Made by a program: the position numbers and the translations under genes. Source: Methanococcoides burtonii DSM 6242 (GTDB taxonomy: Archaea; Halobacteriota; Methanosarcinia; Methanosarcinales; Methanosarcinaceae). From it: DNA of 64,000 bases. The stretch is taken from contig NC_007955.1 in NCBI RefSeq assembly GCF_000013725.1, forward strand, positions 1,581,579 through 1,645,578, given 5' to 3'. Positions 1 through 64,000 of this stretch are shown in pieces. Numbering within the stretch: position 1 is the stretch's first letter; every line of letters starts with the position of its first letter. The notes beneath the pieces are model-generated. The model worked only from the letters and a program-made list of their open reading frames with translations, had not been told where the DNA came from and did not search any database.

Positions 1-573
1 ATCGGCTTCCCTCTGGTGTCTTCCAACCCCGACCCTTGCACTGCTTGCACGCTCCCTGTATTCTTCGAGTTTGCCTATCTGAAGAAGACCATCGATCATA
101 CGCTGCCGGTCTTTTGTCTTGGCGTTGATGAGTACATCAATTTCCCCCTGCCTGATGTACACACAGTTAGTGTAGGCTTCCTCATCCATTTTCAGAAGTG
201 CCTTTACAGCTTCATATGTCTGATTTGCCTGGTCCACCATCACTTCATCATTGACCTTGAAAACAGACCTGTTGTTCGATGCCTTCCCGGACCTTGCATC
301 GACCTTATACCCCTGCTCGATACTGTAATAATTTCCCTGATTCTCAAAATCCACAACAATTGATGCTTTTGTAGCCCCTTTTCGAATAATATCCGAAATT
401 ACAAAATCCTTTGAAAGAGCACGACTTCCGAAAAGCCCTGTAAAACAGGCTTCCAGTAAACTGGATTTACCACTGCCGTTCACACCGGATACAACAGTAA
501 CCCCATCATCGAAGCTGATATCAAGGTCAATGTAACTCCTGATATTCTCAACACGTACTCTTTTAAGCTTCAC
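1..573 (-). CDS. rad50: DNA double-strand break repair ATPase Rad50 (N-terminal part; continues beyond window)
   Basis: The minus strand from a GTG at 573 reads without a stop to the window edge (191 codons). It opens with a KRVRVENIRSY-type start and a Walker A motif (SGVNGSGKSS, about residues 29-38), followed by the Rad50 Q-loop region (YIRQGEIDVL, about 145-155). This is the N-terminal ABC half of Rad50, which with Mre11 tethers and processes DNA ends. The GTG overlaps the TGA of mre11 (GTGA), so the pair is translationally coupled. The coiled coil, zinc hook and C-terminal ATPase half lie outside the window. Identification is firm; the start is set by the overlap. Confidence 0.95.
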   Translation of the reverse strand, partial: MKLKRVRVENIRSYIDLDISFDDGVTVVSGVNGSGKSSLLEACFTGLFGSRALSKDFVISDIIRKGATKASIVVDFENQGNYYSIEQGYKVDARSGKASNNRSVFKVNDEVMVDQANQTYEAVKALLKMDEEAYTNCVYIRQGEIDVLINAKTKDRQRMIDGLLQIGKLEEYRERASSARVGVGRHQREAD

Positions 574-2027
574 AGATAATCCCCCAGATTGTACTGACGT
601 GCTTTTGCATGCACATCCCCCTTATCCACAGGCTTCTTTTCAGTGTCTTGAAGGATTTCATCATCAGATTCTTTCGACGTTTCGTCATTAGAAACACGTT
701 CAGTCGTGCTTGCTGTGATCATATTGGAATCTTTAACTTCCGAAACCTGTTCGGAAATATTATCAGGGACGTACTTTTCAGCCGTTTCAGCTATTGTTTC
801 GCCATGGTTATTTTCATTTTCCACATCAAGTTCTGCCTTTTCGTACCCACCCACTACCTGAGAACTATCCCGAAGACCAATATTCAAAACAGGAACTGAA
901 AAATCGATCGTGGACAGCAAAACACCTATTTTAGACTCTGTTTCAAGATCTACCTTTGTTTTCGGAACTGAGCTGTCCCTTACCACCTCATCGATGAGGA
1001 TACCGCCACTGGTAAGCGTCATATTCTTTATTTCCCTTTTGACAGCTTCGTCAGGATCCGAAAAAGAGACTTCTACATCCATATCTTCAGAGACTCCCTC
1101 GCTATGCCGCATATCCCGTATGCGCGTCACAAGAGCTTCCTGTTTTGCAAGGAGGCCCTCTATCTCATTATAAGAAATGGATACATCGGAATTGCCGGAG
1201 ATATCCAGGAAGACGACCTTCCCGGCAACATCGTAACCTTTGATGGTATTAATGATAAGTTCGTAAGCGGCGTCTTTTCCCCTGAGCTCCACAGGAATGA
1301 AAAGGAAGTCCCTTGTGACTATATTACGCCGACTGATATCGAGACCATCATCGTTTATAGTAATGATATTATAGGTTCGTGGATCACTCTCTGATGCACT
1401 ATTGCGTTCAGTACTTCCGCAATAGGTAGCCCAGGTACTGCCTACCTTTGTTTTTTCATGCTTGTGGTAATCACCCAGAAGTATGGCATGAAGATCAAAT
1501 GGGAGGGAACTTATCACATCCTCACAATCCCATTCCCCAAATGGGAACGGTGCCATTAGCTGATGCATGACGAGAAGGTTCCATTTCCCGCAATTCTCAG
1601 CAGTGAAATCGGAATAATCATAAAGAGGTATCTTAGATCGTGGAACATTATCGATACCGTAAATAGCAACACCATCTATCAGAAATGGCTTAGTACCAAG
1701 TCTTGATGCAATGTCCATGCTCTCGAAAAGGTCCAGCCATTGGGTGTGCTGTTTGCTTTCGTGATTACCTACGATGGAGAGAAAAGGAATTTTCTGTTGT
1801 TTTAATTTTAAAAGGACCTTGATAGTATCAAGAATATCCTCCAGTGTAGGGTTCCTTGAATCGAAAAGATCGCCTGCATGGACAACAACATCCACTTTCA
1901 TATCAATGGCATCATCGATCACACTGGAAAAGGCATCGATGAAATCCTGCCTGCGTACCTCACTGTGATATTGACGATAACCAATATGAGTGTCACCAGT
2001 ATGCAGTATTCTGATCTCCCTCTCCAT
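570..2027 (-). CDS. mre11: DNA double-strand break repair nuclease Mre11
   Basis: 485 residues. The N-terminal calcineurin-like phosphoesterase domain shows the metal-binding motifs in order: LHTGDTHIGYRQY (about 8-20), VVHAGDLFDSR (about 49-59), VGNHESKQH (about 86-94) and LLGDYHKHE (about 183-191). These are the manganese nuclease motifs of the Mre11/SbcD family. Beyond about residue 330 the protein is acidic and low in complexity, ending with a short basic stretch (KARQYNLGDYL); archaeal Mre11 C-terminal regions vary in this way. It overlaps rad50 downstream, so both subunits are probably made from one transcript starting near 2030-2210. Confidence 0.96.
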   Translation of the reverse strand: MEREIRILHTGDTHIGYRQYHSEVRRQDFIDAFSSVIDDAIDMKVDVVVHAGDLFDSRNPTLEDILDTIKVLLKLKQQKIPFLSIVGNHESKQHTQWLDLFESMDIASRLGTKPFLIDGVAIYGIDNVPRSKIPLYDYSDFTAENCGKWNLLVMHQLMAPFPFGEWDCEDVISSLPFDLHAILLGDYHKHEKTKVGSTWATYCGSTERNSASESDPRTYNIITINDDGLDISRRNIVTRDFLFIPVELRGKDAAYELIINTIKGYDVAGKVVFLDISGNSDVSISYNEIEGLLAKQEALVTRIRDMRHSEGVSEDMDVEVSFSDPDEAVKREIKNMTLTSGGILIDEVVRDSSVPKTKVDLETESKIGVLLSTIDFSVPVLNIGLRDSSQVVGGYEKAELDVENENNHGETIAETAEKYVPDNISEQVSEVKDSNMITASTTERVSNDETSKESDDEILQDTEKKPVDKGDVHAKARQYNLGDYL

Positions 2028-2211
2028 GCCTCATTGTATGCTCTTTTGTATCTTAAGGTTGCTGTTTTGGTGCCATTGCGCCCTTTTGATTATTATTTAT
2101 CAAGAGTTAAATTTAAAATGTAGTACACACATATTGAGACAGTAGAAAGCGGGGAATGTAGCCTTTGAACAACTTTTGGCTGGCTGCAGCTTTACTTGAA
2201 AAGGTGATATA

Positions 2212-2943
2212 ATGGGATATACAATTGAATTCGGGGGAGTGGAAAGACAGCCCAACATACGAATGTTACATGATATGAAAGAGGTCGTTTATGACCACGA
2301 ATGGTTCAGGTCTGTGGATGATATGGAACTATACTATATGTTCAGGCATCTTTCATTGTCTGAGGAAGACTTGAAAATAATTAACAAGTCCCATCTTCGT
2401 TATGACATCACAGTAATTCCTCCGGCTATGTTCGGAAGTGAGTTCATCAAGACAGCCGGCCATTATCATCCAAATGTACCGGGACAGGAGATATCATACC
2501 CTGAAGTATATCAGGTGCTTGAAGGCGAAGCGACATACATTCTGCAAAAACATGTGGGAGATGACGTTGTGGATACGGTCGTCATCAAAGCAAAAAAAGG
2601 CGACATTGCACTTATCCCCCCTGATTACGGGCATGTGACAGTAAACGCTTCCGATGAGATCCTTAAGATGGCAAACTGGGTCTGCTGTGATTTTTCTTCC
2701 AGTTATGCACCTTTCAGAGATATGGAAGGAGGGGCTTATTATCTTTTAGAGTCCGGATTCATGAAGAACCACCGTTATGAGAACCTTCCGGAAATAAGGT
2801 ACATAACTCCGACAGATATTCCTGAATTTGGCCTTTTCTGTGGCAGGGACATGTACGACCTTGTGAATGATACTGAAAAACTTGAATTCCTTAAAAGTCC
2901 ACAAAATTTTGCAGGTTTGTTTGAAAGTATTATCAATGTCTGA
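2212..2943 (+). CDS. pgi: Glucose-6-phosphate isomerase, archaeal cupin type
   Basis: 243 residues. The cupin metal motif is visible as TAGHYHP followed by PEVYQVLEGEA (His84, His86, Glu98) and a later GHVTVN histidine. This is the pattern of the metal-dependent cupin PGI of Euryarchaeota, which interconverts glucose 6-phosphate and fructose 6-phosphate and is unrelated to the bacterial/eukaryal enzyme. The protein is somewhat longer than the roughly 190-residue Pyrococcus enzyme because of its N-terminal segment. AAAAGGTGA lies just upstream of the ATG as ribosome-binding site. It is transcribed divergently from mre11, with both promoters between 2028 and 2211. Confidence 0.92.
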   Translation: MGYTIEFGGVERQPNIRMLHDMKEVVYDHEWFRSVDDMELYYMFRHLSLSEEDLKIINKSHLRYDITVIPPAMFGSEFIKTAGHYHPNVPGQEISYPEVYQVLEGEATYILQKHVGDDVVDTVVIKAKKGDIALIPPDYGHVTVNASDEILKMANWVCCDFSSSYAPFRDMEGGAYYLLESGFMKNHRYENLPEIRYITPTDIPEFGLFCGRDMYDLVNDTEKLEFLKSPQNFAGLFESIINV

Positions 2944-3029
2944 TAATACAACTTCTTTTTTTTCACTGTAGCCCAGACACAAAACTCTAATACAGTAATT
3001 TCCCTATTTTAGAGAAACGAGAGCTACCT

Positions 3030-3788
3030 ATGATCAAACAACCCAATCGCGTACAATTCACTTCCTCCCGCATTGAAGACCTTATGTACAGGACCACTTT
3101 TGATCCGGTAAATATGACTGGTGAACTGATAGTGAACCAGTCCCTTGTAAAGGAAAAAGATCTCGAAGCCGTTCTGGAAGTATATAACCTCGTCATCAGA
3201 AGCGGATTATCGGTCAGCCCTTTCTTGAAAATAATAAAAAGCGGAGAGACCATCGGCGATCTGAAGATCGCACAAGGAGATGTTGGAATTGCTACTGTTT
3301 GCAGTATAACCATTGATGGAGTTCTTTTGAAGGGCGGCGTTATGATAAATCCTCGCTTTGGAGGAGTGGTACAGATAAAGAACGGGCAACCGGTTCGTTT
3401 TACTGATGTGGTCACTTACGCCAGTACCACCATTGACCCTCTCGAAGTTCTCATGTCACAGGACATAACATCGGTCACAAAGATGCTGAGAACAGGCTCC
3501 GGCAAGATCCTTGCAAATCTCAGGGAAGCTCCTCTAGTGGCAAGGGATGATATCGACCATATCCTTTCAGACCTGATGGAAGCCGGCCTTAGCGGAATAA
3601 TGGAGGTAGGAGAACCAAATACACGCGTTCTGGATGTTCCTGTCGAACGTGACCATTTGGGCGTTGTTGTTATTGGTGGAACCAACCCCATGGCAATGGC
3701 AAAGGAACAAGGTTTTGAGATCAGCACCAGTGCAATGTCAGCGCTTATTGGCATTGACAGTATGAAGCACATCGAGGACCTTATCTGA
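3030..3788 (+). CDS. NrpRII-like nitrogen regulator, stand-alone NrpR (DUF128) domain
   Basis: 252 residues made up almost wholly of one NrpR/DUF128 domain (for example [20 protein letters not shown] and [21 protein letters not shown]). No winged-helix domain precedes it. In Methanosarcina the NrpR repressor is split into NrpRI (helix-turn-helix plus NrpR domain) and NrpRII (NrpR domain only), which together respond to 2-oxoglutarate and repress nif/gln genes. The size and domain content match NrpRII; the DNA-binding partner is not in this window. The gene follows pgi by about 90 bases and converges on the DHH gene. A general DUF128 protein with another role cannot be excluded. Confidence 0.8.
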
Positions 3789-3791
3789 ACC

Positions 3792-5177
3792 TTATTTTTT
3801 TAGTTGCTTGCCAATAACGGCATCAAGTTTCATTATAAACTCTTCTTTTGCACTTTCAGGTATCGTAGCTCCGGCTGCAATGTCATGCCCGCCTCCTGCA
3901 CCATCAAATTCTGCAGCGGTCATTGACATGGCTTCAGAGAGATTGAGCCCCCGGCGGATCAGGTCCTGCGTACCGCGCGCCGACACTTTCACACCATCCT
4001 TTGCATCTGCAAATGCGATTATGGGCAGATTCCGATTACCTATAACAGATGTGCTCATACCTGCAATAATGCCCACGATGGTCTCAAGTATGCTCGAACC
4101 CGCGTCAAAATACTGAAGATTGTCGAGCTGGGTCACACCTTGCTTTTTGACGAACATAAGTCCATTTACAAGGTTCTGCCTGTGCTCGCTCAGAAGCTTC
4201 TTTGCAGATTCGTATGCTTCCCCTCTGTCACCCATACACACTGCCAGTCCGATATCAGCATGACCATATCGTGCGGTTGCATTCAGCAAGGTGGAATATT
4301 CGGAAGCATCCCTCATCTCAGTGCCTTCTTTTTCATTGGTGAGCAGATACACTTCCCCGATCAGACGCTCGATCTTATATGGAGGAAGCCCTGCACGAAG
4401 GCAGTACTGGACAAGAGCTGATACGATCTTCTGTTTATCCATCTGCTCAATGTCGATCCAGCGCCTCCACCGCTCATCTCCGCCGAACTGCATCCCAAGG
4501 TCATGAAGGAATCCTATACAGGCATCTTCATTACCGGTAAGTCCGGGCAGATATGGGTCTGACGCATACTGGAGCAGTTTGAAGACCGGGCGGGTCTGTT
4601 TTCCAAAAAGCATGATGTCCTTTTCAAAACTAAGAACCCCTGCCTGGGCACCCTCTTCGAGAATATATCGATTTAGACCGGTAAGATGGCCTTTTTTAAG
4701 ATGCTGAAGGTCCCCTACTGCGCCCACGATAGCGAGGTCTGCAAGATCTTTATTGTCACCGAGAGCATTTGCCAGAATATAGGTCATTCCAGAACCGCTA
4801 AGCTCGTATGAGCCATTGAAGCCATAAAGATGAGGATTCAAATGGTAATCCAGTTCTCCCCTTGGCTGATGGTGATCAGCAATAACTGCATTTATCCCGT
4901 GAGAATTGAGAGAATCGATCATTCCGCTTCCAAGGTCAGTAAAAATGACAAGTTCCGGATTCAGGTTCGCTATTGATTCGATCTCCACCTCATCGAGCTG
5001 TTTTACAAAATGGATGGAATGTTCGATCCCTTCCCGCTCCAGTGCTTTACAGATTATCCCTGCAGATGTTAAACCGTCCGCATCGATATGCGAGACCACA
5101 TATACAGAAACCTGCGCTTTAATAATGGATGAACATTCCCTAGCTTTTGACCTGATCTCCTGAATTCGTTCCAACAT
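3792..5177 (-). CDS. recJ: RecJ-like single-strand-specific exonuclease (DHH/DHHA1 family)
   Basis: 461 residues. The DHH phosphoesterase motifs are visible: HIDADGLTS (His30, Asp32, Asp34), FTDLGSG (Asp81) and IADHHQP (DHH at 101-103). A C-terminal DHHA1 glycine-rich motif, FDGAGGGHDIAAGA, lies near residue 425. This is the organisation of archaeal RecJ homologues, including the GINS-associated nuclease GAN, which degrade single-stranded DNA or RNA in replication and repair. It lies 20 bases downstream of a putative PD-(D/E)XK nuclease gene on the same strand, suggesting a two-gene DNA-processing operon. Whether it is the GINS-associated form cannot be told from the sequence alone. Confidence 0.9.
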   Translation of the reverse strand: MLERIQEIRSKARECSSIIKAQVSVYVVSHIDADGLTSAGIICKALEREGIEHSIHFVKQLDEVEIESIANLNPELVIFTDLGSGMIDSLNSHGINAVIADHHQPRGELDYHLNPHLYGFNGSYELSGSGMTYILANALGDNKDLADLAIVGAVGDLQHLKKGHLTGLNRYILEEGAQAGVLSFEKDIMLFGKQTRPVFKLLQYASDPYLPGLTGNEDACIGFLHDLGMQFGGDERWRRWIDIEQMDKQKIVSALVQYCLRAGLPPYKIERLIGEVYLLTNEKEGTEMRDASEYSTLLNATARYGHADIGLAVCMGDRGEAYESAKKLLSEHRQNLVNGLMFVKKQGVTQLDNLQYFDAGSSILETIVGIIAGMSTSVIGNRNLPIIAFADAKDGVKVSARGTQDLIRRGLNLSEAMSMTAAEFDGAGGGHDIAAGATIPESAKEEFIMKLDAVIGKQLKK

Positions 5178-5197
5178 TTATAAACCACCTTGTATCA

Positions 5198-5698
5198 TTA
5201 CTCAAGAATTCTTACTCCGCCTCTCCATTTCGCAGGCTCGATAAGATAATGTCCTTTTTTCCTTTCCATTTCAGGATAGGTTTGTATCTCTTTAACAGTG
5301 TATTTCAACGATGTATCATCATGGTATCGATCCCTCAGTTCATCCCAGGGAACTATATGTGCTTTTCTGGACTTTCCGACACCCATCCTTAATTCGACTG
5401 CAAGGTATCCTGTGCGTCCCGACCTCCTCAGAAAGTCAGATATGCGGTCTATCTGATGAGCACCCTTTTTGTCAACCGTGAAATGCTGGGTAAAATAAAG
5501 TGCATTTGCACCTTTTTCTACAGAGATGCTCTTGCATTCTATACCCAGATAGTAATCAGGGTTAAGGGAATCCACCAAAACATCCAGGAACTGCGGCGTG
5601 AATCGGTGCTGTTTGAGCCTATGTGCGATCCCTCTTACATCAGTAGCTTCAAAAAAAGCATTGAAAGATAGTACAAGTTCCCTTTCGAATTCTGTCAT
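5198..5698 (-). CDS. Putative PD-(D/E)XK nuclease
   Basis: 166 residues. An Asp at position 43 (DVLVDSLNPDYYLGIECKS) followed by Glu54-Cys-Lys56 forms a D...ExK pattern typical of PD-(D/E)XK nucleases and archaeal Holliday-junction resolvase-like folds. A preceding helix with Glu4/Glu6 and a later QIDRISDFLRRSGRTGYLAVEL segment fit that fold. The substrate is unknown. The gene ends 20 bases before the RecJ-like gene on the same strand, so a linked role in recombination or replication repair is likely but inferred. Confidence 0.7.
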   Translation of the reverse strand: MTEFERELVLSFNAFFEATDVRGIAHRLKQHRFTPQFLDVLVDSLNPDYYLGIECKSISVEKGANALYFTQHFTVDKKGAHQIDRISDFLRRSGRTGYLAVELRMGVGKSRKAHIVPWDELRDRYHDDTSLKYTVKEIQTYPEMERKKGHYLIEPAKWRGGVRILE

Positions 5699-5799
5699 GT
5701 GTTTACCATATGAATTTTGTATCAGATAATGTTGGCTTCTCTTATATTCCTTCTTCCACCGGCGTTACATTGATGTATCAAGCTTATAATGTAGGTACA

Positions 5800-5979
5800 A
5801 TGAACAAAAAAACAATGGAAATCTTACTGGCTATTGGTTCGGTAGTTGTATTCGTAGTGCTTCTTATTATGGTCCACGCAACTGATATGGAACCACAGGG
5901 TTATGGATTCTTAGGGGCCTTGGCACTGTTCGTACTGACAGTATCCCTTGCAGGCATTAAATTGACAAGTATAGAGTAA
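5800..5979 (+). CDS. Small two-helix membrane protein, function unknown
   Basis: 59 residues from the ATG at 5800, with two hydrophobic helices (about 8-28 and 37-54) separated by a short polar turn (HATDMEPQGYG). An in-frame ATG upstream at 5710 would add an unconvincing leader, so the shorter form is chosen. A GTAGGTAC stretch lies just before the start. No family is recognised. It stands alone, divergent from the nuclease gene and followed by a 240-base gap. Confidence 0.55.
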   Translation: MNKKTMEILLAIGSVVVFVVLLIMVHATDMEPQGYGFLGALALFVLTVSLAGIKLTSIE

Positions 5980-6161
5980 GACATTTCAAAATAGCTGATC
6001 ACGCAGTTGTTTCAATAGTGGCCATCTCAACTATTGAATAGGACCAGGTTTTATTTAAGATATAAAACAGGCACTTGCCACCGGTTGAGGTCACATGAAC
6101 TGGTAGTTCAAATATCTGATGAATGATCAGTAAAAATAATAAATGTAAAAAGTGTGGGGAG

Positions 6162-6181
6162 AGGTCGGTATAAATACCGAC
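6162..6181 (-). terminator. Perfect 9-bp hairpin downstream of the DUF1699 gene
   Basis: GGTCGGTAT and ATACCGACC are separated by two bases about 40 bases past the end of the minus-strand DUF1699 gene. On that strand a CACTTTTT tract follows within about 10 bases. This is consistent with a transcript 3' end; function is inferred from position. Confidence 0.5.
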
Positions 6182-6218
6182 CTTCTTCTTGGGGGTTTCG
6201 TTTTTCAAGTGCAGTAAA

Positions 6219-6614
6219 TTACTGCTTCATCAGAAATTCAATAAAATCCGGGCTGAGCCTGGTTTCTCTGACCATCTTCTCATTGATCTCTTCTTCGGAG
6301 ATACCACTGTCACGGTACTCTTTTATTCGATCATAGACACCCTGAGATACTTCAGAATATTCGTTGATATCCTTTCTGTGACCCCATACATCGCCTTCGA
6401 GAAGGTTGATGCCCTGCATTTCAAGATACATCTTTGCAGACTTGGATATTGTCTTCTTGTATGAGCTTGGAATGTGAAGTGCTTTGACACTTGGACATTT
6501 AACTACAAGTGAAAAGATATCTGTGTTTGATGGTCTGAATGCAAGGTGTACGATCTCTTCGTTTTCGCTTAATGTTTTAATTTCTTCTTTTGAACTTACG
6601 ACTCTAATCTTCAT
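6219..6614 (-). CDS. DUF1699 family protein
   Basis: 131 residues. The sequence (MKIRVVSSKEEI..., LAFRPSNTDIFSLVVKCPSVKALHIPSSY, then a GINLLEGDVWGHRKDINEY segment) matches the DUF1699 family, which I know only from Methanosarcinales. No catalytic motif is evident and the function is unknown. It is a monocistronic gene with an AT-rich upstream region (6615-6870), in which TTTATATA near 6716-6724 on the minus strand is a possible TATA box. Confidence 0.8.
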   Translation of the reverse strand: MKIRVVSSKEEIKTLSENEEIVHLAFRPSNTDIFSLVVKCPSVKALHIPSSYKKTISKSAKMYLEMQGINLLEGDVWGHRKDINEYSEVSQGVYDRIKEYRDSGISEEEINEKMVRETRLSPDFIEFLMKQ

Positions 6615-6870
6615 AATTTCACCCTTCCTTTTTTCGATTGTGCCGTTAATATTTTGATTATTAAGTAAAAATTTACATACACAATACGCCTATTTGTATA
6701 TACACAACCCCTTCTATATAAATATTATCAGTGGGGTTTGTAAAAAATTATACTATTGGAATAAGATTCATACTTTCACGAGTTCGGCAGTTTTAAGATA
6801 TATTGTACCATTAATGCCACCATAAGCTCAGAGGATGCATATTTAACTGAACATTTCAGGAGACCAGACC

Positions 6871-7527
6871 ATGAGAACCACAACAATTGGTAATGTATCA
6901 ATAGAATGGCTAGGACATGCCGGATTCATATTTCGCGGGCAGAAAAAAGTGATATACATTGACCCATATCAGATCCCAGATGAGATCAGCCCTGAAGATG
7001 AAGCTGACATCATACTTTTGACACACGAACATTTCGACCATTGCAACCCGGATTCCATACGGAAGATACGCGGAAGCATGACAACTACCTTGATCCCGGA
7101 AAATATGTCATTACAGTTCAAAGGCGATGCACGCAGAATCATTGAGGGAGATAAGCTCAAAGGAGATCTGGCGATAAAAGGAGTGAATATAGAGGTCGTG
7201 CCTTCATACAATCTTAATAAGCCAAACCATCCGCGCGGAGAAGGTGTAGGCTATATAGTCGAACTGGAAGGCATAAAGATATACCATGCCGGAGATTCAG
7301 ACTTGATCCCCGAAATGGCTGAGATACATGCAGATGTGGCCCTTCTACCCATAAGTGCCGATTTTACAATGAGCGAAGAAGAAGCAGCTGATGCGACAGT
7401 TTCCATAGGGCCAAAGATTGCAATTCCTATGCATTATGGCCTTGTTGATGGTACTGATGCAGACCCAGAGAAGTTCAAAGCGCTTATCAATGCAAAGGAT
7501 CCTAATGTAGAAGTCATAATTCTTTAA
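6871..7527 (+). CDS. Metallo-beta-lactamase fold hydrolase (UlaG-like)
   Basis: 218 residues. The signature THEHFDHC (His52, His54, Asp56, His57) is followed by YHAGDSDLIPEM and a late AIPMHYG histidine, the standard metal ligands of the MBL fold. The short one-domain form resembles UlaG-type or general metal-dependent hydrolases widespread in archaea; the substrate is unknown. An AGGAGACC ribosome-binding site precedes the ATG. The rnp4 gene follows after about 35 bases on the same strand and may be cotranscribed. Confidence 0.85.
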   Translation: MRTTTIGNVSIEWLGHAGFIFRGQKKVIYIDPYQIPDEISPEDEADIILLTHEHFDHCNPDSIRKIRGSMTTTLIPENMSLQFKGDARRIIEGDKLKGDLAIKGVNIEVVPSYNLNKPNHPRGEGVGYIVELEGIKIYHAGDSDLIPEMAEIHADVALLPISADFTMSEEEAADATVSIGPKIAIPMHYGLVDGTDADPEKFKALINAKDPNVEVIIL

Positions 7528-7562
7528 AATGATTATGTGTATACACAATAGGTAATATGTAC

Positions 7563-7883
7563 ATGTCCCGAATGAAAAAGAAGCAAAAAAATATTATAAA
7601 AGATGTGGCAAGCGAAAGGATAGAACGCCTGTTCAAACTGGCGGCCGAGGAATACAGTTCCAACCCCGGAAGAAGCGACAGGTATGTCCATCTGGCAAGG
7701 CGTATCGGGATGAAATACCGAATACGATTCCCATCCCCCCTGAAACGTAAAATGTGTAGAGGATGTAGCTCATACCTTGTTCCCGGAAGTAGCTCAAGAG
7801 TGAGACTTCATGGAAGATACATGACAATAACATGCCTTAAATGTGGTCGGGAAATGAGGATACCGTACCATTTAAAAGAATAA
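7563..7883 (+). CDS. rnp4: Ribonuclease P protein component 4 (Rpp21/Rpr2 type)
   Basis: About 106 residues. The basic N-terminal helices (ASERIERLFKLA, HLARRIGMKYRIRFPSPLKRKMCRGC) and a zinc ribbon formed by CRGC and CLKC are the hallmarks of archaeal Rnp4, the Rpp21 homologue that binds the RNase P RNA specificity domain with Rnp1. ATG codons at 7557, 7563 and 7575 are possible starts; 7563 has the best spacing (about 9 bases) from the AGGT upstream. It works in tRNA 5' maturation. Confidence 0.92.
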   Translation: MSRMKKKQKNIIKDVASERIERLFKLAAEEYSSNPGRSDRYVHLARRIGMKYRIRFPSPLKRKMCRGCSSYLVPGSSSRVRLHGRYMTITCLKCGREMRIPYHLKE

Positions 7884-7887
7884 GTAG

Positions 7888-8130
7888 TCAATTGCCTAAG
7901 ATCAGGTTCAGCAGTTTTACAATAAAGAATACCCCAACGAGCATCCCAATTCCCATTATTGCGAATATGAGGATGTTCCTGAGCACTTCATTCTTTTCAG
8001 AACCTGCACGTATTCCAAATGCACCACAAGTGCCACCTGAACAGCCACCACAGCCATCTGACTTGCTACTTCCTTTTTTCATCACAGGCACTTCATTGAG
8101 CACAGGGATTATTAATTTACCATCGACCAT
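7888..8130 (-). CDS. Small cysteine-cluster single-span membrane protein
   Basis: 80 residues. A soluble N-terminal part contains a tight cysteine cluster (CGGCSGGTC, about residues 27-35), followed by one hydrophobic helix (about 50-75). The cluster could hold a metal or carry a disulfide. No family is recognised with certainty. It is convergent with rnp4 and precedes the tRNA-Ser/SRP RNA cluster. Confidence 0.6.
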   Translation of the reverse strand: MVDGKLIIPVLNEVPVMKKGSSKSDGCGGCSGGTCGAFGIRAGSEKNEVLRNILIFAIMGIGMLVGVFFIVKLLNLILGN

Positions 8131-8197
8131 CTCTCAGCCTACCAGTTACTTGTTCGATCACAATTAAAAAAACATCGTAATAAATTAGATAAAAGGA

Positions 8198-8282
8198 CGA
8201 CGAGAGGGGGATTCGAACCCCCGAGGTGCCGGGCACCACAGGATTAGCAATCCTGCGCCATACCGGGCTTGGCTATCTCGTC
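8198..8282 (-). tRNA. tRNA-Ser (anticodon GCT)
   Basis: On the minus strand GACGAGA pairs with TCTCGTC as acceptor stem. The anticodon loop TTGCTAA carries GCT, and a long variable arm (GTGCCCGGCAC) gives the class II shape of tRNA-Ser. The T arm is GGGGG-TTCGAAT-CCCCC. The length is 85 bases with G as discriminator, and CCA is not encoded. It sits directly downstream of the SRP RNA, an arrangement known from other methanogens. Confidence 0.95.
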
Positions 8283-8358
8283 ATTAAGAGTTATTGTTAC
8301 ACCAATGCGATTCCATAAAGGCAATCGCATTATATAATGCTTTTCATTTGAAGTGCAA

Positions 8359-8677
8359 AGTGGCGGGCATACCGCGAGTTGCCGCTTGTCACAAATCCAA
8401 ATGATCTGCAACCTCTCCTCCACCCCGCAGCCCTACAAGCGACAAATGTCAATGGTAGGTCTGCTCCCTTCCGGGCCTCGACTGGTTCCCACTGTAAAGA
8501 TAGGAAAACCAATTCTCCAATTAGTTCTTCTACCAACATCATCCAAGCAGGACGGGGCTTCTCAGTTGAGATCACAGGTTTAGATATGATCAAAACAACT
8601 TCTTTTGGCTTCGTCTCCCGCATATCGACGATTTCGGGTTATAGGTAACGCCGGCCTACCCAGACTAGCCCGCCACG
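8359..8677 (-). ncRNA. Signal recognition particle 7S RNA
   Basis: The terminal helix is formed by GCCCGCCAC (8668-8676) and GTGGCGGGC (8360-8368). The conserved SRP54-binding domain reads GGAAGGGAGCAGACCTACC on the minus strand, complementary to about 8455-8475, and is the universal helix-8 motif. A length of about 318 nt fits archaeal SRP RNA. The 5' Alu-domain motif region (GGCCGGCGTTACC) is near 8645-8657. It forms the RNA core of the particle that targets membrane proteins. Ends are placed from the terminal pairing and may be off by a few bases. Confidence 0.93.
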
Positions 8678-8790
8678 CATAGATATGCTTTACAGTTAAT
8701 AAAAGTATTCCTATCATGATCGCAACAACGCAGGAGCAACTGTACGAATATAATTATATGATGTAGTAGTAAACTGTATATGGTGAGAAA

Positions 8791-9030
8791 ATGGAAGAAC
8801 TAATGGGTTTCATTACAGGAAACAAGAACAGACAGAAATTATTGAGTTTACTCGGCTCCAGAGGACAATTGGAGGGAGTACGCATTGCCAAGAACATGCA
8901 TATTGCAAAGATATCTGCAGATAAGATACTTGAGGAATTGGCCGAAAAGGATCTGATCGTTGAAGAAAATGGGTTTTACAAACTCACAGAACTTGGCACA
9001 ACGGTTGAAAGAAGCGTACAATCAATATAA
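8791..9030 (+). CDS. Small winged-helix transcriptional regulator
   Basis: 79 residues forming a single winged helix: NKNRQKLLSLLGSRGQLEGVRIAKNMHI, a recognition helix AKISADKILEELAEKDLIVEENGFYKL, then a short wing. There is no ligand domain. The type is common in methanogens and the target is unknown. A GGTGAG ribosome-binding site precedes the ATG. It is monocistronic and ends in the 9033-9060 hairpin. Confidence 0.8.
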   Translation: MEELMGFITGNKNRQKLLSLLGSRGQLEGVRIAKNMHIAKISADKILEELAEKDLIVEENGFYKLTELGTTVERSVQSI

Positions 9031-9032
9031 AA

Positions 9033-9060
9033 ATGAAAGTAGTACATGCACTACTTTCAT
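9033..9060. terminator. Bidirectional stem-loop terminator
   Basis: ATGAAAGTAGT (9033-9043) and ACTACTTTCAT (9050-9060) form a perfect 11-bp stem with a six-base loop. It is followed by GTTTTTTT on the plus strand and preceded by an A run that becomes TTTTTATATT on the minus strand. It lies between two convergent genes and could end both transcripts. Confidence 0.75.
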
Positions 9061-9080
9061 GTTTTTTTAAATTATACCGT

Positions 9081-10460
9081 TCAAGGCAACACATCACATT
9101 GAAGCTTGATGCCCGTATCGGAAATTACATATTCCCTCATGATCAGCCCATGGCGGGAACCTTTGGATTTCAGTACCCTCAAATACCTTTTGACCTCATT
9201 GGAACAGAGTATTTGCTCAAGAGTTACAACAGAATCCATGATAAATGAGGCTTCATTGCTCATTATACTGCCTGTCTGCGGATCAAGTTCTGTTGTGAAA
9301 ACGGAAGATACACCCATACTTTTAAGATAATTTATAAGGCTAAGCAAGTAGCCGCGGAGTTTGATGTTATCCGGGAAAGTTATCTCCAGATTGACAAGAC
9401 CATCGACCACAATACGTGTAATGCCAAGTTCCTCTACGAGACCCTTTAACTTTATTGCATGCTCGGCAGGATGAATTTCTTCAGGGTTTGAATGAATGAA
9501 CTGTAATTGTCCGGAATCGACATATTGTTGCATATTCCAGTTGAATTTTGCTGCTTCCCTGATAATCTGCTCCGGCCTTTCACCATAGGACACTATGACC
9601 CCGTTTTCACCATTGCTGAGCCCTTCCATTATAAAACTCCATGAAAAGATAGTCTTACCCGCTCCAGGCTCACCTGCAACGAGCATACTATTCCCTGCGA
9701 TCATACCTCCGTAGAGCATAAGATCAAAATTTTCCACCCCGGAACGTATCTTTGTTTCAGAGATGATATCAAGTTTCGAGCTTACCAGACGGGGATAGAT
9801 AACAAAACCATCAGAACTGACATCATAACTATATTCCCGGGAGGTGCTCATGCCGCTCTTTTGGAGATTTGACCCCAACATTTTAAGAACTCTCAGTTTA
9901 TGTGCAGTATGATAGCCGGAATTCTCTTTTGACAGATAAATAATACCATCTGTGAGGTGACTTACCACTGAACCATGGATCTGTTCTTCGAGAAGTTCGC
10001 CCGTAAGCATCACAAGAGCATTTGATTCCTTGAGCATGGAGTCTAAAGTATAGAAAAAACGCCTTCTTTCCTGTTCAACAAAACCAAATCCTATAGGAGT
10101 GATAGGATCAATGACAATACGATCGGGATTTTCAGAAGTTATGACATTGCCCATTTCGATCAACGTACTCAGAGGATCCTTTTCAGCTGCCTGTCTGTTT
10201 AGAGGATGAGTACTGATATTTTCAAAGATAAACGGAAAAACCGCCTGCAATTTCTCAAATCTTTCAGATGTTACTGTAGTAAGTGGTATGTACAGCACTT
10301 TCTCTCCACTCTTTGCGGCATTTGAAAGCATCTGAAGTGCCATCGTAGTTTTACCGACTCCTGCCGTACCGGCGACAAGGATGGTAGATGGTGATTTAAA
10401 ACCCCCAAGGATCTCATCGAGCCCCTCAATACAACACGGTAAATTCTGAAGTTCGGACAT
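9081..10460 (-). CDS. KaiC-like RecA-superfamily ATPase with two ATPase domains
   Basis: 459 residues with two RecA/KaiC domains. The first has Walker A GTAGVGKT (31-38) and a degenerate second half. The second has GEPGAGKT (near residue 260) and a VVDGLVNLEI Walker B-like strand. Tandem KaiC domains are frequent in euryarchaea, where roles in signalling or motility (as for the archaellum ATPase FlaH) have been shown for only a few. No kinase or clock partner genes lie nearby. It is transcribed alone and converges on the small winged-helix gene. Function is not assigned beyond ATPase. Confidence 0.85.
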   Translation of the reverse strand: MSELQNLPCCIEGLDEILGGFKSPSTILVAGTAGVGKTTMALQMLSNAAKSGEKVLYIPLTTVTSERFEKLQAVFPFIFENISTHPLNRQAAEKDPLSTLIEMGNVITSENPDRIVIDPITPIGFGFVEQERRRFFYTLDSMLKESNALVMLTGELLEEQIHGSVVSHLTDGIIYLSKENSGYHTAHKLRVLKMLGSNLQKSGMSTSREYSYDVSSDGFVIYPRLVSSKLDIISETKIRSGVENFDLMLYGGMIAGNSMLVAGEPGAGKTIFSWSFIMEGLSNGENGVIVSYGERPEQIIREAAKFNWNMQQYVDSGQLQFIHSNPEEIHPAEHAIKLKGLVEELGITRIVVDGLVNLEITFPDNIKLRGYLLSLINYLKSMGVSSVFTTELDPQTGSIMSNEASFIMDSVVTLEQILCSNEVKRYLRVLKSKGSRHGLIMREYVISDTGIKLQCDVLP

Positions 10461-10561
10461 TATAATTTTCTATATGCATAAGGATTACTTATACTTTCTC
10501 GATTTCAGCAGTTACCGGGGTTATCACCAACAATGTCAATAACACCATCTCCCACACATTC

Positions 10562-10831
10562 TTACTGACCCATTTCATTAAATGGTCCCGTCAAAAGCTT
10601 TCCACTTTTTTCCATAAGGACCTCGACCTTCTTCTCGGAATCCTCGATCATCTGGTTGCAAAGTAGTGCCAGTTTCATACCTTTTTCAAAGGTTTCAATA
10701 CTTTCATCAAGGGTAAGCTGCCCTTTTTCAAGCTGATCGACCAGATGTTCCAGCTCTCCCAGAGATGCTTCGAATGTCTGTTCTTTTTCAGCCGCACCTT
10801 TCTCTACCTTGGCTTTCTTTGTAGTTCCCAT
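10562..10831 (-). CDS. xseB: Exodeoxyribonuclease VII small subunit
   Basis: 89 residues. The helical hairpin TFEASLGELEHLVDQLEKGQLTLDESIETFEKGMKLALLC is the XseB signature. In the bacterial enzyme several small subunits assemble around each XseA and are needed for activity. It lies six bases downstream of xseA on the same strand. The extra lysine-rich N-terminal leader (TTKKAKVEKGAAEKEQ) is longer than usual. XseAB is a bacterial nuclease, so its presence here points to old gene transfer. Confidence 0.92.
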   Translation of the reverse strand: MGTTKKAKVEKGAAEKEQTFEASLGELEHLVDQLEKGQLTLDESIETFEKGMKLALLCNQMIEDSEKKVEVLMEKSGKLLTGPFNEMGQ

Positions 10832-10837
10832 AATTTA

Positions 10838-12061
10838 TCACCCTTCGTAGTGCAGGTATTTCTTCCTGCTGTGGATTATATTTTCAATCTTGCATTCAAA
10901 TATGCCATCATTGACAATGACATCTAATTGATCATTATCCCCCAACTCGGTAACACTTGAGATAGACAGATCATTCACAGGATCTATTGCTATGCTATAC
11001 CCTCTGAGAATAGTGTTCAAAGGACTTACCGCATTGAGCTTAGATGAATGAAATTTAAGTTCGAACGTTTTATCCACTATTGTCTTTCCCATTGAAGATG
11101 TCAATTTCATTGTAAGCTCGTCCAAATATTGCGAATCCTGCAGCAGCATATCCATGATATGTTGCGGTTCCAGTTTCTTACGGATCTGTTCCAGCCGACC
11201 CTTCCCTTGTGAAATAACATGCTCCACCTCATTTTCCAATCGCGAGGACAACGTTGCAAGATGTCTTTTTACCTCTTTCTGATCCGGCACTACAAGTTCT
11301 GCCGCAGCAGAGGGGGTAGGAGCACGCATGTCAGCAGTAAAATCAGCAATGGTAAAATCCGTTTCGTGCCCCACAGCAGAAACTATCGGTTTTTTGGAAT
11401 TGAAAATAGCCCTTGCAACGACCTCTTCATTGAAAGACCACAGATCTTCAAGGGAACCGCCACCCCTTCCCACAATTATAACGTCAACATCCGTCTGGTT
11501 AAGCAGTTCAATGGACCTGACAATACTTTCCGCGGACCTCTCCCCCTGAACAATGGTAGGGCTTAATAGGATATTGACAGGATACCTGCGCCTGATAACA
11601 TTCAGAATATCATGTATCGCAGCCCCTGTGGGAGAAGTTACAACTCCGATCCTAAGAGGATATCCAGGGATTGGTATTTTGTGAACATCACTGAAGAGAC
11701 CTTCTTGCTCAAGCTTGTTCTTAAGTTGTTCATAAGCCTTGTATAACTCGCCCACACCATCGGGACGAATGTCCTGAACATAAAGTTGATACTGCCCGCG
11801 TACCACATACACATCCACTGAACCGAATACCAGGACCTTCATGGATGATTCCAGCTCGAACCGGAGATTCCGGTTCACAGACTTGAAGCTGACACAACTT
11901 ATCTGACTTTTTCCATCCTTGACCGTAAAATAATAATGACCTGAACTATGCTTTGTAAGATTAGAGATCTCTCCCTGCACCCAGATCTGATTAAGTTTCG
12001 GATTGTTCGTCAGAGTGTTCTTGATGAGGTTGTTCAGTTCTGTAACAGTATATGCGGGCAT
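10838..12061 (-). CDS. xseA: Exodeoxyribonuclease VII large subunit
   Basis: 407 residues. An N-terminal OB-fold (IWVQGEISNLTKHSSGHYYFTVKD, about 25-48) is followed by the catalytic domain with GVVTSPTGAAIHDILNVIRRRYP, GRGGGSLEDLWSFNEE and AVGHETDFTIADFTADMRAPTPSAAAEL, all strongly conserved in XseA. The enzyme degrades single-stranded DNA from both ends. A coiled-coil region follows before the short C-terminal beta segment that binds XseB. It heads a two-gene operon with xseB. Confidence 0.95.
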   Translation of the reverse strand: MPAYTVTELNNLIKNTLTNNPKLNQIWVQGEISNLTKHSSGHYYFTVKDGKSQISCVSFKSVNRNLRFELESSMKVLVFGSVDVYVVRGQYQLYVQDIRPDGVGELYKAYEQLKNKLEQEGLFSDVHKIPIPGYPLRIGVVTSPTGAAIHDILNVIRRRYPVNILLSPTIVQGERSAESIVRSIELLNQTDVDVIIVGRGGGSLEDLWSFNEEVVARAIFNSKKPIVSAVGHETDFTIADFTADMRAPTPSAAAELVVPDQKEVKRHLATLSSRLENEVEHVISQGKGRLEQIRKKLEPQHIMDMLLQDSQYLDELTMKLTSSMGKTIVDKTFELKFHSSKLNAVSPLNTILRGYSIAIDPVNDLSISSVTELGDNDQLDVIVNDGIFECKIENIIHSRKKYLHYEG

Positions 12062-12302
12062 TGTTCAAATCTCCATCATATGTACGGTTATGTCTTTTTC
12101 CTATTAGTATATAGAGCGAGTGGGTTGAAAGTAATTTAAGTATGATACGTATAAATTGAACCAATTCAGAGCTAGCATAGGTTAATAAAGAGAAAAGAAT
12201 GGTACTTATTATGGAGGATAACTAAATAGAACATAAAATAAATTGCTATCTTTTAAAGTGCAACGACATCTTTTATTAGGCATGAAAGGATAAATCATTT
12301 TA

Positions 12303-12797
12303 ATGTCTGCTACAAATGGATCAACTTTTCTATCCAGGCTGGATAAAACGGGAACTGACATTCTCAAATGCATGCATTGTGGCGTTTGTACCGGCAGTTG
12401 TCCGTCTGGAAGGCATACGAGCCTGAATGTAAGGAATTTGCTCAGGAAAGCTCGCAAAGGTGAATCTGTGCTTTCTGATGAGACACTTTGGACATGTACA
12501 ACATGTTATAATTGCCAGGAACGTTGCCCGAGGGGAATTGATATTGTTGATGCTATTTTTGAGATACGTGCAATAGCAGTACATGAAGGGATCATCCTCC
12601 CGGAACATCGCACCGTGGGTAAACTGTTAATCGAACATGGGCATGCAGTCCCCATAAATGCTGAGAACAGAACAAAGAGAATATCACTTGGGATGGATGA
12701 AATGCCACCCACAGTACATAGTTATCCGGATGCTTTGAATGAAGTTAAGAAGTTGCTTGCTGACTGTAAATTCGATGAGTTGATGCTAAATGAGTGA
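12303..12797 (+). CDS. hdrC: CoB-CoM heterodisulfide reductase subunit C
   Basis: 164 residues. Two 4Fe-4S motifs are visible: CMHCGVCTGSCP (about 21-32) and CTTCYNCQERCP (about 63-74). This is the electron-transfer subunit that feeds HdrB in soluble HdrABC complexes, which reduce CoM-S-S-CoB at the last step of methanogenesis. The ATG is preceded by AAAGGATAAA. The stop overlaps hdrB by eight bases. No hdrA lies in the window, so the flavin subunit must be encoded elsewhere. Confidence 0.93.
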   Translation: MSATNGSTFLSRLDKTGTDILKCMHCGVCTGSCPSGRHTSLNVRNLLRKARKGESVLSDETLWTCTTCYNCQERCPRGIDIVDAIFEIRAIAVHEGIILPEHRTVGKLLIEHGHAVPINAENRTKRISLGMDEMPPTVHSYPDALNEVKKLLADCKFDELMLNE

Positions 12798-13710
12798 ATC
12801 TGCAAGGAAGGAACACGAAATACCCAAATTGTCGCTGTTTCTTGGCTGTGTGATCCCCAATCGTTATCCAGGCATTGAAAAAAGTACAAAGTTGTGCTTA
12901 GAGAAATTGGATATCGATTGTGTCGATCTTGAAGGAGCTTCATGTTGTCCGGCACCGGGAATTCTTCGGTCGTTCGATAAGACCACATGGCTTGCCCTGT
13001 CTAGCAGGAATATTTCATTAACCGAAGATCTTGGACGTGACATACTTACTATCTGTAATGGATGTTATGGGTCCCTTGCCGATGCAAATAATGAATTGAA
13101 AGCTGACGAGGACCTTAAGGAAAGTGTTAATTCCCACCTTGCAGCCATAGACAGGGAATTTAAAGGCACACAGGATATTCGCCATATTACGGAGTTCTTG
13201 TATCAGGAAATAGAGCCTGAGAATATACGTGAGCTTGTCACACAGTCCCTGGACATCAGGGTTGCTGTGCATTATGGCTGCCACCTGCTGAAGCCTTCAA
13301 AAGGGCGGGTAGGCATGAGTGTGGAAAGGCCTTCTTTCTTTGATGAGCTTGTTGAGGCCACAGGTGCAGTAAGTGTGGATTATCCTGATAAGATGGAATG
13401 TTGCGGTGCTGGCGGAGGGGTCAGGTCTGCTTTGAGCGATGAGGCCCTTGCCCTCACAGAGCATAAATTGTCAATGATAGAAGCAGCAGAGGTTGATTGT
13501 ATTGTCAACGCATGCCCGTTCTGCCACATGCAACTTGATGTGGGACAAACGGACCTTAATGAAAGGGATGGTACAGAGCATTCAATACCGGTGCTACATT
13601 ACACACAATTGTTAGGGCTTGCTTTTGGATATACCGTAGAGGAACTGGGCATTGACCTCAATTCGACATTGAACAAAGCTTTTTTTGAGATGATCGAAGA
13701 TCTACCTTAA
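12790..13710 (+). CDS. hdrB: CoB-CoM heterodisulfide reductase subunit B
   Basis: 306 residues. Two CCG domains are present: CNGC/GASCC in the N-terminal half and GCHLLKPS ... MECCGAGGGVRS ... NACPFCHMQLD in the C-terminal half. These bind the non-cubane 4Fe-4S clusters that split the heterodisulfide. It overlaps hdrC (ATG within the last codons of hdrC), so the subunits are coupled. A stem-loop follows at 13713-13770. In Methanosarcina, soluble HdrABC acts mainly in methylotrophic growth, which fits the rest of this window. Confidence 0.95.
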   Translation: MSESARKEHEIPKLSLFLGCVIPNRYPGIEKSTKLCLEKLDIDCVDLEGASCCPAPGILRSFDKTTWLALSSRNISLTEDLGRDILTICNGCYGSLADANNELKADEDLKESVNSHLAAIDREFKGTQDIRHITEFLYQEIEPENIRELVTQSLDIRVAVHYGCHLLKPSKGRVGMSVERPSFFDELVEATGAVSVDYPDKMECCGAGGGVRSALSDEALALTEHKLSMIEAAEVDCIVNACPFCHMQLDVGQTDLNERDGTEHSIPVLHYTQLLGLAFGYTVEELGIDLNSTLNKAFFEMIEDLP

Positions 13711-13712
13711 TT

Positions 13713-13770
13713 CTCACTTTTTTACATGCATGCTGCTCTTGAGCGAAGCATGAGGGGTTTTAAAAAGTGA
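13713..13770 (+). terminator. Stem-loop after hdrCB
   Basis: TCACTTTTTTA (13713-13723) pairs imperfectly with TAAAAAGTGA (13761-13770), and an inner CATGCT/AAGCATG pairing lies between them. It starts three bases after the hdrB stop and probably shapes the transcript 3' end. Confidence 0.5.
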
Positions 13771-13780
13771 AAGGAGGGTC

Positions 13781-14082
13781 GTTTAGACTAGCTTCTTGAT
13801 TGAGTGGTTCTCATCCATGATCTATACCGAATTCAATCACGCTCTCTGAAGAATTATATCTACCATAACGTTAGAGCAGACTGTGTCAGTGTTTTCGATA
13901 ATATCAAAACGTTGGAAGTTAGAACTGAGTGTCTGCAGGATAGTGACATTGGGACTTGCGACCCGGATTTTATTTTTTGGCCATGTCAATTATCTTCCGA
14001 ATAACAATAGACCAAGTAACAATACAATTGAAAGACTTATTATGATGGCAAAAATGAGAGTTGATGATAATTTTTGATCCAT
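13781..14082 (-). pseudogene. Decayed mtr fragment: mtrA 3' end, mtrF 5' end and mtrH 3' end joined
   Basis: The minus strand reads a piece matching the last helix of MtrA. The 30-residue open frame 14082-13990 ends LLGLLLFGR, as MtrA does. It is followed by the mtrA-mtrF junction (TAATTGACATGGC shared with the intact operon) and a degenerate mtrF 5' end with an early stop (ATG at 13984). It then runs directly into a degraded copy of the mtrH 3' end, with the CTGCAGACACTC segment and the tail AAGCTAGTCTAAACGACC at about 13784-13956. mtrG, most of mtrF and most of mtrH are missing. It lies just downstream of the real operon in the same orientation, so it is a tandem duplication that was internally deleted and decayed. 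Confidence 0.85.
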
Positions 14083-14267
14083 ACGGCGTAATTGTAACTA
14101 ACAGTATAAATAAATCCCATATTGCGGACTATTTTTATAAAGAAACTATTGCCAGAATAATTAGTTGTGGAGTTTTACAACTCTTATGAACCGAAAAGGA
14201 ATTCAAAATACAGATCTCGAAATTAGAAATAAGTTAATGAAAAAAAAGAAAATGAAAAGCTGGTTGT

Positions 14268-15224
14268 TTAGACCAGCTTGTTGATTGGGTGGTTCTCATC
14301 CATGATCTCAAGACCGAGTTCTTTTGCGGTCTCTGCGAGGATGATATCTACCATTGCGGTTGCAGGGTAGACTGTGTCAGTGTTCTCGATAGGACCGAAC
14401 AGCTGGAAGTTGGAACCGAGTGTCTGCGGGACAAGGTTCGTTCCGATATCTGTTGGCATGTAAACTGCCTTACGCTCCTCTTTTGTCGCGAAGCCCTTCT
14501 TGTAATCCTTCATCCAGTCCCATGCAGAAGCAAGGTTGTGGTATCCACCACCTACAGGGAGACCGAAGTGACCCTTTACAGCGATTACTGCCCTCATGGA
14601 TGCACCAGCGCCTGCTCCGAGTGGAGTTGCAGCTACATCGACGAGTGGCTTTGTTATGCCACAGTCCTTTGCGATGTCGAGCATACCCATGGTCTGACCT
14701 GGACCACCAGTCTCAAGAACCTCAAGCTTTCCTTTTACGGTTGGGTCTGTTGCGTTGAAAGCAAGGACGATTGAAGCATTGATATCACTCTTTCTGATAG
14801 CTTCGATCTCATGGTCATGGATACTGCCATTGATAGAGTTGTAGATAGCCCTGTCAGCTACACCGATCTCTGTAACGTATTCTGCTGCTGCAGCACGTAC
14901 TTCGCCTGCGGATGAGTCGATAAGGAAAGGTGTCTTGTCATCTTCTGCAACGAACCAATCGATGTATTTCTTGATCGCCTGTGTTGTTTCACCGACGATC
15001 TGGTTAACGCATGGATTGCCTGTTACATCTGTCATCTCAAGCATGTGGTTCCAGAGATTGTCTGCTGCTTCCTTGTCGAAAACTCCCTCATCTTCATCGG
15101 TCACGATCTTGTGCCTGTTGTAGAACATTGAACCAATGAGAATTGTTGGGTACTGCCCTGGCTGACCGCCGAACTTTACGCCACCAACCTCGAATACTTC
15201 CTGTTTTTTGTCAAATTTGAACAT
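14268..15224 (-). CDS. mtrH: Tetrahydromethanopterin S-methyltransferase subunit H
   Basis: 318 residues, full length. It begins MFKFDKKQEVFEVGGVKFGGQPGQYPTILIGSMFY and keeps the TIM-barrel pterin-binding region (ADRAIYNSINGSIHDHEIEAIRKSDINASIVLAFN). MtrH transfers the methyl group from methyl-tetrahydrosarcinapterin to the corrinoid on MtrA, or the reverse during methylotrophic growth. It is the last gene of mtrEDCBAFGH and lies 14 bases after mtrG. A degenerate copy of its 3' end lies 300 bases downstream. Confidence 0.98.
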   Translation of the reverse strand: MFKFDKKQEVFEVGGVKFGGQPGQYPTILIGSMFYNRHKIVTDEDEGVFDKEAADNLWNHMLEMTDVTGNPCVNQIVGETTQAIKKYIDWFVAEDDKTPFLIDSSAGEVRAAAAEYVTEIGVADRAIYNSINGSIHDHEIEAIRKSDINASIVLAFNATDPTVKGKLEVLETGGPGQTMGMLDIAKDCGITKPLVDVAATPLGAGAGASMRAVIAVKGHFGLPVGGGYHNLASAWDWMKDYKKGFATKEERKAVYMPTDIGTNLVPQTLGSNFQLFGPIENTDTVYPATAMVDIILAETAKELGLEIMDENHPINKLV

Positions 15225-15238
15225 GTTATTACCTCTTA

Positions 15239-15466
15239 TCAGATGAGTATGGGAGAGAGTGAAATGTAGATCAAGAATATTAATATACCAGCTACTGCTC
15301 CGTACATTATGCCTATATCCCTACCTAATTTCTTTCCGATCCTCTGTGCGATCTCACTGTTTACGAATTCGATCTTCTCGTCGATCAAATTGAGCTTCTC
15401 AAGAACCTCATTGAAATCTACAGGGTCTGTTACAACACTTGGTGTTGTGTTCTTTGCGTCGCTCAT
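15239..15466 (-). CDS. mtrG: Tetrahydromethanopterin S-methyltransferase subunit G
   Basis: 75 residues. A soluble N-terminal helix with the family's [36 protein letters not shown] region is followed by one C-terminal membrane helix (about 52-73). It is a small structural subunit of the sodium-translocating Mtr complex. The start overlaps the mtrF stop by four bases. Confidence 0.95.
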
Positions 15467-15702
15467 ATTACACCACCTACCTGCCAGATGATCAATGGGA
15501 GTATCAATACCATCAGAACTGCGAATCCAAAACCGACAATGAAGCCGGTTGCAGCTGTGGCATTAACACCGGAGTCGAGCTTCTGGTTCCTTGCGATAAG
15601 CTGAGCCCTGTATCGAATTCTATCGACAACGTTTTCAATGGCACCCATCTGTGGGTTGATTACCATTGGGACTCCCTGTCCAGATTCTATTTCTTCTGCC
15701 AT
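15463..15702 (-). CDS. mtrF: Tetrahydromethanopterin S-methyltransferase subunit F
   Basis: 79 residues. The N-terminal part ([35 protein letters not shown]) is typical of MtrF and resembles the soluble part of MtrA's tail region. A single C-terminal membrane helix follows. It lies five bases after mtrA in the operon. A degenerate copy of its first codons is part of the 13.8-14.1 kb remnant. Confidence 0.95.
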
Positions 15703-15707
15703 GTCAA

Positions 15708-16433
15708 TTACCTCCCGAATAACAATAGGCCAAGTAGTGACAGCGTAATTGCAAGACCGATCATGATACCTTCGACCTTACCTGCGTGTACGCCTGCATG
15801 GTACTTGTTCCAGTTACCGGCAATGACCATTTCCCGGTCAATATCAAGGATCCTGCTCCTGATCGTTGCGATCTCAGCTGCCATTGGCTTAAGTCCACCG
15901 ACCTCTTCCTCACCTTCGCCGCCAGCTTCGCCGACTTCGACGACCATAGGATCAACATCAAGTGCTCCAGGGTCTTTTGCCACACATTCTTTGATCTTTG
16001 CAACGATCTGTCCCATATCTTCGGTACCGATCATGTTGATCATTTCAACCTGCTGCTGAAGTCTTTCGACTGCTGCATCAGTGAGGTTCTCAACATAAGG
16101 AATAGCACCTGTCGCGCCCACAATACGATTATCACTTACACCGTTCTTGTGGACCATTATGAACGCTTCACCGGTAATGTGTCCTTTGACTTCGGAACCG
16201 GTAATGATCACGAATCTGATGTTAGGGTTTCCAATGATCTGTGCAACGACCTTCTCAAGACCAAGGTTCTCTGTTTTACATGGACCTGTAATTGCAGCTC
16301 CGGCTTCAAGTTGTGGGCCGCTAGGTATGTGTGATCCACAGGTGATAACAGCAACGCAGTTCTTTACGTCCCCTACATCGTATTCACCTTTTAGGGTTGG
16401 CCAGTCTACTGCTGGTTCTCTTTTATCTACCAT
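15708..16433 (-). CDS. mtrA: Tetrahydromethanopterin S-methyltransferase subunit A (corrinoid protein)
   Basis: 241 residues. The corrinoid domain includes [33 protein letters not shown] and the segment with the cobalt-ligand His ([10 protein letters not shown], about residue 84). A single C-terminal membrane helix ([19 protein letters not shown]) anchors it. MtrA carries the methyl group between tetrahydrosarcinapterin and coenzyme M, and demethylation drives sodium export through MtrE. It sits between mtrB and mtrF. Confidence 0.98.
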
Positions 16434-16434
16434 A

Positions 16435-16758
16435 TTATAGACCTCCGATCAAACTGAGGATGTATAGTGTCAATGCTATCATACCTGAGAAGACAAGACC
16501 GACTATAACACCATAGAAAGTGTTACCGTAGAAACCTGCTTTTAATGCTGTTTCTTCCCTTCCGGGGAAGGCGTTCAAAAGCTTCATGTCGGGTGAAAGT
16601 GAATTGACCAGATCATCAGCGATCTTATCAAGTTCATTGACCTGTTCCATGATCGGATCCATTGAGTAACAGATGATGTCCTCACGTTCTGCTGCCAGAA
16701 CTGATGTAAGTGGATCCAATACAAGATGTGCTTCTGGTGCTACGTGTACCATGCTCAT
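16435..16758 (-). CDS. mtrB: Tetrahydromethanopterin S-methyltransferase subunit B
   Basis: 107 residues. It starts [36 protein letters not shown] and ends in a membrane helix (about 78-104), as in MtrB of Methanosarcina. It overlaps the mtrC stop by four bases and ends one base before mtrA. It is a structural subunit of the Mtr complex. Confidence 0.96.
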
Positions 16759-17564
16759 TCTAATTCCTCCTCAGTAGGCAGAAGACCGGTTCCAAGAACC
16801 TTATATGCGTCTCTGTTAACGAGTTTGACATATTTAGTGAATGCAATGTACCATATGAAAACACCGATCATAATGGATGGAACAGCGGATGCACCATCTA
16901 CGACGGTTGCTACGATACCTGCAACTACCATTGCGATCGCACCTTTCTCTAAAGCGGTCATCAATGTCCTGTCCTGTTTCTCATCAGGACCAAGGTTCGC
17001 ATTGAATGGATGGAGAATTGCCATACCACCAGCGATGAAGATCACTGCGATATATCCGGTCGCAACAACGGTTTCCAGTACTGCATCGAACATGAAGGTA
17101 CCTGTCATTGCGACACTAAGGCCGATGATGGTAAGTGTACCTGCGCCAGCGATCTCTGTCATGGACTGTTCCATAATAGGGATGCCCATTCCAAGTACCT
17201 TGTTAGCGAGTACACCAATGACAAGTCCGATAATTGATGCTGTAATAAATGCTACGATAGGTCCGGCAATACCGCCTACTGCAAGTCCGAACATGGATGC
17301 AACAACACCCATACCAAGTGCCATCATACCAATGGATGGAACACCGGTACCAAGACCATAACTTGCTACACGCCTGACAGCTGCACTTCCCCATACGATA
17401 GCACAGATAGCACCAAGCGCACCAAGGAATGCGAATGCAGGTGATGTAATGGAAAGGAAATGACCTGCGTATGCTCCTGCGAGACCTCCGAGAGATCCCA
17501 GAGCGATCAACTGATTCTGTGGAATGCCACCTGTGGCTTCTCCACCAGCTCCTCCTGCGGACAT
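16755..17564 (-). CDS. mtrC: Tetrahydromethanopterin S-methyltransferase subunit C
   Basis: 269 residues with about seven to eight hydrophobic helices. It is rich in glycine and alanine ([37 protein letters not shown]), as is usual for MtrC. With MtrD and MtrE it forms the membrane core of the sodium pump. The coding frame follows mtrD by one base. Confidence 0.97.
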
Positions 17565-17565
17565 A

Positions 17566-18285
17566 TTAGAGACCTCCGATAGTGATTATACCAACGAAAG
17601 CACACATCAATGTTGCCACAAAGGATGCAAGAACTGCCTTTGGCCATTTCTTGAACTTAGGGTCGTGGAAACCTTCAATGGTTCCTCCAATGTTGTATGA
17701 AGGAATTACTGCGTTCACGAAAAAGATACCTACAGCGAAAATACTTGCAAGTGCTACAAGGTCACTCTGGATGAGAGTAGTACTGGTGCTCATGAGAGCG
17801 AAGTAGATAGCTGAACCGCCAATGCCACCAAGAGCACCGCCAATAACACCACTCACATATGAGACGGTTGGAAGTCCGTGTCCCTCAGTACCCTGTGAAA
17901 CGTAGATGTCCTGCCTGTCTTTTGTGATAGGGTCATAGTCTACTTTTGCGGATGCTGGTGGTACACCAACGCCATAAACGTAAACCCATGTACCCACGAT
18001 CATTGTTACAGCGATCATGATCATTGCTCCGACTCCACCGGATGCAACAACAAGTAGGAGACTATCAGATACTGCCATAACGGCTCCTGCGGTTACAAGT
18101 CCTGTGAGACCTGCTCCAGCAGCCAATTGTACAGTACCAGTACCAATACCGGTTGCCTGTGCCATAGCTGCAGGTGCTCCACCTACAGGCACGAAGTGAA
18201 CACTCCATGAAATAAGCATACCGCCAAGGGTTACCATTGCGATGTATAAAATGTTCTCTGCTAAAATTCCTGCTACATCTATCAT
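17566..18285 (-). CDS. mtrD: Tetrahydromethanopterin S-methyltransferase subunit D
   Basis: 239 residues, multi-helix. The family segments SWSVHFVPVGGAPAAMAQATGIGTG and GVPPASAKVDYDPITKDRQDIYVSQGTEGHGLP are clear. It is a membrane subunit of Mtr. It overlaps mtrE by four bases (ATGA), indicating coupled translation. Confidence 0.97.
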   Translation of the reverse strand: MIDVAGILAENILYIAMVTLGGMLISWSVHFVPVGGAPAAMAQATGIGTGTVQLAAGAGLTGLVTAGAVMAVSDSLLLVVASGGVGAMIMIAVTMIVGTWVYVYGVGVPPASAKVDYDPITKDRQDIYVSQGTEGHGLPTVSYVSGVIGGALGGIGGSAIYFALMSTSTTLIQSDLVALASIFAVGIFFVNAVIPSYNIGGTIEGFHDPKFKKWPKAVLASFVATLMCAFVGIITIGGL

Positions 18286-19187
18286 GCAGCGACCTCCTCT
18301 TCTTCCTTGTAAGGACCAAATGCCTTACGTGCTGCTACTTCGATTTTTCTGTTCCAGATAATCAAAAGTAACACCAAAATAACTCCTGCAGCAACTGAAA
18401 GCCAGCCCATTGTAAGGCTAATAGCAGGGTTAAAGACAGCTGTTACCCAGCCACTTAAGAAAACGGTCATACCGAATGCAAGACCGGTTACTGGGCCTCC
18501 GAACTTTGCACAGAACCAGGAATTGTCAATACCATTACGAAGACCGGATTCTGCTTTCCTTACAATGTTTCCGGAATTTGCAGCATTGAGACCTGATCCG
18601 AACTCAACATTCTGGAATTCACGCTCTGCACCATAATGAACATCACCAGTGGATGAACCAATAGCTCCGACAGTAATTCCCCAAATGAACGCGAGAAGCG
18701 TAAGTGGGAAAGGATGTGCGAGAACAGCCACCATAATGTATGATACAACAAGGATACAGAATGTTGTAATAAATGCATATCCCATCATCACTGGCGTATG
18801 TGATCTGAGAATATCAAGGTAGATTGGTTGTCTGAAACGTTTCTGACTTGCGGTACGGCCCATGTAAGCCGTGATACAATATGTTCCGTGTACTGCTGAA
18901 GCAACAAGTGCACCAATAGCGATAGCAAAGATCACAGACAGATTTGCAGTCATCAATACAGATGCCACGGTTCCGCCAATAGCACAAATCAATGCATTCG
19001 ATGGTGGTTCACCAGAAATTGCTTTGTTGTAGATCCTATGTGGATACATCATCTGGGGTGCTAGCTGTACTTGTGAATTTGGGTTACTCTGAGATCCGAC
19101 ATCAGATTCGAGATCCTCAGTTGTGCCAGCAATAGTTGCGGCAGCGCCCATAAGTGCTAGAACACCCATGCCCATGAGTGGTTCCAT
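18282..19187 (-). CDS. mtrE: Tetrahydromethanopterin S-methyltransferase subunit E
   Basis: 301 residues, multi-helix, starting MEPLMGMGVLALMGAAATIAGTTEDLESDVGSQSNPNSQ. It keeps an acidic intramembrane region and the EREFQNVEFGSGLNAANSGNIVRKAE loop characteristic of MtrE, the subunit thought to carry sodium. It is the first gene of the operon and is preceded by a strong AAGGAGGAAAATAA ribosome-binding site. The 187-base AT-rich gap upstream (19188-19374) must hold the promoter; several TATA-like stretches there (about 19215-19228 and 19272-19284) cannot be ranked. Confidence 0.97.
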   Translation of the reverse strand: MEPLMGMGVLALMGAAATIAGTTEDLESDVGSQSNPNSQVQLAPQMMYPHRIYNKAISGEPPSNALICAIGGTVASVLMTANLSVIFAIAIGALVASAVHGTYCITAYMGRTASQKRFRQPIYLDILRSHTPVMMGYAFITTFCILVVSYIMVAVLAHPFPLTLLAFIWGITVGAIGSSTGDVHYGAEREFQNVEFGSGLNAANSGNIVRKAESGLRNGIDNSWFCAKFGGPVTGLAFGMTVFLSGWVTAVFNPAISLTMGWLSVAAGVILVLLLIIWNRKIEVAARKAFGPYKEEEEVAA

Positions 19188-19374
19188 TTATTTTCCTCCT
19201 TCGTAGTTCTAAATAAATATAATATAAGTGCGAATATACACTATCTTCGATATTTTTTGCCACATATTAAGTAAATATAGCATAGACTAACGTAAGATGG
19301 ACAGCATTATCTAAAATCATTCATAAACCTTTCGGAACTTATCTGGAAAAAAAGGGTTCTGCAAGAATTTTATC

Positions 19375-19761
19375 TCATTCTCGCCTGTCAAACTTCAAGA
19401 TATAAATATCAGGCCGTGGTTGCCTGCCGCTCCCTCTGCTAAAATCCATGTAACAATTGTTGCAAAGCATACGTGCATTGACCGATGCGATCTCAGCAGT
19501 TCCGGGAATCAGGCGAACAAAAAGGAAAGCGGGATCAATCTCAAGAGATATAACCGTTTCCGTAAAGTATTTAATAATATGTTCTTCGAATATCTCCAGA
19601 TCATCCAATTGGAGCCCGCGTGTATTTATTGTAACACCACTGCAACCACATGGAAGGGCAAAAATATCCATTTCGATCAAAAAGACAGGTATACCCAAAA
19701 GTTCCCGTAATTTGTTCTCCAATGCCCCACGTGCTTTCAGCATATCTTGTGTCATAGTCAT
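19375..19761 (-). CDS. Conserved hypothetical protein linked to the U32-family gene
   Basis: 128 residues. It has CGCSG near residue 38 and CNNC near residue 101, with an alpha/beta pattern between them; four cysteines could bind metal. It overlaps the stop of the upstream U32-family gene by four bases, so the two are cotranscribed just upstream of the mtr operon. I do not recognise the family. A helper role for the U32 protein is inferred from coupling alone. Confidence 0.65.
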   Translation of the reverse strand: MTMTQDMLKARGALENKLRELLGIPVFLIEMDIFALPCGCSGVTINTRGLQLDDLEIFEEHIIKYFTETVISLEIDPAFLFVRLIPGTAEIASVNARMLCNNCYMDFSRGSGRQPRPDIYILKFDRRE

Positions 19762-20801
19762 TTTCTATCTCCTGATGATCCCAATGGTATTGTACAACGT
19801 TCATCCCCATTGTAGGAATATACCTGAATAACCTTCTCAGCAAGACGCTTACAGTATCCACACTTGTGGCAGACCTTGTCGCATCTTTTCCATTGCTCGA
19901 TGGCCCCGTTCAGTTCACTGTTCGGGACATAGAAATTATCTTTCAGGTCCTTTACGCTATCCAAAAGGTCCATGAGGTTCCCATCATAGCTCTCACCGGC
20001 ATAAGCATCTACAGCATCAAGGACCCAGTTGACGAACTGTGTTCTGCCACCGATCTTGAATGTGTCTGTAATATGACGGTATTCCTTAAGGTCCTCCGGC
20101 CTGATCCAGGGGGATTTTATGAGCTGTTGCGGATCATTTATCCTCAAGGACAAGCACTTGAAGTAGTAATAATCATCAAGCACATTAGGCTTTGGACCCG
20201 GCCCATTGGCATGTGAGAAGAAATTGAAGTGAGCATACCTGAAAGGGCACTGATACAAACAGGCCTCATTTACAAGCAACTTCAGATCGCATGATACTGC
20301 ATCCCTGATAGCTTCCAGTTTATCGAATTGCCTATTCACTACAGGATCAATAACTATCGTAGTTGCTCCAAGTTGTTCATAGAACTCGGCCTTCTGAGGA
20401 GAATCCACAAAAGAGAGTACCGAGACCACCACATCCATATCATAATCCTTGGCAAGCATCTCCACAAAGAAGGGATCTGCAACAGTGATCGAATCTATAC
20501 CAATGTTGTTCAACTTATCGAAATACCAATCGATGGTTCGGTAACCTTCCGGCGTAAGTTGCTGTCCACCCATGCAGGAACTGTTAAGGATGATCTCCAT
20601 CTTCACGCCCTTATCGTGTGCGTACTCTGTCTGTATAGCTATCTCTTCAAGCTTCGGCGCACTCAGGTTGGTCCTGCCAGTGCCAATATAATCGGGAGAC
20701 CCTGCCATATAGACAGCATAGATATCATCAGATCCTGAAAGCAGGTCTTCAAGTCCTTCAAGATGACCTACATGTGGTACATACAACTTCATTGAAACCA
20801 T
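19758..20801 (-). CDS. Peptidase U32 family protein
   Basis: 347 residues. The N-terminal TIM-barrel-like region (MKLYVPHVGHLEGLEDLL, AVYMAGSPDYIGTGRTNL) and the cysteine-rich middle segment LVNEACLYQCPFRYAHFNF match the U32 family. The C-terminal CDKVCHKCGYCKRLAEK adds a possible iron-sulfur or zinc site. Several U32 homologues (UbiU/V, TrhP, RlhA) bind 4Fe-4S clusters and act in hydroxylation reactions rather than proteolysis, so 'peptidase' should not be taken literally. It is coupled to the downstream 128-residue protein. An ATG nine bases inside (20792) is an alternative start. Confidence 0.8.
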   Translation of the reverse strand: MVSMKLYVPHVGHLEGLEDLLSGSDDIYAVYMAGSPDYIGTGRTNLSAPKLEEIAIQTEYAHDKGVKMEIILNSSCMGGQQLTPEGYRTIDWYFDKLNNIGIDSITVADPFFVEMLAKDYDMDVVVSVLSFVDSPQKAEFYEQLGATTIVIDPVVNRQFDKLEAIRDAVSCDLKLLVNEACLYQCPFRYAHFNFFSHANGPGPKPNVLDDYYYFKCLSLRINDPQQLIKSPWIRPEDLKEYRHITDTFKIGGRTQFVNWVLDAVDAYAGESYDGNLMDLLDSVKDLKDNFYVPNSELNGAIEQWKRCDKVCHKCGYCKRLAEKVIQVYSYNGDERCTIPLGSSGDRK

Positions 20802-20885
20802 CTAATCAGGTAAATTTAGATAAGGATTTTGGTTTGTTGCCCCAGACCAAAATTGTTATTAGAGGCTATTTTCGTTCTAATCAAT

Positions 20886-21695
20886 ATGATCATAGGTGCA
20901 TCCTCCTTTGCAGGCAGTCTTAAAGAGCTGGACCAACATGTCAGATCCGTGGAGCTCTATATGCCAAAACTTGGAGTATATGAAGGAAACTGCCTTCAGA
21001 AAAACAGGTTAGAACAGATCCTCGACGAACTGTCCACATGCGATCTTGATACATCCATGCATGCACATTATTTTGCAGACGTTCCAACATATCCAAAGGG
21101 CCTTGTGGTTGATACTGCATCCATGGAGCCCATTCATTTCAAGCTAATGGAAGAATGCATAGAGCTCGCAGGAAAGCTCGAAACAAAAGCAGTTGTCATC
21201 CATCCCGGCAGAGTAGGAGATGACAGACAAAGGTCCCTTGGCAGGATGACAACAAATCTGAAAAGACTTGCAGCTTTTGCATCAGAGAACAATGTCATGC
21301 TAGGACTTGAGAACAAAGAAGCTACCGACCCCGGAAATCTCTGTTGTGAAGCAGAAGAACTGCTCAAAGTGGTCAATGAAGTGGATTCTTCGAACCTTGG
21401 GGTGACATTTGACATCGGTCATGCGAACCTGACCTGCGGAGGGGACCATGAGAAACTGAACGAGTTCATCAGGACAGTATCAGAACAAGTGATACATGTG
21501 CACCTGCATGACAATTACGGAACATGGACCTCCAATTACGATGGAGATGAGCACATGGCACCCGGAACCGGCACGATCGATTATTCAGTGCTTAATTCGC
21601 TTAAAGGTTACAAAGGGATATTCAATCTGGAGGTTTTTTCAATCGAAGATGTTCTTGCGGGAAAAGAGATGATAAGAGAACATATCAGCCTTTGA
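20886..21695 (+). CDS. Sugar phosphate isomerase/epimerase-like TIM barrel protein
   Basis: 269 residues from the ATG at 20886. The sequence begins MIIGASSFAGSLKELDQHVRSVELYMP, as a first TIM-barrel strand should; the longer upstream reading has no barrel character. VVIHPGRVGD, LGLENKEA, VTFDIGHANL and VIHVHLHDNYG mark the xylose-isomerase-like barrel (AP endonuclease family 2 fold) with metal ligands Glu, Asp, His and His. The substrate is unknown. It is divergent from the U32 gene and followed by a convergent usp gene. Confidence 0.82.
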   Translation: MIIGASSFAGSLKELDQHVRSVELYMPKLGVYEGNCLQKNRLEQILDELSTCDLDTSMHAHYFADVPTYPKGLVVDTASMEPIHFKLMEECIELAGKLETKAVVIHPGRVGDDRQRSLGRMTTNLKRLAAFASENNVMLGLENKEATDPGNLCCEAEELLKVVNEVDSSNLGVTFDIGHANLTCGGDHEKLNEFIRTVSEQVIHVHLHDNYGTWTSNYDGDEHMAPGTGTIDYSVLNSLKGYKGIFNLEVFSIEDVLAGKEMIREHISL

Positions 21696-21708
21696 CCAAC
21701 ATTTTTCA

Positions 21709-22119
21709 TTATAACCGAAATTCAGGAGGAACGACCAGAACAAGTATTGGTGACAATTGAAGGACCTTCAGTGTCACAGAACCCATTATCTGTTTAATTC
21801 CAGTATGACCACGAGTGCCTATAACGATCCTGTCGACATTATGCTTTTTTGCAGTCTTTACGATCATTTCTGCGGCATGACCACCAACTGTCTCGGAGAT
21901 GATGTTCTGCTCTTTACACCCTCTTTTGAGAAGTTCTTCCCTTACACTATTGATCACATGCTCAGCACCGTTCTCACGCCACGTTTTCCTCCCAAGCCCT
22001 TTGTCTTCGACCACATGAACGATTATGACCTCAGAATCGTGTTTGCTTGCGATCTGACCTGCAACCATTGCAGCGTTTTCCGAATATCCTGACCCGTCAG
22101 TGGGAAGTAATATTTTCAT
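21709..22119 (-). CDS. Universal stress protein, UspA family
   Basis: 136 residues. It begins MKILLPTDGSGYSENAAMVAGQIA and ends with VIGTRGHTGIKQIMGSVTLKVLQ, the ATP-binding G-2X-G-9X-G(S/T) motif of Usp domains. It is a single-domain protein likely to bind ATP. It is monocistronic and converges on the TIM-barrel gene. The precise role is unknown. Confidence 0.93.
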   Translation of the reverse strand: MKILLPTDGSGYSENAAMVAGQIASKHDSEVIIVHVVEDKGLGRKTWRENGAEHVINSVREELLKRGCKEQNIISETVGGHAAEMIVKTAKKHNVDRIVIGTRGHTGIKQIMGSVTLKVLQLSPILVLVVPPEFRL

Positions 22120-22559
22120 ACAATTTTTGGTTACTTTTTAAGTGTATTAAAGTTATTGGAGATCGACCTTTAGCTAATTTATTCTATATTTATTCAGGAA
22201 TTAATCAAACGCAAAAAATTCAAAAATAAATGTAAAACAAAAATAGAACATCATGATAAAAATGGATGAAAGAGGAGCTTCGAGACCATTTTCTCAATCT
22301 CCTCAAACACTTCTGGATATTGAGATCTCAACTCCGAATACTTCCGAACAAGTGAAAATTCATCCCAGTCATAACAAGTACTGTTACAATCTCTTTGAAT
22401 CGGCCTATTTCAACAACAACGCAGCTTTCACTCCATTTCAGAGATAAGTATTGGTGATTTCACGCAACCAATTAATCATTTCTGTTCAACGCATCCGTGT
22501 GGTTGAAGGTTATCTGTAGAAATAATAATATTTTATATTGATAATGATAATGGTAGCTT
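22120..22559. other. AT-rich intergenic stretch without a supported gene
   Basis: The 440 bases hold the upstream region of the usp gene and the promoter side of the next plus-strand gene. A 64-codon open frame at 22253-22447 has unremarkable composition and no recognisable ribosome-binding site. No RNA gene or repeat was seen. Confidence 0.5.
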
Positions 22560-23155
22560 ATGAAAATTACAGATTTGCTATTGCAGAACGTTTTTTTGCC
22601 AATTGTTTCAGTAATATCAGTGCCAATAGGACTTTCAATTTATTCTTGGCTCAAAACCAGGGAATGGCTACTATATATAGAAAAAATCGAGTTGAAATAT
22701 TGGATAGTGTTGTGCTTATTGGTTTTACTATGGTACACAGCGATTATTATTAAATCAAGGTATTACAAAATCAAAATGGCAAACATGGACCCATTGGTGG
22801 GAGTAGCAAGATTTCCTATTAATGGGTGGAAAAATATTGCAAAAATAAGCTATCAGAATGTATTATGGGATGTACGTATACCTAATAACCCAGAATGGGG
22901 ATTTTCTCGTACCGATAATTCCGCAGAAGACGTTGATATAAAAACACCCCATCGATGCCCAAAATGTGAAGTTGAGCTCGAGGAAAATAAGAATTTATGG
23001 AGAGGTATAGTTGGACATGTGTTGGTTGTGGCTTTAAGAAAAATAATAAAGATAGTTGGTACACTGAAAAGGAACGTGTTAAAAAATTTGCAAAGAAAAA
23101 ATTTGAAGATGCGTTAAAGAAAGGTAGCAACAATAATAGGAAACACCGTTTTTGA
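22560..23155 (+). pseudogene. Frameshifted membrane protein with C-terminal zinc ribbon
   Basis: The first frame gives two membrane helices (about 8-30 and 45-64) and a soluble part reaching CPKCEVELEENKN. It then drifts into an unlikely basic tail ending at 23117. Shifting frame by -1 near 22992-22998 restores the second half of a zinc ribbon (SWTCVGCGFKKNN) and a lysine-rich tail ending at a TGA at 23153-23155. The two halves together give one coherent C4 zinc-ribbon protein of roughly 198 residues. The shift lies at GAATTTATGG. A single-base loss, a sequencing error or a programmed -1 shift (G AAT TTA is a poor slippery site) are the options, in that order of likelihood. Confidence 0.7.
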
Positions 23156-23269
23156 AATAACATATAGCTTAATTGTAAAATTATTTTATTTTGAATTTTT
23201 TAGGGTTTAATACTTCTAAATCTATATGCAATGTTAACGGTACTAATATTGGAAAATGGATTATTACAG

Positions 23270-23438
23270 CAAAAAATACTGAATCCGATATTTGTCCATA
23301 CCCACCGAATACTACGAAGGCAGACCAACCTCCGAAAACCCAGCAGAAACAGAGAATAAACAAACTCCAGCATTCACCCTCCCCTCAGCACTGCTCGCAA
23401 TAGCATTACTCGCAACATACAACAAACACAGGAAATAA
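23270..23438 (+). pseudogene. Remnant of a surface-protein C-terminus
   Basis: A reading frame ending at TAA 23436-23438 gives a Thr/Glu/Pro-rich stretch (EGRPTSENPAETENKQ) followed by PAFTLPSALLAIALLATYNKHRK. That is a hydrophobic helix plus basic end, like an archaeal PGF/PEF-type sorting tail. No upstream body of such a protein exists in this frame, so this looks like the tail left from a deleted surface protein. Confidence 0.5.
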
Positions 23439-23498
23439 TGCATGTCCAGTAGAATCTTATAAATAAGTAAAACGGAAATATGTAGGAGGAGTCAAAAT

Positions 23499-23909
23499 AT
23501 GGATTGTCTGTTCTGCAATATAATAAAGGGAAAGATCCCATCACATAAGATCTATGAGGACGAAGAAACCTATGCTTTCCTTGACATAAACCCATGTTCC
23601 AGAGGGCATACCGTAGTTGTCCCTAAAAAGCACTACGACAGCTTTACCGACATGCCAACGGAAGATGCCGGTTCACTTTTCGCCACCGTGAAAATGCTAA
23701 CAGGGATGTTAGAAGATGCAATGTCAGCAGACGGCTCGAACGTCGGTCTTAATAACAAGGCTGCTGCCGGTCAGTTAGTGCCACATGTGCATGTACACAT
23801 CATCCCGAGAATGAATGGGGATAATGGCGGTTCAATGCATTCGATAGTATCTGTGAGCGATGCAGGGAACGATCTGGAAGAGCTGGCTGAGAGGTTGAGG
23901 GTTGATTGA
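23499..23909 (+). CDS. HIT family (histidine triad) nucleotide-binding protein
   Basis: 136 residues. It begins CLFCNIIKGKIPSHKIYEDEE and carries the triad HVHVHIIPR (about 99-107), the catalytic motif of HIT nucleotide hydrolases (Hint-like). A strong AGGAGG precedes the ATG. A truncated copy of the triad region lies 1.7 kb downstream (25409-25575), beyond the Fic gene. Confidence 0.95.
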   Translation: MDCLFCNIIKGKIPSHKIYEDEETYAFLDINPCSRGHTVVVPKKHYDSFTDMPTEDAGSLFATVKMLTGMLEDAMSADGSNVGLNNKAAAGQLVPHVHVHIIPRMNGDNGGSMHSIVSVSDAGNDLEELAERLRVD

Positions 23910-23952
23910 TAAAGCTTAAGGTATGAGAGAGGAGTTATCGTTCTTAACACTT

Positions 23953-25269
23953 TTATGCATCATTGTGTATTAAAACAAATAAAAACTCCTTCCCGGATTT
24001 TTGTTTTTTGAGATGACCAATTTCTTCAAGATAAAATAAGTCACTTCTTGCCGTAGCATAAGATACACCTTGTGTATTCATGACTTCTTTTACTGCCATT
24101 GTTTTGTGTGGATATTTTATAAATTGCCTAAGTATTTCTCGTTGCCTGGTGTTTAATTCATCAGATTCATTCATGTATTTCAGTGCCTGATATTGTTCCT
24201 GCTGCTTAATTTCAAGATATTTTAGAATTTCATGCAACGATTCTATTATAGCAGTCAAATTAAATTTAATAAAGTATGTCAGATCACCAATCTCTTTATC
24301 TTTATCAAAGAAGTAATCCGATTCTGTATATTGATATGCCAATTTATATTGCCGGCGTTTTTTGTAGATCAAACGTGATACGGACATATACTCAAAAAGC
24401 CAATAATCCTTTTTCAGGACATACCAGTAAAATAGACTTCTGCCAGTACGTCCATTTCCATCATTGAATGGGTGAATATAATTAAGTAAGTAATGAAGAA
24501 ATATTCCTTTGATTATGGGATGGATGAAAAACTGGTCATCATTATTTGCAAAATTGCACAGTTCGCTCACTAATTCTGATACTTCTTCTTTTTTTGGAGG
24601 AGTATGTAAAACTTCACCATCATTATCAAAAACTCGGATCTCATCGTTGTCTCTAAAAACGCCTTCGTCTTCAGGATCGTCGAAAGTACCTTCGGTCATC
24701 CTTTTTTGAATTTCCAGAAGAAGTTCAGGGGTCATTTCTTCATTTTTTATTTCTAACACATATTTCATTGTGTTATAATTGTTAATGATCATCCGCTCAT
24801 CTTTGTTTTCTGGTTTTTTACTTTTCCTTAGCATCTCCTTTGCGACTCGACGTGATGGTGTTGCTCCCTCGATCTGACTTGATGCAATAGCTTCTTCCAT
24901 AAGAGAATTTAATATGTACTTTTCACGATTGTCAGAGATAGCATCGATGACGCTTGCAAGAGTTCCTGCTGCGCCTTTATCGAGAGTGTACAATTTTTCT
25001 TGAAACTCGTCAAGCATCGTATAATGAAATATATATTTTCCAAAAACAACTTTATTGGGAGCCTTCGTGACCCGAAACATTTTCATTAAGTACCACAAGT
25101 AAATTGGTTTGATTGGAATTTTGTCTTTTCTTTTTCCAACCTCTTCCCAATGAAGATATCTCCGATTATATTCAGAAACAAAATTGATCACATCCTGATC
25201 ATGAATGTACTTCATTGCCTCAGTTCCATCTTCCGTGGACAATGAGGATGTTTTGAGTATCTTTTTCAT
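23953..25269 (-). CDS. Fic family protein with N-terminal inhibitory motif and C-terminal winged helix
   Basis: 438 residues. The Fic core HPFNDGNGRTGR (His near 265) is the catalytic motif for AMP or other nucleotide transfer to a target hydroxyl. SSQIEGATPSRR (about 131-142) matches the inhibitory helix motif (S/T)xxxE(G/N), here on the N-terminal side as in class II Fic enzymes. The C-terminus (TRQREILRQF...SYATARSDLFYLEEIGHLKK) is a winged helix that may bind DNA and autoregulate. It lies between a complete HIT gene and a partial HIT copy, as if inserted with a duplication. It could be a toxin-like or regulatory AMPylase. Confidence 0.92.
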   Translation of the reverse strand: MKKILKTSSLSTEDGTEAMKYIHDQDVINFVSEYNRRYLHWEEVGKRKDKIPIKPIYLWYLMKMFRVTKAPNKVVFGKYIFHYTMLDEFQEKLYTLDKGAAGTLASVIDAISDNREKYILNSLMEEAIASSQIEGATPSRRVAKEMLRKSKKPENKDERMIINNYNTMKYVLEIKNEEMTPELLLEIQKRMTEGTFDDPEDEGVFRDNDEIRVFDNDGEVLHTPPKKEEVSELVSELCNFANNDDQFFIHPIIKGIFLHYLLNYIHPFNDGNGRTGRSLFYWYVLKKDYWLFEYMSVSRLIYKKRRQYKLAYQYTESDYFFDKDKEIGDLTYFIKFNLTAIIESLHEILKYLEIKQQEQYQALKYMNESDELNTRQREILRQFIKYPHKTMAVKEVMNTQGVSYATARSDLFYLEEIGHLKKQKSGKEFLFVLIHNDA

Positions 25270-25408
25270 ATTATCAATATCTAATAAATTAGTACATTTT
25301 ATAGAATTTAATACTTAATAATACTAACTATTAATTTAATAGATATTAACAGATACCAATAGTTTATTTTTAACTTGCTTAAAATTGCACAGTTCTCATT
25401 GAGATTTG

Positions 25409-25575
25409 ACAGCAGACGGCTCAAACGTCGGTCTCAATAACAAAGATGCTGCCGGTCAGTTAGTGCCACATGTGCACGTCCACATCATCCCCCAAAATCG
25501 AAGAAGACTGAAAATCCATACCTTCCATTGCATCCGGCAGTGCAGCGGATGATTTGGGAGAGATGGATATGACAC
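25409..25575 (+). pseudogene. Truncated duplicate of the HIT gene triad region
   Basis: The segment from GCAGACGGCTC through GTGCCACATGTGCA to CACATCATCCC is nearly identical to 23724-23807 of the intact HIT gene, including codons for the HVHVHII triad. Weaker similarity to the HIT 3' end (GATGATTTGGGAGAGATGG near 25552-25570) follows. There is no start and the frame soon closes. It is a gene fragment left by a duplication around the Fic gene. Confidence 0.8.
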
Positions 25576-26026
25576 TGTTTATAATCTAGTGACTTTTTTG
25601 GTTGAAAAACAGAGCGATTTCGTAACCATTTCTCTTTCTAATTATATCAGCAAGGGTAAACGGTGTTGGAGATATCGTGAAAACATATGCATGAAACCAT
25701 TTGAAAGGACAATACATTCCCTAGGATGATTTATAACCTCTAGACTATTGTTGAACAAAGGAACTAAAATTAAGTTGTGGGATATAAGGTTTCTAAAACC
25801 CTTACTCTCGGGATGGAATGAGAAAATAATTTCGTATCCATTGCCAATATTGTGGCCTTAATTACAACATTAACTGCATTCAAAGTTGGAAAGCATAATT
25901 TGATTAGGCACCAAGTACTTTCAAAAGGTTGGCTATATAAGGTATTGGAAGAATATTTTTGTGTAACAAGAGCAGGATAGGCATTCATTCATGATTTAAA
26001 GCAAAATTATCAACTTTAGCAAAGGC
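25576..26026. other. Non-coding AT-rich stretch
   Basis: 450 bases between the HIT fragment and vsr. Open frames here are short and without ribosome-binding sites; the longest, 72 codons on the minus strand, has no recognisable character. No repeats were found by eye. Confidence 0.5.
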
Positions 26027-26479
26027 TCAGCTGTCTATTTTGCACACCAAATTTCTTACTCTTTCAGCACATTCCATTACGTCCCTTTTTATTTCGCATT
26101 CCCATAATACGATTATTTTCCATCCCTCTGCCTTTAGTAAACGTATATTTTCATCGTCCCTTTCTTTGTTTCTCTTGAATTTCTCTGCCCAGAAATCGGT
26201 ATGTGATTTTGGAAGAGGGAGGTTACAGTATGGACACCTATGCCAGTAGCAACCATTTACGAATATTGCAATCTTACCACCTGGATATGTAATATCGGGT
26301 CTTCCTGGCACTTTTTTCCAGTGAAGTCGATATCCAGGAATCCCTATATATCTCAATGCTTTTCTAAGTAAAAGTTCAGGTTTCGTGTCCTTCCCAACGT
26401 TTGCACTCATGACCCTAGAGGTTATTTTCGATTTTGGTATCGGAGCACGCCCATCTCTAATGTATTTCACGAATGTCAC
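26027..26479 (-). CDS. vsr: Vsr-type very short patch repair endonuclease
   Basis: 150 residues. SRVMSANVGKDTKPELLLRKAL, GRPDITYPGGKIAIFVNGCYWHRCP and WEKIVLWECEIKRD-like segments are the standard Vsr signature, including the catalytic Asp and the zinc-binding His/Cys cluster (CYWHRCPYC). Vsr nicks T:G mismatches left when 5-methylcytosine deaminates, so it partners the cytosine methyltransferase at 32746-34455. It is divergent from the six-gene operon and overlaps or nearly abuts its leader, suggesting shared control. Confidence 0.95.
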   Translation of the reverse strand: MTFVKYIRDGRAPIPKSKITSRVMSANVGKDTKPELLLRKALRYIGIPGYRLHWKKVPGRPDITYPGGKIAIFVNGCYWHRCPYCNLPLPKSHTDFWAEKFKRNKERDDENIRLLKAEGWKIIVLWECEIKRDVMECAERVRNLVCKIDS

Positions 26480-26592
26480 CTATAATATTTTTGATTCTGA
26501 CCGACAAGATTATTTACAATATTTTAAATTATCTTTTATATAAAGATTGGAAATCATATCATGATTTTCTTACTAATTGTAGGGGGTATTGT

Positions 26593-27267
26593 ATGGATAA
26601 TAATATTGATTTCGAAAGAAAGGAAGTTCTTAGAAACAAGTCATATTATGATTGTCTTAAGCGTGCAGTTGATAATTACCAAGACGATGAAGATATTTTA
26701 AAATACCTACCTGATTTTTATCAATTGTTGTGCAATATTGGTTGCAATAATAAATCCCAGTGGTATACAAAGATGCTTGTTAATGCAGCTCTTTCCTACC
26801 TTGTGCTTGAAGAGGACATAATTACTGACAAAAGAAGTAAGGATGGATATCTTGATGATTTATACATATGTGCCTATGTGCTCAAAGAAATAAGAGATAA
26901 AGTATCCAAGAACATTATTTTGGATAACATGGGTGGCCTTGATTTTGAAGATGATATTTTTCAATTAATCTATGATATTGTTAACAGAGCCTCAGATATT
27001 CTCGGAGATAAAACTGAGAAAATCCTTGATATTGTAGGTTTTAGTAAATTCACTCTATTTGATTTCTTGTATGATCAGGACAAGACTAAAAGGCTCATGA
27101 TGCGTAAAGAAAAACGCCGCTTACTCTATGCCATGCTTGCTGTAAAAGCAAATTCGATATTGGAAATTGAATCTGAGACCTACCAAATGATGAAACTTCG
27201 ATCTCTTATTAGAACACATCATGAATTTGGAGAGATAAAAAGGTATATGGAGTTCATACATGATTGA
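26593..27267 (+). CDS. DUF1232-like protein A of the putative restriction operon
   Basis: 224 residues from the ATG at 26593, chosen because AGGGGG lies six bases upstream and the longer form to 26473 would run into vsr. Residues about 60-105 (VNAALSYLVLEEDIITDK...GYLDDLYICAYVL) follow the DUF1232 (YkvA-type) pattern of a helix, a D(I/L)I-D turn and GYLDD. A second segment, FEDDIFQLIYDIVNRASDILGDKTEKIL, recurs in the next gene, so the two are paralogues. There is no signal peptide. It overlaps the next gene by eight bases (ATGATTGA). Function unknown; first gene of the operon. Confidence 0.75.
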   Translation: MDNNIDFERKEVLRNKSYYDCLKRAVDNYQDDEDILKYLPDFYQLLCNIGCNNKSQWYTKMLVNAALSYLVLEEDIITDKRSKDGYLDDLYICAYVLKEIRDKVSKNIILDNMGGLDFEDDIFQLIYDIVNRASDILGDKTEKILDIVGFSKFTLFDFLYDQDKTKRLMMRKEKRRLLYAMLAVKANSILEIESETYQMMKLRSLIRTHHEFGEIKRYMEFIHD

Positions 27268-28000
27268 AAGTGAAACAAAAGTTTATTCTGAGATGGTCGA
27301 TGAGATATTTTCGAGGTACGAAGGAAAATACGAATCACTTTTAAGGAACATTCCCCGTTTTTTCAATTTGCTTCAAAGGATTTACACTTCAAGAGAATTG
27401 ACATGGGAAGCAAAGTTTAAAATCAACTCTTGTTTTAGTTATTTTGCAATACCTGACGATTATATCCCTGATGATGAAGGTCCAGAAGGATTCCTCGATG
27501 ATTTTTTTGTCTGTGTTTATGTATTAGATGATCTTAGTACAGAATACTCAATTTTAATTAAAGAGAATTGGGAATTCGAAGACAATATAATGGAACTGAT
27601 ACCGTTTGTTCTCGATGAAACAATAGACTTACTTGGTGAGAAGTGTTATGACATTCTAGGTTTTACAGGCTTGTTAAGGTTTGATGAGATTAGTAGTATT
27701 TCTCATTTATTCCAAACTCCCCAGAATATAAATGAAAAGATTGAAAGGATTGATTATGAAAATCAAGAATTACTAAGTCTACTTAGAACAATTTTAGTAT
27801 ACAGTGGTAACAAAAATATACTCAGGACCCTAAGTAGCTTAAAGAAGACTTTTGATGAGGATGAGTGGAGAAAAGTGCAAAATATCATTGAAAGGTCTGA
27901 GTTCCATGAATCAAAATATGATAATTCTCATGAAATCGAACTTGATAAAATTAGAAGAAAAATAGTTCTTGGGATAAATGAGGATATATTAGATGATTGA
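27260..28000 (+). CDS. DUF1232-like protein B of the putative restriction operon
   Basis: 246 residues. Residues about 54-92 (KINSCFSYFAIPDDYIPDDEGPEGFLDDFF, read as two parts) keep the DUF1232 core better than protein A. The following FEDNIMELIPFVLDETIDLLGEKCYDILGF aligns with the same region of A. The extra C-terminal part is charged and helical. It overlaps both neighbours by eight bases, each junction being ATGATTGA. I infer it forms a pair with A, as a structural or regulatory subunit for the PLD-helicase. Confidence 0.75.
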   Translation: MIESETKVYSEMVDEIFSRYEGKYESLLRNIPRFFNLLQRIYTSRELTWEAKFKINSCFSYFAIPDDYIPDDEGPEGFLDDFFVCVYVLDDLSTEYSILIKENWEFEDNIMELIPFVLDETIDLLGEKCYDILGFTGLLRFDEISSISHLFQTPQNINEKIERIDYENQELLSLLRTILVYSGNKNILRTLSSLKKTFDEDEWRKVQNIIERSEFHESKYDNSHEIELDKIRRKIVLGINEDILDD

Positions 28001-30191
28001 AACAGGGGGATTACTAGATTTTTCATGGTCTACAAGGTATAGTAGTGCTACGCACGACCTAATACAAGATTTTTTTGTTCCAGCTTTGAGTAGATCTAGA
28101 TATTACTATCGAATTGCAGGTTTTTTCTCTTCAACAGCGATTGCAGCAGCTGCACGAGGAATAAGTGCTTTCGTTGAAAATGGGGAAAAGATGTATTTGA
28201 TTATAGGTAGTCAACTTTCCCAAGAAGATGTTGATGCAATAAATACTGGCACTAAGAAAATCGATGCAACATTGTATGAAAAATGGGATGTATGTAAGGA
28301 AGATTTTGAGAATAATGTTGTCAAAAAAAGATTTGAGCTTTTAGCATGGTTGATCGCAAATGATAAACTCGAAATAAAAATAGGAGTTAACAAAGATAAA
28401 AATGGTAACTATCTATCCTCAGAAGATTCATTGTTCCATGAAAAAGTTCTAATTTTTGAAGATTACGATGGTAACAGAATTCAAATTGATGGTTCTATCA
28501 ATGAAACAGGGAAAGCTTGGAGAGAAAATAGAGAATCTTTTTGTGTTCATAGAAGTTGGGAAAAAGGACATAAGGAATTTATAAATTCAGCAATGGATGA
28601 TTTTAACAAAATTTGGTCAAATCAGGATAATACTAGTGAAGTGATGGATTTACCTATTGCTTTAAAGAAAGACCTAATTTCCATAAGACCAAAGAATGTT
28701 CCAAATCCTCATGACGAAATCGATTTCACCTACGAAGAGTTAAACGCAAAATACGATGAAGGTTCCAGCTATGGTGGGTGTAGTTTCCATGAAAGTACAG
28801 ATGCATGCGATCAAAGCACAAAAAAGTCCTTAAGAAATTATCAAGAAGAAGCGATTCAAGCATGGGTTGACAATGAATATCGCGGAATTTTGGAGATGGC
28901 AACAGGTACTGGTAAAACATTCACCGCTTTGAATGCAATAAAACAACTTGACTTGAAATCGAAGTTATTACTTATTGGTGTACCACAAAGAGAACTAGCT
29001 AATCAGTGGACGGAAGAGTGCAAATCTGTTTTTGGGGATGTCCCAAATAGAATGATACTCTGCTATTCTAATACTGGATGGAAGATGAACATTGAAAGAG
29101 AAATTCGTCAATCCAAAAGAGAGAAGGCACTTTGCATAATAATCGTTGTATTTGGTACTATGAGGGGGAACGAGTTCGTAAGTAAGATTGGCAATTTGTT
29201 GAGAGAGAATATGTATCTAATCATTGACGAAGTTCATGAGATTGGTTCTTCTGAAAATAGAAAAATATTGTCCCAGTTCACCGATATAAAGTACCGGTTA
29301 GGTCTTAGTGCGACACCAGAAAGGGCATGGGATGAAGAAGGTAACAGTGCGATACAGGAATATTTTGGAAAGGAGCCAATATTCGTTTGGGACATGGAAA
29401 AAGCAATAAGACCTCCTGATGGATATGAACCCTGTCTATGTCAATACAAGTATCATCTTCACGATTGTTCTTTGACAGGGGATGAATTAGATAGATACGA
29501 AGAACTGTCTGAAAAGATAAAGAAGCAAATTGCGATAAAGACGAACGGCGGTCATATAGATATACAAAATATTGAAAATGGAACTTATTTACAGATATTG
29601 TTGAATCAGAGGGCAGACATAATAAAAGAATGCAAAGACAAGTTCAGGGTCCTTAAAGAGATACTTGTAGAGGAGTCTGATTCTCTGAACAAATGTCTTG
29701 TATATTGTAATGATAAGGACCATATGAACGAAGTTGCAGAGATGATCGAAAGAGAAGGATTTAAGTGCCGAAAATTTTATGGAGACCTGAACCCAAAAAA
29801 TAAAGAGCATGTATTTGATTCGTTCAAGAACGGGGATTTACAATTCCTTGTTGCAATAAAATGTCTTGATCAGGGAATCGACATACCCGTTTGCAATTCT
29901 GCGATAATTCTTACAAGTTCGCGTAACCCCCGTGAGTACATTCAAAGAAGGGGTCGGATTCTTAGATTACATAAAAATAAGGAATTTGCCATTGTACATG
30001 ATATGTTTGTATTTCCACGTCCTGTCGATGAACTGAAGTCTGGTAAAAGCAAACTATCGGATTATGAGATTACACTTATAAAGAATCAGCTTCAAAGAAT
30101 ATCCATATTCATGGATAATGCTATTAATGGGGCTGAAAATATGATTAAAAAACTTGAATATGGGGATATTATTATAGATTCTATGGAGTGA
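27993..30191 (+). CDS. PLD-nuclease/SF2 helicase fusion, putative restriction effector
   Basis: 732 residues. The N-terminal phospholipase D-like domain (about 1-215) has FHEKVLIF (His149, Lys151) followed by DGSINETGKAW (Ser168, Asn170), the HxK...(S)xN pattern of PLD nucleases. The helicase part has GTGKT (305-309), DEVH (412-415), SATPE (439-443) and QRRGRILR (651-658), the SF2 motifs I, II, III and VI. PLD plus SF2 ATPase modules with 5mC methyltransferases are known from NgoAVII/CglI-type ATP-dependent restriction, and related helicases accompany Dnd systems. Here it probably cleaves unmodified DNA. Start by overlap with the previous gene. Confidence 0.9.
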   Translation: MIETGGLLDFSWSTRYSSATHDLIQDFFVPALSRSRYYYRIAGFFSSTAIAAAARGISAFVENGEKMYLIIGSQLSQEDVDAINTGTKKIDATLYEKWDVCKEDFENNVVKKRFELLAWLIANDKLEIKIGVNKDKNGNYLSSEDSLFHEKVLIFEDYDGNRIQIDGSINETGKAWRENRESFCVHRSWEKGHKEFINSAMDDFNKIWSNQDNTSEVMDLPIALKKDLISIRPKNVPNPHDEIDFTYEELNAKYDEGSSYGGCSFHESTDACDQSTKKSLRNYQEEAIQAWVDNEYRGILEMATGTGKTFTALNAIKQLDLKSKLLLIGVPQRELANQWTEECKSVFGDVPNRMILCYSNTGWKMNIEREIRQSKREKALCIIIVVFGTMRGNEFVSKIGNLLRENMYLIIDEVHEIGSSENRKILSQFTDIKYRLGLSATPERAWDEEGNSAIQEYFGKEPIFVWDMEKAIRPPDGYEPCLCQYKYHLHDCSLTGDELDRYEELSEKIKKQIAIKTNGGHIDIQNIENGTYLQILLNQRADIIKECKDKFRVLKEILVEESDSLNKCLVYCNDKDHMNEVAEMIEREGFKCRKFYGDLNPKNKEHVFDSFKNGDLQFLVAIKCLDQGIDIPVCNSAIILTSSRNPREYIQRRGRILRLHKNKEFAIVHDMFVFPRPVDELKSGKSKLSDYEITLIKNQLQRISIFMDNAINGAENMIKKLEYGDIIIDSME

Positions 30192-30198
30192 CTGTTCA

Positions 30199-30360
30199 AT
30201 GGATGATGATATTAAAGATATTATTGATCGGGTGTTCACAGTCCAAGATGCAGCTGTGGTAGAACAGATGTTAGATGTGATAAATAGGAACATTTCAGAT
30301 GCGCACAAACTAAAAGTGATCAATGAAATCGACCAAATACTTCAGGACGTAAAAGAATGA
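30199..30360 (+). CDS. Small acidic helical protein of the operon
   Basis: 53 residues (MDDDIKDIIDRVFTVQD...HKLKVINEIDQILQDVKE), acidic and predicted helical throughout. It starts seven bases after the helicase stop and overlaps the DndD-like gene by four bases (ATGA). Tight packing on both sides argues it is real. No family is recognised; an adaptor linking helicase and SMC ATPase is conceivable. Confidence 0.65.
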   Translation: MDDDIKDIIDRVFTVQDAAVVEQMLDVINRNISDAHKLKVINEIDQILQDVKE

Positions 30361-32330
30361 TTGATTTCAAGTTAATTAGAATAACTTTGTTCAACTTTGC
30401 CTGTTATTATGGTGAGAACACATTGGACTTTACCACTAAAACCGATAAAAATATATTTTTGTTCAATGTCCCAAATGGTTCTGGAAAGACAACTCTATTT
30501 CATGCGATTAAGTGGGGGTTTTATGGTGAGTCCATAGAGTATTTTAAGGATTCCGACAAGATATCTATTAAAGATTTTCTCAATGACAGGCTGGACCCCT
30601 CTAAAGATATGTGTTTTGTGGAGATAACATTTGAATACGGAAACAAGACTTATACTCTTAAAAGGAAATATCAACCCGGTGTTAAAAAAACTTCTGAACT
30701 TTCCTTATCCAAAGGTCAGGATGACATCCTTGATGTCGATGAAGCTCAAGAGATGTTAAATCACATAAACCCACAAAATTTTGCTGATTTCTTCATGTTC
30801 GATGGTGAACAACTCAGCCGATTTATGACCGCACAAAAGAACATAGAGCAGAACTATAGGGACAGCATTCTACAGTTATTAGGTCTGAAACAGATACAAA
30901 TATTAAAAGATGACCTATCAAAGCTTGAAAAGAGATATGATAACGAGCTAACCCAGCAAAAATCAACTAACAAAGACGTAGAAACAAAGAAAAAGGTAAT
31001 AAATAGACTCAATAAAGATATAAATAATGAAGACGTAAAAATCGAAAAGCACAATGAATCCATCGAACAAAACGATAATTATATCGAAAAACTCGAGGAA
31101 CAACGAACTCGCTATGCAAAATTACCTAAGGTTATGGAAGACTTAGACAAAATAAATAAAGACATACGTAAGCAAGATAAAAGAAGTTCTGATATAGAAA
31201 GTAAATTATCATCAAGCTCTACTAATTTTTTCATAAAATTTATCGAGAGAGATTTAAAAAGGTACATCGATGAGAACAATAACAAGATTAGAGACCTTCA
31301 AGATATTTGTGGATTAAGTGATATGCAAGCAGATACCCAGTCTGCTAAAGAAGACATACTAAAGAAAAGTATTCCAAAATGTGAAGTATGTGGTCACAAA
31401 TTGAGTGATTCAGAGATCTCAAAGTTAAAAGACGAACAAGAAAGAATAAGTGAATCTTTAAAGTTGTTTGAAAAGAACAAAAATGAACGTGATAATCTCA
31501 AAGATGAGAACCAGCAGTTCATGAGCTCTTTAAGGTTACTGGATGGGTGTGATTTTGGATTGGAAATGGATAACTTAGATGAGCTAAAAAACAAGATTCA
31601 TAATCTGGAAAAAGCTAAAAAGGACTTAGATAAAGAAAGTCAAAGAGAAGAATATGGCGATCTGGCTAAAATCAACAGAGAAATAAGCTCATTACAAATA
31701 CAAAACACAAAAAATGAGGATAAAATAAAGATCGCTAAATATAATATTAAATCATCAAAAAGAGAGAAAGAGGATATTACAAGAGATATAAAAAGACTTG
31801 GTCATGATGACACTAATACCGTTAGAATAACTAGAAATATAGATTATCTCTCAAAATTGATTAGACTGCTAGATGAGGCATTGGAAATAGGGACGGAATC
31901 AAAGAGACATCAAATCCTAAAGAAATCAAATGAACTTTTCAATGAGATTACCAATAAACCGGATGAATACAGTGGAATTGGTTTCGAAGATGAAGAGAGT
32001 TATGCTTTCATTATCAAAACAAAGGACAATAGCCCTGTTAAAAACCCCTCAAGGGGTGAAAAACAAGTGCTTGCAATGAGCTTCTTGCTCGGATTGAACC
32101 AATATACTGGAAGGAATAATGTGATATTGATGGATACTCCTGTTGCGAGTTTGGATGATGTCCATAGTGCAGGTATTGGAAGTGCCTTGGCGAACCTTAA
32201 TAACCAAGTGATTTTTTTAGCTCAACCCCAAGAACTTGCTGGTGATATTTACAAAAATATGAAACCATCAGTGGTAAAAGAGTTCACCGTTGAAAGGAAT
32301 GAATACAAATCAAGTTTTAAAGAGGTGTGA
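30357..32330 (+). CDS. DndD-like SMC/Rad50-type ATPase with zinc hook
   Basis: 657 residues. Walker A is PNGSGKTT (39-46). FFMFDGEQ (145-152) is a motif typical of DndD. Long coiled coils (about 180-330 and 355-530) flank a zinc hook CEVC (342-345). The ABC signature SRGEKQ (565-570) and Walker B VILMDTPVASLDD (589-601) close the ATPase. In phosphorothioation systems DndD provides ATPase activity with DndC/DndE, but no dndA, dndB or dndC is present here, so sulfur modification by this locus is unlikely. A DNA-sensing or loading role with the PLD-helicase is inferred. Confidence 0.88.
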   Translation: MIDFKLIRITLFNFACYYGENTLDFTTKTDKNIFLFNVPNGSGKTTLFHAIKWGFYGESIEYFKDSDKISIKDFLNDRLDPSKDMCFVEITFEYGNKTYTLKRKYQPGVKKTSELSLSKGQDDILDVDEAQEMLNHINPQNFADFFMFDGEQLSRFMTAQKNIEQNYRDSILQLLGLKQIQILKDDLSKLEKRYDNELTQQKSTNKDVETKKKVINRLNKDINNEDVKIEKHNESIEQNDNYIEKLEEQRTRYAKLPKVMEDLDKINKDIRKQDKRSSDIESKLSSSSTNFFIKFIERDLKRYIDENNNKIRDLQDICGLSDMQADTQSAKEDILKKSIPKCEVCGHKLSDSEISKLKDEQERISESLKLFEKNKNERDNLKDENQQFMSSLRLLDGCDFGLEMDNLDELKNKIHNLEKAKKDLDKESQREEYGDLAKINREISSLQIQNTKNEDKIKIAKYNIKSSKREKEDITRDIKRLGHDDTNTVRITRNIDYLSKLIRLLDEALEIGTESKRHQILKKSNELFNEITNKPDEYSGIGFEDEESYAFIIKTKDNSPVKNPSRGEKQVLAMSFLLGLNQYTGRNNVILMDTPVASLDDVHSAGIGSALANLNNQVIFLAQPQELAGDIYKNMKPSVVKEFTVERNEYKSSFKEV

Positions 32331-32332
32331 AT

Positions 32333-32740
32333 ATGAAGAACTTAGATCTCTTTGTAGACGCAGGGAACGTAAAATTTCTCTCGGCCTACAGAGATTCCAT
32401 GTACCATGTTATCCGCGAGAAGGACCATTATGGACTATTTAAAAAAACTGGGATAACTGGATTATTCAATACTGCATTTAGCATAGGTTATCATTTCGAT
32501 GAGCAAACACCTATTGATAGGAAAAATGCAATAAATCATGTGAATCTGGTAAGTATTGATAGGAGTGTAAAAGAACTAATGGTTCTGTTAGTTCTCAAAC
32601 GAAAGCCACAGATAAATGACCCTAAATATCTATGGGCAGAAGTTGAGATGTATGCAGAATATGGCATACAAGTAATGTTCAACACCTTTAAAAACAAAAA
32701 TGATAAGTTGGTTATTAGTTCAATCTTAGAAAACAATTGA
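32333..32740 (+). CDS. Small protein, possibly DndE-like
   Basis: 135 residues from the ATG at 32333, with GAGGTG five bases upstream; a GTG at 32327 is also possible. The segment KKTGITGLFNTAFSIGYHF recalls the TGIxxxxxxRxAFSLSL region of DndE, and its place after a DndD-like gene matches dndDE order. The similarity is weak and by eye. DndE binds nicked DNA and associates with DndD. It is the last gene of the operon, convergent with the methyltransferase gene five bases away. Confidence 0.6.
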   Translation: MKNLDLFVDAGNVKFLSAYRDSMYHVIREKDHYGLFKKTGITGLFNTAFSIGYHFDEQTPIDRKNAINHVNLVSIDRSVKELMVLLVLKRKPQINDPKYLWAEVEMYAEYGIQVMFNTFKNKNDKLVISSILENN

Positions 32741-32745
32741 TTATT

Positions 32746-34455
32746 TTATAATCTCACCGTTAGTTCAGTTATATGTATCACAGAGTACAACGCTGCTACG
32801 ATCCTAATTGGGATGTTCTTATAGAGAATATCACGGGGACTGAACTTAATTATCCGTCCATCCTTTTCGTTGCTCATGTTGGACAATGACATGTCTTCAT
32901 ATTCGTTCCTTGGAAAGAAACGATCTACAAGTATTTTGGCATTTCCAAGGGCATCCCTTGGAGTGAAGATATCTTTATTTGGTTCTACCAAGCGATATTG
33001 TGATTGGAAGACCTCTGCACATGGTATTTTCTTATCAAAGACCTCTTCATTAGCCTTGATGAAAGAATCTATTTTATCTCCGTCTTCGAATTGATATAAC
33101 ATGGTGAGCACATTTTCTTTTGATGGTCTTGCCACCTTCATATTACTTTTACCTGTTCCATGATGTATACTTGCAGACCATACTATAGAATCATCTGTGT
33201 ACCTAGGTCGACTGTTATCCAACTCTACCCTAAAGTTCTTATATTTCATGTTGGGAACGATCTCAGTGAAATTAGCTTTTTCATGTTTATTCTGTGGTAT
33301 CTTACGGGAATCCCAGCCGGTCAGGTCGAACTCTAATTTATTCTTATCCGAGTTGGGGTCAAAGTCTTGTTTGACTTCGATCATTTCTTTTTTTAGTATC
33401 TCTTCCGCAAATGCATACGCAAGCTTGGGACAGACCGCATTGCCAACAAGTTTGTACTTTATACCTTCGCTCTTCCCTTGGAATAGATATGTTATGGGAA
33501 ACGACATGAGGGTTGCAATCTCTCTTATGGTTGGAGCACGGTAGCTACCTGGATTATTTCCCTCAAATATCATCGCTTCTCTTGATGAAGTAGTTCTCAT
33601 CGCCATAACCGTTCTGCTGGGTACGGATGTTTCTTCTGGGAAAGCCATCCTCCCATAATATCTTGCTTGTTGTTTTCTATCTCGAGCTTGTAACCAGTCG
33701 TACTCATGGATAGAAGTATCATAAAAATGATCGGTCAGTTCTTCAGTATCGATTGAAAAACCAAAATTTGGATCGGTTATGTCATAGTCGAATGCATTGA
33801 TTACTTCACTCAATGAAATCCATTTATCTTTGTGTGTAGGATCGGGTCGGGGGTAATCGCCGATAACAAGCCTTTTTCTTCTTTGCGGAATTCCATAATC
33901 TGCAGCATTATATATGTTCTCGTCAGAAATATCGATCTTTAATGCAATATCGGTCTCCCTTTTCTGGATGCCGAGGGATAGAAGTATTTCATTTGTTAGT
34001 TCTAACTCTCTGAACGTATATTCCTCTTGGAGTTGTTTCATGGTGTTTGGGACATTCTCTAGCAACCAATATTTGAGAATTGAACCAGGCTTATGTTTTT
34101 TTATTGAAATAATCTGAAGATATTTTTTAATAAGTCTGATCCCATGCGTTTTATCTGCTTTTCCTGCACGATTTGATGAAGAAAAAGAGACACACGGAGG
34201 AGACCCAACGATCACATCTACATCCGGGATAACATCATCAATATCAGTTGTTTCTATTTTGAGTATATCTCCATCTTTATCTTTATAGCAATCAAGACCG
34301 AAGTGTGCACAGTTCGGATGGTTCAATTTGTGTGTTTCTCTTGCCGGGTTCCAGATGTCGAGAGCAAAAACTATTTCGAACCCCGCTTGTCTAAATCCTT
34401 CCGAGGAACCTCCTGCTCCACAGAAAAAATCGGCAACTGTAAATCTTTTTACCAT
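32746..34455 (-). CDS. DNA (cytosine-5) methyltransferase with C-terminal extension
   Basis: 569 residues from the ATG at 34455, chosen for GAGGG five bases upstream; 34479 is an alternative. Motif I DFFCGAGGSSEGF, motif IV GSPPCVSFSSSNR (catalytic Cys), motif VI LLENVPN, motif VIII QRRKRLVIGDY and motifs IX-X (RAPTIREIATLMSFP, YKLVGNAVCPKLAYAFAEEI) are all present. About 170 further residues (about 400-569) form an extension of unknown role that may help set specificity. It makes 5-methylcytosine, the likely self mark of this locus. It is convergent with the operon and pairs with vsr at the other end. Confidence 0.95.
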   Translation of the reverse strand: MVKRFTVADFFCGAGGSSEGFRQAGFEIVFALDIWNPARETHKLNHPNCAHFGLDCYKDKDGDILKIETTDIDDVIPDVDVIVGSPPCVSFSSSNRAGKADKTHGIRLIKKYLQIISIKKHKPGSILKYWLLENVPNTMKQLQEEYTFRELELTNEILLSLGIQKRETDIALKIDISDENIYNAADYGIPQRRKRLVIGDYPRPDPTHKDKWISLSEVINAFDYDITDPNFGFSIDTEELTDHFYDTSIHEYDWLQARDRKQQARYYGRMAFPEETSVPSRTVMAMRTTSSREAMIFEGNNPGSYRAPTIREIATLMSFPITYLFQGKSEGIKYKLVGNAVCPKLAYAFAEEILKKEMIEVKQDFDPNSDKNKLEFDLTGWDSRKIPQNKHEKANFTEIVPNMKYKNFRVELDNSRPRYTDDSIVWSASIHHGTGKSNMKVARPSKENVLTMLYQFEDGDKIDSFIKANEEVFDKKIPCAEVFQSQYRLVEPNKDIFTPRDALGNAKILVDRFFPRNEYEDMSLSNMSNEKDGRIIKFSPRDILYKNIPIRIVAALYSVIHITELTVRL

Positions 34456-34479
34456 GTATCCCTCATGCAGATCGATCAA

Positions 34480-35031
34480 AATAATGTATTAAAATCTTTT
34501 AGATCGTATATAAGCATTGCGTTAACTTGTTAAGATGGGAAAATCCACAAATATCCTCTTTTTACAACTCGATAGTTTAACACCATTCTTGTTTTAAATA
34601 TTTTATAACTGAGTAAGAACATTGCTCCATAATAGAACCGATTCTCGTTAAATCATAACCCATTCAATCACATAGCCATGAGTGCAATAGAGTGAAATTA
34701 TAATCGCGATTTTCCGGAAAGCAAGAATCGACATCGTCTGCAACACCTAGTTCGCCAAATGTTCCAGCAACACTTCCAAATTTAGATTGAAAATTTAACT
34801 GCGGAAAGTCAGATGAAAAAATCATCAATTGTAGAATTTGAACTGGCAGCTTTGCTTAATGCATGAAATCGTCACGTGGGACGAAGCATAGTATGGGAGA
34901 AGGGGGATTGTGATCATACATGGGGAATGAAGAGGGATAGACAATTTTTCTATATGAAATGACTAAAAATATTAGGCAGAAAATCTGCCCACGTTAAAGT
35001 AGGAATCATCAAGTAATTCTCTTTAACGTGC
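34480..35031. other. Intergenic stretch between methyltransferase and GNAT genes
   Basis: Holds the methyltransferase promoter side and an unassigned AT-rich stretch with no supported gene. Near the end, CACGTTAAAG (34990-34999) and CTTTAACGTG (35021-35030) form an inverted repeat just past the GNAT stop, a likely transcript end for that minus-strand gene. Confidence 0.5.
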
Positions 35032-35553
35032 TCACAATTGATCAGCTAGTGGTTTCATATTAAGGTATAATTTTGGCGTCTCGCGGTTTTTATATTTTTC
35101 AACTAAAATAAAAGTATTTCTTTTATAGAAACCAATTGAACATGACTTCGAGTCGACAGTGAGGTATCTACAACCTGCTGTTTTTGAAACATCGAGCGCC
35201 AAACCGATAGCTGTTGTGAGGAGGTGTCTTCCGATACCTTTACATGCATAATCCATATCTACTGCTAGCCTTGCAAGCTTTAATGCTGGATACTTAGCAT
35301 ACTCGAATTCATCGACACCATCCCCATCACCCACGGCCACTACCTCAAGTGTGTCGGTTGTCAATGTAAAATAGCCTACTAAATAATCCTCATGATAACA
35401 AACAAAGGTTGCACTGACCATCTGTTCTTGATCGTCCAATGCATCTTCAATTAAAAAACCGTTTAGCTCAGCATTTTCGGAATCAAATGCTGATAAGTCA
35501 TCGTTTTTAGTCAATTTTGAAACGAGGAGATCGCTGGTGTCTATATCTACCAC
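35032..35553 (-). CDS. GNAT acetyltransferase, TacT-like toxin candidate
   Basis: 173 residues starting at a GTG. The early SKLTKNDDLSAFDSENAELNGFLIEDALDDQ and LARLAVDMDYACKGIGRHLL (motif A, acetyl-CoA loop about 110-117) followed by CRYLTVDSKSCSIGFYKRNTF are typical of GNAT toxins that acetylate aminoacyl-tRNA. The GTG abuts the stop of a 48-residue gene, an antitoxin-toxin type arrangement. A plain acetyltransferase cannot be ruled out. Confidence 0.8.
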   Translation of the reverse strand: MVDIDTSDLLVSKLTKNDDLSAFDSENAELNGFLIEDALDDQEQMVSATFVCYHEDYLVGYFTLTTDTLEVVAVGDGDGVDEFEYAKYPALKLARLAVDMDYACKGIGRHLLTTAIGLALDVSKTAGCRYLTVDSKSCSIGFYKRNTFILVEKYKNRETPKLYLNMKPLADQL

Positions 35554-35700
35554 TTAAAATCTAACCTTTTTAGACAAGTCTTTTGCTTTTTTGAACATTT
35601 CAACCTGTTCAGGGGTTACTTTCGGGTGTTTTTCATTTTCCCAAAAGGCTTTTGCGTCAACTCCTTCCAAAACCAGCCCCAGTTCTATTGGTTTTGCCAT
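35554..35700 (-). CDS. Small protein, putative antitoxin of the GNAT gene
   Basis: 48 residues (MAKPIELGLVLEGVDAKAFWENEKHPKVTPEQ...). An AGGTGAAAAGT ribosome-binding site lies upstream. Its TAA ends at the base next to the GTG of the GNAT gene. The short C-terminal KKAKDLSKKVRF helix is basic. It lacks a clear ribbon-helix-helix domain, so the antitoxin role rests on position only. Confidence 0.6.
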   Translation of the reverse strand: MAKPIELGLVLEGVDAKAFWENEKHPKVTPEQVEMFKKAKDLSKKVRF

Positions 35701-35840
35701 ACTTTTCACCTTTTTTTAGATTATACTTTGTGAATACATTTGTACCCAGCATGTACTCACTGTGTATCGCCATATAAAAAACTGACGTTATCCTATTAGA
35801 GTCTATTGTTAAAAGTATAGGATTGCTAAAATAAATGTAA

Positions 35841-35913
35841 TAGTCCCGCCCGGATTCGAACCGGGGTCTCAAGCTCCAAAGGCTTGAAAGATTGACCGCT
35901 ACTCAACGGGACT
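35841..35913 (-). tRNA. tRNA-Gln (anticodon TTG)
   Basis: On the minus strand AGTCCCG pairs with CGGGACT. The anticodon arm CAAGC-CTTTGGA-GCTTG carries TTG, and the T arm CCCGG-TTCGAAT-CCGGG is complete. The length is 73 bases with A as discriminator. Its 3' end faces the accessory region, the usual orientation for a tRNA used as an integration site, but I found no second copy of the 3' end. Confidence 0.95.
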
Positions 35914-35962
35914 TCACACCTTGCATATGCATAATGATACTTATTTGTTATGCAAAAAATGT

Positions 35963-37054
35963 TTATTTTTGAATGATAAGGGTCAGAAGATCACCATCTT
36001 CAAGATAATGGTCAAGGCCGGCACGCTGGCCGGGGTGTTTAGCTGAGGCACCCCATACCTGAGAATACCTGAACTTATCCCTGAAATCGCGGTGCAGACG
36101 TTCACAGATATCACCAACGGTAACACCGTCCGTCACTATAAGAGGCTCATCCATGTCTGCAAGGCCGCCTTGCGGTTTTAGATATACTCTGATGAAATCC
36201 AGGGAATCGTATATGAGGTCCTTCACAGCCTCGAGGTTCTTCTCCTCGTTAGCGGAAATGAACGTTGCGTCAGGGAATAAGTATTCCATCTTATTGAGGA
36301 TATCCTCATTGGCAAGATCTACCTTGTTCACGACAATGATTGAAGGAACGTATACCCTGTTACCCATGATAACATCGATAAGCTCGTCCACATTGATGTT
36401 ATCCCTTATCAGAACATGGGCATTATGTATCTTATATTCACCAAGTACTGCCTTGATAAGATCATCAGTGAGCTCCAGCTCCATCGTAGTACTTATAGTG
36501 ACCCCGCCACGGTCCTTCCTCTTGATAACTACATCAGGAGGGGTTGTGTTCAACCTTATCCCGGCATCATAAAGCTCCTGTATAAGCACTTTATAATGCT
36601 CGGGCTGGAAAACATCCAGCAGGAACAGTACCAGATTGGAATTACGCACAACAGCTATGACCTCTCTCCCGCGGCCACGACCACTTGCCGCACCCCTTAC
36701 CAGACCAGGTACATCAAGCACCTGAATGGTCGCATCCTTATAATCCAGCACACCGGGAATGACATCAAGAGTGGTAAACTCATAGTCACCTACCTCGGAA
36801 TTGGCGCCTGTGATCTTGTTCAGTAACGTGGACTTACCCACAGAAGGGAAACCCACAAGAGCAACAGTAGCATCACCAGACTTCTTCACAGAATACCCAT
36901 CACCGCCGGATTTGGTAGAAGCCTTCTTTACAACCTCTTCCCTCAAACGTGCGAGTTTAGCTTTCAATCTACCAATATGATGTGAAGTAGCTTTATTGTA
37001 AGACGTTTTACGTATCTCGTCCTCGACTGCCTGAATATCTTCCTGTATTCCCAT
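35963..37054 (-). CDS. drg: DRG/Obg-family GTP-binding protein
   Basis: 363 residues. An N-terminal helical region (IGRLKAKLARLREEVVKK) precedes the G domain with GFPSVGKST (G1), DVPGLVRGAASGRGRG (G3) and VVNKVDLA (G4), then a C-terminal TGS domain (about 285-363, ending DGDLLTLIIQK). This is the DRG architecture conserved between archaea and eukaryotes, thought to act on ribosomes. It is monocistronic and lies just inside the chromosomal backbone beside tRNA-Gln. Confidence 0.95.
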   Translation of the reverse strand: MGIQEDIQAVEDEIRKTSYNKATSHHIGRLKAKLARLREEVVKKASTKSGGDGYSVKKSGDATVALVGFPSVGKSTLLNKITGANSEVGDYEFTTLDVIPGVLDYKDATIQVLDVPGLVRGAASGRGRGREVIAVVRNSNLVLFLLDVFQPEHYKVLIQELYDAGIRLNTTPPDVVIKRKDRGGVTISTTMELELTDDLIKAVLGEYKIHNAHVLIRDNINVDELIDVIMGNRVYVPSIIVVNKVDLANEDILNKMEYLFPDATFISANEEKNLEAVKDLIYDSLDFIRVYLKPQGGLADMDEPLIVTDGVTVGDICERLHRDFRDKFRYSQVWGASAKHPGQRAGLDHYLEDGDLLTLIIQK

Positions 37055-37104
37055 CTGTTCCCTACCACAACTTCAATATAAAAAAGAGTTTCCTTAGAAG
37101 AGCC

Positions 37105-38322
37105 TCATTTGAACGCATCATCGAAAAAACTTACCACAACTTCCATTCCTTTTTTGACCATAGGAACATCCGCCGGGATCTCAATAAAACCATCCGCATA
37201 CGCAAGGGTCGTAATTGCTGCTGAAGACCTGCTGGTCGAGAACACCACACCATTTTCCAGCCTGACCGCCAGCAGCTCATGCCGGGTGCCTGATATAACA
37301 TCCTCACCAAGAACCGCAGTCAGAGTCTGCTTTTTAGCCATCGGAGCATCCAGACTCCTTCTGATAAGAGGCAATATGAACTCATAGAAGACCGTAAGTG
37401 AAGATGTAGGGTGTCCGGGCAATGCAACGATCGGGATTTTATTGATCATCCCCAGGATTACCGGTTTTCCCGGCTTGAAATTAAGACCGTGAGCAAGAAC
37501 ATTTCCTTGCTCTTCAATAATATCATACATGAAATCATCGGGTCCTGCTGACGTACTGCCAGAGGTCAGAACAATATCACATTCCCCAATCGCCTTTTTC
37601 ACTACACCACTTACCGTATCCTGATCATCCTTAATAAGACCATAAGCAATCGTATCAACGCCTAATTTTGTTGCTGCCGCATAAAGTGAATAAGAATTAG
37701 TGTCATAGACCATTCCAGGTTGAAGACTTGTTCCGGGCATAGTAAGTTCATTGCCTGTGGAAATAATTCCCACCTTCATAGTATTGACAGCAACCTCACG
37801 CATGCCGATCGCTGCAAGAACACCAACCTCCCGGGCACCTATGGTCAAGCCCCTGGAAAGCAAGCAAGTATTCTTTGATATGTCGGAACCTGCTAATATC
37901 AAAAATTTTCCTGCCTTTACAGATGTTTTCACAAGGACAGTATCACCATTAAGTTCGGTATCCTCGACCATCACAACCGCATCCGCACCATCCGGGATCG
38001 GACCGCCTGTTGCAACCTCGACAGCCTCCATCTTACCGACACTGTACTGCGGAGGCCTACCCACCGGAGAAAAACCTACCAACTTTAAACTGACCGGCGC
38101 ATCACCTGCAGAAGCAACATCTTCCGACCGCACAGCATAACCATCCCTGAGAGACTTATCAAACCCAGGCACATCGATGGTCGATACAACATCCTCTGCA
38201 AGGACCCGACCGGTCGACCTCTCGATAGGAATAAACACTATGTGTGTCCTAACCTTTACCCCTTTGAAAAGGGTTCTCGCATCTTCAATCGAAAGAAGAT
38301 CCCGCAATATTTTTCGTGACAT
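37105..38322 (-). CDS. moeA: Molybdopterin molybdotransferase MoeA
   Basis: 405 residues. DKSLRDGYAVRSEDV, VATGGPIPDGADAVVMVEDTE, STGNEL, the MoCF_BD-type LTSGSTSAGPDDFMYD and ALPGHPTSSLTVFYEFI follow the MoeA/gephyrin order of domains. It inserts molybdenum or tungsten into molybdopterin, needed for formylmethanofuran dehydrogenase. The gene lies 12 kb from modABC, which would supply the metal. There is no C-terminal periplasmic-binding extension as in some archaeal MoeA proteins. Confidence 0.95.
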   Translation of the reverse strand: MSRKILRDLLSIEDARTLFKGVKVRTHIVFIPIERSTGRVLAEDVVSTIDVPGFDKSLRDGYAVRSEDVASAGDAPVSLKLVGFSPVGRPPQYSVGKMEAVEVATGGPIPDGADAVVMVEDTELNGDTVLVKTSVKAGKFLILAGSDISKNTCLLSRGLTIGAREVGVLAAIGMREVAVNTMKVGIISTGNELTMPGTSLQPGMVYDTNSYSLYAAATKLGVDTIAYGLIKDDQDTVSGVVKKAIGECDIVLTSGSTSAGPDDFMYDIIEEQGNVLAHGLNFKPGKPVILGMINKIPIVALPGHPTSSLTVFYEFILPLIRRSLDAPMAKKQTLTAVLGEDVISGTRHELLAVRLENGVVFSTSRSSAAITTLAYADGFIEIPADVPMVKKGMEVVVSFFDDAFK

Positions 38323-38370
38323 TGTAAGTTCTATTTTAAAAGAAAGGGAAGTGAGAATGATCCTTTAAGA

Positions 38371-39249
38371 TCACTCAAAGATAGGTGTACCGATGGTGCC
38401 AGTAACTTCCTCGAACGCAGCAACTGCAGCTTTTGTGATAGGACCGACTGAACCATCACCGATCTTGCGACCGTCAAGCAATGTGATAGGTGCCGCCTCT
38501 GCTGCTGTACCTGTAACGAAGATCTCGTCTGCAGTGTACATATCGAAGAGACCGAGGTTCTGAACAACTACCTCATATCCGCGCTCTTCAAGAAGTTCGA
38601 TTGCAGTTGCCCTTGTGATACCTTTCAGATTGTTGATGGTCGGAGGGGTGTAGATCTTGCCGTTCTTGATAACAAAGATGTTGTCACCGGAACCTTCGGA
38701 AACGAAACCGTTCTGGTCAAGGAAGATAGCCTCATCCCCACCCTTTGCATTTGCTTCGATCTTGGCAAGGATGTTGTTCAAATAGTTCAATGATTTGATG
38801 TTAGGGGACAGTGCATCAGGGGCATTACGCCTGATACCGACTGTGATAGCTTTAAGTCCGACTTCATAGAGGTCGCCATACATTGCACCCCATTCCTGTG
38901 AAATGATGTAGATGCTTGGAATTGGGCACTTGCGTGGGTCAAGACCAAGGTCACCAATACCACGTGTAACTATAGGGCGGATGTACGCATCAGTGAGATT
39001 GTTCTTCCTCAATGTCTCAAGGATGGCCTCTGTCATCTCAGCCTTTGTGAGGGGAACTTCAAGAGCAATTGCCTTTGCTGAATCATAGAGCCTGTCAACG
39101 TGCTCATCGAGCTTGAAGACACGCCCGTTGTATGCCCTGATACCTTCAAAAACACCGTCTCCATAAAGGAAACCGTGGTCATAAATGGAAACTGTTGCTT
39201 TGCCCTTAGGGACAAACTCGCCGTTGTAGTAGATCAGTAATTCGCTCAT
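38371..39249 (-). CDS. ilvE: Branched-chain amino acid aminotransferase
   Basis: 292 residues. Class IV PLP fold: [20 protein letters not shown] near the start, the PLP lysine in [24 protein letters not shown] and [11 protein letters not shown] later. It makes valine, leucine and isoleucine from their 2-oxo acids with glutamate. It is monocistronic, 48 bases upstream of moeA on the same strand. D-amino acid transaminase or aminodeoxychorismate lyase activity is less likely given the length and motifs. Confidence 0.93.
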
Positions 39250-39350
39250 AATGGATCCTCATTGAGTATACCGGAAAAGGTATAGTTTGTAAATATTGTA
39301 CCCAACATGTTATCGCTAATATATATCAATATTTGTAGCACCAAACGAGA

Positions 39351-39881
39351 TCAGAGTTTTGATTCGTTAAACTCCTTGAATATTATAACATACTCTCTCA
39401 AACTCATCAGGAACAAAACGAGTATGAATGGGACCAATGTCAGAAAATTTGTAGGTCTTGGAAAAACATAAGTAAAAATAACCAGAACCAAAGCAATGAG
39501 GACAGTCTGGATCAGGGAATATCCCACAGCAGCTTTTTTCGGGCCGTTGTTTAATGCATAAGCTGCCCAGTATTTAATATTGGTAACATACCTGAGTGAG
39601 AATTTAGAATTAATTTCAACACCTTCCATTGCTTTTAAAAATGACCGTTTTCTTATGCCAAATATCTTACCGGATGAAAAGATAGCCAGCAAAAATATAA
39701 TTACAAATGCAAACCCACCAATTAACGGCCGATCAAAAAGAATAAGAGCCGTTGCTAAAGCCATAAGTATCCCAAAAACAGATGGAAGGTAACTTTTCTT
39801 ATGCCTTATCGAATGCACAAGATTGTAAAGGCTGATAGCTGCAAAGAAAATAATACCAATAATCAAAATTGCTTCATCCAT
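39351..39881 (-). CDS. Multi-spanning membrane protein, function unknown
   Basis: 176 residues with about five hydrophobic helices (about 3-20, 34-50, 55-70, 115-135 and 142-165) separated by short basic loops. No family is recognised. It lies alone between ilvE and the corrinoid uptake module. Confidence 0.6.
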   Translation of the reverse strand: MDEAILIIGIIFFAAISLYNLVHSIRHKKSYLPSVFGILMALATALILFDRPLIGGFAFVIIFLLAIFSSGKIFGIRKRSFLKAMEGVEINSKFSLRYVTNIKYWAAYALNNGPKKAAVGYSLIQTVLIALVLVIFTYVFPRPTNFLTLVPFILVLFLMSLREYVIIFKEFNESKL

Positions 39882-39989
39882 ATAATAACTTCCTGTTTCA
39901 TACCTATATTCAAACAGATAGAAGTCATTAAAACAAATAAATGTTGCGAGTCAATATTTTTTACCAGTGTGTGCAAAGCAAATATAATC

Positions 39990-40077
39990 GCCCCCCTTAC
40001 AAAAGGCTTGATGCATAAACCGCCAGGTCACATATCTCCATCCAGAATAGCAATTTAGGGGCTGTTGCTTAGCCGGC
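39990..40077 (+). repeat. Degenerate copy of the tRNA-Arg upstream region and 5' end
   Basis: CCCCCTTACAAAAGGCTT, ATGCATAAAC, GCCAGGTCACAT and CAGAATAGCAATTT correspond in order to 49991-50059, directly upstream of tRNA-Arg. GGGCTGTTGCTTAGCC (40059-40074) matches the tRNA 5' end GGGCCCGTGGCTTAGCC, after which similarity stops. The two copies lie almost exactly 10 kb apart in the same orientation and bracket the btu/surface-protein genes. Confidence 0.8.
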
Positions 40078-40107
40078 AAATCAGTTTGCATGCAATTAAG
40101 AAGACCA

Positions 40108-40914
40108 TCAGATCAACTCTGAAATAACAACAGGTTCTTGTTTGCTCAATGGTTCCAGACGGGGTATAACATAAAGAGAGTTCGTGATCTGGTTGTTGAT
40201 AACCTCCACATCAATGTTATATGCGGTCTTTATGTTGGATGGGGTCAGAACTTCCTCGGGAATACCACTGGATATTAAGTCTCCATCCCGGATAAGGCAG
40301 ATCTTGTCACAATAATATGCTGCAAGGTTCAGGTCATGGATAACCGCTATGACAAGCATTCCTTTTCTGGAAGCCTCTTTTACGAGATTAAGTATGTCTA
40401 TCTGATTGGTGATGTCCAGGTGGGAGGTTGGTTCATCCAGGATCAGTATCTTTGGATCCTGAGCAAGCGCACGGGCAATGATCACTTTTTGCAATTCTCC
40501 ACCACTTAATTGTGTAACGAATCTATCCTTTAGATGAAGTATTTTTGTCTTTTTCATCGCATCCTGAACAATTTCCATATCCTCATGCGTCTCAGCACCT
40601 TTGATGTATGGGGTTCGACCCATCAAGACAACGTCTTCTACGGTAAACTCGAAGTTAATGGATATTACCTGCGAGACCATGGCTATGTTCTTTGCGATCT
40701 CGACACTGCCCATCGTATCAAGACTTCTTCCATCGATAGTTATGCTTCCGGAATTTGGTTTTATGATATTGTTGATAGTCTTTACCAGTGTAGTCTTTCC
40801 TGAGCCGTTCGGGCCAATGATCCCTACAAATGTTCCTTTTTCTGCACGAAGGTCCACCTGATTGAGTATCTGCCGGCTCCCATATCTTACAATTACACCA
40901 TTTACTTCAAGCAT
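40108..40914 (-). CDS. btuD: Corrinoid ABC transporter ATP-binding protein
   Basis: 268 residues. Walker A GPNGSGKTT (about 34-42), Q-loop, signature LSGGELQK and Walker B ILILDEPTSHLDI are complete, in the form used by FecE/BtuD-type importers. It overlaps btuC by eight bases. With btuC and btuF in one operon, cobamide import is the most likely role; siderophore or haem import shares the family and cannot be excluded by sequence alone. Confidence 0.88.
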   Translation of the reverse strand: MLEVNGVIVRYGSRQILNQVDLRAEKGTFVGIIGPNGSGKTTLVKTINNIIKPNSGSITIDGRSLDTMGSVEIAKNIAMVSQVISINFEFTVEDVVLMGRTPYIKGAETHEDMEIVQDAMKKTKILHLKDRFVTQLSGGELQKVIIARALAQDPKILILDEPTSHLDITNQIDILNLVKEASRKGMLVIAVIHDLNLAAYYCDKICLIRDGDLISSGIPEEVLTPSNIKTAYNIDVEVINNQITNSLYVIPRLEPLSKQEPVVISELI

Positions 40915-42070
40915 AGAGGCTTTTCCTCCTTTTTCTTAGAAGATATACAAAGAAAGGAGCACCAAAAAGAGCGGTAACTATGCCTACTGGAAGATCCACC
41001 CCTTGCAGGGACCCGACCCTTTCGAGTATTACCTGGAACAACATAATGTCGCTTGACTCCAATACCGCCTGCACCATGGAGGGAAATGTCCTTGCAAACG
41101 TATCAGAGATAACCAAAAAGATCGCACCCATTAATGTAGAGGCAGGCAGGAGACCTCTATGGTCCGGCCCTATGAGGTTGCGCATTATGTGAGGAATGAT
41201 GAGACCTACAAATCCTATGATCCCACTAACGGATACTGCAGCAGCTGTAATCAATGCAGATATCACCAGTATTTGCTTTTTCACACTTTCAATATTTACA
41301 CCCAGGGATTGTGCCTGCTCTTCTCCCAGCAACATCACATTCAGGATCCAGGAGTGCCGATATGAAAATAATATACCTGTAAATACTACGAGCATTGTGA
41401 TCTTTACCTTATCCCAGCTCGCATTCCAGAATCCCCCCATCATCCAGTAAATTATCTGATGAAGCGACTCCGAAAAGAAGAGGAAAAAAGATGTAAGTGC
41501 CGATAAGAAAAAACTGATAGCTATACCTGCAAGAAGAAGGGTATCGACAGGAACCTTCCCGCCAACCTTAGATATGTTATACACGACGAAGATAGTAATT
41601 GTGGCAAAGATAAAAGATATGAGCTGTACCGGTAACAGTAGTGTAAAACCAATAGCTGCACCAAGGGCTGCACCAGAGGACATTCCTATGATGTAAGGAT
41701 CTGCCAGTGGGTTCTTCAGAAGACCCTGCATGGAACAACCTGCTGTGGCAAGTGCAGCTCCCACGAGTGCAGCGAGAAGCACACGCGGGAGGCGAATTCC
41801 CATAATGATCATTTCCTGACCGTCGGTCCATGTACGATCAGGAGAGATGCTGTTGAACAATGCTGAACCATCAAAAGGGATGCCTAGCAGGGATAAGGTC
41901 CATAATATTGTCCCCTGAACCCATTCAAGCAGGCCCATATAAATGATCTTAGCGGTCAGTACCGGTGAAATATTGGTAGTCCCAATTGCAGTGTTGCTGA
42001 CAACTACGATCAGCAGGATCACTGCCAGTGCAATAATTAAGCTTCTTACGGAACCACTATACTTTGGCAT
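40907..42070 (-). CDS. btuC: Corrinoid ABC transporter permease
   Basis: About 387 residues from the ATG at 42070, which lies ten bases after GGGGGA; earlier starts at 42079 and 42124 are possible. It has nine to ten membrane helices and the FecCD/BtuC segments RLPRVLLAALVGAALATAGCSMQGLLKNPLADPYIIGMSSGAALGA (in part) and GFVGLIIPHIMRNLIGPDHR. It couples to BtuD and receives substrate from BtuF. Confidence 0.9.
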   Translation of the reverse strand: MPKYSGSVRSLIIALAVILLIVVVSNTAIGTTNISPVLTAKIIYMGLLEWVQGTILWTLSLLGIPFDGSALFNSISPDRTWTDGQEMIIMGIRLPRVLLAALVGAALATAGCSMQGLLKNPLADPYIIGMSSGAALGAAIGFTLLLPVQLISFIFATITIFVVYNISKVGGKVPVDTLLLAGIAISFFLSALTSFFLFFSESLHQIIYWMMGGFWNASWDKVKITMLVVFTGILFSYRHSWILNVMLLGEEQAQSLGVNIESVKKQILVISALITAAAVSVSGIIGFVGLIIPHIMRNLIGPDHRGLLPASTLMGAIFLVISDTFARTFPSMVQAVLESSDIMLFQVILERVGSLQGVDLPVGIVTALFGAPFFVYLLRKRRKSLYA

Positions 42071-42095
42071 GTTATCCATTCCCCCGATTAATGCT

Positions 42096-43187
42096 TTAGG
42101 ATCGTCTGATTCCCATATATCCAAGGACCATCATGCTGATGGCAAGCAATACTCCGAACCCAGGTGTCTTTGCAGTTGCATTTCCACCATCCTGCGCATA
42201 ACTCCCCTCATCAGGACCTTGGGCTGCATCTACTTGCAGCTGGCTTACGTCATTCAAACTAGTGTAATCCTTCTGCTCCCAGTCATCTCCCATATATAAG
42301 TGGAGTACTTCCAGGCCCTCGACTATTCTCGGACCGGACAGTTCGATGACGTTCGGATCCTTTATAGAGTATACTCTGTCGTTCTTAATAGCAGATACTG
42401 TTTGAAGAGCATCGTTGTTCCTTGTGTTGTTCGCGATCTGGTAGGACAATCCTCCCATTCCTGAACAGATTATTATCTGCGGGTCAGCACTGACGACGCT
42501 TTCAAGGTTGATGGTAGGCCACCCGTTTGCTTCAATTATGTTCTGTCCTCCGGCCATGGTGATCAGATCATTTGGGTATGTATATTTTCCGGCTGAATAG
42601 ATAGGATCGTCCCATACTATGTACAATACTCTTGGCCTCTCTTCATCAGTTATTCCTTTGGTACTGTCCGTGATGTTACTGATAGTTTGTCTCATCCCAT
42701 CTACTATTTCCTGTGCATTGTCCTCATTGTTCGTGATCGTCCCTACAAGGAGTATGCTTTCTATGATCTCGTCCATTGTTTTTGGATTGATCATTAAAGT
42801 CTGTATGTTGAGCTCTTCAAGGCGTTTGATAGTATCTTCCCCATTAGCTTCATCGAGCAGGATGAGATCTGGCTCAAGACCTGCGACCGTTTCATAGTTG
42901 ATCGTGGTGTACCTGCCAACCTTTGTCAGGTTCTCAGCTTCCGGCGGATAGTTGTCATCCTCGGTCCCGCCAACTACCTTGTCACCAGCACCCACAGTGA
43001 AAACGATCTCTGTGATGCTTGGCATAAGGCATACGATCCTTTCAGGTTCATTTTTGATCGTCACGCTGGCGCCGGAAGAATCTGTGATAGTTATCGGATA
43101 TTCCACCGTATTGCCTGCAGCTGCCTGCACGTTCGACATCAGCAATAAGATTGAGATAAACAGGATAATAGGAGTTATCTTTGACAT
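42096..43187 (-). CDS. btuF: Corrinoid ABC transporter binding protein with PGF-CTERM tail
   Basis: 363 residues from the ATG at 43187 (GAGGGATGG upstream); 43211 is a weaker start. A signal peptide (about 1-24) is followed by a helical-backbone periplasmic-binding domain (PERIVCLMPSITEIVFTVGAGDKVVGGTEDD, LEPDLILLDEANGEDTI). The C-terminus is Gln/Asp/Gly-rich and ends TPGFGVLLAISMMVLGYMGIRRS, a PGF-CTERM sorting signal handled by archaeosortase. Anchoring by such a tail instead of a lipobox is notable. It heads the btuFCD operon. Confidence 0.88.
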   Translation of the reverse strand: MSKITPIILFISILLLMSNVQAAAGNTVEYPITITDSSGASVTIKNEPERIVCLMPSITEIVFTVGAGDKVVGGTEDDNYPPEAENLTKVGRYTTINYETVAGLEPDLILLDEANGEDTIKRLEELNIQTLMINPKTMDEIIESILLVGTITNNEDNAQEIVDGMRQTISNITDSTKGITDEERPRVLYIVWDDPIYSAGKYTYPNDLITMAGGQNIIEANGWPTINLESVVSADPQIIICSGMGGLSYQIANNTRNNDALQTVSAIKNDRVYSIKDPNVIELSGPRIVEGLEVLHLYMGDDWEQKDYTSLNDVSQLQVDAAQGPDEGSYAQDGGNATAKTPGFGVLLAISMMVLGYMGIRRS

Positions 43188-43544
43188 ATTCCATCCCTCA
43201 TGATCATTCATGATGCCAAGTAATGAAATATACCCATAAAAGGTTTATGGGATGTGCTTACGATTGTAATCGTTATAGGTAATATGATTTTAAATTAATC
43301 CCATACATCTTCTTTTAGCATCATATATTTCCACAAAAGAATCTCAATACTTTCCCTGGTTCTTCACCCATATAATACCCCAATATTCAGATCACACCTA
43401 TTTTTAATGGTATCCATACAGCTAACATGTATAATCCAAATAAAGAAGATTATATGCAATTAAATCATACCGCAAGTTCACTAATTTATACAACAGTCTA
43501 TATAGCTGACATTTTTTTTATAAAAAAAGCGAGATGTGGTGAAC
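43188..43544. promoter_or_regulatory. Divergent control region between btuF and the DUF4430 gene
   Basis: 357 bases hold promoters for both directions. ACGATTGTAATCGT (43260-43273) is a 6+6 palindrome with a two-base spacer, about 75 bases upstream of btuF, and could be an operator. TTTTTTATAAAAAA near 43512-43527 is a possible TATA element for the plus-strand gene. I saw no B12-riboswitch core. Confidence 0.4.
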
Positions 43545-45152
43545 ATGATGAATAAAAGAATATGGATAATATGTATGATCGCACTTGCAAGTGCAGTTTT
43601 TTTGGCACCATCAATGGCAGGAGCAGAAGCTACAGTCATTTGGGATGGAGAGGTTGAGTTACCATCAGGTACATTTGATTTTGTACCTACCAACAACCAC
43701 TCCGCGAGTTATTCGACATATAACTTTACGGATCTCGGTGCACTCATGCTTGTGAACGAGAGCCAAGGGATCAGTTACAACATATCAGATGCATATTTTT
43801 CATCATTTGGTTCGTTCTCCATTAATGCTCTCAATGGAACGAACAATGAACCATGGGGAACAGGTAATTCCAGTTCATGGTACCTTTATATCAATGATGT
43901 GTACGCCAGCAGAGGACTGGGAGGGAACCCAGTGAGTAATGGAGATAAGATCAGTTTCTGGTACGCCCCAACGAACACTACTACATATATGAATGATATT
44001 GCAAACGCTACTTGGGTCATGAACGTCACCTTAAAAGCTCCAATGGTTGACTGGGAGGGAGAGATAGAACTTCCATCAGGAACTGCGAACTTCACACCTA
44101 CTAATAACCATTCTGCAAGTTACGAAATCAATAACTTTACAGATCTCGGTGCATTTATGTTTGTGAATGAGAGCCAGGGGATCGGTTACAACATATCAGA
44201 TACGTATTTTTCATCATTTGGTTCGTTCTCCATGAATGCATTCAATGGAACGATCAATGAACCATACGTTGGAGGTATATCCAGAGGATGGTCCCTCTTT
44301 ATCAATGGCGTACCAGCTCCCATGGGACTGGGAGGAAACTCAGTGAGTAACGGGGATAAGATCACGTTCTGGTACTGTCCAACGGATGCCACGTCATATG
44401 TACCCCTGACCGGAGAAGCGACCAGAGTCATGAACATCACCTTGAAAGCTCCAGTGGTTTATTGGGAGGGAGAGATAGAACTTCCATCAGGAACTGCGAA
44501 CTTCACACCTACTAATAACCATTCTGCAAGTTACGAAATCAATAACTTTACAGATCTCGGTGCATTCATGTTTGTGAATGAGAGCCAGGGGATCAGTTAC
44601 AACATATCAGATACGTATTTTTCATCATTTGGGTCGTTCTCCATGAATGCATTCAATGGAACAAGCAATGAACCATACGTTGGAGGTATATCCAGAGGAT
44701 GGTCCCTTTTTATCAATGGCGTACCAGCTCCCATGGGACTGGGAGGAAACTCAGTGAGTAACGGGGATAAGATCACGTTCTGGTACTGTCCAACGGATGC
44801 CACGTCATATGCACCCCTGACCGGAGAAGCGACCAGGGTCATGAACATATCTGTAGCAATTGAAACTGTCAGTAGTGGAAGTAGTGGAAGTAGTGGTGGT
44901 GGAACAGGTCATGCTACTATTGCGAAACTTGTCGATGAAGAAGAACCGGTTACTACCGAAGAACCGCAGGCTGTAGAGGACACTCCAGCAGTTGAGGAAG
45001 AGACAACATCGGAACCACAAAAATTCGAGCCGGTTACTGAATCAAATGTTGAGACTGAAAAAGCTCAAAATGATACACCCGGATTTGAAGGAATATTTGC
45101 AGTTTCCGGACTATTGCTCTCAGCAATGTTCATCATGAAAAGAAGTTTGTGA
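43545..45152 (+). CDS. Secreted surface protein with three DUF4430 (transcobalamin-like) repeats and PGF-CTERM
   Basis: About 535 residues. A signal peptide (about 1-26) is followed by three repeats of about 137 residues, each with (W)EGEIELPSGTANFTPTNNHSAS, FTDLGAFMFVNESQGI, ISDTYFSSFGSFSMNAFNGT and GDKITFWYCPT. DUF4430 resembles the C-terminal lobe of transcobalamin. A Ser/Gly linker, a Glu/Thr-rich stalk and TPGFEGIFAVSGLLLSAMFIMKRS follow. Repeats 2 and 3 are nearly identical in DNA with a 411-base period, a recent duplication. N-x-S/T sequons abound. A corrinoid-capturing role beside btuFCD is inferred. Confidence 0.85.
   Translation: MMNKRIWIICMIALASAVFLAPSMAGAEATVIWDGEVELPSGTFDFVPTNNHSASYSTYNFTDLGALMLVNESQGISYNISDAYFSSFGSFSINALNGTNNEPWGTGNSSSWYLYINDVYASRGLGGNPVSNGDKISFWYAPTNTTTYMNDIANATWVMNVTLKAPMVDWEGEIELPSGTANFTPTNNHSASYEINNFTDLGAFMFVNESQGIGYNISDTYFSSFGSFSMNAFNGTINEPYVGGISRGWSLFINGVPAPMGLGGNSVSNGDKITFWYCPTDATSYVPLTGEATRVMNITLKAPVVYWEGEIELPSGTANFTPTNNHSASYEINNFTDLGAFMFVNESQGISYNISDTYFSSFGSFSMNAFNGTSNEPYVGGISRGWSLFINGVPAPMGLGGNSVSNGDKITFWYCPTDATSYAPLTGEATRVMNISVAIETVSSGSSGSSGGGTGHATIAKLVDEEEPVTTEEPQAVEDTPAVEEETTSEPQKFEPVTESNVETEKAQNDTPGFEGIFAVSGLLLSAMFIMKRSL
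44053..44874 (+). repeat. 411-base tandem duplication within the DUF4430 protein gene
   Basis: GGGAGGGAGAGATAG occurs at 44053 and 44464, and the following about 400 bases match almost base for base through GGATGCCACGTCATA. The unit is 137 codons, one full DUF4430 domain. The first repeat (43545-44040) is more diverged. Confidence 0.9.
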
Positions 45153-45178
45153 ATCCGGAGAATTTGATGAACGGAATT

Positions 45179-45210
45179 GTCGGGAAAATCATCTCCCGAC
45201 GCACTTTTTA
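45179..45210 (+). terminator. Hairpin terminator after the DUF4430 gene
   Basis: GTCGGGA (45179-45185) and TCCCGAC (45194-45200) form a stem, followed by GCACTTTTTA. It lies 27 bases past the stop, so the next gene probably has its own promoter. Confidence 0.7.
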
Positions 45211-45250
45211 AAAATATTAAGCATATTGAAAAATGTTAAGAGGTAATTGA

Positions 45251-47221
45251 ATGGAAGAAATGAATAAAAAGAGAATTGCTCTTCTTTCGGGCGTAATACT
45301 GATAATTTTAATCCTGCCATCGATGGCATGTGCATCATCCAACTGGTACCAGTTCCAGATGGATGAAGCCAATTCAGGAGTTACAGGTGATGAATCACCA
45401 ATTTCAGATCCATGGGATGATAATTCTATGTCATGGGAAAAACAGTTGTCAGACGGTATAGACTGTACTCCAATTGTTATCGATGACCTTGTTTACGTGG
45501 CAACCGGCGATAACACAGTATTTGCAATTCATAAAAAAACAGGTGAAATTGAATGGGAGAGCTCATCTAGTGGCAGCGGATTCCTTGTATCAAATTTAGC
45601 ATATGGAAATGATATGATATTTGTACCTACAATGAACGGATACATATATGCTTTCGATGCTGACAACGGAAATGAGAAATGGAACGCAAAAGTATCTGAT
45701 GCTCAATTGAATACACCTGTTAAATACGACAATAACAAGATATTCTTTGGAGATTGTTCTGTCGGTGGTGCCAGTGAAACTTCTAGTGCAGGTACTTACT
45801 ATTGCTATGATGACGAGGGCAAAGAGGTTTGGAACCGTACATCTAACAGCGGTACTGGATACTACTGGGCAGGTGCGGCCGTAAAAGGAAAGTATCTGAT
45901 CTATGGGGATGATGGTTCAAACCTTACATCTGTCAACAAGAATACGGGAGATACCGTTGATGAGATCGATGCATCCTCAGTATACGGTATAGATGTAGGG
46001 AACATCAGATCCTCTATAATGTACGATGACAACAAAATATACTTCACTTCTAAAAGCGGATATTGCTATGCTCTTGGATTTGAATCAAGTACCGGTCTTT
46101 TCGATACAACGGACAAACACAAAGCAAACATAGGAATAAGTACATCCACGCCGGTAATCTACAAAGAAAGGATATATGTTGGCCACAGCAACGGTTTTTC
46201 CTGTCTGAAAGCATCCGATCTGACAAGTATATGGGATTTTTCAACAGATGGTGCAGTACAATCATCCCCAGCCATATCTAGCCACGATGATGCTGGAAAT
46301 GGTGACGTGTACATATATTTCACTACGAACACTGCCGAAGGCAAGGTCTATTGTATAAAAGACGATGGTGAAAATAATGATCCTGAGTTGAAGTGGTCAT
46401 ACGGAAATCCGGATAAAACCGCATATTCCCTTGCTGGAGTGTCAATATCTGATGGATGGGTATACTACGGAACCGACTCAAATTACCTGTTCGGGCTAAC
46501 AAATAAAGAGAAAACAGTTGAAGATACGGATAGTAGCAGTTCCGGATCATCCAGTGGATCATCTGGTGGAGCTACCGGAGAGGCACCAGAAAACATCGTG
46601 TTGGAAGACAACCTTCAAACGATAATAACTGTTGGGAACAGGGCTAATTATGAGTTCAACAACCCGAGTAATTGCATCATGTCAATATCATTTGACCCAA
46701 AAATGAATGCAGGATACAAAGCTGCAAAGATCGAGATATTAAAATCCACGTCCTCTTATGCAACACCAATATCAGGAGAAGTTTTCCAGAATATGAATAT
46801 CTGGGTTGGTAAGGTCGGGTTTGCAACACCTGAGAACATGGAGAACATAAATGTTGAATTTAAAGTCCTGAGATCTTGGATCAATGAGAACAATATCGAC
46901 AGGTCTTCGATCAAATTAAACAGGTACCACGATGAGAAATGGAATTCTCTGAACACGGTCGAAATTACAGAAAGAGAAGATCAAGATAGCTTATATTTTA
47001 GTGCAGAAACCCCGGGATTCTCACCATTTGTGATAACCGGTGAAAAGGTCCAGATCGTTAAAACTGCAATTGAGAATGACGTGGCTGAGCAGGAGAGCCT
47101 GGAAGAGGCCGATTCCGCAGAGCAAGCTGATACACCTAAAGAGAACCCTGGATTTGAAGGTATCTTTATGGTGATCGGATTATTGCTATCGGTATTTTGC
47201 ATAAAGAAAAAAGGACAATGA
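45251..47221 (+). CDS. Secreted PQQ-type beta-propeller protein with PGF-pre-PGF domain and PGF-CTERM
   Basis: 656 residues. A signal peptide (about 1-30, ending MACASS) precedes PQQ-like blades (VFAIHKKTGEIEWES, IYAFDADNGNEKWNAKV, YYCYDDEGKEVWNRT and others to about 420). A Ser/Gly linker leads to a PGF-pre-PGF domain (about 445-600, with ETPGFSPFVITGEK), then an acidic stalk and NPGFEGIFMVIGLLLSVFCIKKK. PQQ-type blades need not bind PQQ. It is a cell-envelope protein, probably S-layer associated; ligand unknown. The gene ends at a hairpin (47241-47272). Confidence 0.88.
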   Translation: MEEMNKKRIALLSGVILIILILPSMACASSNWYQFQMDEANSGVTGDESPISDPWDDNSMSWEKQLSDGIDCTPIVIDDLVYVATGDNTVFAIHKKTGEIEWESSSSGSGFLVSNLAYGNDMIFVPTMNGYIYAFDADNGNEKWNAKVSDAQLNTPVKYDNNKIFFGDCSVGGASETSSAGTYYCYDDEGKEVWNRTSNSGTGYYWAGAAVKGKYLIYGDDGSNLTSVNKNTGDTVDEIDASSVYGIDVGNIRSSIMYDDNKIYFTSKSGYCYALGFESSTGLFDTTDKHKANIGISTSTPVIYKERIYVGHSNGFSCLKASDLTSIWDFSTDGAVQSSPAISSHDDAGNGDVYIYFTTNTAEGKVYCIKDDGENNDPELKWSYGNPDKTAYSLAGVSISDGWVYYGTDSNYLFGLTNKEKTVEDTDSSSSGSSSGSSGGATGEAPENIVLEDNLQTIITVGNRANYEFNNPSNCIMSISFDPKMNAGYKAAKIEILKSTSSYATPISGEVFQNMNIWVGKVGFATPENMENINVEFKVLRSWINENNIDRSSIKLNRYHDEKWNSLNTVEITEREDQDSLYFSAETPGFSPFVITGEKVQIVKTAIENDVAEQESLEEADSAEQADTPKENPGFEGIFMVIGLLLSVFCIKKKGQ

Positions 47222-47240
47222 TAGAACCCTTAAAACACAT

Positions 47241-47272
47241 CAGATGGCCACCTGCCATCTGCTTTTTATTTT
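47241..47272 (+). terminator. Hairpin with T tract after the first PQQ-repeat gene
   Basis: CAGATGG (47241-47247) and CCATCTG (47255-47261) pair, followed by CTTTTTATTTTT. It is a clear intrinsic-type terminator. Confidence 0.78.
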
Positions 47273-47404
47273 TATTAAAGGACCCACATTTCTCAGAATT
47301 GTTTTTATCTAAATTGGAGTGAAGATCAGACTTCAGCTTGGACTCGAACATAGTAACTGGGAGCGCAGACCTTTCAAAAGTAGTATAGGAAGGATGAATA
47401 TCAA

Positions 47405-49834
47405 ATGTATAAAATAAAAATATCTAGATCGTTCATGATCTTATTAAGTCTCATTTTATTAACTTCAATGGCTAGCATTGCTAGCGCATCTGATTGGCCC
47501 CAGTTCCAGTCAGATTGGAAAAATAACGCATTGGAACCCGGACCTGCAGTGAAAACTGAACCGGAAATGCTCTGGCACGAACACACTTCTGCTAATGGAG
47601 ACAATGGGATCAATGTTCCACCTGTAATTGCAGGGGACCTTGTGTACACCCACACAACGAATGGTTCCGTCTGGGCATTCAACAAGCATAATGGGGCACT
47701 GATATGGAGAAGCAAAACTTCAGGGGGAAGTGCACTTCAATCATCTACACCAGCTTATGGGGATGGAAAGCTCTTTGTTGCCAGCAACAGCGGTGACCTT
47801 TTTGCATTCGATGCTTCCAGCGGGGAAGAACTGTGGAGTGAGCATGTTACAGACAGTAATTTTGAGTGCCCTATAACCTACTTCGATCACAGACTATACA
47901 TCGGAGATGGCCTAAGGGGTGGCATAGATACAAAATATTACTATTGTTACGATGACACAGGGCAATTGCTCTGGAAATATGCTAATGGGAACTCAGCGGG
48001 GTTCCTCTGGAATGGTGCATCTGTCATAGGGGATTTCCTTGTATATTCCACACACGAAGGCAAATTGTTAAGCCTCGATAAAGAAACCGGGGAGCTTACA
48101 GATGAGATAGACCTCGGTTCCGAAGACATTAGGTTTTCAAAAGAGGATCCGGGAATGTTCCGCTCATCTGTTACATATCACGATGGCTACATATATACAA
48201 CCTCAGAAAGAGGACAGGCTTTAGGTTATGTATGGAAAATAGGGTTCGAGAATGGGTATTTCATCGATGAAGGATGGTGTACCCAGAACGGATTCAGCAC
48301 ATCAACCCCTGCGGTCCATGATGGAAAAGTCTACGTAGGACAGGGGGAACATGGATACACAGGCCACCTCACCTGCCTGGATGATTCGAACGGGGATGTC
48401 TTATGGTCCTATTTCGTTGATGCCGGCGTGAAATCCTCTCCGGTCCTCGCCGTGGAGAACGAAATAACTTATATTTACTTTACAGGTGCAGAGAGTGATG
48501 GTTCCCTTTACTGCCTGGAAGAAGATGGAACTCTTGCATGGGAATATGACCCCACGGATGACGTTGGATACATCTTACAAGGCGCAGCAATTTCCGATGG
48601 GAAGATATACTTCGGGACCGATGGCGGATACCTCTACTGCATTCAGGAAATGATCCCTGAAGGTTGGGAACAGTTTCACAAAGATACCAGAAATACCGGA
48701 TTTTCCCCATCAAATACCCCGGATACGAACAATATGTTGTGGGCCAGCGAAGATATTGGAGCTGTAAAAGGATCATCAACCGTGATCGCCAACAATAAAG
48801 TGTACGTGAACTGCGGAGACTATGTCAGGTCTCTTGACCAGTATACAGGTGAATTCCTGTCAAATCACAGCAATGGAAGCACTAAATACAAATCTATCGC
48901 ATCTCCTGCATACCATGATGGAAATGTGTGGTGTGGATTACCTGATTCAGTCAACAGTGCCACAACGGTGGCAGACGGGAAACTCTTCGAGGGTGAGTGG
49001 GATGGTAACTATTACTGCTTCGATGAAGTTACCGGAGAAGAAATATGGAATTTTAGTACAGAAGGAAATGCACAAGCAACCCCTGCGTATGATAATGAAA
49101 GGGTATATTTTACAACCTGGATCTACGGCCAGACCTACGGTGGAAATGTCTACTGCGTTGATGCGAATACTGGCGAACTTCTCTGGGACCAGAACGAAAT
49201 TATCAACAACTGCTGTAGCTCTCCAACTATCTATGGTGATATTGTTTATGTGACCACCTACAATTTCTATGGTGAAGGCGAGATCTACGCACTGAACAAG
49301 AACAATGGTTCCATTTTATGGAAAGAAGATATCCATTCAACAGATTCTACCCCGGCAGTTGCCTATGGTAACGTCTATGTTGCTGGCGGATGTTATGGTT
49401 ACAGTGATCTGCAAACATATTGTTTTGATGCAATAACCGGAGAACTTAAGTGGAACACAACTCCAGAAGATGGAATTGGAGGCTGGCTTTGCTCAGTTGC
49501 AATTGCAGACGAGAAGATATTCGTAGGTACTGCTTTTGAGACAGAGGATGATTATACCGGACTGAATGGAACATGTGCCCTGGATGCATTTACCGGGGAA
49601 CTAATATGGAACTCACCATTCGGAGGATCGTCACCTGCTGTTGCAGATGAGATGGTATTTACTATTGCAGATGGGAAGGTCTATGCTTTTGGCGAGGGAT
49701 CAAACATCGATGAAAAAGCTAACTTGAAGTTACCCGGATTTGGATCATTATTTGCAATAGTTACATTTTCCATCTCGGCCATTTACATTGCAAGAAGAAA
49801 AGAAAGGAGGAGGATATTTAAGGTCGGTGGGTAA
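47405..49834 (+). CDS. Large secreted PQQ-type beta-propeller protein with PGF-CTERM
   Basis: 809 residues. A signal peptide (about 1-28, ending SIASAS) precedes two propeller-like halves. Blades such as VWAFNKHNGALIWRSKT, LFAFDASSGEELWSEHV, YYCFDEVTGEEIWNFST and IYALNKNNGSILWKED are seen across about 45-780; the middle EGWEQFHKDTRNTGFSP repeats the opening DWPQFQSDWKNNAL, marking an internal duplication. It ends LPGFGSLFAIVTFSISAIYIARRKERRR, a PGF-CTERM-like tail. AGGAAGGATGA precedes the ATG. A paralogue of the previous gene. Confidence 0.87.
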   Translation: MYKIKISRSFMILLSLILLTSMASIASASDWPQFQSDWKNNALEPGPAVKTEPEMLWHEHTSANGDNGINVPPVIAGDLVYTHTTNGSVWAFNKHNGALIWRSKTSGGSALQSSTPAYGDGKLFVASNSGDLFAFDASSGEELWSEHVTDSNFECPITYFDHRLYIGDGLRGGIDTKYYYCYDDTGQLLWKYANGNSAGFLWNGASVIGDFLVYSTHEGKLLSLDKETGELTDEIDLGSEDIRFSKEDPGMFRSSVTYHDGYIYTTSERGQALGYVWKIGFENGYFIDEGWCTQNGFSTSTPAVHDGKVYVGQGEHGYTGHLTCLDDSNGDVLWSYFVDAGVKSSPVLAVENEITYIYFTGAESDGSLYCLEEDGTLAWEYDPTDDVGYILQGAAISDGKIYFGTDGGYLYCIQEMIPEGWEQFHKDTRNTGFSPSNTPDTNNMLWASEDIGAVKGSSTVIANNKVYVNCGDYVRSLDQYTGEFLSNHSNGSTKYKSIASPAYHDGNVWCGLPDSVNSATTVADGKLFEGEWDGNYYCFDEVTGEEIWNFSTEGNAQATPAYDNERVYFTTWIYGQTYGGNVYCVDANTGELLWDQNEIINNCCSSPTIYGDIVYVTTYNFYGEGEIYALNKNNGSILWKEDIHSTDSTPAVAYGNVYVAGGCYGYSDLQTYCFDAITGELKWNTTPEDGIGGWLCSVAIADEKIFVGTAFETEDDYTGLNGTCALDAFTGELIWNSPFGGSSPAVADEMVFTIADGKVYAFGEGSNIDEKANLKLPGFGSLFAIVTFSISAIYIARRKERRRIFKVGG

Positions 49835-49850
49835 ACCAAATTTACCCACC
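49826..49850 (+). terminator. Strong hairpin at the end of the second PQQ-repeat gene
   Basis: GGTGGGTAAA (49826-49835) and TTTACCCACC (49841-49850) form a 10-bp stem that includes the stop codon. No long T tract follows. Confidence 0.6.
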
Positions 49851-50059
49851 ATTAAGGACGACAGTACCATCCCTATTTCATGTCATTTGAATTGCCATAT
49901 ATGGAAAAAGTATAATGATATATGAATCACTAAATGTTTTTTTCAAGAACAAAAAATCGTATTATTACCAAGATTTGGCACCTCACATCAGCCCCCGTAC
50001 AAAAGGCTTTTATGCATAAACAGCCATGTCACATCTCATCTGCCCAGAATAACAATTTT

Positions 50060-50134
50060 GGGCCCGTGGCTTAGCCAGGATATAGCACCGGGCTTCTAAC
50101 CCGGGGGTCGTGGGTTCAACTCCCACCGGGTCCG
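50060..50134 (+). tRNA. tRNA-Arg (anticodon TCT)
   Basis: GGGCCCG pairs with CGGGTCC as acceptor stem. The anticodon arm CCGGG-CTTCTAA-CCCGG carries TCT, and the T arm is GTGGG-TTCAACT-CCCAC. The length is 75 bases with a G discriminator. TTTTATGCATAAA about 45 bases upstream is a plausible box A. A partial copy of this promoter and the tRNA 5' end lies at 39990-40077. Confidence 0.95.
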
Positions 50135-50205
50135 TTAGAACTCTTTTGATAGCTCTTTTTTAAGGGCTGTTATTTGCTTTTTTGAATTTTAAAAACATAT
50201 ACACC

Positions 50206-51306
50206 TTACTCAAAGACCAGCACATCGTTCGCTGCGATCTTCACAATGACACGTGATCCCTGAACATCATCCAGAAGCCGTGTTGGAACATCACAAAATA
50301 GAACCACATTACTTCCATCAAGTTCAACTGCCATCAATTTGCTGCTACCCTTATCAGTAACATCAAGGATAGTGCCTGCAAACACATTACCCTCATCTGA
50401 AAGCGAATCCTCGTTATAGACCATCAGATGTATGTTTTCCGGCCTTACTCCCCATGAAACATTATCAAGACCCGCCACATCAGAACTTGTAACAAATTGT
50501 ATACCTCTGCTTTCAAGAACAAAACCGGCAGGACAACTGTCGACCACATTCCCATTCCCAAAGATATTGCTGACACCCACAAGTTCTGCCACATCTCTAT
50601 CAACAGGAGAATAGAACACATCCCGCGGACTGCCTGACTGGTGAACCTGCCCGTCATGAAGAACCACAACCCTGTCTGCAAGTGAAAACGCTTCTTCGGG
50701 ACTATGGGTGATAAACATGATAGGAATACCAAGCTCCTTCTGAATAACTTTTATTCTCTCCCTCAAACGCATCCTGACAACCATATCAAGAGCAGAGAAA
50801 GGCTCATCCAGCAACAGAATATCGGGACTTGGCGCAAGGGCACGCGCAAGGGCTACCCTCTGTTTCTGACCACCGGACAATTGAGAAGGATAGCGACCTT
50901 CCAGCCCTTCGATATGCAACAGCCGAAGCATTTCGAATAACCGCTCCTTCTTCTTCTCCGGACTCCAACCCTTAAGACCATAAACAATGTTCTTCCCCAC
51001 ATCCATATGCGGGAAAAGAGCATAGTTCTGGAAAACATACCCAGGCCTCCTGTACTGTGGCTTAAGATCAATTCCTGACTCACTATCGTAATATGTTTTC
51101 CCATTAACAACGATATTTCCGCATTCGGGGGTTTCCAGCCCTGCGATACACCGAAGTGTCGTAGTCTTACCTGAACCGGAGCGACCAAAAAGGACCACCA
51201 GCTCATCCCCTACCTCAAAACTGACATCCAGGGAAAAAATATCATCCCCACTACCCTTTCTGCCATGGGACCGATATTTCTTTGACAAACTCACTTTAAT
51301 GCCCAT
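50206..51306 (-). CDS. modC: Molybdate/tungstate ABC transporter ATP-binding protein
   Basis: 366 residues. GRSGSGKTT, LSGGQKQRVALARAL and ILLLDEPFSALD are the ABC motifs, and the C-terminal about 110 residues form a TOBE-like domain (EGNVFAGTILDVTDKGSSKLMAVEL) as in ModC/WtpC. It energises oxyanion uptake. It is the last gene of modABC on the minus strand, nine bases after modB. Specificity for molybdate, tungstate or both is not decided by sequence. Confidence 0.9.
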   Translation of the reverse strand: MGIKVSLSKKYRSHGRKGSGDDIFSLDVSFEVGDELVVLFGRSGSGKTTTLRCIAGLETPECGNIVVNGKTYYDSESGIDLKPQYRRPGYVFQNYALFPHMDVGKNIVYGLKGWSPEKKKERLFEMLRLLHIEGLEGRYPSQLSGGQKQRVALARALAPSPDILLLDEPFSALDMVVRMRLRERIKVIQKELGIPIMFITHSPEEAFSLADRVVVLHDGQVHQSGSPRDVFYSPVDRDVAELVGVSNIFGNGNVVDSCPAGFVLESRGIQFVTSSDVAGLDNVSWGVRPENIHLMVYNEDSLSDEGNVFAGTILDVTDKGSSKLMAVELDGSNVVLFCDVPTRLLDDVQGSRVIVKIAANDVLVFE

Positions 51307-51315
51307 TTGACGACC

Positions 51316-51987
51316 TCACACACTCCAACGATCCACAAACTTTGCAGCCATTGCCATGGATACCAATGAAACAACGACCAGAGTGATTACAAGAATGTTG
51401 GCAAGAGCATCATTGCCTGACTGGAATGCCGTATAGATAGACAGCGACATGGTATTCGTTTTTCCCGGAATATTGCCCGCAACCATAAGGGTAGCACCGA
51501 ACTCTCCCACAGCCCTTGCAAAACTTAACACGATCCCTGCAAGTATGCCTTTTTTAGCAAGGGGGAGGGTAACAAAGAGCATGGTCTCAAGCTCACTGTG
51601 TCCAAGAGTATAAGCTGCATACTCCAGTTCGCGATCCACCGCACTGATAGCAGAAGCAGTGGTCTTCACCATCAGAGGAAGTGACACAACAAAAGCTGCG
51701 ATCACCGCAGCATGCCATGTAAAAAGCAGTGACCAGCCTGTAATCTCAAAAAGAAAACTACCTATTGCACCGTTCCTCCCCAACAAAACAACAAGAAGAT
51801 ATCCCGTAACAGTTGGAGGAAGAACAAGCGGAAGAGTTACCAGGATATCAGCCAGCCATTTCCCCCTGAAATCTCTTCTTGCAAGTGCATAAGATATGAG
51901 AATACCAAATACAGCAACCAGAACGGTGGACAGAACAGCCACCTTTAAAGTGATCGAGAGGGGGATCAAGGCATCTTCAAGCATCAA
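51316..51987 (-). CDS. modB: Molybdate/tungstate ABC transporter permease
   Basis: 223 residues, about five membrane helices. The ModB signature is complete: LVTLPLVLPPTVTGYLL, then AAYTLGHSELETMLFVTLPLAKKGILAG (EAA loop) and SFARAVGEFGATLMVAGNIPG. It overlaps modA by four bases. Confidence 0.93.
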   Translation of the reverse strand: MMLEDALIPLSITLKVAVLSTVLVAVFGILISYALARRDFRGKWLADILVTLPLVLPPTVTGYLLVVLLGRNGAIGSFLFEITGWSLLFTWHAAVIAAFVVSLPLMVKTTASAISAVDRELEYAAYTLGHSELETMLFVTLPLAKKGILAGIVLSFARAVGEFGATLMVAGNIPGKTNTMSLSIYTAFQSGNDALANILVITLVVVSLVSMAMAAKFVDRWSV

Positions 51988-52784
51988 TTATCATCCATTA
52001 CAGTAAAGCCATATTTTACGAATATATCTTTTCCTTCATCCGAAATAACATAATCGATGAATTCCTGAGATGCTATCGTCTTATCAGAGAAGGAAACGAC
52101 CGCAATAGGATAACTAATACTGGTACTCACCGGAATTTGAGCAACAACATCGATCTTATCCATATCTGAGGACATCGCATCGGTCATATAAACAAATCCC
52201 GCATCAACTTCCCCGCTCTCAACATAGACGAGCACCTGTTTCACACTCTCCGCATAAATTAACTTATCACTAACATCATCCCACAAAAAAGCAGTCTCAA
52301 GTGCATCTTTCGTATATCTACCCACAGGTGCGATCTCCGGATCCCCAATAGCTATCTTTGTAATAGATCCATCTGCAAGGTCTTCAAGGGACTTTATATC
52401 ATTCCTACTTGGTTCAGGAACTATCATCACAAGAGAATTTTCAGCAAAATCATTCCTTGTATCTGCATAGATCAAATTCTCGGACCCAAGGAGATCCATG
52501 TGTTTCTGGGAAGCCGAAGCAAAAACATCGATCGGAGCACCCGCTTCAATTTGCATACGAAGAGTACCCGATCCTGCTAAATTAAGAACGATATCAATAT
52601 CGGGATGCCCCTCTTCGAACTTATTTTCAATCTCAGTGAAACTCTCTGTCAAGCTTGCAGCAGCTGAAACAGTGACCTTGGACCTCGCATCATTATCCGA
52701 GGGCAATAATATCACGAAAGCACCTAGTGCTATGATCAGTACCGATATGATCAATGCTGCCATTAACAAACGATTTTTATCCAT
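51984..52784 (-). CDS. modA: Molybdate/tungstate-binding protein
   Basis: 266 residues. An N-terminal hydrophobic segment (about 6-27) acts as signal or anchor. VSAAASLTESFTEIENKFEE, NLAGSGTLRMQIEAGAPIDVFASAS and GKYTKDALE-like regions follow the ModA pattern. It delivers the oxyanion to ModBC. There is no lipobox cysteine, so an uncleaved membrane anchor is likely. It is first in modABC. Confidence 0.92.
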   Translation of the reverse strand: MDKNRLLMAALIISVLIIALGAFVILLPSDNDARSKVTVSAAASLTESFTEIENKFEEGHPDIDIVLNLAGSGTLRMQIEAGAPIDVFASASQKHMDLLGSENLIYADTRNDFAENSLVMIVPEPSRNDIKSLEDLADGSITKIAIGDPEIAPVGRYTKDALETAFLWDDVSDKLIYAESVKQVLVYVESGEVDAGFVYMTDAMSSDMDKIDVVAQIPVSTSISYPIAVVSFSDKTIASQEFIDYVISDEGKDIFVKYGFTVMDDN

Positions 52785-52896
52785 ACAATACCCCTAGTCA
52801 CCATAATATACCGTTATGTTTAATAAAACATAACAAAATGTGATTGGATTGCTTGCATAAAAAATTTATTGTCAGACGACAGAAAAGAACTAAACA

Positions 52897-53318
52897 TTAA
52901 TATTTTCCGATGATCTTGGCGAACATCCTATGGACACCATGTATGCTTAGATCGTTTCCAAGATACAGCATCGGACATCTGCCAGTGTAACATTGATGAT
53001 CTGCACAAAGTTCTCTCACCGCGGGAGTATCCGTTTTCCAGTGAACCCATGTATTGACCACGCCTTTCTCGAACAGTCCTTTCATAGCATCTGCAGGTTC
53101 GGTCTTTGTCAGACCTATAACCACATTTTCCACACCTTCCGGAGCTTCACCTATAGATTTGATTGCATCGAGTTCGGGCCTATCAGAAAGATCAATAAAA
53201 TGAACCGTTTTTCCTTTCTTCCTGAGTTCCTTGACCGCCCAATTCATTGCAGGCTTTTTCCATCACTAACAAGAATGAATTCATCTGCATCCCAAAACTT
53301 CGAATAGGTATTTTCCAT
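52897..53318 (-). pseudogene. CoA-binding domain protein interrupted by a frameshift
   Basis: A frame from ATG 53318 reads MENTYSKFWDADEFILVSDGK and then hits a stop. One missing base in the A5 run at 53255-53259 would join it to KPAMNWAVKELRKKGKTVHFIDL in the next frame, continuing to 52897. The joined protein (about 140 residues) is a typical stand-alone CoA-binding (YccU-type) protein with a Rossmann fold. The open frame alone begins at MNWAVKEL and lacks the first strand. A true mutation or a homopolymer sequencing error are equally possible. Confidence 0.8.
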
Positions 53319-53678
53319 TATAATGACCCCCACAATTGAAAACGGTGTATATATTTAGATTGAACAACATGTTCCAAACAAATATATAAATAATCTATGA
53401 AGCCACTATTTAAAAGACCTTCTATTTGCCTTATTGTGCATAAAATATGGTAGATCCTTCGATCATAGCCAATAGATATTAAAATAGATACATAAACAAC
53501 GCTAATGTTCCACTGGAACTAAGGGGGTATTGCACTAATACGCCTTATTCTCGTTTATGGACAGTACTTTCCCAAATGTTACATATTATTATTTTGCAAA
53601 TATAACTCAGAGAAAAGAAGAAATAATGTAGATTCAGAAGATACACATCTGATCAAAGAACTAAATTGGTACGATACA
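53319..53678. other. AT-rich intergenic region
   Basis: 360 bases with no supported gene or RNA. It contains the upstream regions of the divergent CoA-binding and thioesterase genes. Confidence 0.5.
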
Positions 53679-54086
53679 ATGGAAAAAATAAAAGAATTTC
53701 TCAAAATGGACAGATTTGCAGAACACATCGATATTAAACTTCTGGAAGTCTCAGAAGGCTATGCAAAAGCAAAAATGGACATCCACGAACATCACCTGAA
53801 CGGTGTGGGTATCGTTCAGGGAGGAGCAATATTTACCCTTGCAGACTTCGCATTTGCTGCCGCTTCCAATTCTCATGGTACGGTTGCAGTCGCAATAAAT
53901 GCCAATATATCGTTCGTAACTTCCACAACATCCGGGACCCTATATGCCCAGGCGCGCGAAAATTCAAAAAATCCAAAGATAGCAACCTATACAGTAGACA
54001 TTACAGACGAAGAAGGAAATGCCATCGCAATATTCCAGGGAATGGCATACAGGAAAAAAATGAGTGTAGATTCATTTATGAGCTAA
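53679..54086 (+). CDS. Hotdog-fold thioesterase, PaaI type
   Basis: 135 residues. HLNGVGIVQGGAIFTLADFAFAAASN is the PaaI/YbgC-type active-site region (with the HGG-like motif here as QGG), followed by AINANISFVTSTTSGTLYAQARE. It probably hydrolyses an acyl- or aryl-CoA thioester; the substrate is unknown. Its 3' end overlaps the convergent HAD gene by 15 bases. Confidence 0.88.
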   Translation: MEKIKEFLKMDRFAEHIDIKLLEVSEGYAKAKMDIHEHHLNGVGIVQGGAIFTLADFAFAAASNSHGTVAVAINANISFVTSTTSGTLYAQARENSKNPKIATYTVDITDEEGNAIAIFQGMAYRKKMSVDSFMS

Positions 54087-54770
54087 ATTAAATTTCAGGC
54101 GTAAAAACTCAACAGCTTCCTTTTCCAGATGATCAAGTTCAAGAAGGAAATCCCTTAGCATCCGATGGTCATCCACTAAACGGTCTGCATTTTTCAGGCT
54201 TTCCTTACTGACATAGGTCGGAACAGCCAGACAGAACATACCTGCCCGATTTGCAGCTTCAACACCCATTGCTGCATTTTCCACAACAAGACATTCATTT
54301 GCATCCAATCCGAACATATCAGCAGCACTCAGAAAAGGATCAGGGGCAGGCTTACCATTATCAACATCCTCCCCACTTATGACAACATCAAAAATACCAC
54401 CATAAAGATTAGTGATAATATCTTGCACTATATTCCGGTCAGCTCCGGAAACCACCGCAAGCATAAAACGCTCTTTTAAAATAGGAAGACACTCGAGGAC
54501 CTCACTAAAAGCCTTCAGTTCTACAATTCTGGCAAACTCATCCCGATATCTGTGTATCAATTCATCTACATCAACTTCCAGAAGATCGATACCATCTTTT
54601 TCCAGCAGGAACCTTACGATCTCCACTGTCTTTGAGCCTTCCATATTATAGACATGCCGAGCATCCATGGAAAAACCCATTTCAGCAAAAACGTGGCTCA
54701 AAGCTTCGGTATGATAAGGCATAGAATCTACCAGAACACCATCCATATCGAATATCAGAGCTTTTAGCAT
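54072..54770 (-). CDS. HAD-superfamily hydrolase (beta-phosphoglucomutase/phosphatase-like)
   Basis: 232 residues. Motif I FDMDGVLVDSMPYH (about 7-20), motif II VVSGAD, then GKPAPDPF and CLVVENAAMGVEAANRAGM are the HAD subfamily I motifs with a helical cap between. A sugar phosphatase or beta-phosphoglucomutase is likely. It is monocistronic and overlaps the convergent thioesterase gene. Confidence 0.88.
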   Translation of the reverse strand: MLKALIFDMDGVLVDSMPYHTEALSHVFAEMGFSMDARHVYNMEGSKTVEIVRFLLEKDGIDLLEVDVDELIHRYRDEFARIVELKAFSEVLECLPILKERFMLAVVSGADRNIVQDIITNLYGGIFDVVISGEDVDNGKPAPDPFLSAADMFGLDANECLVVENAAMGVEAANRAGMFCLAVPTYVSKESLKNADRLVDDHRMLRDFLLELDHLEKEAVEFLRLKFNLAHK

Positions 54771-54875
54771 AATTTACCCTCGAATAAAACTGTATTGCAG
54801 AATAACATATATTGAAAATAGTTACAATCAATTACAATAGAACAAGAACATGAAAAGCAATGAAATCCGGAGGAT

Positions 54876-55271
54876 TTACTTTAAACGGATCTCCTTTTCA
54901 TGTCTGTGAAGTGCGATCTCAATATTAGATTTGAGATCTTGTTCTTTGAACGGCTTAGATATGTACCCATAAGGTTCTGCGACCTTAGCCTTCTCAAGTG
55001 TATTATCATCGGTATATGCTGTAAGGAAGATAACAGGAATATCAAATTTGGTACGAATCTCATTTGCAGCTTCAATGCCGTCCATGTCTCCTCTCAGCAT
55101 AATATCCATCAATACAAGATCGGGATAAAAAAGGTCTGCTTTAGTAATTGCTTCCTCCCCGGATGAAGCAGTACTCGGAACTGAATATCCCAAGCTTTCG
55201 AGCTTGTTCTTGATGCTCAGCGCCACAATATTCTCGTCTTCGACGACTAAAATGTTTGTCCCTTTCATCAT
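54876..55271 (-). CDS. Stand-alone response regulator receiver protein
   Basis: 131 residues from the ATG at 55271 (GGAGTGAAGG upstream); a TTG at 55289 is less likely. ILVVEDENIVALSIKNKLE, the phosphoacceptor Asp in LVLMDIMLRGDMDGIEAA, LTAY and the conserved Lys in GYISKPF are all present. There is no output domain, so it probably relays phosphate from a separate sensor kinase that is not in the window. Confidence 0.92.
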   Translation of the reverse strand: MMKGTNILVVEDENIVALSIKNKLESLGYSVPSTASSGEEAITKADLFYPDLVLMDIMLRGDMDGIEAANEIRTKFDIPVIFLTAYTDDNTLEKAKVAEPYGYISKPFKEQDLKSNIEIALHRHEKEIRLK

Positions 55272-55710
55272 GCGCCCTTCACTCCCCAACTTTTAGTAAA
55301 CGTGCCCCTAAAAACTTTAACATATGTATAGTCCATGAAATTTGTGCTGCTGCCGTCAATAAATGAATTAAACAACTATGGACTTAACGAAGTAGTTTTC
55401 TTAATATAGATACATTTTGAGATACCTATACTATAACCAGTCGCGATTAGTATAAATTTATTTTCATTACCTGTTCATGAACATAAGATCTTTACTAAAT
55501 TCGACCACAAATGTAGGTGAATTGTGTTAGTAACAGAGCATAAATAGTATTTGCTGAAAGATCTGCAACAACATTTCGGAAAAGGGAAATTCACCATTTC
55601 AAATGATATGAAATATTTTTTTAAACTTTTTCATAAATAAGATTAATATACCATTATTTTAAAAATGTTGACGAAATTTGTATAAATAAGAAGTTCATCT
55701 GTAGATAACA
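55272..55710. other. AT-rich intergenic region
   Basis: About 440 bases between divergent genes, with no gene, RNA or repeat that I can support. It holds the promoters of the response regulator and carbonic anhydrase genes. Confidence 0.5.
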
Positions 55711-56340
55711 ATGCCGGAAAATATAGAACACACACCATTGACATCCTGGAATCCTGAGATGAAAGCTCCATCAATTGACGATACCGCATATATTCACCCA
55801 CAAGCAATTGTGATCGGAGATGTAACCATTGGAAAAAGAGTAATGGTATCCCCCTTTGTATCCATAAGAGCCGATGAAGGTAGCCCCATCAGCATTGGTG
55901 ACAACAGCAATGTTCAGGATGGAGTTATCGTGCATGGCATGAAGACAATTGACATCAAAGGAAATCCAATTAAAGCGAATTAGGTGAATGTGGAAGGTAG
56001 ACCATATTCAGTATATGTAGGAGAAAGAGTTTCAATTGCTCACCAATCACAGATCCACGGCCCGGCTGCAGTCTGTGATGATGCATTTCTCGCAATGCAG
56101 ACACTGGTATTCAATGCAAATGTTGGTAAGGGCTCCGTGCTTGAACCCAAATCCGGTGCTTTTGGCGTGGAAATTCCAGAGAACAGGTATGTCCCCGCAG
56201 GAATGATGATCACCAAACAGGAAGATGCAGACGCTCTGCCGGAAATATTCGAAGGATATTTCTTTGAAAGGACCAACAGAGATGTAGTTTCCGTGAACAT
56301 CGAACTTGCCAAAGGATATAGGGAAAAGAGTGAAAAATAA
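55711..56340 (+). CDS. cam: Gamma-class carbonic anhydrase with an in-frame TAG (possible pyrrolysine)
   Basis: One frame of 210 codons is broken only by TAG at 55981-55983 (residue 91). It aligns with Cam of Methanosarcina thermophila throughout: WNPEMKAPSIDDTAYIHPQA, SIRADEGSPISIGDNSNVQDGVIVHG, AHQSQIHGPAAV and RYVPAGMMITKQEDAD. The zinc ligands (His in IVHG, two in AHQSQIHG), Arg/Asp of the RADEG loop and Gln are kept; the proton-shuttle Glu after the first His is Lys here. The TAG falls exactly where Cam has one ordinary residue (EDN-I-VEVDG versus KAN-TAG-VNVEG). No signal peptide is seen, unlike Cam. Read-through as pyrrolysine or a nonsense mutation are the alternatives. Confidence 0.8.
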
Positions 56341-56347
56341 AAAGGGA

Positions 56348-56776
56348 TCAGCTTACGTAAGGATAACCTGCTGACATCCATGCCATAATACCGCCTTTCA
56401 TATTATAGACATCCGTATAACCGGCGTTAACAAGTGTTTTACTTGCCCTGACACTTCTTACCCCGGTACGGCAATAGACCAGTATGACCTTGTCCGCTGG
56501 AGCTTCATTAAGCCGTGTCCCCAATTGTGAGACTTCGATATTTACTGCACCTTCGAGATGGCCTGAATTGAACTCACTTTCCGTGCGCACATCCAGAAGA
56601 AAAACATCTCCCTTATCGAATATATCTTTAGCCTCATGAACGGAGACATCAGTATAGCTCACATCTGTCCCATTTTGATTTGGTGCAAATTTATCATATC
56701 CAATAAATCCTAAAGCAATGCATGCGATCACCAATAAGATCACCAACATAGTGATATTATTTGAAAGAATGCTCAT
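56348..56776 (-). CDS. Membrane-anchored rhodanese-like protein
   Basis: 142 residues. An N-terminal membrane helix (about 8-26) precedes a single rhodanese domain with VFLLDVRTESEFNSGHLEGAVNI and the catalytic Cys in ILVYCRTGVRS. It probably handles sulfane sulfur outside the membrane; the partner is unknown. It overlaps the upstream Cys-rich gene by four bases. Confidence 0.9.
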   Translation of the reverse strand: MSILSNNITMLVILLVIACIALGFIGYDKFAPNQNGTDVSYTDVSVHEAKDIFDKGDVFLLDVRTESEFNSGHLEGAVNIEVSQLGTRLNEAPADKVILVYCRTGVRSVRASKTLVNAGYTDVYNMKGGIMAWMSAGYPYVS

Positions 56777-57015
56777 TTTACATCACCCCGGCAAAAGAAA
56801 TCTCCTTCGAAGCCAAACTGCTTGTAAACATAACATTCCCTGCAAAGACATTCCTTTTTTTCCGGAAGCGGGCGATCATTACCGCGTGCACAGAACATAT
56901 AACCATCTCCGGGATATGAAGGACAACGTTTGCAGTTGCAAGCTTTTGAATGGTGGAAAGATGGGCATACCCCAAAATATTTCCCACCGGACAGTCTTTT
57001 CTCAGTATCTGACAT
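56773..57015 (-). CDS. Cysteine-rich small protein (DUF2769-like)
   Basis: 80 residues with nine cysteines, including CPSF...CNCKRCPSYPG, FCARG and CLCRECYVYKQFG. This recalls the DUF2769 family of small methanogen proteins, probably metal-binding. It is coupled to the rhodanese gene, so a joint role with sulfur or metal is possible. Family assignment is by eye. Confidence 0.65.
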   Translation of the reverse strand: MSDTEKRLSGGKYFGVCPSFHHSKACNCKRCPSYPGDGYMFCARGNDRPLPEKKECLCRECYVYKQFGFEGDFFCRGDVK

Positions 57016-57042
57016 TCGCAGCCCCCCACATAGAGAAAATAT

Positions 57043-57735
57043 TTAGTTTTCTTTAAGCTTCTTTTTTGCAATCAGTCCCAAATGGTCCTCATGGAATGGT
57101 GCAAGATCGTATTTCTTAATAACTTTGAATTGAGTATCAAAGTCCTTTTCCAGTTTGTTCACTTCCTCTTTGAAGACCTTGGAAGGATTCGCCACCGTAT
57201 CGATACTTCTGGCCTTAATGGAAAGAAGCAGATACCCATCTTCCTTAAGGAATTGCCCCGCATTCACCGCAGCGATCTGCGCCTGATTCGGCTGAGCAAC
57301 ATCCTGGAAGATCACATCGACCTGTTCAACGATATGAGCATAAAGTTTCGGACGGGAGGCGTCTGCAAGTATTGGCACGATATTGGACCTTGTATCACAA
57401 AGCTGGATCAATTCCCGCATCGTACGTGGAGAGAACTCAACCGCATAGACGATACCATTGGGAAGCATATCTGAAACGTGGCTTACAGTAGTGCCGGATG
57501 CGGCTCCAAGATACAATACCCTTGAATTGCTTTTTATGGGCACCTTCATCTTCTTGATAACCATTGCCGCGAGTTTGCTCCTGCGAGCATCCCAGGCACG
57601 ATATTCCTCACCTTCTTCCTCCAGCAGATTCTCACCATAGACGTTCGAGCCGGGGTTGGCATTCTTTGTAGCCAATATCTTCTTACCACCTTTTCGAACC
57701 TCGAATATGCCCTCTGAGATCTCATTCACATCCAT
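57043..57735 (-). CDS. flpA: Fibrillarin-like rRNA/tRNA 2'-O-methyltransferase
   Basis: 230 residues. SRVLYLGAASGTTVSHVSDMLP (SAM motif I), VYAVEFSPRTMRELIQLC, ILADASRPKLYAHIVEQVDVIFQDVAQPNQAQI (two parts) and LLSIKARSID are the standard fibrillarin motifs. It methylates ribose in rRNA guided by C/D box RNAs together with Nop5 and L7Ae. It starts one base after the nop5 stop, so the two subunits are coupled. Confidence 0.96.
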   Translation of the reverse strand: MDVNEISEGIFEVRKGGKKILATKNANPGSNVYGENLLEEEGEEYRAWDARRSKLAAMVIKKMKVPIKSNSRVLYLGAASGTTVSHVSDMLPNGIVYAVEFSPRTMRELIQLCDTRSNIVPILADASRPKLYAHIVEQVDVIFQDVAQPNQAQIAAVNAGQFLKEDGYLLLSIKARSIDTVANPSKVFKEEVNKLEKDFDTQFKVIKKYDLAPFHEDHLGLIAKKKLKEN

Positions 57736-58749
57736 TTATCTCTCGCCTCCTTTATTTTTACCCTTGTATCCTTTACCAGCGGGTTTTTGTTTAACGGGAG
57801 GCTTTGGATTGGCAGCTTTTATAGAATTTACCTTCTTTTCAAGGTCGACCTTTATCTCAGGATGCAATTCACCGGAATAAACATCCATGCGTGCTGCCAG
57901 ACTTATCTTTGCAGCCAGCGCACGTGCGATCTTACCCCTCTGCCACCAGGGAGAGTTCTTGACCAGAGGATTATTGAATATTATACCGTGCTTTGGGGAC
58001 GGTGCTCGCCCACGAAGATGTTTAAAAAGTGCCCTATTGGCACCCATGACCTGAACTGTGCTCGATGGCAATTGAGAAAGCCTTGCGAGGCCACCTGTCA
58101 TACTAATAAAACGGGCACCGATGAGAGACCCTGTGATCAATGTAACGTTCGGTGCCATTTTTTCCATATTCCTGACTATACTCGCTTCAATGCTGTGCCG
58201 ACTGTCATAAAGTTCACAAGCATTGGAAGCAAAGCCCTTTATAAGTTCCTCATCAGCAGAAGGGAGTTCAGAACCCATGGAAGAGGTTGCCTTTTCGAAC
58301 ATAGGATGTTCGGCAGGAACGTTGTTGCGTGAACCGAACTCGCTAACGAAACGTGCAAGCGGTTCAGAACTTAGACCCAATTCCGGAAAATGCAGACCAT
58401 ACCATTCGGACAGACGTTCGGAAAGCACGTTGACAACATCATCGATATCATCCAGCGCCTCTACCGCCTGAATTATTTGCATATCCGGAGTATTCGTCCT
58501 CGATATCTGTAACTTCGCAGCACGAATAGACACATCCCTTAACAGAGAATTGTATTCCTCATCGTTTTCCACGAACCCGCATTCAATGGCCACTGTACGT
58601 ATATCGAAACCACTGCCGGGAGAATATGCGACAACGTCCTTCCGGAGCAGAAGTTCCGCAAGCTCATCAACATCTTTGTTGAAAGGTTCACATTCACTAA
58701 CACCATCGTCACCGATGGTCAGTATACCATACCAAGTAATGATCTTCAA
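57736..58749 (-). CDS. nop5: C/D box RNP scaffold protein Nop5 (Nop56/58)
   Basis: 337 residues from a TTG at 58749, preceded by GGAAGG; the open frame extends further upstream but only into the beta-RFAP synthase gene. After an N-terminal domain and a coiled coil, the Nop domain shows APNVTLITGSLIGARFISMTGGLARLSQLPSSTVQVMGANRALFKHL (in parts), KHGIIFNNPLV and AAKISLAARMD. The lysine-rich tail (KQKPAGKGYKGKNKGG) is usual. It bridges fibrillarin and the guide RNA. Confidence 0.95.
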   Translation of the reverse strand: MKIITWYGILTIGDDGVSECEPFNKDVDELAELLLRKDVVAYSPGSGFDIRTVAIECGFVENDEEYNSLLRDVSIRAAKLQISRTNTPDMQIIQAVEALDDIDDVVNVLSERLSEWYGLHFPELGLSSEPLARFVSEFGSRNNVPAEHPMFEKATSSMGSELPSADEELIKGFASNACELYDSRHSIEASIVRNMEKMAPNVTLITGSLIGARFISMTGGLARLSQLPSSTVQVMGANRALFKHLRGRAPSPKHGIIFNNPLVKNSPWWQRGKIARALAAKISLAARMDVYSGELHPEIKVDLEKKVNSIKAANPKPPVKQKPAGKGYKGKNKGGER

Positions 58750-58750
58750 A

Positions 58751-59710
58751 TCAATCCTTCCATACCATTGCACCGGAATTGTTCGCTTTAGTAAGGACAA
58801 CGGTGCCGCCCCCTGTCTCATCAAGGAAATGTTGCACTTCATCCCTTATTTGCTCAGCCATATTTCTGTTATCAATAAATCCAAATACCGCAGGACCAAA
58901 GGAGCTCATCCCTGCCCCACATGTACCAAGGTCCTGCATAAATTCCATAAGGTCCCTTACTTGCCGGGATTGCAAAGCAACTTCGCGCTTCTTGAAACCA
59001 ACATTCTGTAAATGGTCCACGGCAAACCCGAAATTCTCTATATCGCCTTCGAGTATAGCAGGCAACATCTTCATCAGCACCACATGACAGACTTCCTGTA
59101 CCTCGCTCAAAGGTATAGGACATTCCGTTTTGAAAATATCGACCTCTTGCGAATCATGTGCACCAACAGAATCAGGAATTGCGAGAATAATGTCCCAATC
59201 CGGAAGATCATGCCTGAAAACGACAGGAGCAGGTGCTGCTTTGCTGGCAGAGGAAGGAGAGAAAGAACCTTTCTCACTGAACTTATGCCCGACATCAACA
59301 AGAAAGCCACCGCTTTCAAAGGAGGCGACTCCAATTCCAGAAGTACCGCCCCTGCCAACTGCGATAGCAAGCTCCCTCACGGTCAGCCCGAGACCATAGA
59401 GCTCGTTCACTGCCGCTGCCGCACTCAACGCAGACTGTGTCCCGGAACCAAGACCCACATGGGCAGGCATATCCTCTTCGACATGTATGAGGACACCCTC
59501 CCCCACAGAAAGAACAGCCTTTGCTGCTTCGACCATACGGTCTGCAAAACTGCAGTTACCCGTCACTTCGACCCCATCTGCCTTTTCAGCAGAAAGCACA
59601 ATATTGGGATGGTCAAGAGTTATCCCTACACCGCCATCTATTCTGCCGATCTCTGCATTCAGATCTATCAATGATAGATGCAATCTGGATGGAGACCTTA
59701 TTTTGATCAT
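58751..59710 (-). CDS. Beta-ribofuranosylaminobenzene 5'-phosphate synthase
   Basis: 319 residues, GHMP-kinase fold. It starts RSPSRLHLSLIDLNAEIGRIDGGVGITLDHP and has GLGSGTQSALSAAAAVNELYGL and GRGGTSGIGVASFESGGFLVDVG, the pattern of beta-RFAP synthase, which joins PRPP and 4-hydroxybenzoate in the first committed step of methanopterin synthesis. It lies directly upstream of nop5 (one base apart), an arrangement that may share a transcript by convenience. Confidence 0.92.
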   Translation of the reverse strand: MIKIRSPSRLHLSLIDLNAEIGRIDGGVGITLDHPNIVLSAEKADGVEVTGNCSFADRMVEAAKAVLSVGEGVLIHVEEDMPAHVGLGSGTQSALSAAAAVNELYGLGLTVRELAIAVGRGGTSGIGVASFESGGFLVDVGHKFSEKGSFSPSSASKAAPAPVVFRHDLPDWDIILAIPDSVGAHDSQEVDIFKTECPIPLSEVQEVCHVVLMKMLPAILEGDIENFGFAVDHLQNVGFKKREVALQSRQVRDLMEFMQDLGTCGAGMSSFGPAVFGFIDNRNMAEQIRDEVQHFLDETGGGTVVLTKANNSGAMVWKD

Positions 59711-59782
59711 GGTCGGTTATCTGTGTTCATATTATTAAATACCTAACACTATTGAAAAATGAGGCTGTTAAGCCCCGGAAAG

Positions 59783-60442
59783 TTAACTGGAAGAATATCT
59801 GTTTTTCGCAAACCACCAGCCGGTCTTCAGCACCTTTACATTGAATATGAACATCAAAAGCGGAGGAATAAAAGAACCTATCCTGAAACGGATTGAACCT
59901 GACAGGTGCATATCGAACGCCTCTTCCATGAACACCGGATATAAAGAATAACTGAAACTTCGGGCTCTTCCCCGAACTATGGAAGCCAGCGTATGTAGAT
60001 AGCCACACAACATTCCCGTGTCAGCAGGGTCAGACAATCCATACGTAAGATCGAATACGAGGTCCCTTATGTGTAACTGAAAAAGAAGACCCTTCATCAA
60101 ATGGAGGAACTGCCCCTTTATAGCATACCCTTTCCTTGCCATTTCATACGTATTTTTCGGAGGAAGATCTGTATCCTCTTTTGTAGTGTTCTCCTTTGTA
60201 GTGTTCTCCTTTGTAGTGCCCTCCTCTGTCGAAGTTGTGCCATTCGTGACAGGAACCTCTTTTGAATCAGGCTGACCTGAAAAACTGTAAGACAGGAACA
60301 TCCACTTCAAACTGACATTGCTTCGGACCCCGGAAAGACCACCATTAACATCAAATGCTACAGCTATAGGTGCCAGCAGGATCAGTGCCAGCAAGAAGAG
60401 AATGATCAGAACTATTACGTAAAGGAAGAACATCAGTTCCAA
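59783..60442 (-). CDS. DUF2953 family membrane-associated protein
   Basis: 219 residues. An N-terminal membrane helix (about 4-28) leads to a DUF2953-type body (FDVNGGLSGVRSNVSLKWMFLSYSF, LCGYLHTLASI). Residues about 69-92 are a low-complexity run of GTTKENTTKENTTKED, encoded by a 15-base tandem repeat near 60180-60225. In Firmicutes DUF2953 proteins sit beside YtfJ, and the same pairing is found here (60475-60867). Function unknown. Confidence 0.8.
   Translation of the reverse strand: MELMFFLYVIVLIILFLLALILLAPIAVAFDVNGGLSGVRSNVSLKWMFLSYSFSGQPDSKEVPVTNGTTSTEEGTTKENTTKENTTKEDTDLPPKNTYEMARKGYAIKGQFLHLMKGLLFQLHIRDLVFDLTYGLSDPADTGMLCGYLHTLASIVRGRARSFSYSLYPVFMEEAFDMHLSGSIRFRIGSFIPPLLMFIFNVKVLKTGWWFAKNRYSSS
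60180..60230 (-). repeat. Short tandem repeat inside the DUF2953 gene
   Basis: TTTGTAGTGTTCTCC repeats about three times with one degenerate unit, coding for TTKEN on the minus strand. It keeps the reading frame (15-base unit) and may vary in copy number between strains. Confidence 0.75.
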
Positions 60443-60474
60443 ACTATCACTTGCCGATAAAAGAAAAAGGAAGT

Positions 60475-60867
60475 TTATTCAGCATCCTCAGATGCATCCT
60501 TATTTTTATCGTCTTTTTTCATTTTGCCTTTTACAGACCTTATCTTTTCGTAAACCCCGGGAACTGCATCGAGGAGTTTGCCAAGATCACTATTTCCGGC
60601 AAGGGTCATCAGCCTTACACCTTCATCGGATATCACTAGAAAAGCAACTGGTTCGATCTTAGCACCGCCACCACCGCCACCTCCGAAACCGGATTCAGAC
60701 CCACCTTTGGAACCTTCACCCCCGCCGCTTCCAAACCCAAAGGAAACCTTGGTGATAGGAAGGATAGTTTTATCCCCGGCAATGACCGGTTCACCAACAA
60801 CTGTTTTAGCACTTACCAGACGTTCAAGTTCACTGGTAACTTCTTTCATAACATCTTCAAGACCCAT
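60475..60867 (-). CDS. GerW/YtfJ family protein
   Basis: 130 residues. MGLEDVMKEVTSELERLVSAKTVVGEPV, a glycine-rich loop (GFGSGGGEGSKGGSESGFGGG) and IEPVAFLVISDEGVRLMTLAG define the YtfJ/GerW family, known in bacilli from spore germination but present in non-sporing archaea too. The C-terminus is lysine/aspartate rich. It precedes the DUF2953 gene by 32 bases. Role in archaea unknown. Confidence 0.88.
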   Translation of the reverse strand: MGLEDVMKEVTSELERLVSAKTVVGEPVIAGDKTILPITKVSFGFGSGGGEGSKGGSESGFGGGGGGGAKIEPVAFLVISDEGVRLMTLAGNSDLGKLLDAVPGVYEKIRSVKGKMKKDDKNKDASEDAE

Positions 60868-60984
60868 AAATAAACCCCCATATTAGTTCTGAGACCGCAC
60901 ATATTCAAATGAAAGATAACTATGAATATCTATGTTGATGAACAGTTAAAAAATTAGCCCCATGAGAAGGGAATAGAACAGAAG

Positions 60985-63165
60985 TTACTGCTCGTCATTA
61001 TCCATAAAGAAGTTCATAAGAGAATACTTCACTTTTTCAGGATCAACATCCACGAACTCACTCCTCTCTGCCGGCGGGAACACTTCAAATACCGAGAACT
61101 TACCAAACCTCTTCTTTGAATCCGTGAGGAACCTCCCATCAAGAAGGATGCGAGCACCATAGTCGGTCGGAGAACGTACCACACGCCCCATGGCCTGTCT
61201 GATCTTACGGATCGTCGGGACCTGGATCGCAAACTCCCAGCCTGCACCGTAGCCGAAAACATGGTCATACGCTGATTCCACTGCATTCATCCTGTCATTG
61301 AGTGCAGGATAGCCGACACCTATAATGATAACAGTCCGGCCACGACCGTCCCTATAATCAATTCCTTCGCTTAACGTACCCCAAAGATATGAGAGCAGCA
61401 CTGCTTTGCCGTTTTCCTCTCCTATTGAGAAGAACTCTTCCCGTACATCCTGTGATGATATGCCTACCTCATCAAGGAATACCGGCACATTGACAAGGGG
61501 TTCGATCTTTGAATAATACCGTTTGGCCTCAAATGCACTCTGGAAAAAAAGAATAACATTGCCCTTCGAATTTTCGATAGAATCCAGAAGCACCTGTTCC
61601 AGAAGTTCGGTTACATGCCGATCATCACGGTTCTTGGCAAAGAGAGGAGGAATAGAAACTGCGATCGAAAGCCTTTTTTCTTCAGGGAAAGAAGTACCAT
61701 AGGACATCTCACACGTATCCCTCGTGATACCCAGTGTCTTTTTCACCATCTCGAATGGATGAAGCGTTGCCGACATTAGGATCACTGAGAACAGAGAATT
61801 GAAAAGCGGTTCGGTCACGTTTTTCGGGATGCATGTAAAAAGCTCGACACGTCCATATATCTCATCGTTCATATCCCTGCGGACATTCAAAATGGGATAG
61901 TAGTTCAGATTGTGAGATAGTTCGATATAAGCTGACATAAAATCCGCAACATATCTTATATGTGAACGTTTCATGACACTACTAAGGCCTTTTTTGTATT
62001 GGTCCCTATATGTCTCGTCCAGTTTAGCACCAAGCTCACTTGCTTCAGAAAGCAATATCTGTATATCATCCTTCTCACCAAAATCCCCCTTCGCCTGACG
62101 GAGGAACTTACCACGAACAATGTCATTGCGTTCATAAGGGTCGCTTATGCGTATATCATACCAGTTCTTTCTGACACGTTCACGTTCACCGAACTTGAAC
62201 CTTGAATTGTAGGTATCAGAGATCACCTCAAGGAAGATATTGAAAAGATTATGAATATTGTCATCTGCCAGAAGATCAAGATTTGCCTCAAGTTCAGTTA
62301 TTGCTTTTTCAATTGAATGTTCGGTAAGGGATAAAGACGAATGGGATCTGGCAGCGGATTCGAGATTATGGGCCTCATCAAAAATAACAATGGTCTCTTG
62401 GGGCTCTTTTTCAATCCAGCCCAGCACCGTTGAGAAAATATCCGGATTCAGAACATGATGGTAATTACATATCAGCAGATCTGCATGCTTTAACTCCCTT
62501 TTCACCAACTCGTAACCACACATACCATCCTTGATAGCATGATCATTGATCTCCTCAGGAGAGCGTACTTCTTTGTAAAGCCATTCTCTGAACTTCTCAC
62601 TATCGGAGCGTAAAACCTCATAAAGGTCATTGCATGCACGATCACGAAGCCCTCTTGCTTTCTCTTCCACAGCATCGATCTCTTTTGACAATTCATCCCT
62701 AAGTGTCACGAATGCCGGGTCGTGGGACTTTTTGTAACTGTCGCGTGCGGAATTCAGTTCCTGTCTTTTAAGATAGATCTCTCGCTCCGTCTCCATCAGT
62801 TCAAAGGTGTTCTCCCTTTTAACAGAACATTCCTCATAATCAGCTTCCTGGGGGCACATCGCGGTCTTGCCTTTTATGACCGCGACCTTGACATCCTGAA
62901 CCTTTTTTATATCACGTGCCTCATTAATGAACTGTACCATTTGCTGATGAACATTGGTAGCGATGATAACGGTCTTGCCTAACATTTTACCAACATGAAG
63001 TGCCGGAACAAGTGCACTAAGTGTTTTACCGGTCCCACATGCTCCTTCGAACAGCACTAGCTGTTGCTGCATAAGTGCACTGTGAATACGGTCCATTGCT
63101 TCCTGTTGATTAGGATAGCATGAACTTTGCGTAAAATATTTCATAAATGCAGGCTTGTCGCTCAT
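60985..63165 (-). CDS. XPD/DinG-family ATP-dependent DNA helicase
   Basis: 726 residues. Walker A EGACGTGKTLSALVPAL (about 39-55), DEAH box VIFDEAHNLESAARSH, SATLHPF and the C-terminal RQAMGRVVRSPTDYGARILLDGRF are SF2 Rad3/XPD motifs. Cysteines at CPQEADYEEC and GMCGYELVKREL are placed where the 4Fe-4S domain of XPD/DinG sits. It unwinds DNA 5' to 3' in repair. The long insert between motifs (about 270-450) fits the Arch domain. It stands alone. Confidence 0.92.
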   Translation of the reverse strand: MSDKPAFMKYFTQSSCYPNQQEAMDRIHSALMQQQLVLFEGACGTGKTLSALVPALHVGKMLGKTVIIATNVHQQMVQFINEARDIKKVQDVKVAVIKGKTAMCPQEADYEECSVKRENTFELMETEREIYLKRQELNSARDSYKKSHDPAFVTLRDELSKEIDAVEEKARGLRDRACNDLYEVLRSDSEKFREWLYKEVRSPEEINDHAIKDGMCGYELVKRELKHADLLICNYHHVLNPDIFSTVLGWIEKEPQETIVIFDEAHNLESAARSHSSLSLTEHSIEKAITELEANLDLLADDNIHNLFNIFLEVISDTYNSRFKFGERERVRKNWYDIRISDPYERNDIVRGKFLRQAKGDFGEKDDIQILLSEASELGAKLDETYRDQYKKGLSSVMKRSHIRYVADFMSAYIELSHNLNYYPILNVRRDMNDEIYGRVELFTCIPKNVTEPLFNSLFSVILMSATLHPFEMVKKTLGITRDTCEMSYGTSFPEEKRLSIAVSIPPLFAKNRDDRHVTELLEQVLLDSIENSKGNVILFFQSAFEAKRYYSKIEPLVNVPVFLDEVGISSQDVREEFFSIGEENGKAVLLSYLWGTLSEGIDYRDGRGRTVIIIGVGYPALNDRMNAVESAYDHVFGYGAGWEFAIQVPTIRKIRQAMGRVVRSPTDYGARILLDGRFLTDSKKRFGKFSVFEVFPPAERSEFVDVDPEKVKYSLMNFFMDNDEQ

Positions 63166-63210
63166 CGCATCTCCTATGATGCTACCCTACTTTAATAGTA
63201 TTGATTGAAA

Positions 63211-63864
63211 TTATTCAACACGTCTTACATCTACAACATCTTCACAGATCACACGGTCTGTCAAACTATCAAATATCTTGACCGTCACAGTTTCACCGTC
63301 GTTGAAACCATAATTGTTGGAAGTGTTGGAATAGCCATCTACACTGACATGAACAGTAGAAGCATCCGTACCATTTATGCTGTCATCCCCATCCAGCACC
63401 AGAATTTCACCTGCCGACCACACCCCATCGTCAATACAGGGATTGTTTCTTTTGTATGCAAGAAGCGAGCCCTCCGGAGTAAGATCTAAATATTTTACTG
63501 TGACATGACCATAGGCCATGAAACCCACATGTCCGACCTGACCAACCTGACCGACCTGACTGACATAGCTGCTACCCTCCCCACTGAGAACTATAAAAGT
63601 AGAATCAAGATCAAGAGGATCTCCACCCTTGTGCTCAAGGCTCACAAAATTATTTTTGTATGAACTTGCATAGCCCACAACATCACTCACTTCGATCATC
63701 GCCATCGGGGTAGAGGAAGATAGGGATAGAGCAGAACCATTGCTAATCACTATTACTGCCACTGCGCCTGCAAGGACAACTGTCAAGAGTACCAGCAGAA
63801 CTGCTCCAAGTACGGGTGTCACTGCATTATTATTTTTTATGATCGCCACCATATGATCTACCAA
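63211..63864 (-). CDS. Archaeal type IV pilin-like protein
   Basis: 217 residues. KNNNAVTPVLGAVLLVLLTVVLAGAVAVIV (in two parts, about 10-40) is the class III prepilin signal of archaeal DUF1628 (pilin_N) proteins, cut by prepilin peptidase just before the hydrophobic helix. The beta-rich body carries a short tandem repeat SQVGQVGQVGHVG (about 115-127). It is probably an adhesion pilin assembled by a type IV pilus machine not in this window. An internal ATG (MVAIIKNNNA, 63852) could be the true start. Confidence 0.85.
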   Translation of the reverse strand: MVDHMVAIIKNNNAVTPVLGAVLLVLLTVVLAGAVAVIVISNGSALSLSSSTPMAMIEVSDVVGYASSYKNNFVSLEHKGGDPLDLDSTFIVLSGEGSSYVSQVGQVGQVGHVGFMAYGHVTVKYLDLTPEGSLLAYKRNNPCIDDGVWSAGEILVLDGDDSINGTDASTVHVSVDGYSNTSNNYGFNDGETVTVKIFDSLTDRVICEDVVDVRRVE

Positions 63865-64000
63865 ACATCAAACATCTTGAATATATTAAATTATTTCGTT
63901 AAAAAATAAGTTGGAAATAATAATTTGTCCGCAGAGTCAATATTTAAATAAACTATGAAATGTGGTCGTTACCACATTATCCAAACAAGATGCATACCAG

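Follow-up and report, generated by a model that had tools for sequence, protein, structure and literature searches.

How is a carbonic anhydrase made from a gene whose reading frame is interrupted by a TAG triplet? The question is raised by the gamma carbonic anhydrase gene (cam) of Methanococcoides burtonii DSM 6242, which lies in the 64,000-nucleotide stretch of DNA analysed here (NC_007955.1, positions 1,581,579 to 1,645,578; hereafter the window). A first-pass annotation had proposed that the TAG is translated as pyrrolysine (Pyl), perhaps only when the charged tRNA is abundant, such that carbonic anhydrase would be tied to growth on methylamines. It had also named three matters bearing on this proposal: whether the genome encodes pylTSBCD, which codon the orthologues carry, and whether the downstream half of the gene has decayed in related strains. 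We consider it very likely, from comparison of the genes, that cam encodes a full-length, 209-residue gamma carbonic anhydrase in which UAG codon 91 is read as Pyl, that this codon arose in one step from CAG, and that TAG is mainly a sense codon in this organism.

Reading frame, protein family and predicted fold

The cam frame runs from the ATG at 55711 to a TAA at 56338-56340 and is open on either side of a single in-frame TAG, as the first-pass annotation had it; the product has 209 residues when the TAG counts as one residue (Table 1). In a plain list of open reading frames the gene shows up as two ORFs, 90 and 118 residues long. Translated through the TAG, it gives a product that can be aligned gap-free to Cam of Methanosarcina thermophila (PDB 1THJ, 1QRE, 3OTM), with 120 of 204 residues (59%) identical (phmmer, E 2.7e-79), and the TAG replaces Ile97, upstream of the AHQSQIHG motif, so that the earlier alignment also holds. 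The product scores 336.7 bits against NCBIfam NF040597, below the curated cut-off of 380, and exceeds the cut-off of Pfam Hexapep, which marks it as a left-handed β-helix of hexapeptide repeats.

All three zinc ligands of Cam (His81, His117 and His122) are present in the alignment, at His75, His111 and His116, and Arg59, Glu62, Asn73, Gln75 and Asn202 are likewise retained; Trp19 is kept, and position 200 is occupied by Ser194. The long acidic loop of Cam spans Leu83-Asn96 and contains the proton shuttle Glu84 (PMC4519908). The M. burtonii protein keeps the length of this loop and Glu62 (here Glu56) and differs in having Lys78 in place of Glu84, with the TAG standing at the first residue beyond the loop.

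An AlphaFold model of the read-through product, in which Lys stands in for Pyl, has a mean pLDDT of 78 and superposes on Cam structures with TM scores of 0.84-0.85 (0.85 to 3ow5). Both halves are thus predicted to form one Cam-like fold, a model that is silent on Pyl insertion. A protein cut at residue 90 would lose both His111 and His116.

Table 1. Features of the cam locus and of other M. burtonii genes interrupted by TAG.
Feature	Position	Strand	Basis or remarks
cam, gamma carbonic anhydrase, Cam subclass	55711..56340	+	ORF reading, family and homology search, predicted structure
Codons 1-90, 5' of TAG	55711..55980	+	zinc ligand His75; Arg53, Glu56, Asn67, Gln69
In-frame TAG, proposed pyrrolysine codon, residue 91	55981..55983	+	CAG (Gln) in six sense-codon orthologues
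Codons 92-209, 3' of TAG	55984..56337	+	zinc ligands His111 and His116; Asn196; purifying selection
Probable archaeal promoter, BRE-like CGAAA then TATAAATA	55672..55688	+	identical in five genomes; spacing judged by eye
DNA polymerase II (D) small subunit, TAG codon 366	1823798-1825420 (L150:3798-5423)		NCBIfam equivalog above cut-off
HerA-like ATPase, TAG codon 350	L149:7748-9034		Pfam DUF87
PAS histidine kinase, TAG codon 199	L144:18131-19975		read-through calling
MtmB, in-frame TAG	L143		Pfam

Promoter and translation start

Because the end of the putative TATA box lies only 22 nt 5' of the ATG (measured by eye), we infer a start site from which the cam mRNA would probably be leaderless or near-leaderless. 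An in-frame TAA stands eight codons 5' of the ATG with no start codon in between (by eye), and an upstream extension could therefore not supply a signal peptide, in which respect the M. burtonii gene differs from that of M. thermophila Cam. Some 47 bases 5' of the TATA region of cam, the four relatives carry another CGAAATT-TATAAATAAGA block that resembles a tandem copy of the promoter; the corresponding block in the window (55620-55645) is partly degraded.

Conservation of the TAG and selection on both halves

The gene was sought in 11 Methanococcoides genomes and found in every one, flanked throughout by the same neighbours. At codon 91, five of the 11 carry TAG (the window genome, M. alaskense DSM 17273, M. 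seepicolus LLY and the metagenome-assembled genomes SMBSF15 and SMBSF09; hereafter the TAG clade) and six carry CAG, an additional TAA counted in one of the latter being the terminal stop of cam. Identity between the two clades is only 62%; the shared synteny in all genomes rules out non-orthology as the cause. The position equivalent to Glu84 (window 55942-55944) is Lys78 in the TAG clade, Gln in other Methanococcoides and Glu in 19 of the 19 other Methanosarcinaceae loci checked.

The downstream half does not have the look of decaying sequence. Among the five TAG-clade genomes, third codon positions account for 18 of the 26 sites that vary 3' of the TAG (p = 2e-4), much as they do for 17 of the 28 variable sites 5' of it, and dN/dS for the half beyond the TAG is well below 1 in most pairs. 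Between clades, the upstream and downstream sides have identities of 62.2% and 62.3% and dN values of 0.272 and 0.278. By these measures purifying selection on cam is as strong beyond the TAG as ahead of it, and the TAA stop and the promoter core are also kept across the TAG clade. The five genomes are closely related, and their common TAG may represent a single ancestral event. The residue at position 91 in relatives is Gln, Leu or Ile, a variation which argues that residue identity there is unconstrained.

Pyrrolysine machinery and release factor

Genes for tRNA-Pyl (anticodon CTA), PylS, PylB, PylC and PylD are clustered with that for MtbA at about 2.18-2.20 Mb of the M. burtonii genome, and PylS was found in all 11 Methanococcoides genomes. 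The means of decoding UAG are thus encoded, and together with the conserved TAG, the CAG of the relatives and the constraint on the downstream half they support the first-pass reading of the TAG as Pyl; the decay that would have spoken against it is absent. A change in release factor was also considered and rejected: each Methanococcoides genome has a single aRF1 that passes the cut-off and in which the NIKS motif is normal, and the clades have no striking difference in the segment inspected. Given this normal aRF1, and a pylB that ends at TAG, some termination at UAG may still take place.

TAG usage across the genome

Termination at TAG is scarce in M. burtonii. A home-made, simple codon-bias caller returned 55 genes in the window, ending in TGA (29) or TAA (26) and never in TAG, in agreement with the first-pass annotation. 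A wider survey took in 483 kb (the window, the region around the pyl genes and 20 stretches from across the chromosome), or 19% of the 2,575,032-base single-contig genome, and gave 359 ORFs, of which 183 end in TGA, 167 in TAA and nine (2.5%) in TAG. Since 19% of all stop trinucleotides (TAA, TAG and TGA) in the sampled sequence are TAG, its scarcity as a terminator is not an effect of composition. Coding sequence continues past the TAG in four of the nine, encoding MtmB, the small subunit of DNA polymerase D (PolD), a HerA-like ATPase and a histidine kinase; the first half of cam scored too low to be counted among them. Read-through calling placed coding sequence on either side of the TAG in these four genes and in cam. 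The other five have short or non-coding extensions, and include pylB, whose non-coding extension is 42 aa long, and one TAG-TAA pair, a tandem stop at the end of a small ORF of 107 aa (L152:9343-9666). In a Methanosarcina control genome, 400 kb contained 11 TAG ends, four with coding extensions and seven with short or non-coding ones.

Both depletion of TAG as a terminator and its presence in unrelated genes, as expected where TAG stands for Pyl throughout a genome, are found within the 483 kb, and to judge from this sample and a simple caller TAG would be mainly a sense codon in M. burtonii. At the PolD site, three Methanococcoides genomes have TAG and the remaining eight CAG; at the HerA-like site, TAG is confined to the window genome and the nine others found have a Ser codon. 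Because TAG and sense codons swap at these two sites, TAG in Methanococcoides looks like a rare sense codon that is gained and lost. Internal TAGs are also carried by genes for a restriction methylase and an RNA ligase in M. alaskense and one sense-clade genome. The base following the in-frame TAG is G in 11 of 18 cases and a purine in 16 of 18, compared with 67% purine at first codon positions.

Two further observations concern the same gene families. The HerA-like gene of M. alaskense has its TAG at codon 82 instead (L220), and histidine kinases bearing TAG occur in M. alaskense and in one sister species of the sense clade as well (L223, L236 and L184).

Weighing the explanations for the cam TAG

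A frame broken only by one stop codon usually points to a pseudogene or a sequencing error. Because five separate genomes share the TAG, an error or a chance stop is excluded, and the constraint downstream of it and the preserved promoter speak against a pseudogene, leaving this explanation next to no probability. Alternatively, UAG could terminate a 90-residue protein, with translation restarting at the GTG at 55984 to give a 118-residue second half that associates with the first. It is true that a GTG abuts the TAG in all five TAG-clade genomes, and that the edge of the acidic loop is a place that might accept a split. On the other hand, GTA or GTG is an ordinary Val codon at this position in the sense orthologues, no ribosome-binding site was seen by eye before the GTG, and the codons inspected 3' of other in-frame TAGs in this genome, such as GTA and GAC, are not usual starts and include no GTG; we regard a split gene as highly unlikely.

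The proposal that decoding is conditional, with full-length Cam appearing only at high levels of charged tRNA-Pyl and its output tracking growth on methylamines, draws on the retention of the cam TAG throughout its clade and on the possibility that the supply of Pyl differs between growth substrates. This part of the first-pass annotation did not find support. In-frame TAGs also interrupt the genes for the PolD small subunit and the HerA-like ATPase, which should be needed at all times and whose conditional loss should be harmful, as well as those for histidine kinases, and few genes terminate at TAG; regulation by methylamines is thereby left unsupported. In addition, the cam site has the look of a one-step change from CAG, sister species of the genus that possess PylS use CAG, no PYLIS-type or other RNA element was matched at the Rfam threshold at the cam TAG, and the predicted fold downstream of it is weak and unremarkable (z -1.6). 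With TAG mainly a sense codon, neither a regulated recoding signal nor a special switch for cam is called for, and we think regulated recoding improbable.

Instead, UAG codon 91 is very likely just decoded by tRNA-Pyl charged by PylS, which would yield a single 209-residue Cam with Pyl at position 91. A single C-to-T transition in the common ancestor of the clade that unites M. burtonii with M. alaskense and M. seepicolus would have converted the CAG codon for Gln to TAG, at the edge of a loop where residue identity is free, and the change may have been tolerated because TAG is mainly sense in Methanococcoides. Near-neutral replacement would be the simplest account of Pyl at this position. The enzyme would probably be cytoplasmic, and trimeric if it is like Cam. 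From the genes, then, we infer Pyl insertion and its efficiency, the activity of the enzyme and the neutrality of the change.

Relation to known pyrrolysine proteins

The in-frame TAG of cam resembles those of MtmB, MtbB and MttB in that these occur in the same organism and are read as Pyl in relatives. However, Pyl is catalytic in the methyltransferases and its position is conserved within each family, whereas position 91 of cam varies in relatives. The parallel to cam is Thg1, the tRNA-His guanylyltransferase of M. acetivorans, a non-methyltransferase enzyme whose gene likewise gained an in-frame TAG that is absent from relatives. In that case the TAG was reported from a single species and the protein was shown to contain Pyl, which is not essential for its activity (PMC2933860), whereas the cam TAG is common to five genomes and its Pyl is predicted. 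Published predictions of Pyl genes for M. burtonii are mostly methyltransferases, and carbonic anhydrase is absent from the main text of these papers; a literature search found no paper on M. burtonii cam. Kivenson and co-workers, in Science in 2025, reportedly described an archaeal code in which all TAG codons stand for pyrrolysine, with M. burtonii among the organisms; TAG as a sense codon genome-wide would be in keeping with what is described here, and there is a fair chance that cam is already on their list of Pyl proteins.

If confirmed at the protein level, read-through of cam would add an ordinary metabolic enzyme to the Pyl proteins beyond the methylamine methyltransferases. Its TAG has a traceable origin (CAG to TAG) common to five genomes; together with the polymorphic TAG of PolD, it points to gain and loss like that of any sense codon, which bears on the course of codon reassignment. 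It also serves as a warning that ordinary gene finding splits TAG-containing genes such as cam. A more specific role for Pyl91 can be imagined, in which its pyrroline ring, lying beside an acidic loop that has Lys78 where Glu84 was lost, helps to transfer protons or to position the loop. We give this only a slim chance; if true, it would make Cam a pyrrolysine-dependent enzyme outside methyl transfer.

Lastly, a fragmented Methanosarcina metagenome-assembled genome (L133, G090:C447) contains a cam gene whose second half is interrupted by two in-frame TAGs, at positions where relatives have Glu and Gln; this gene may be decayed or may represent an independent case.
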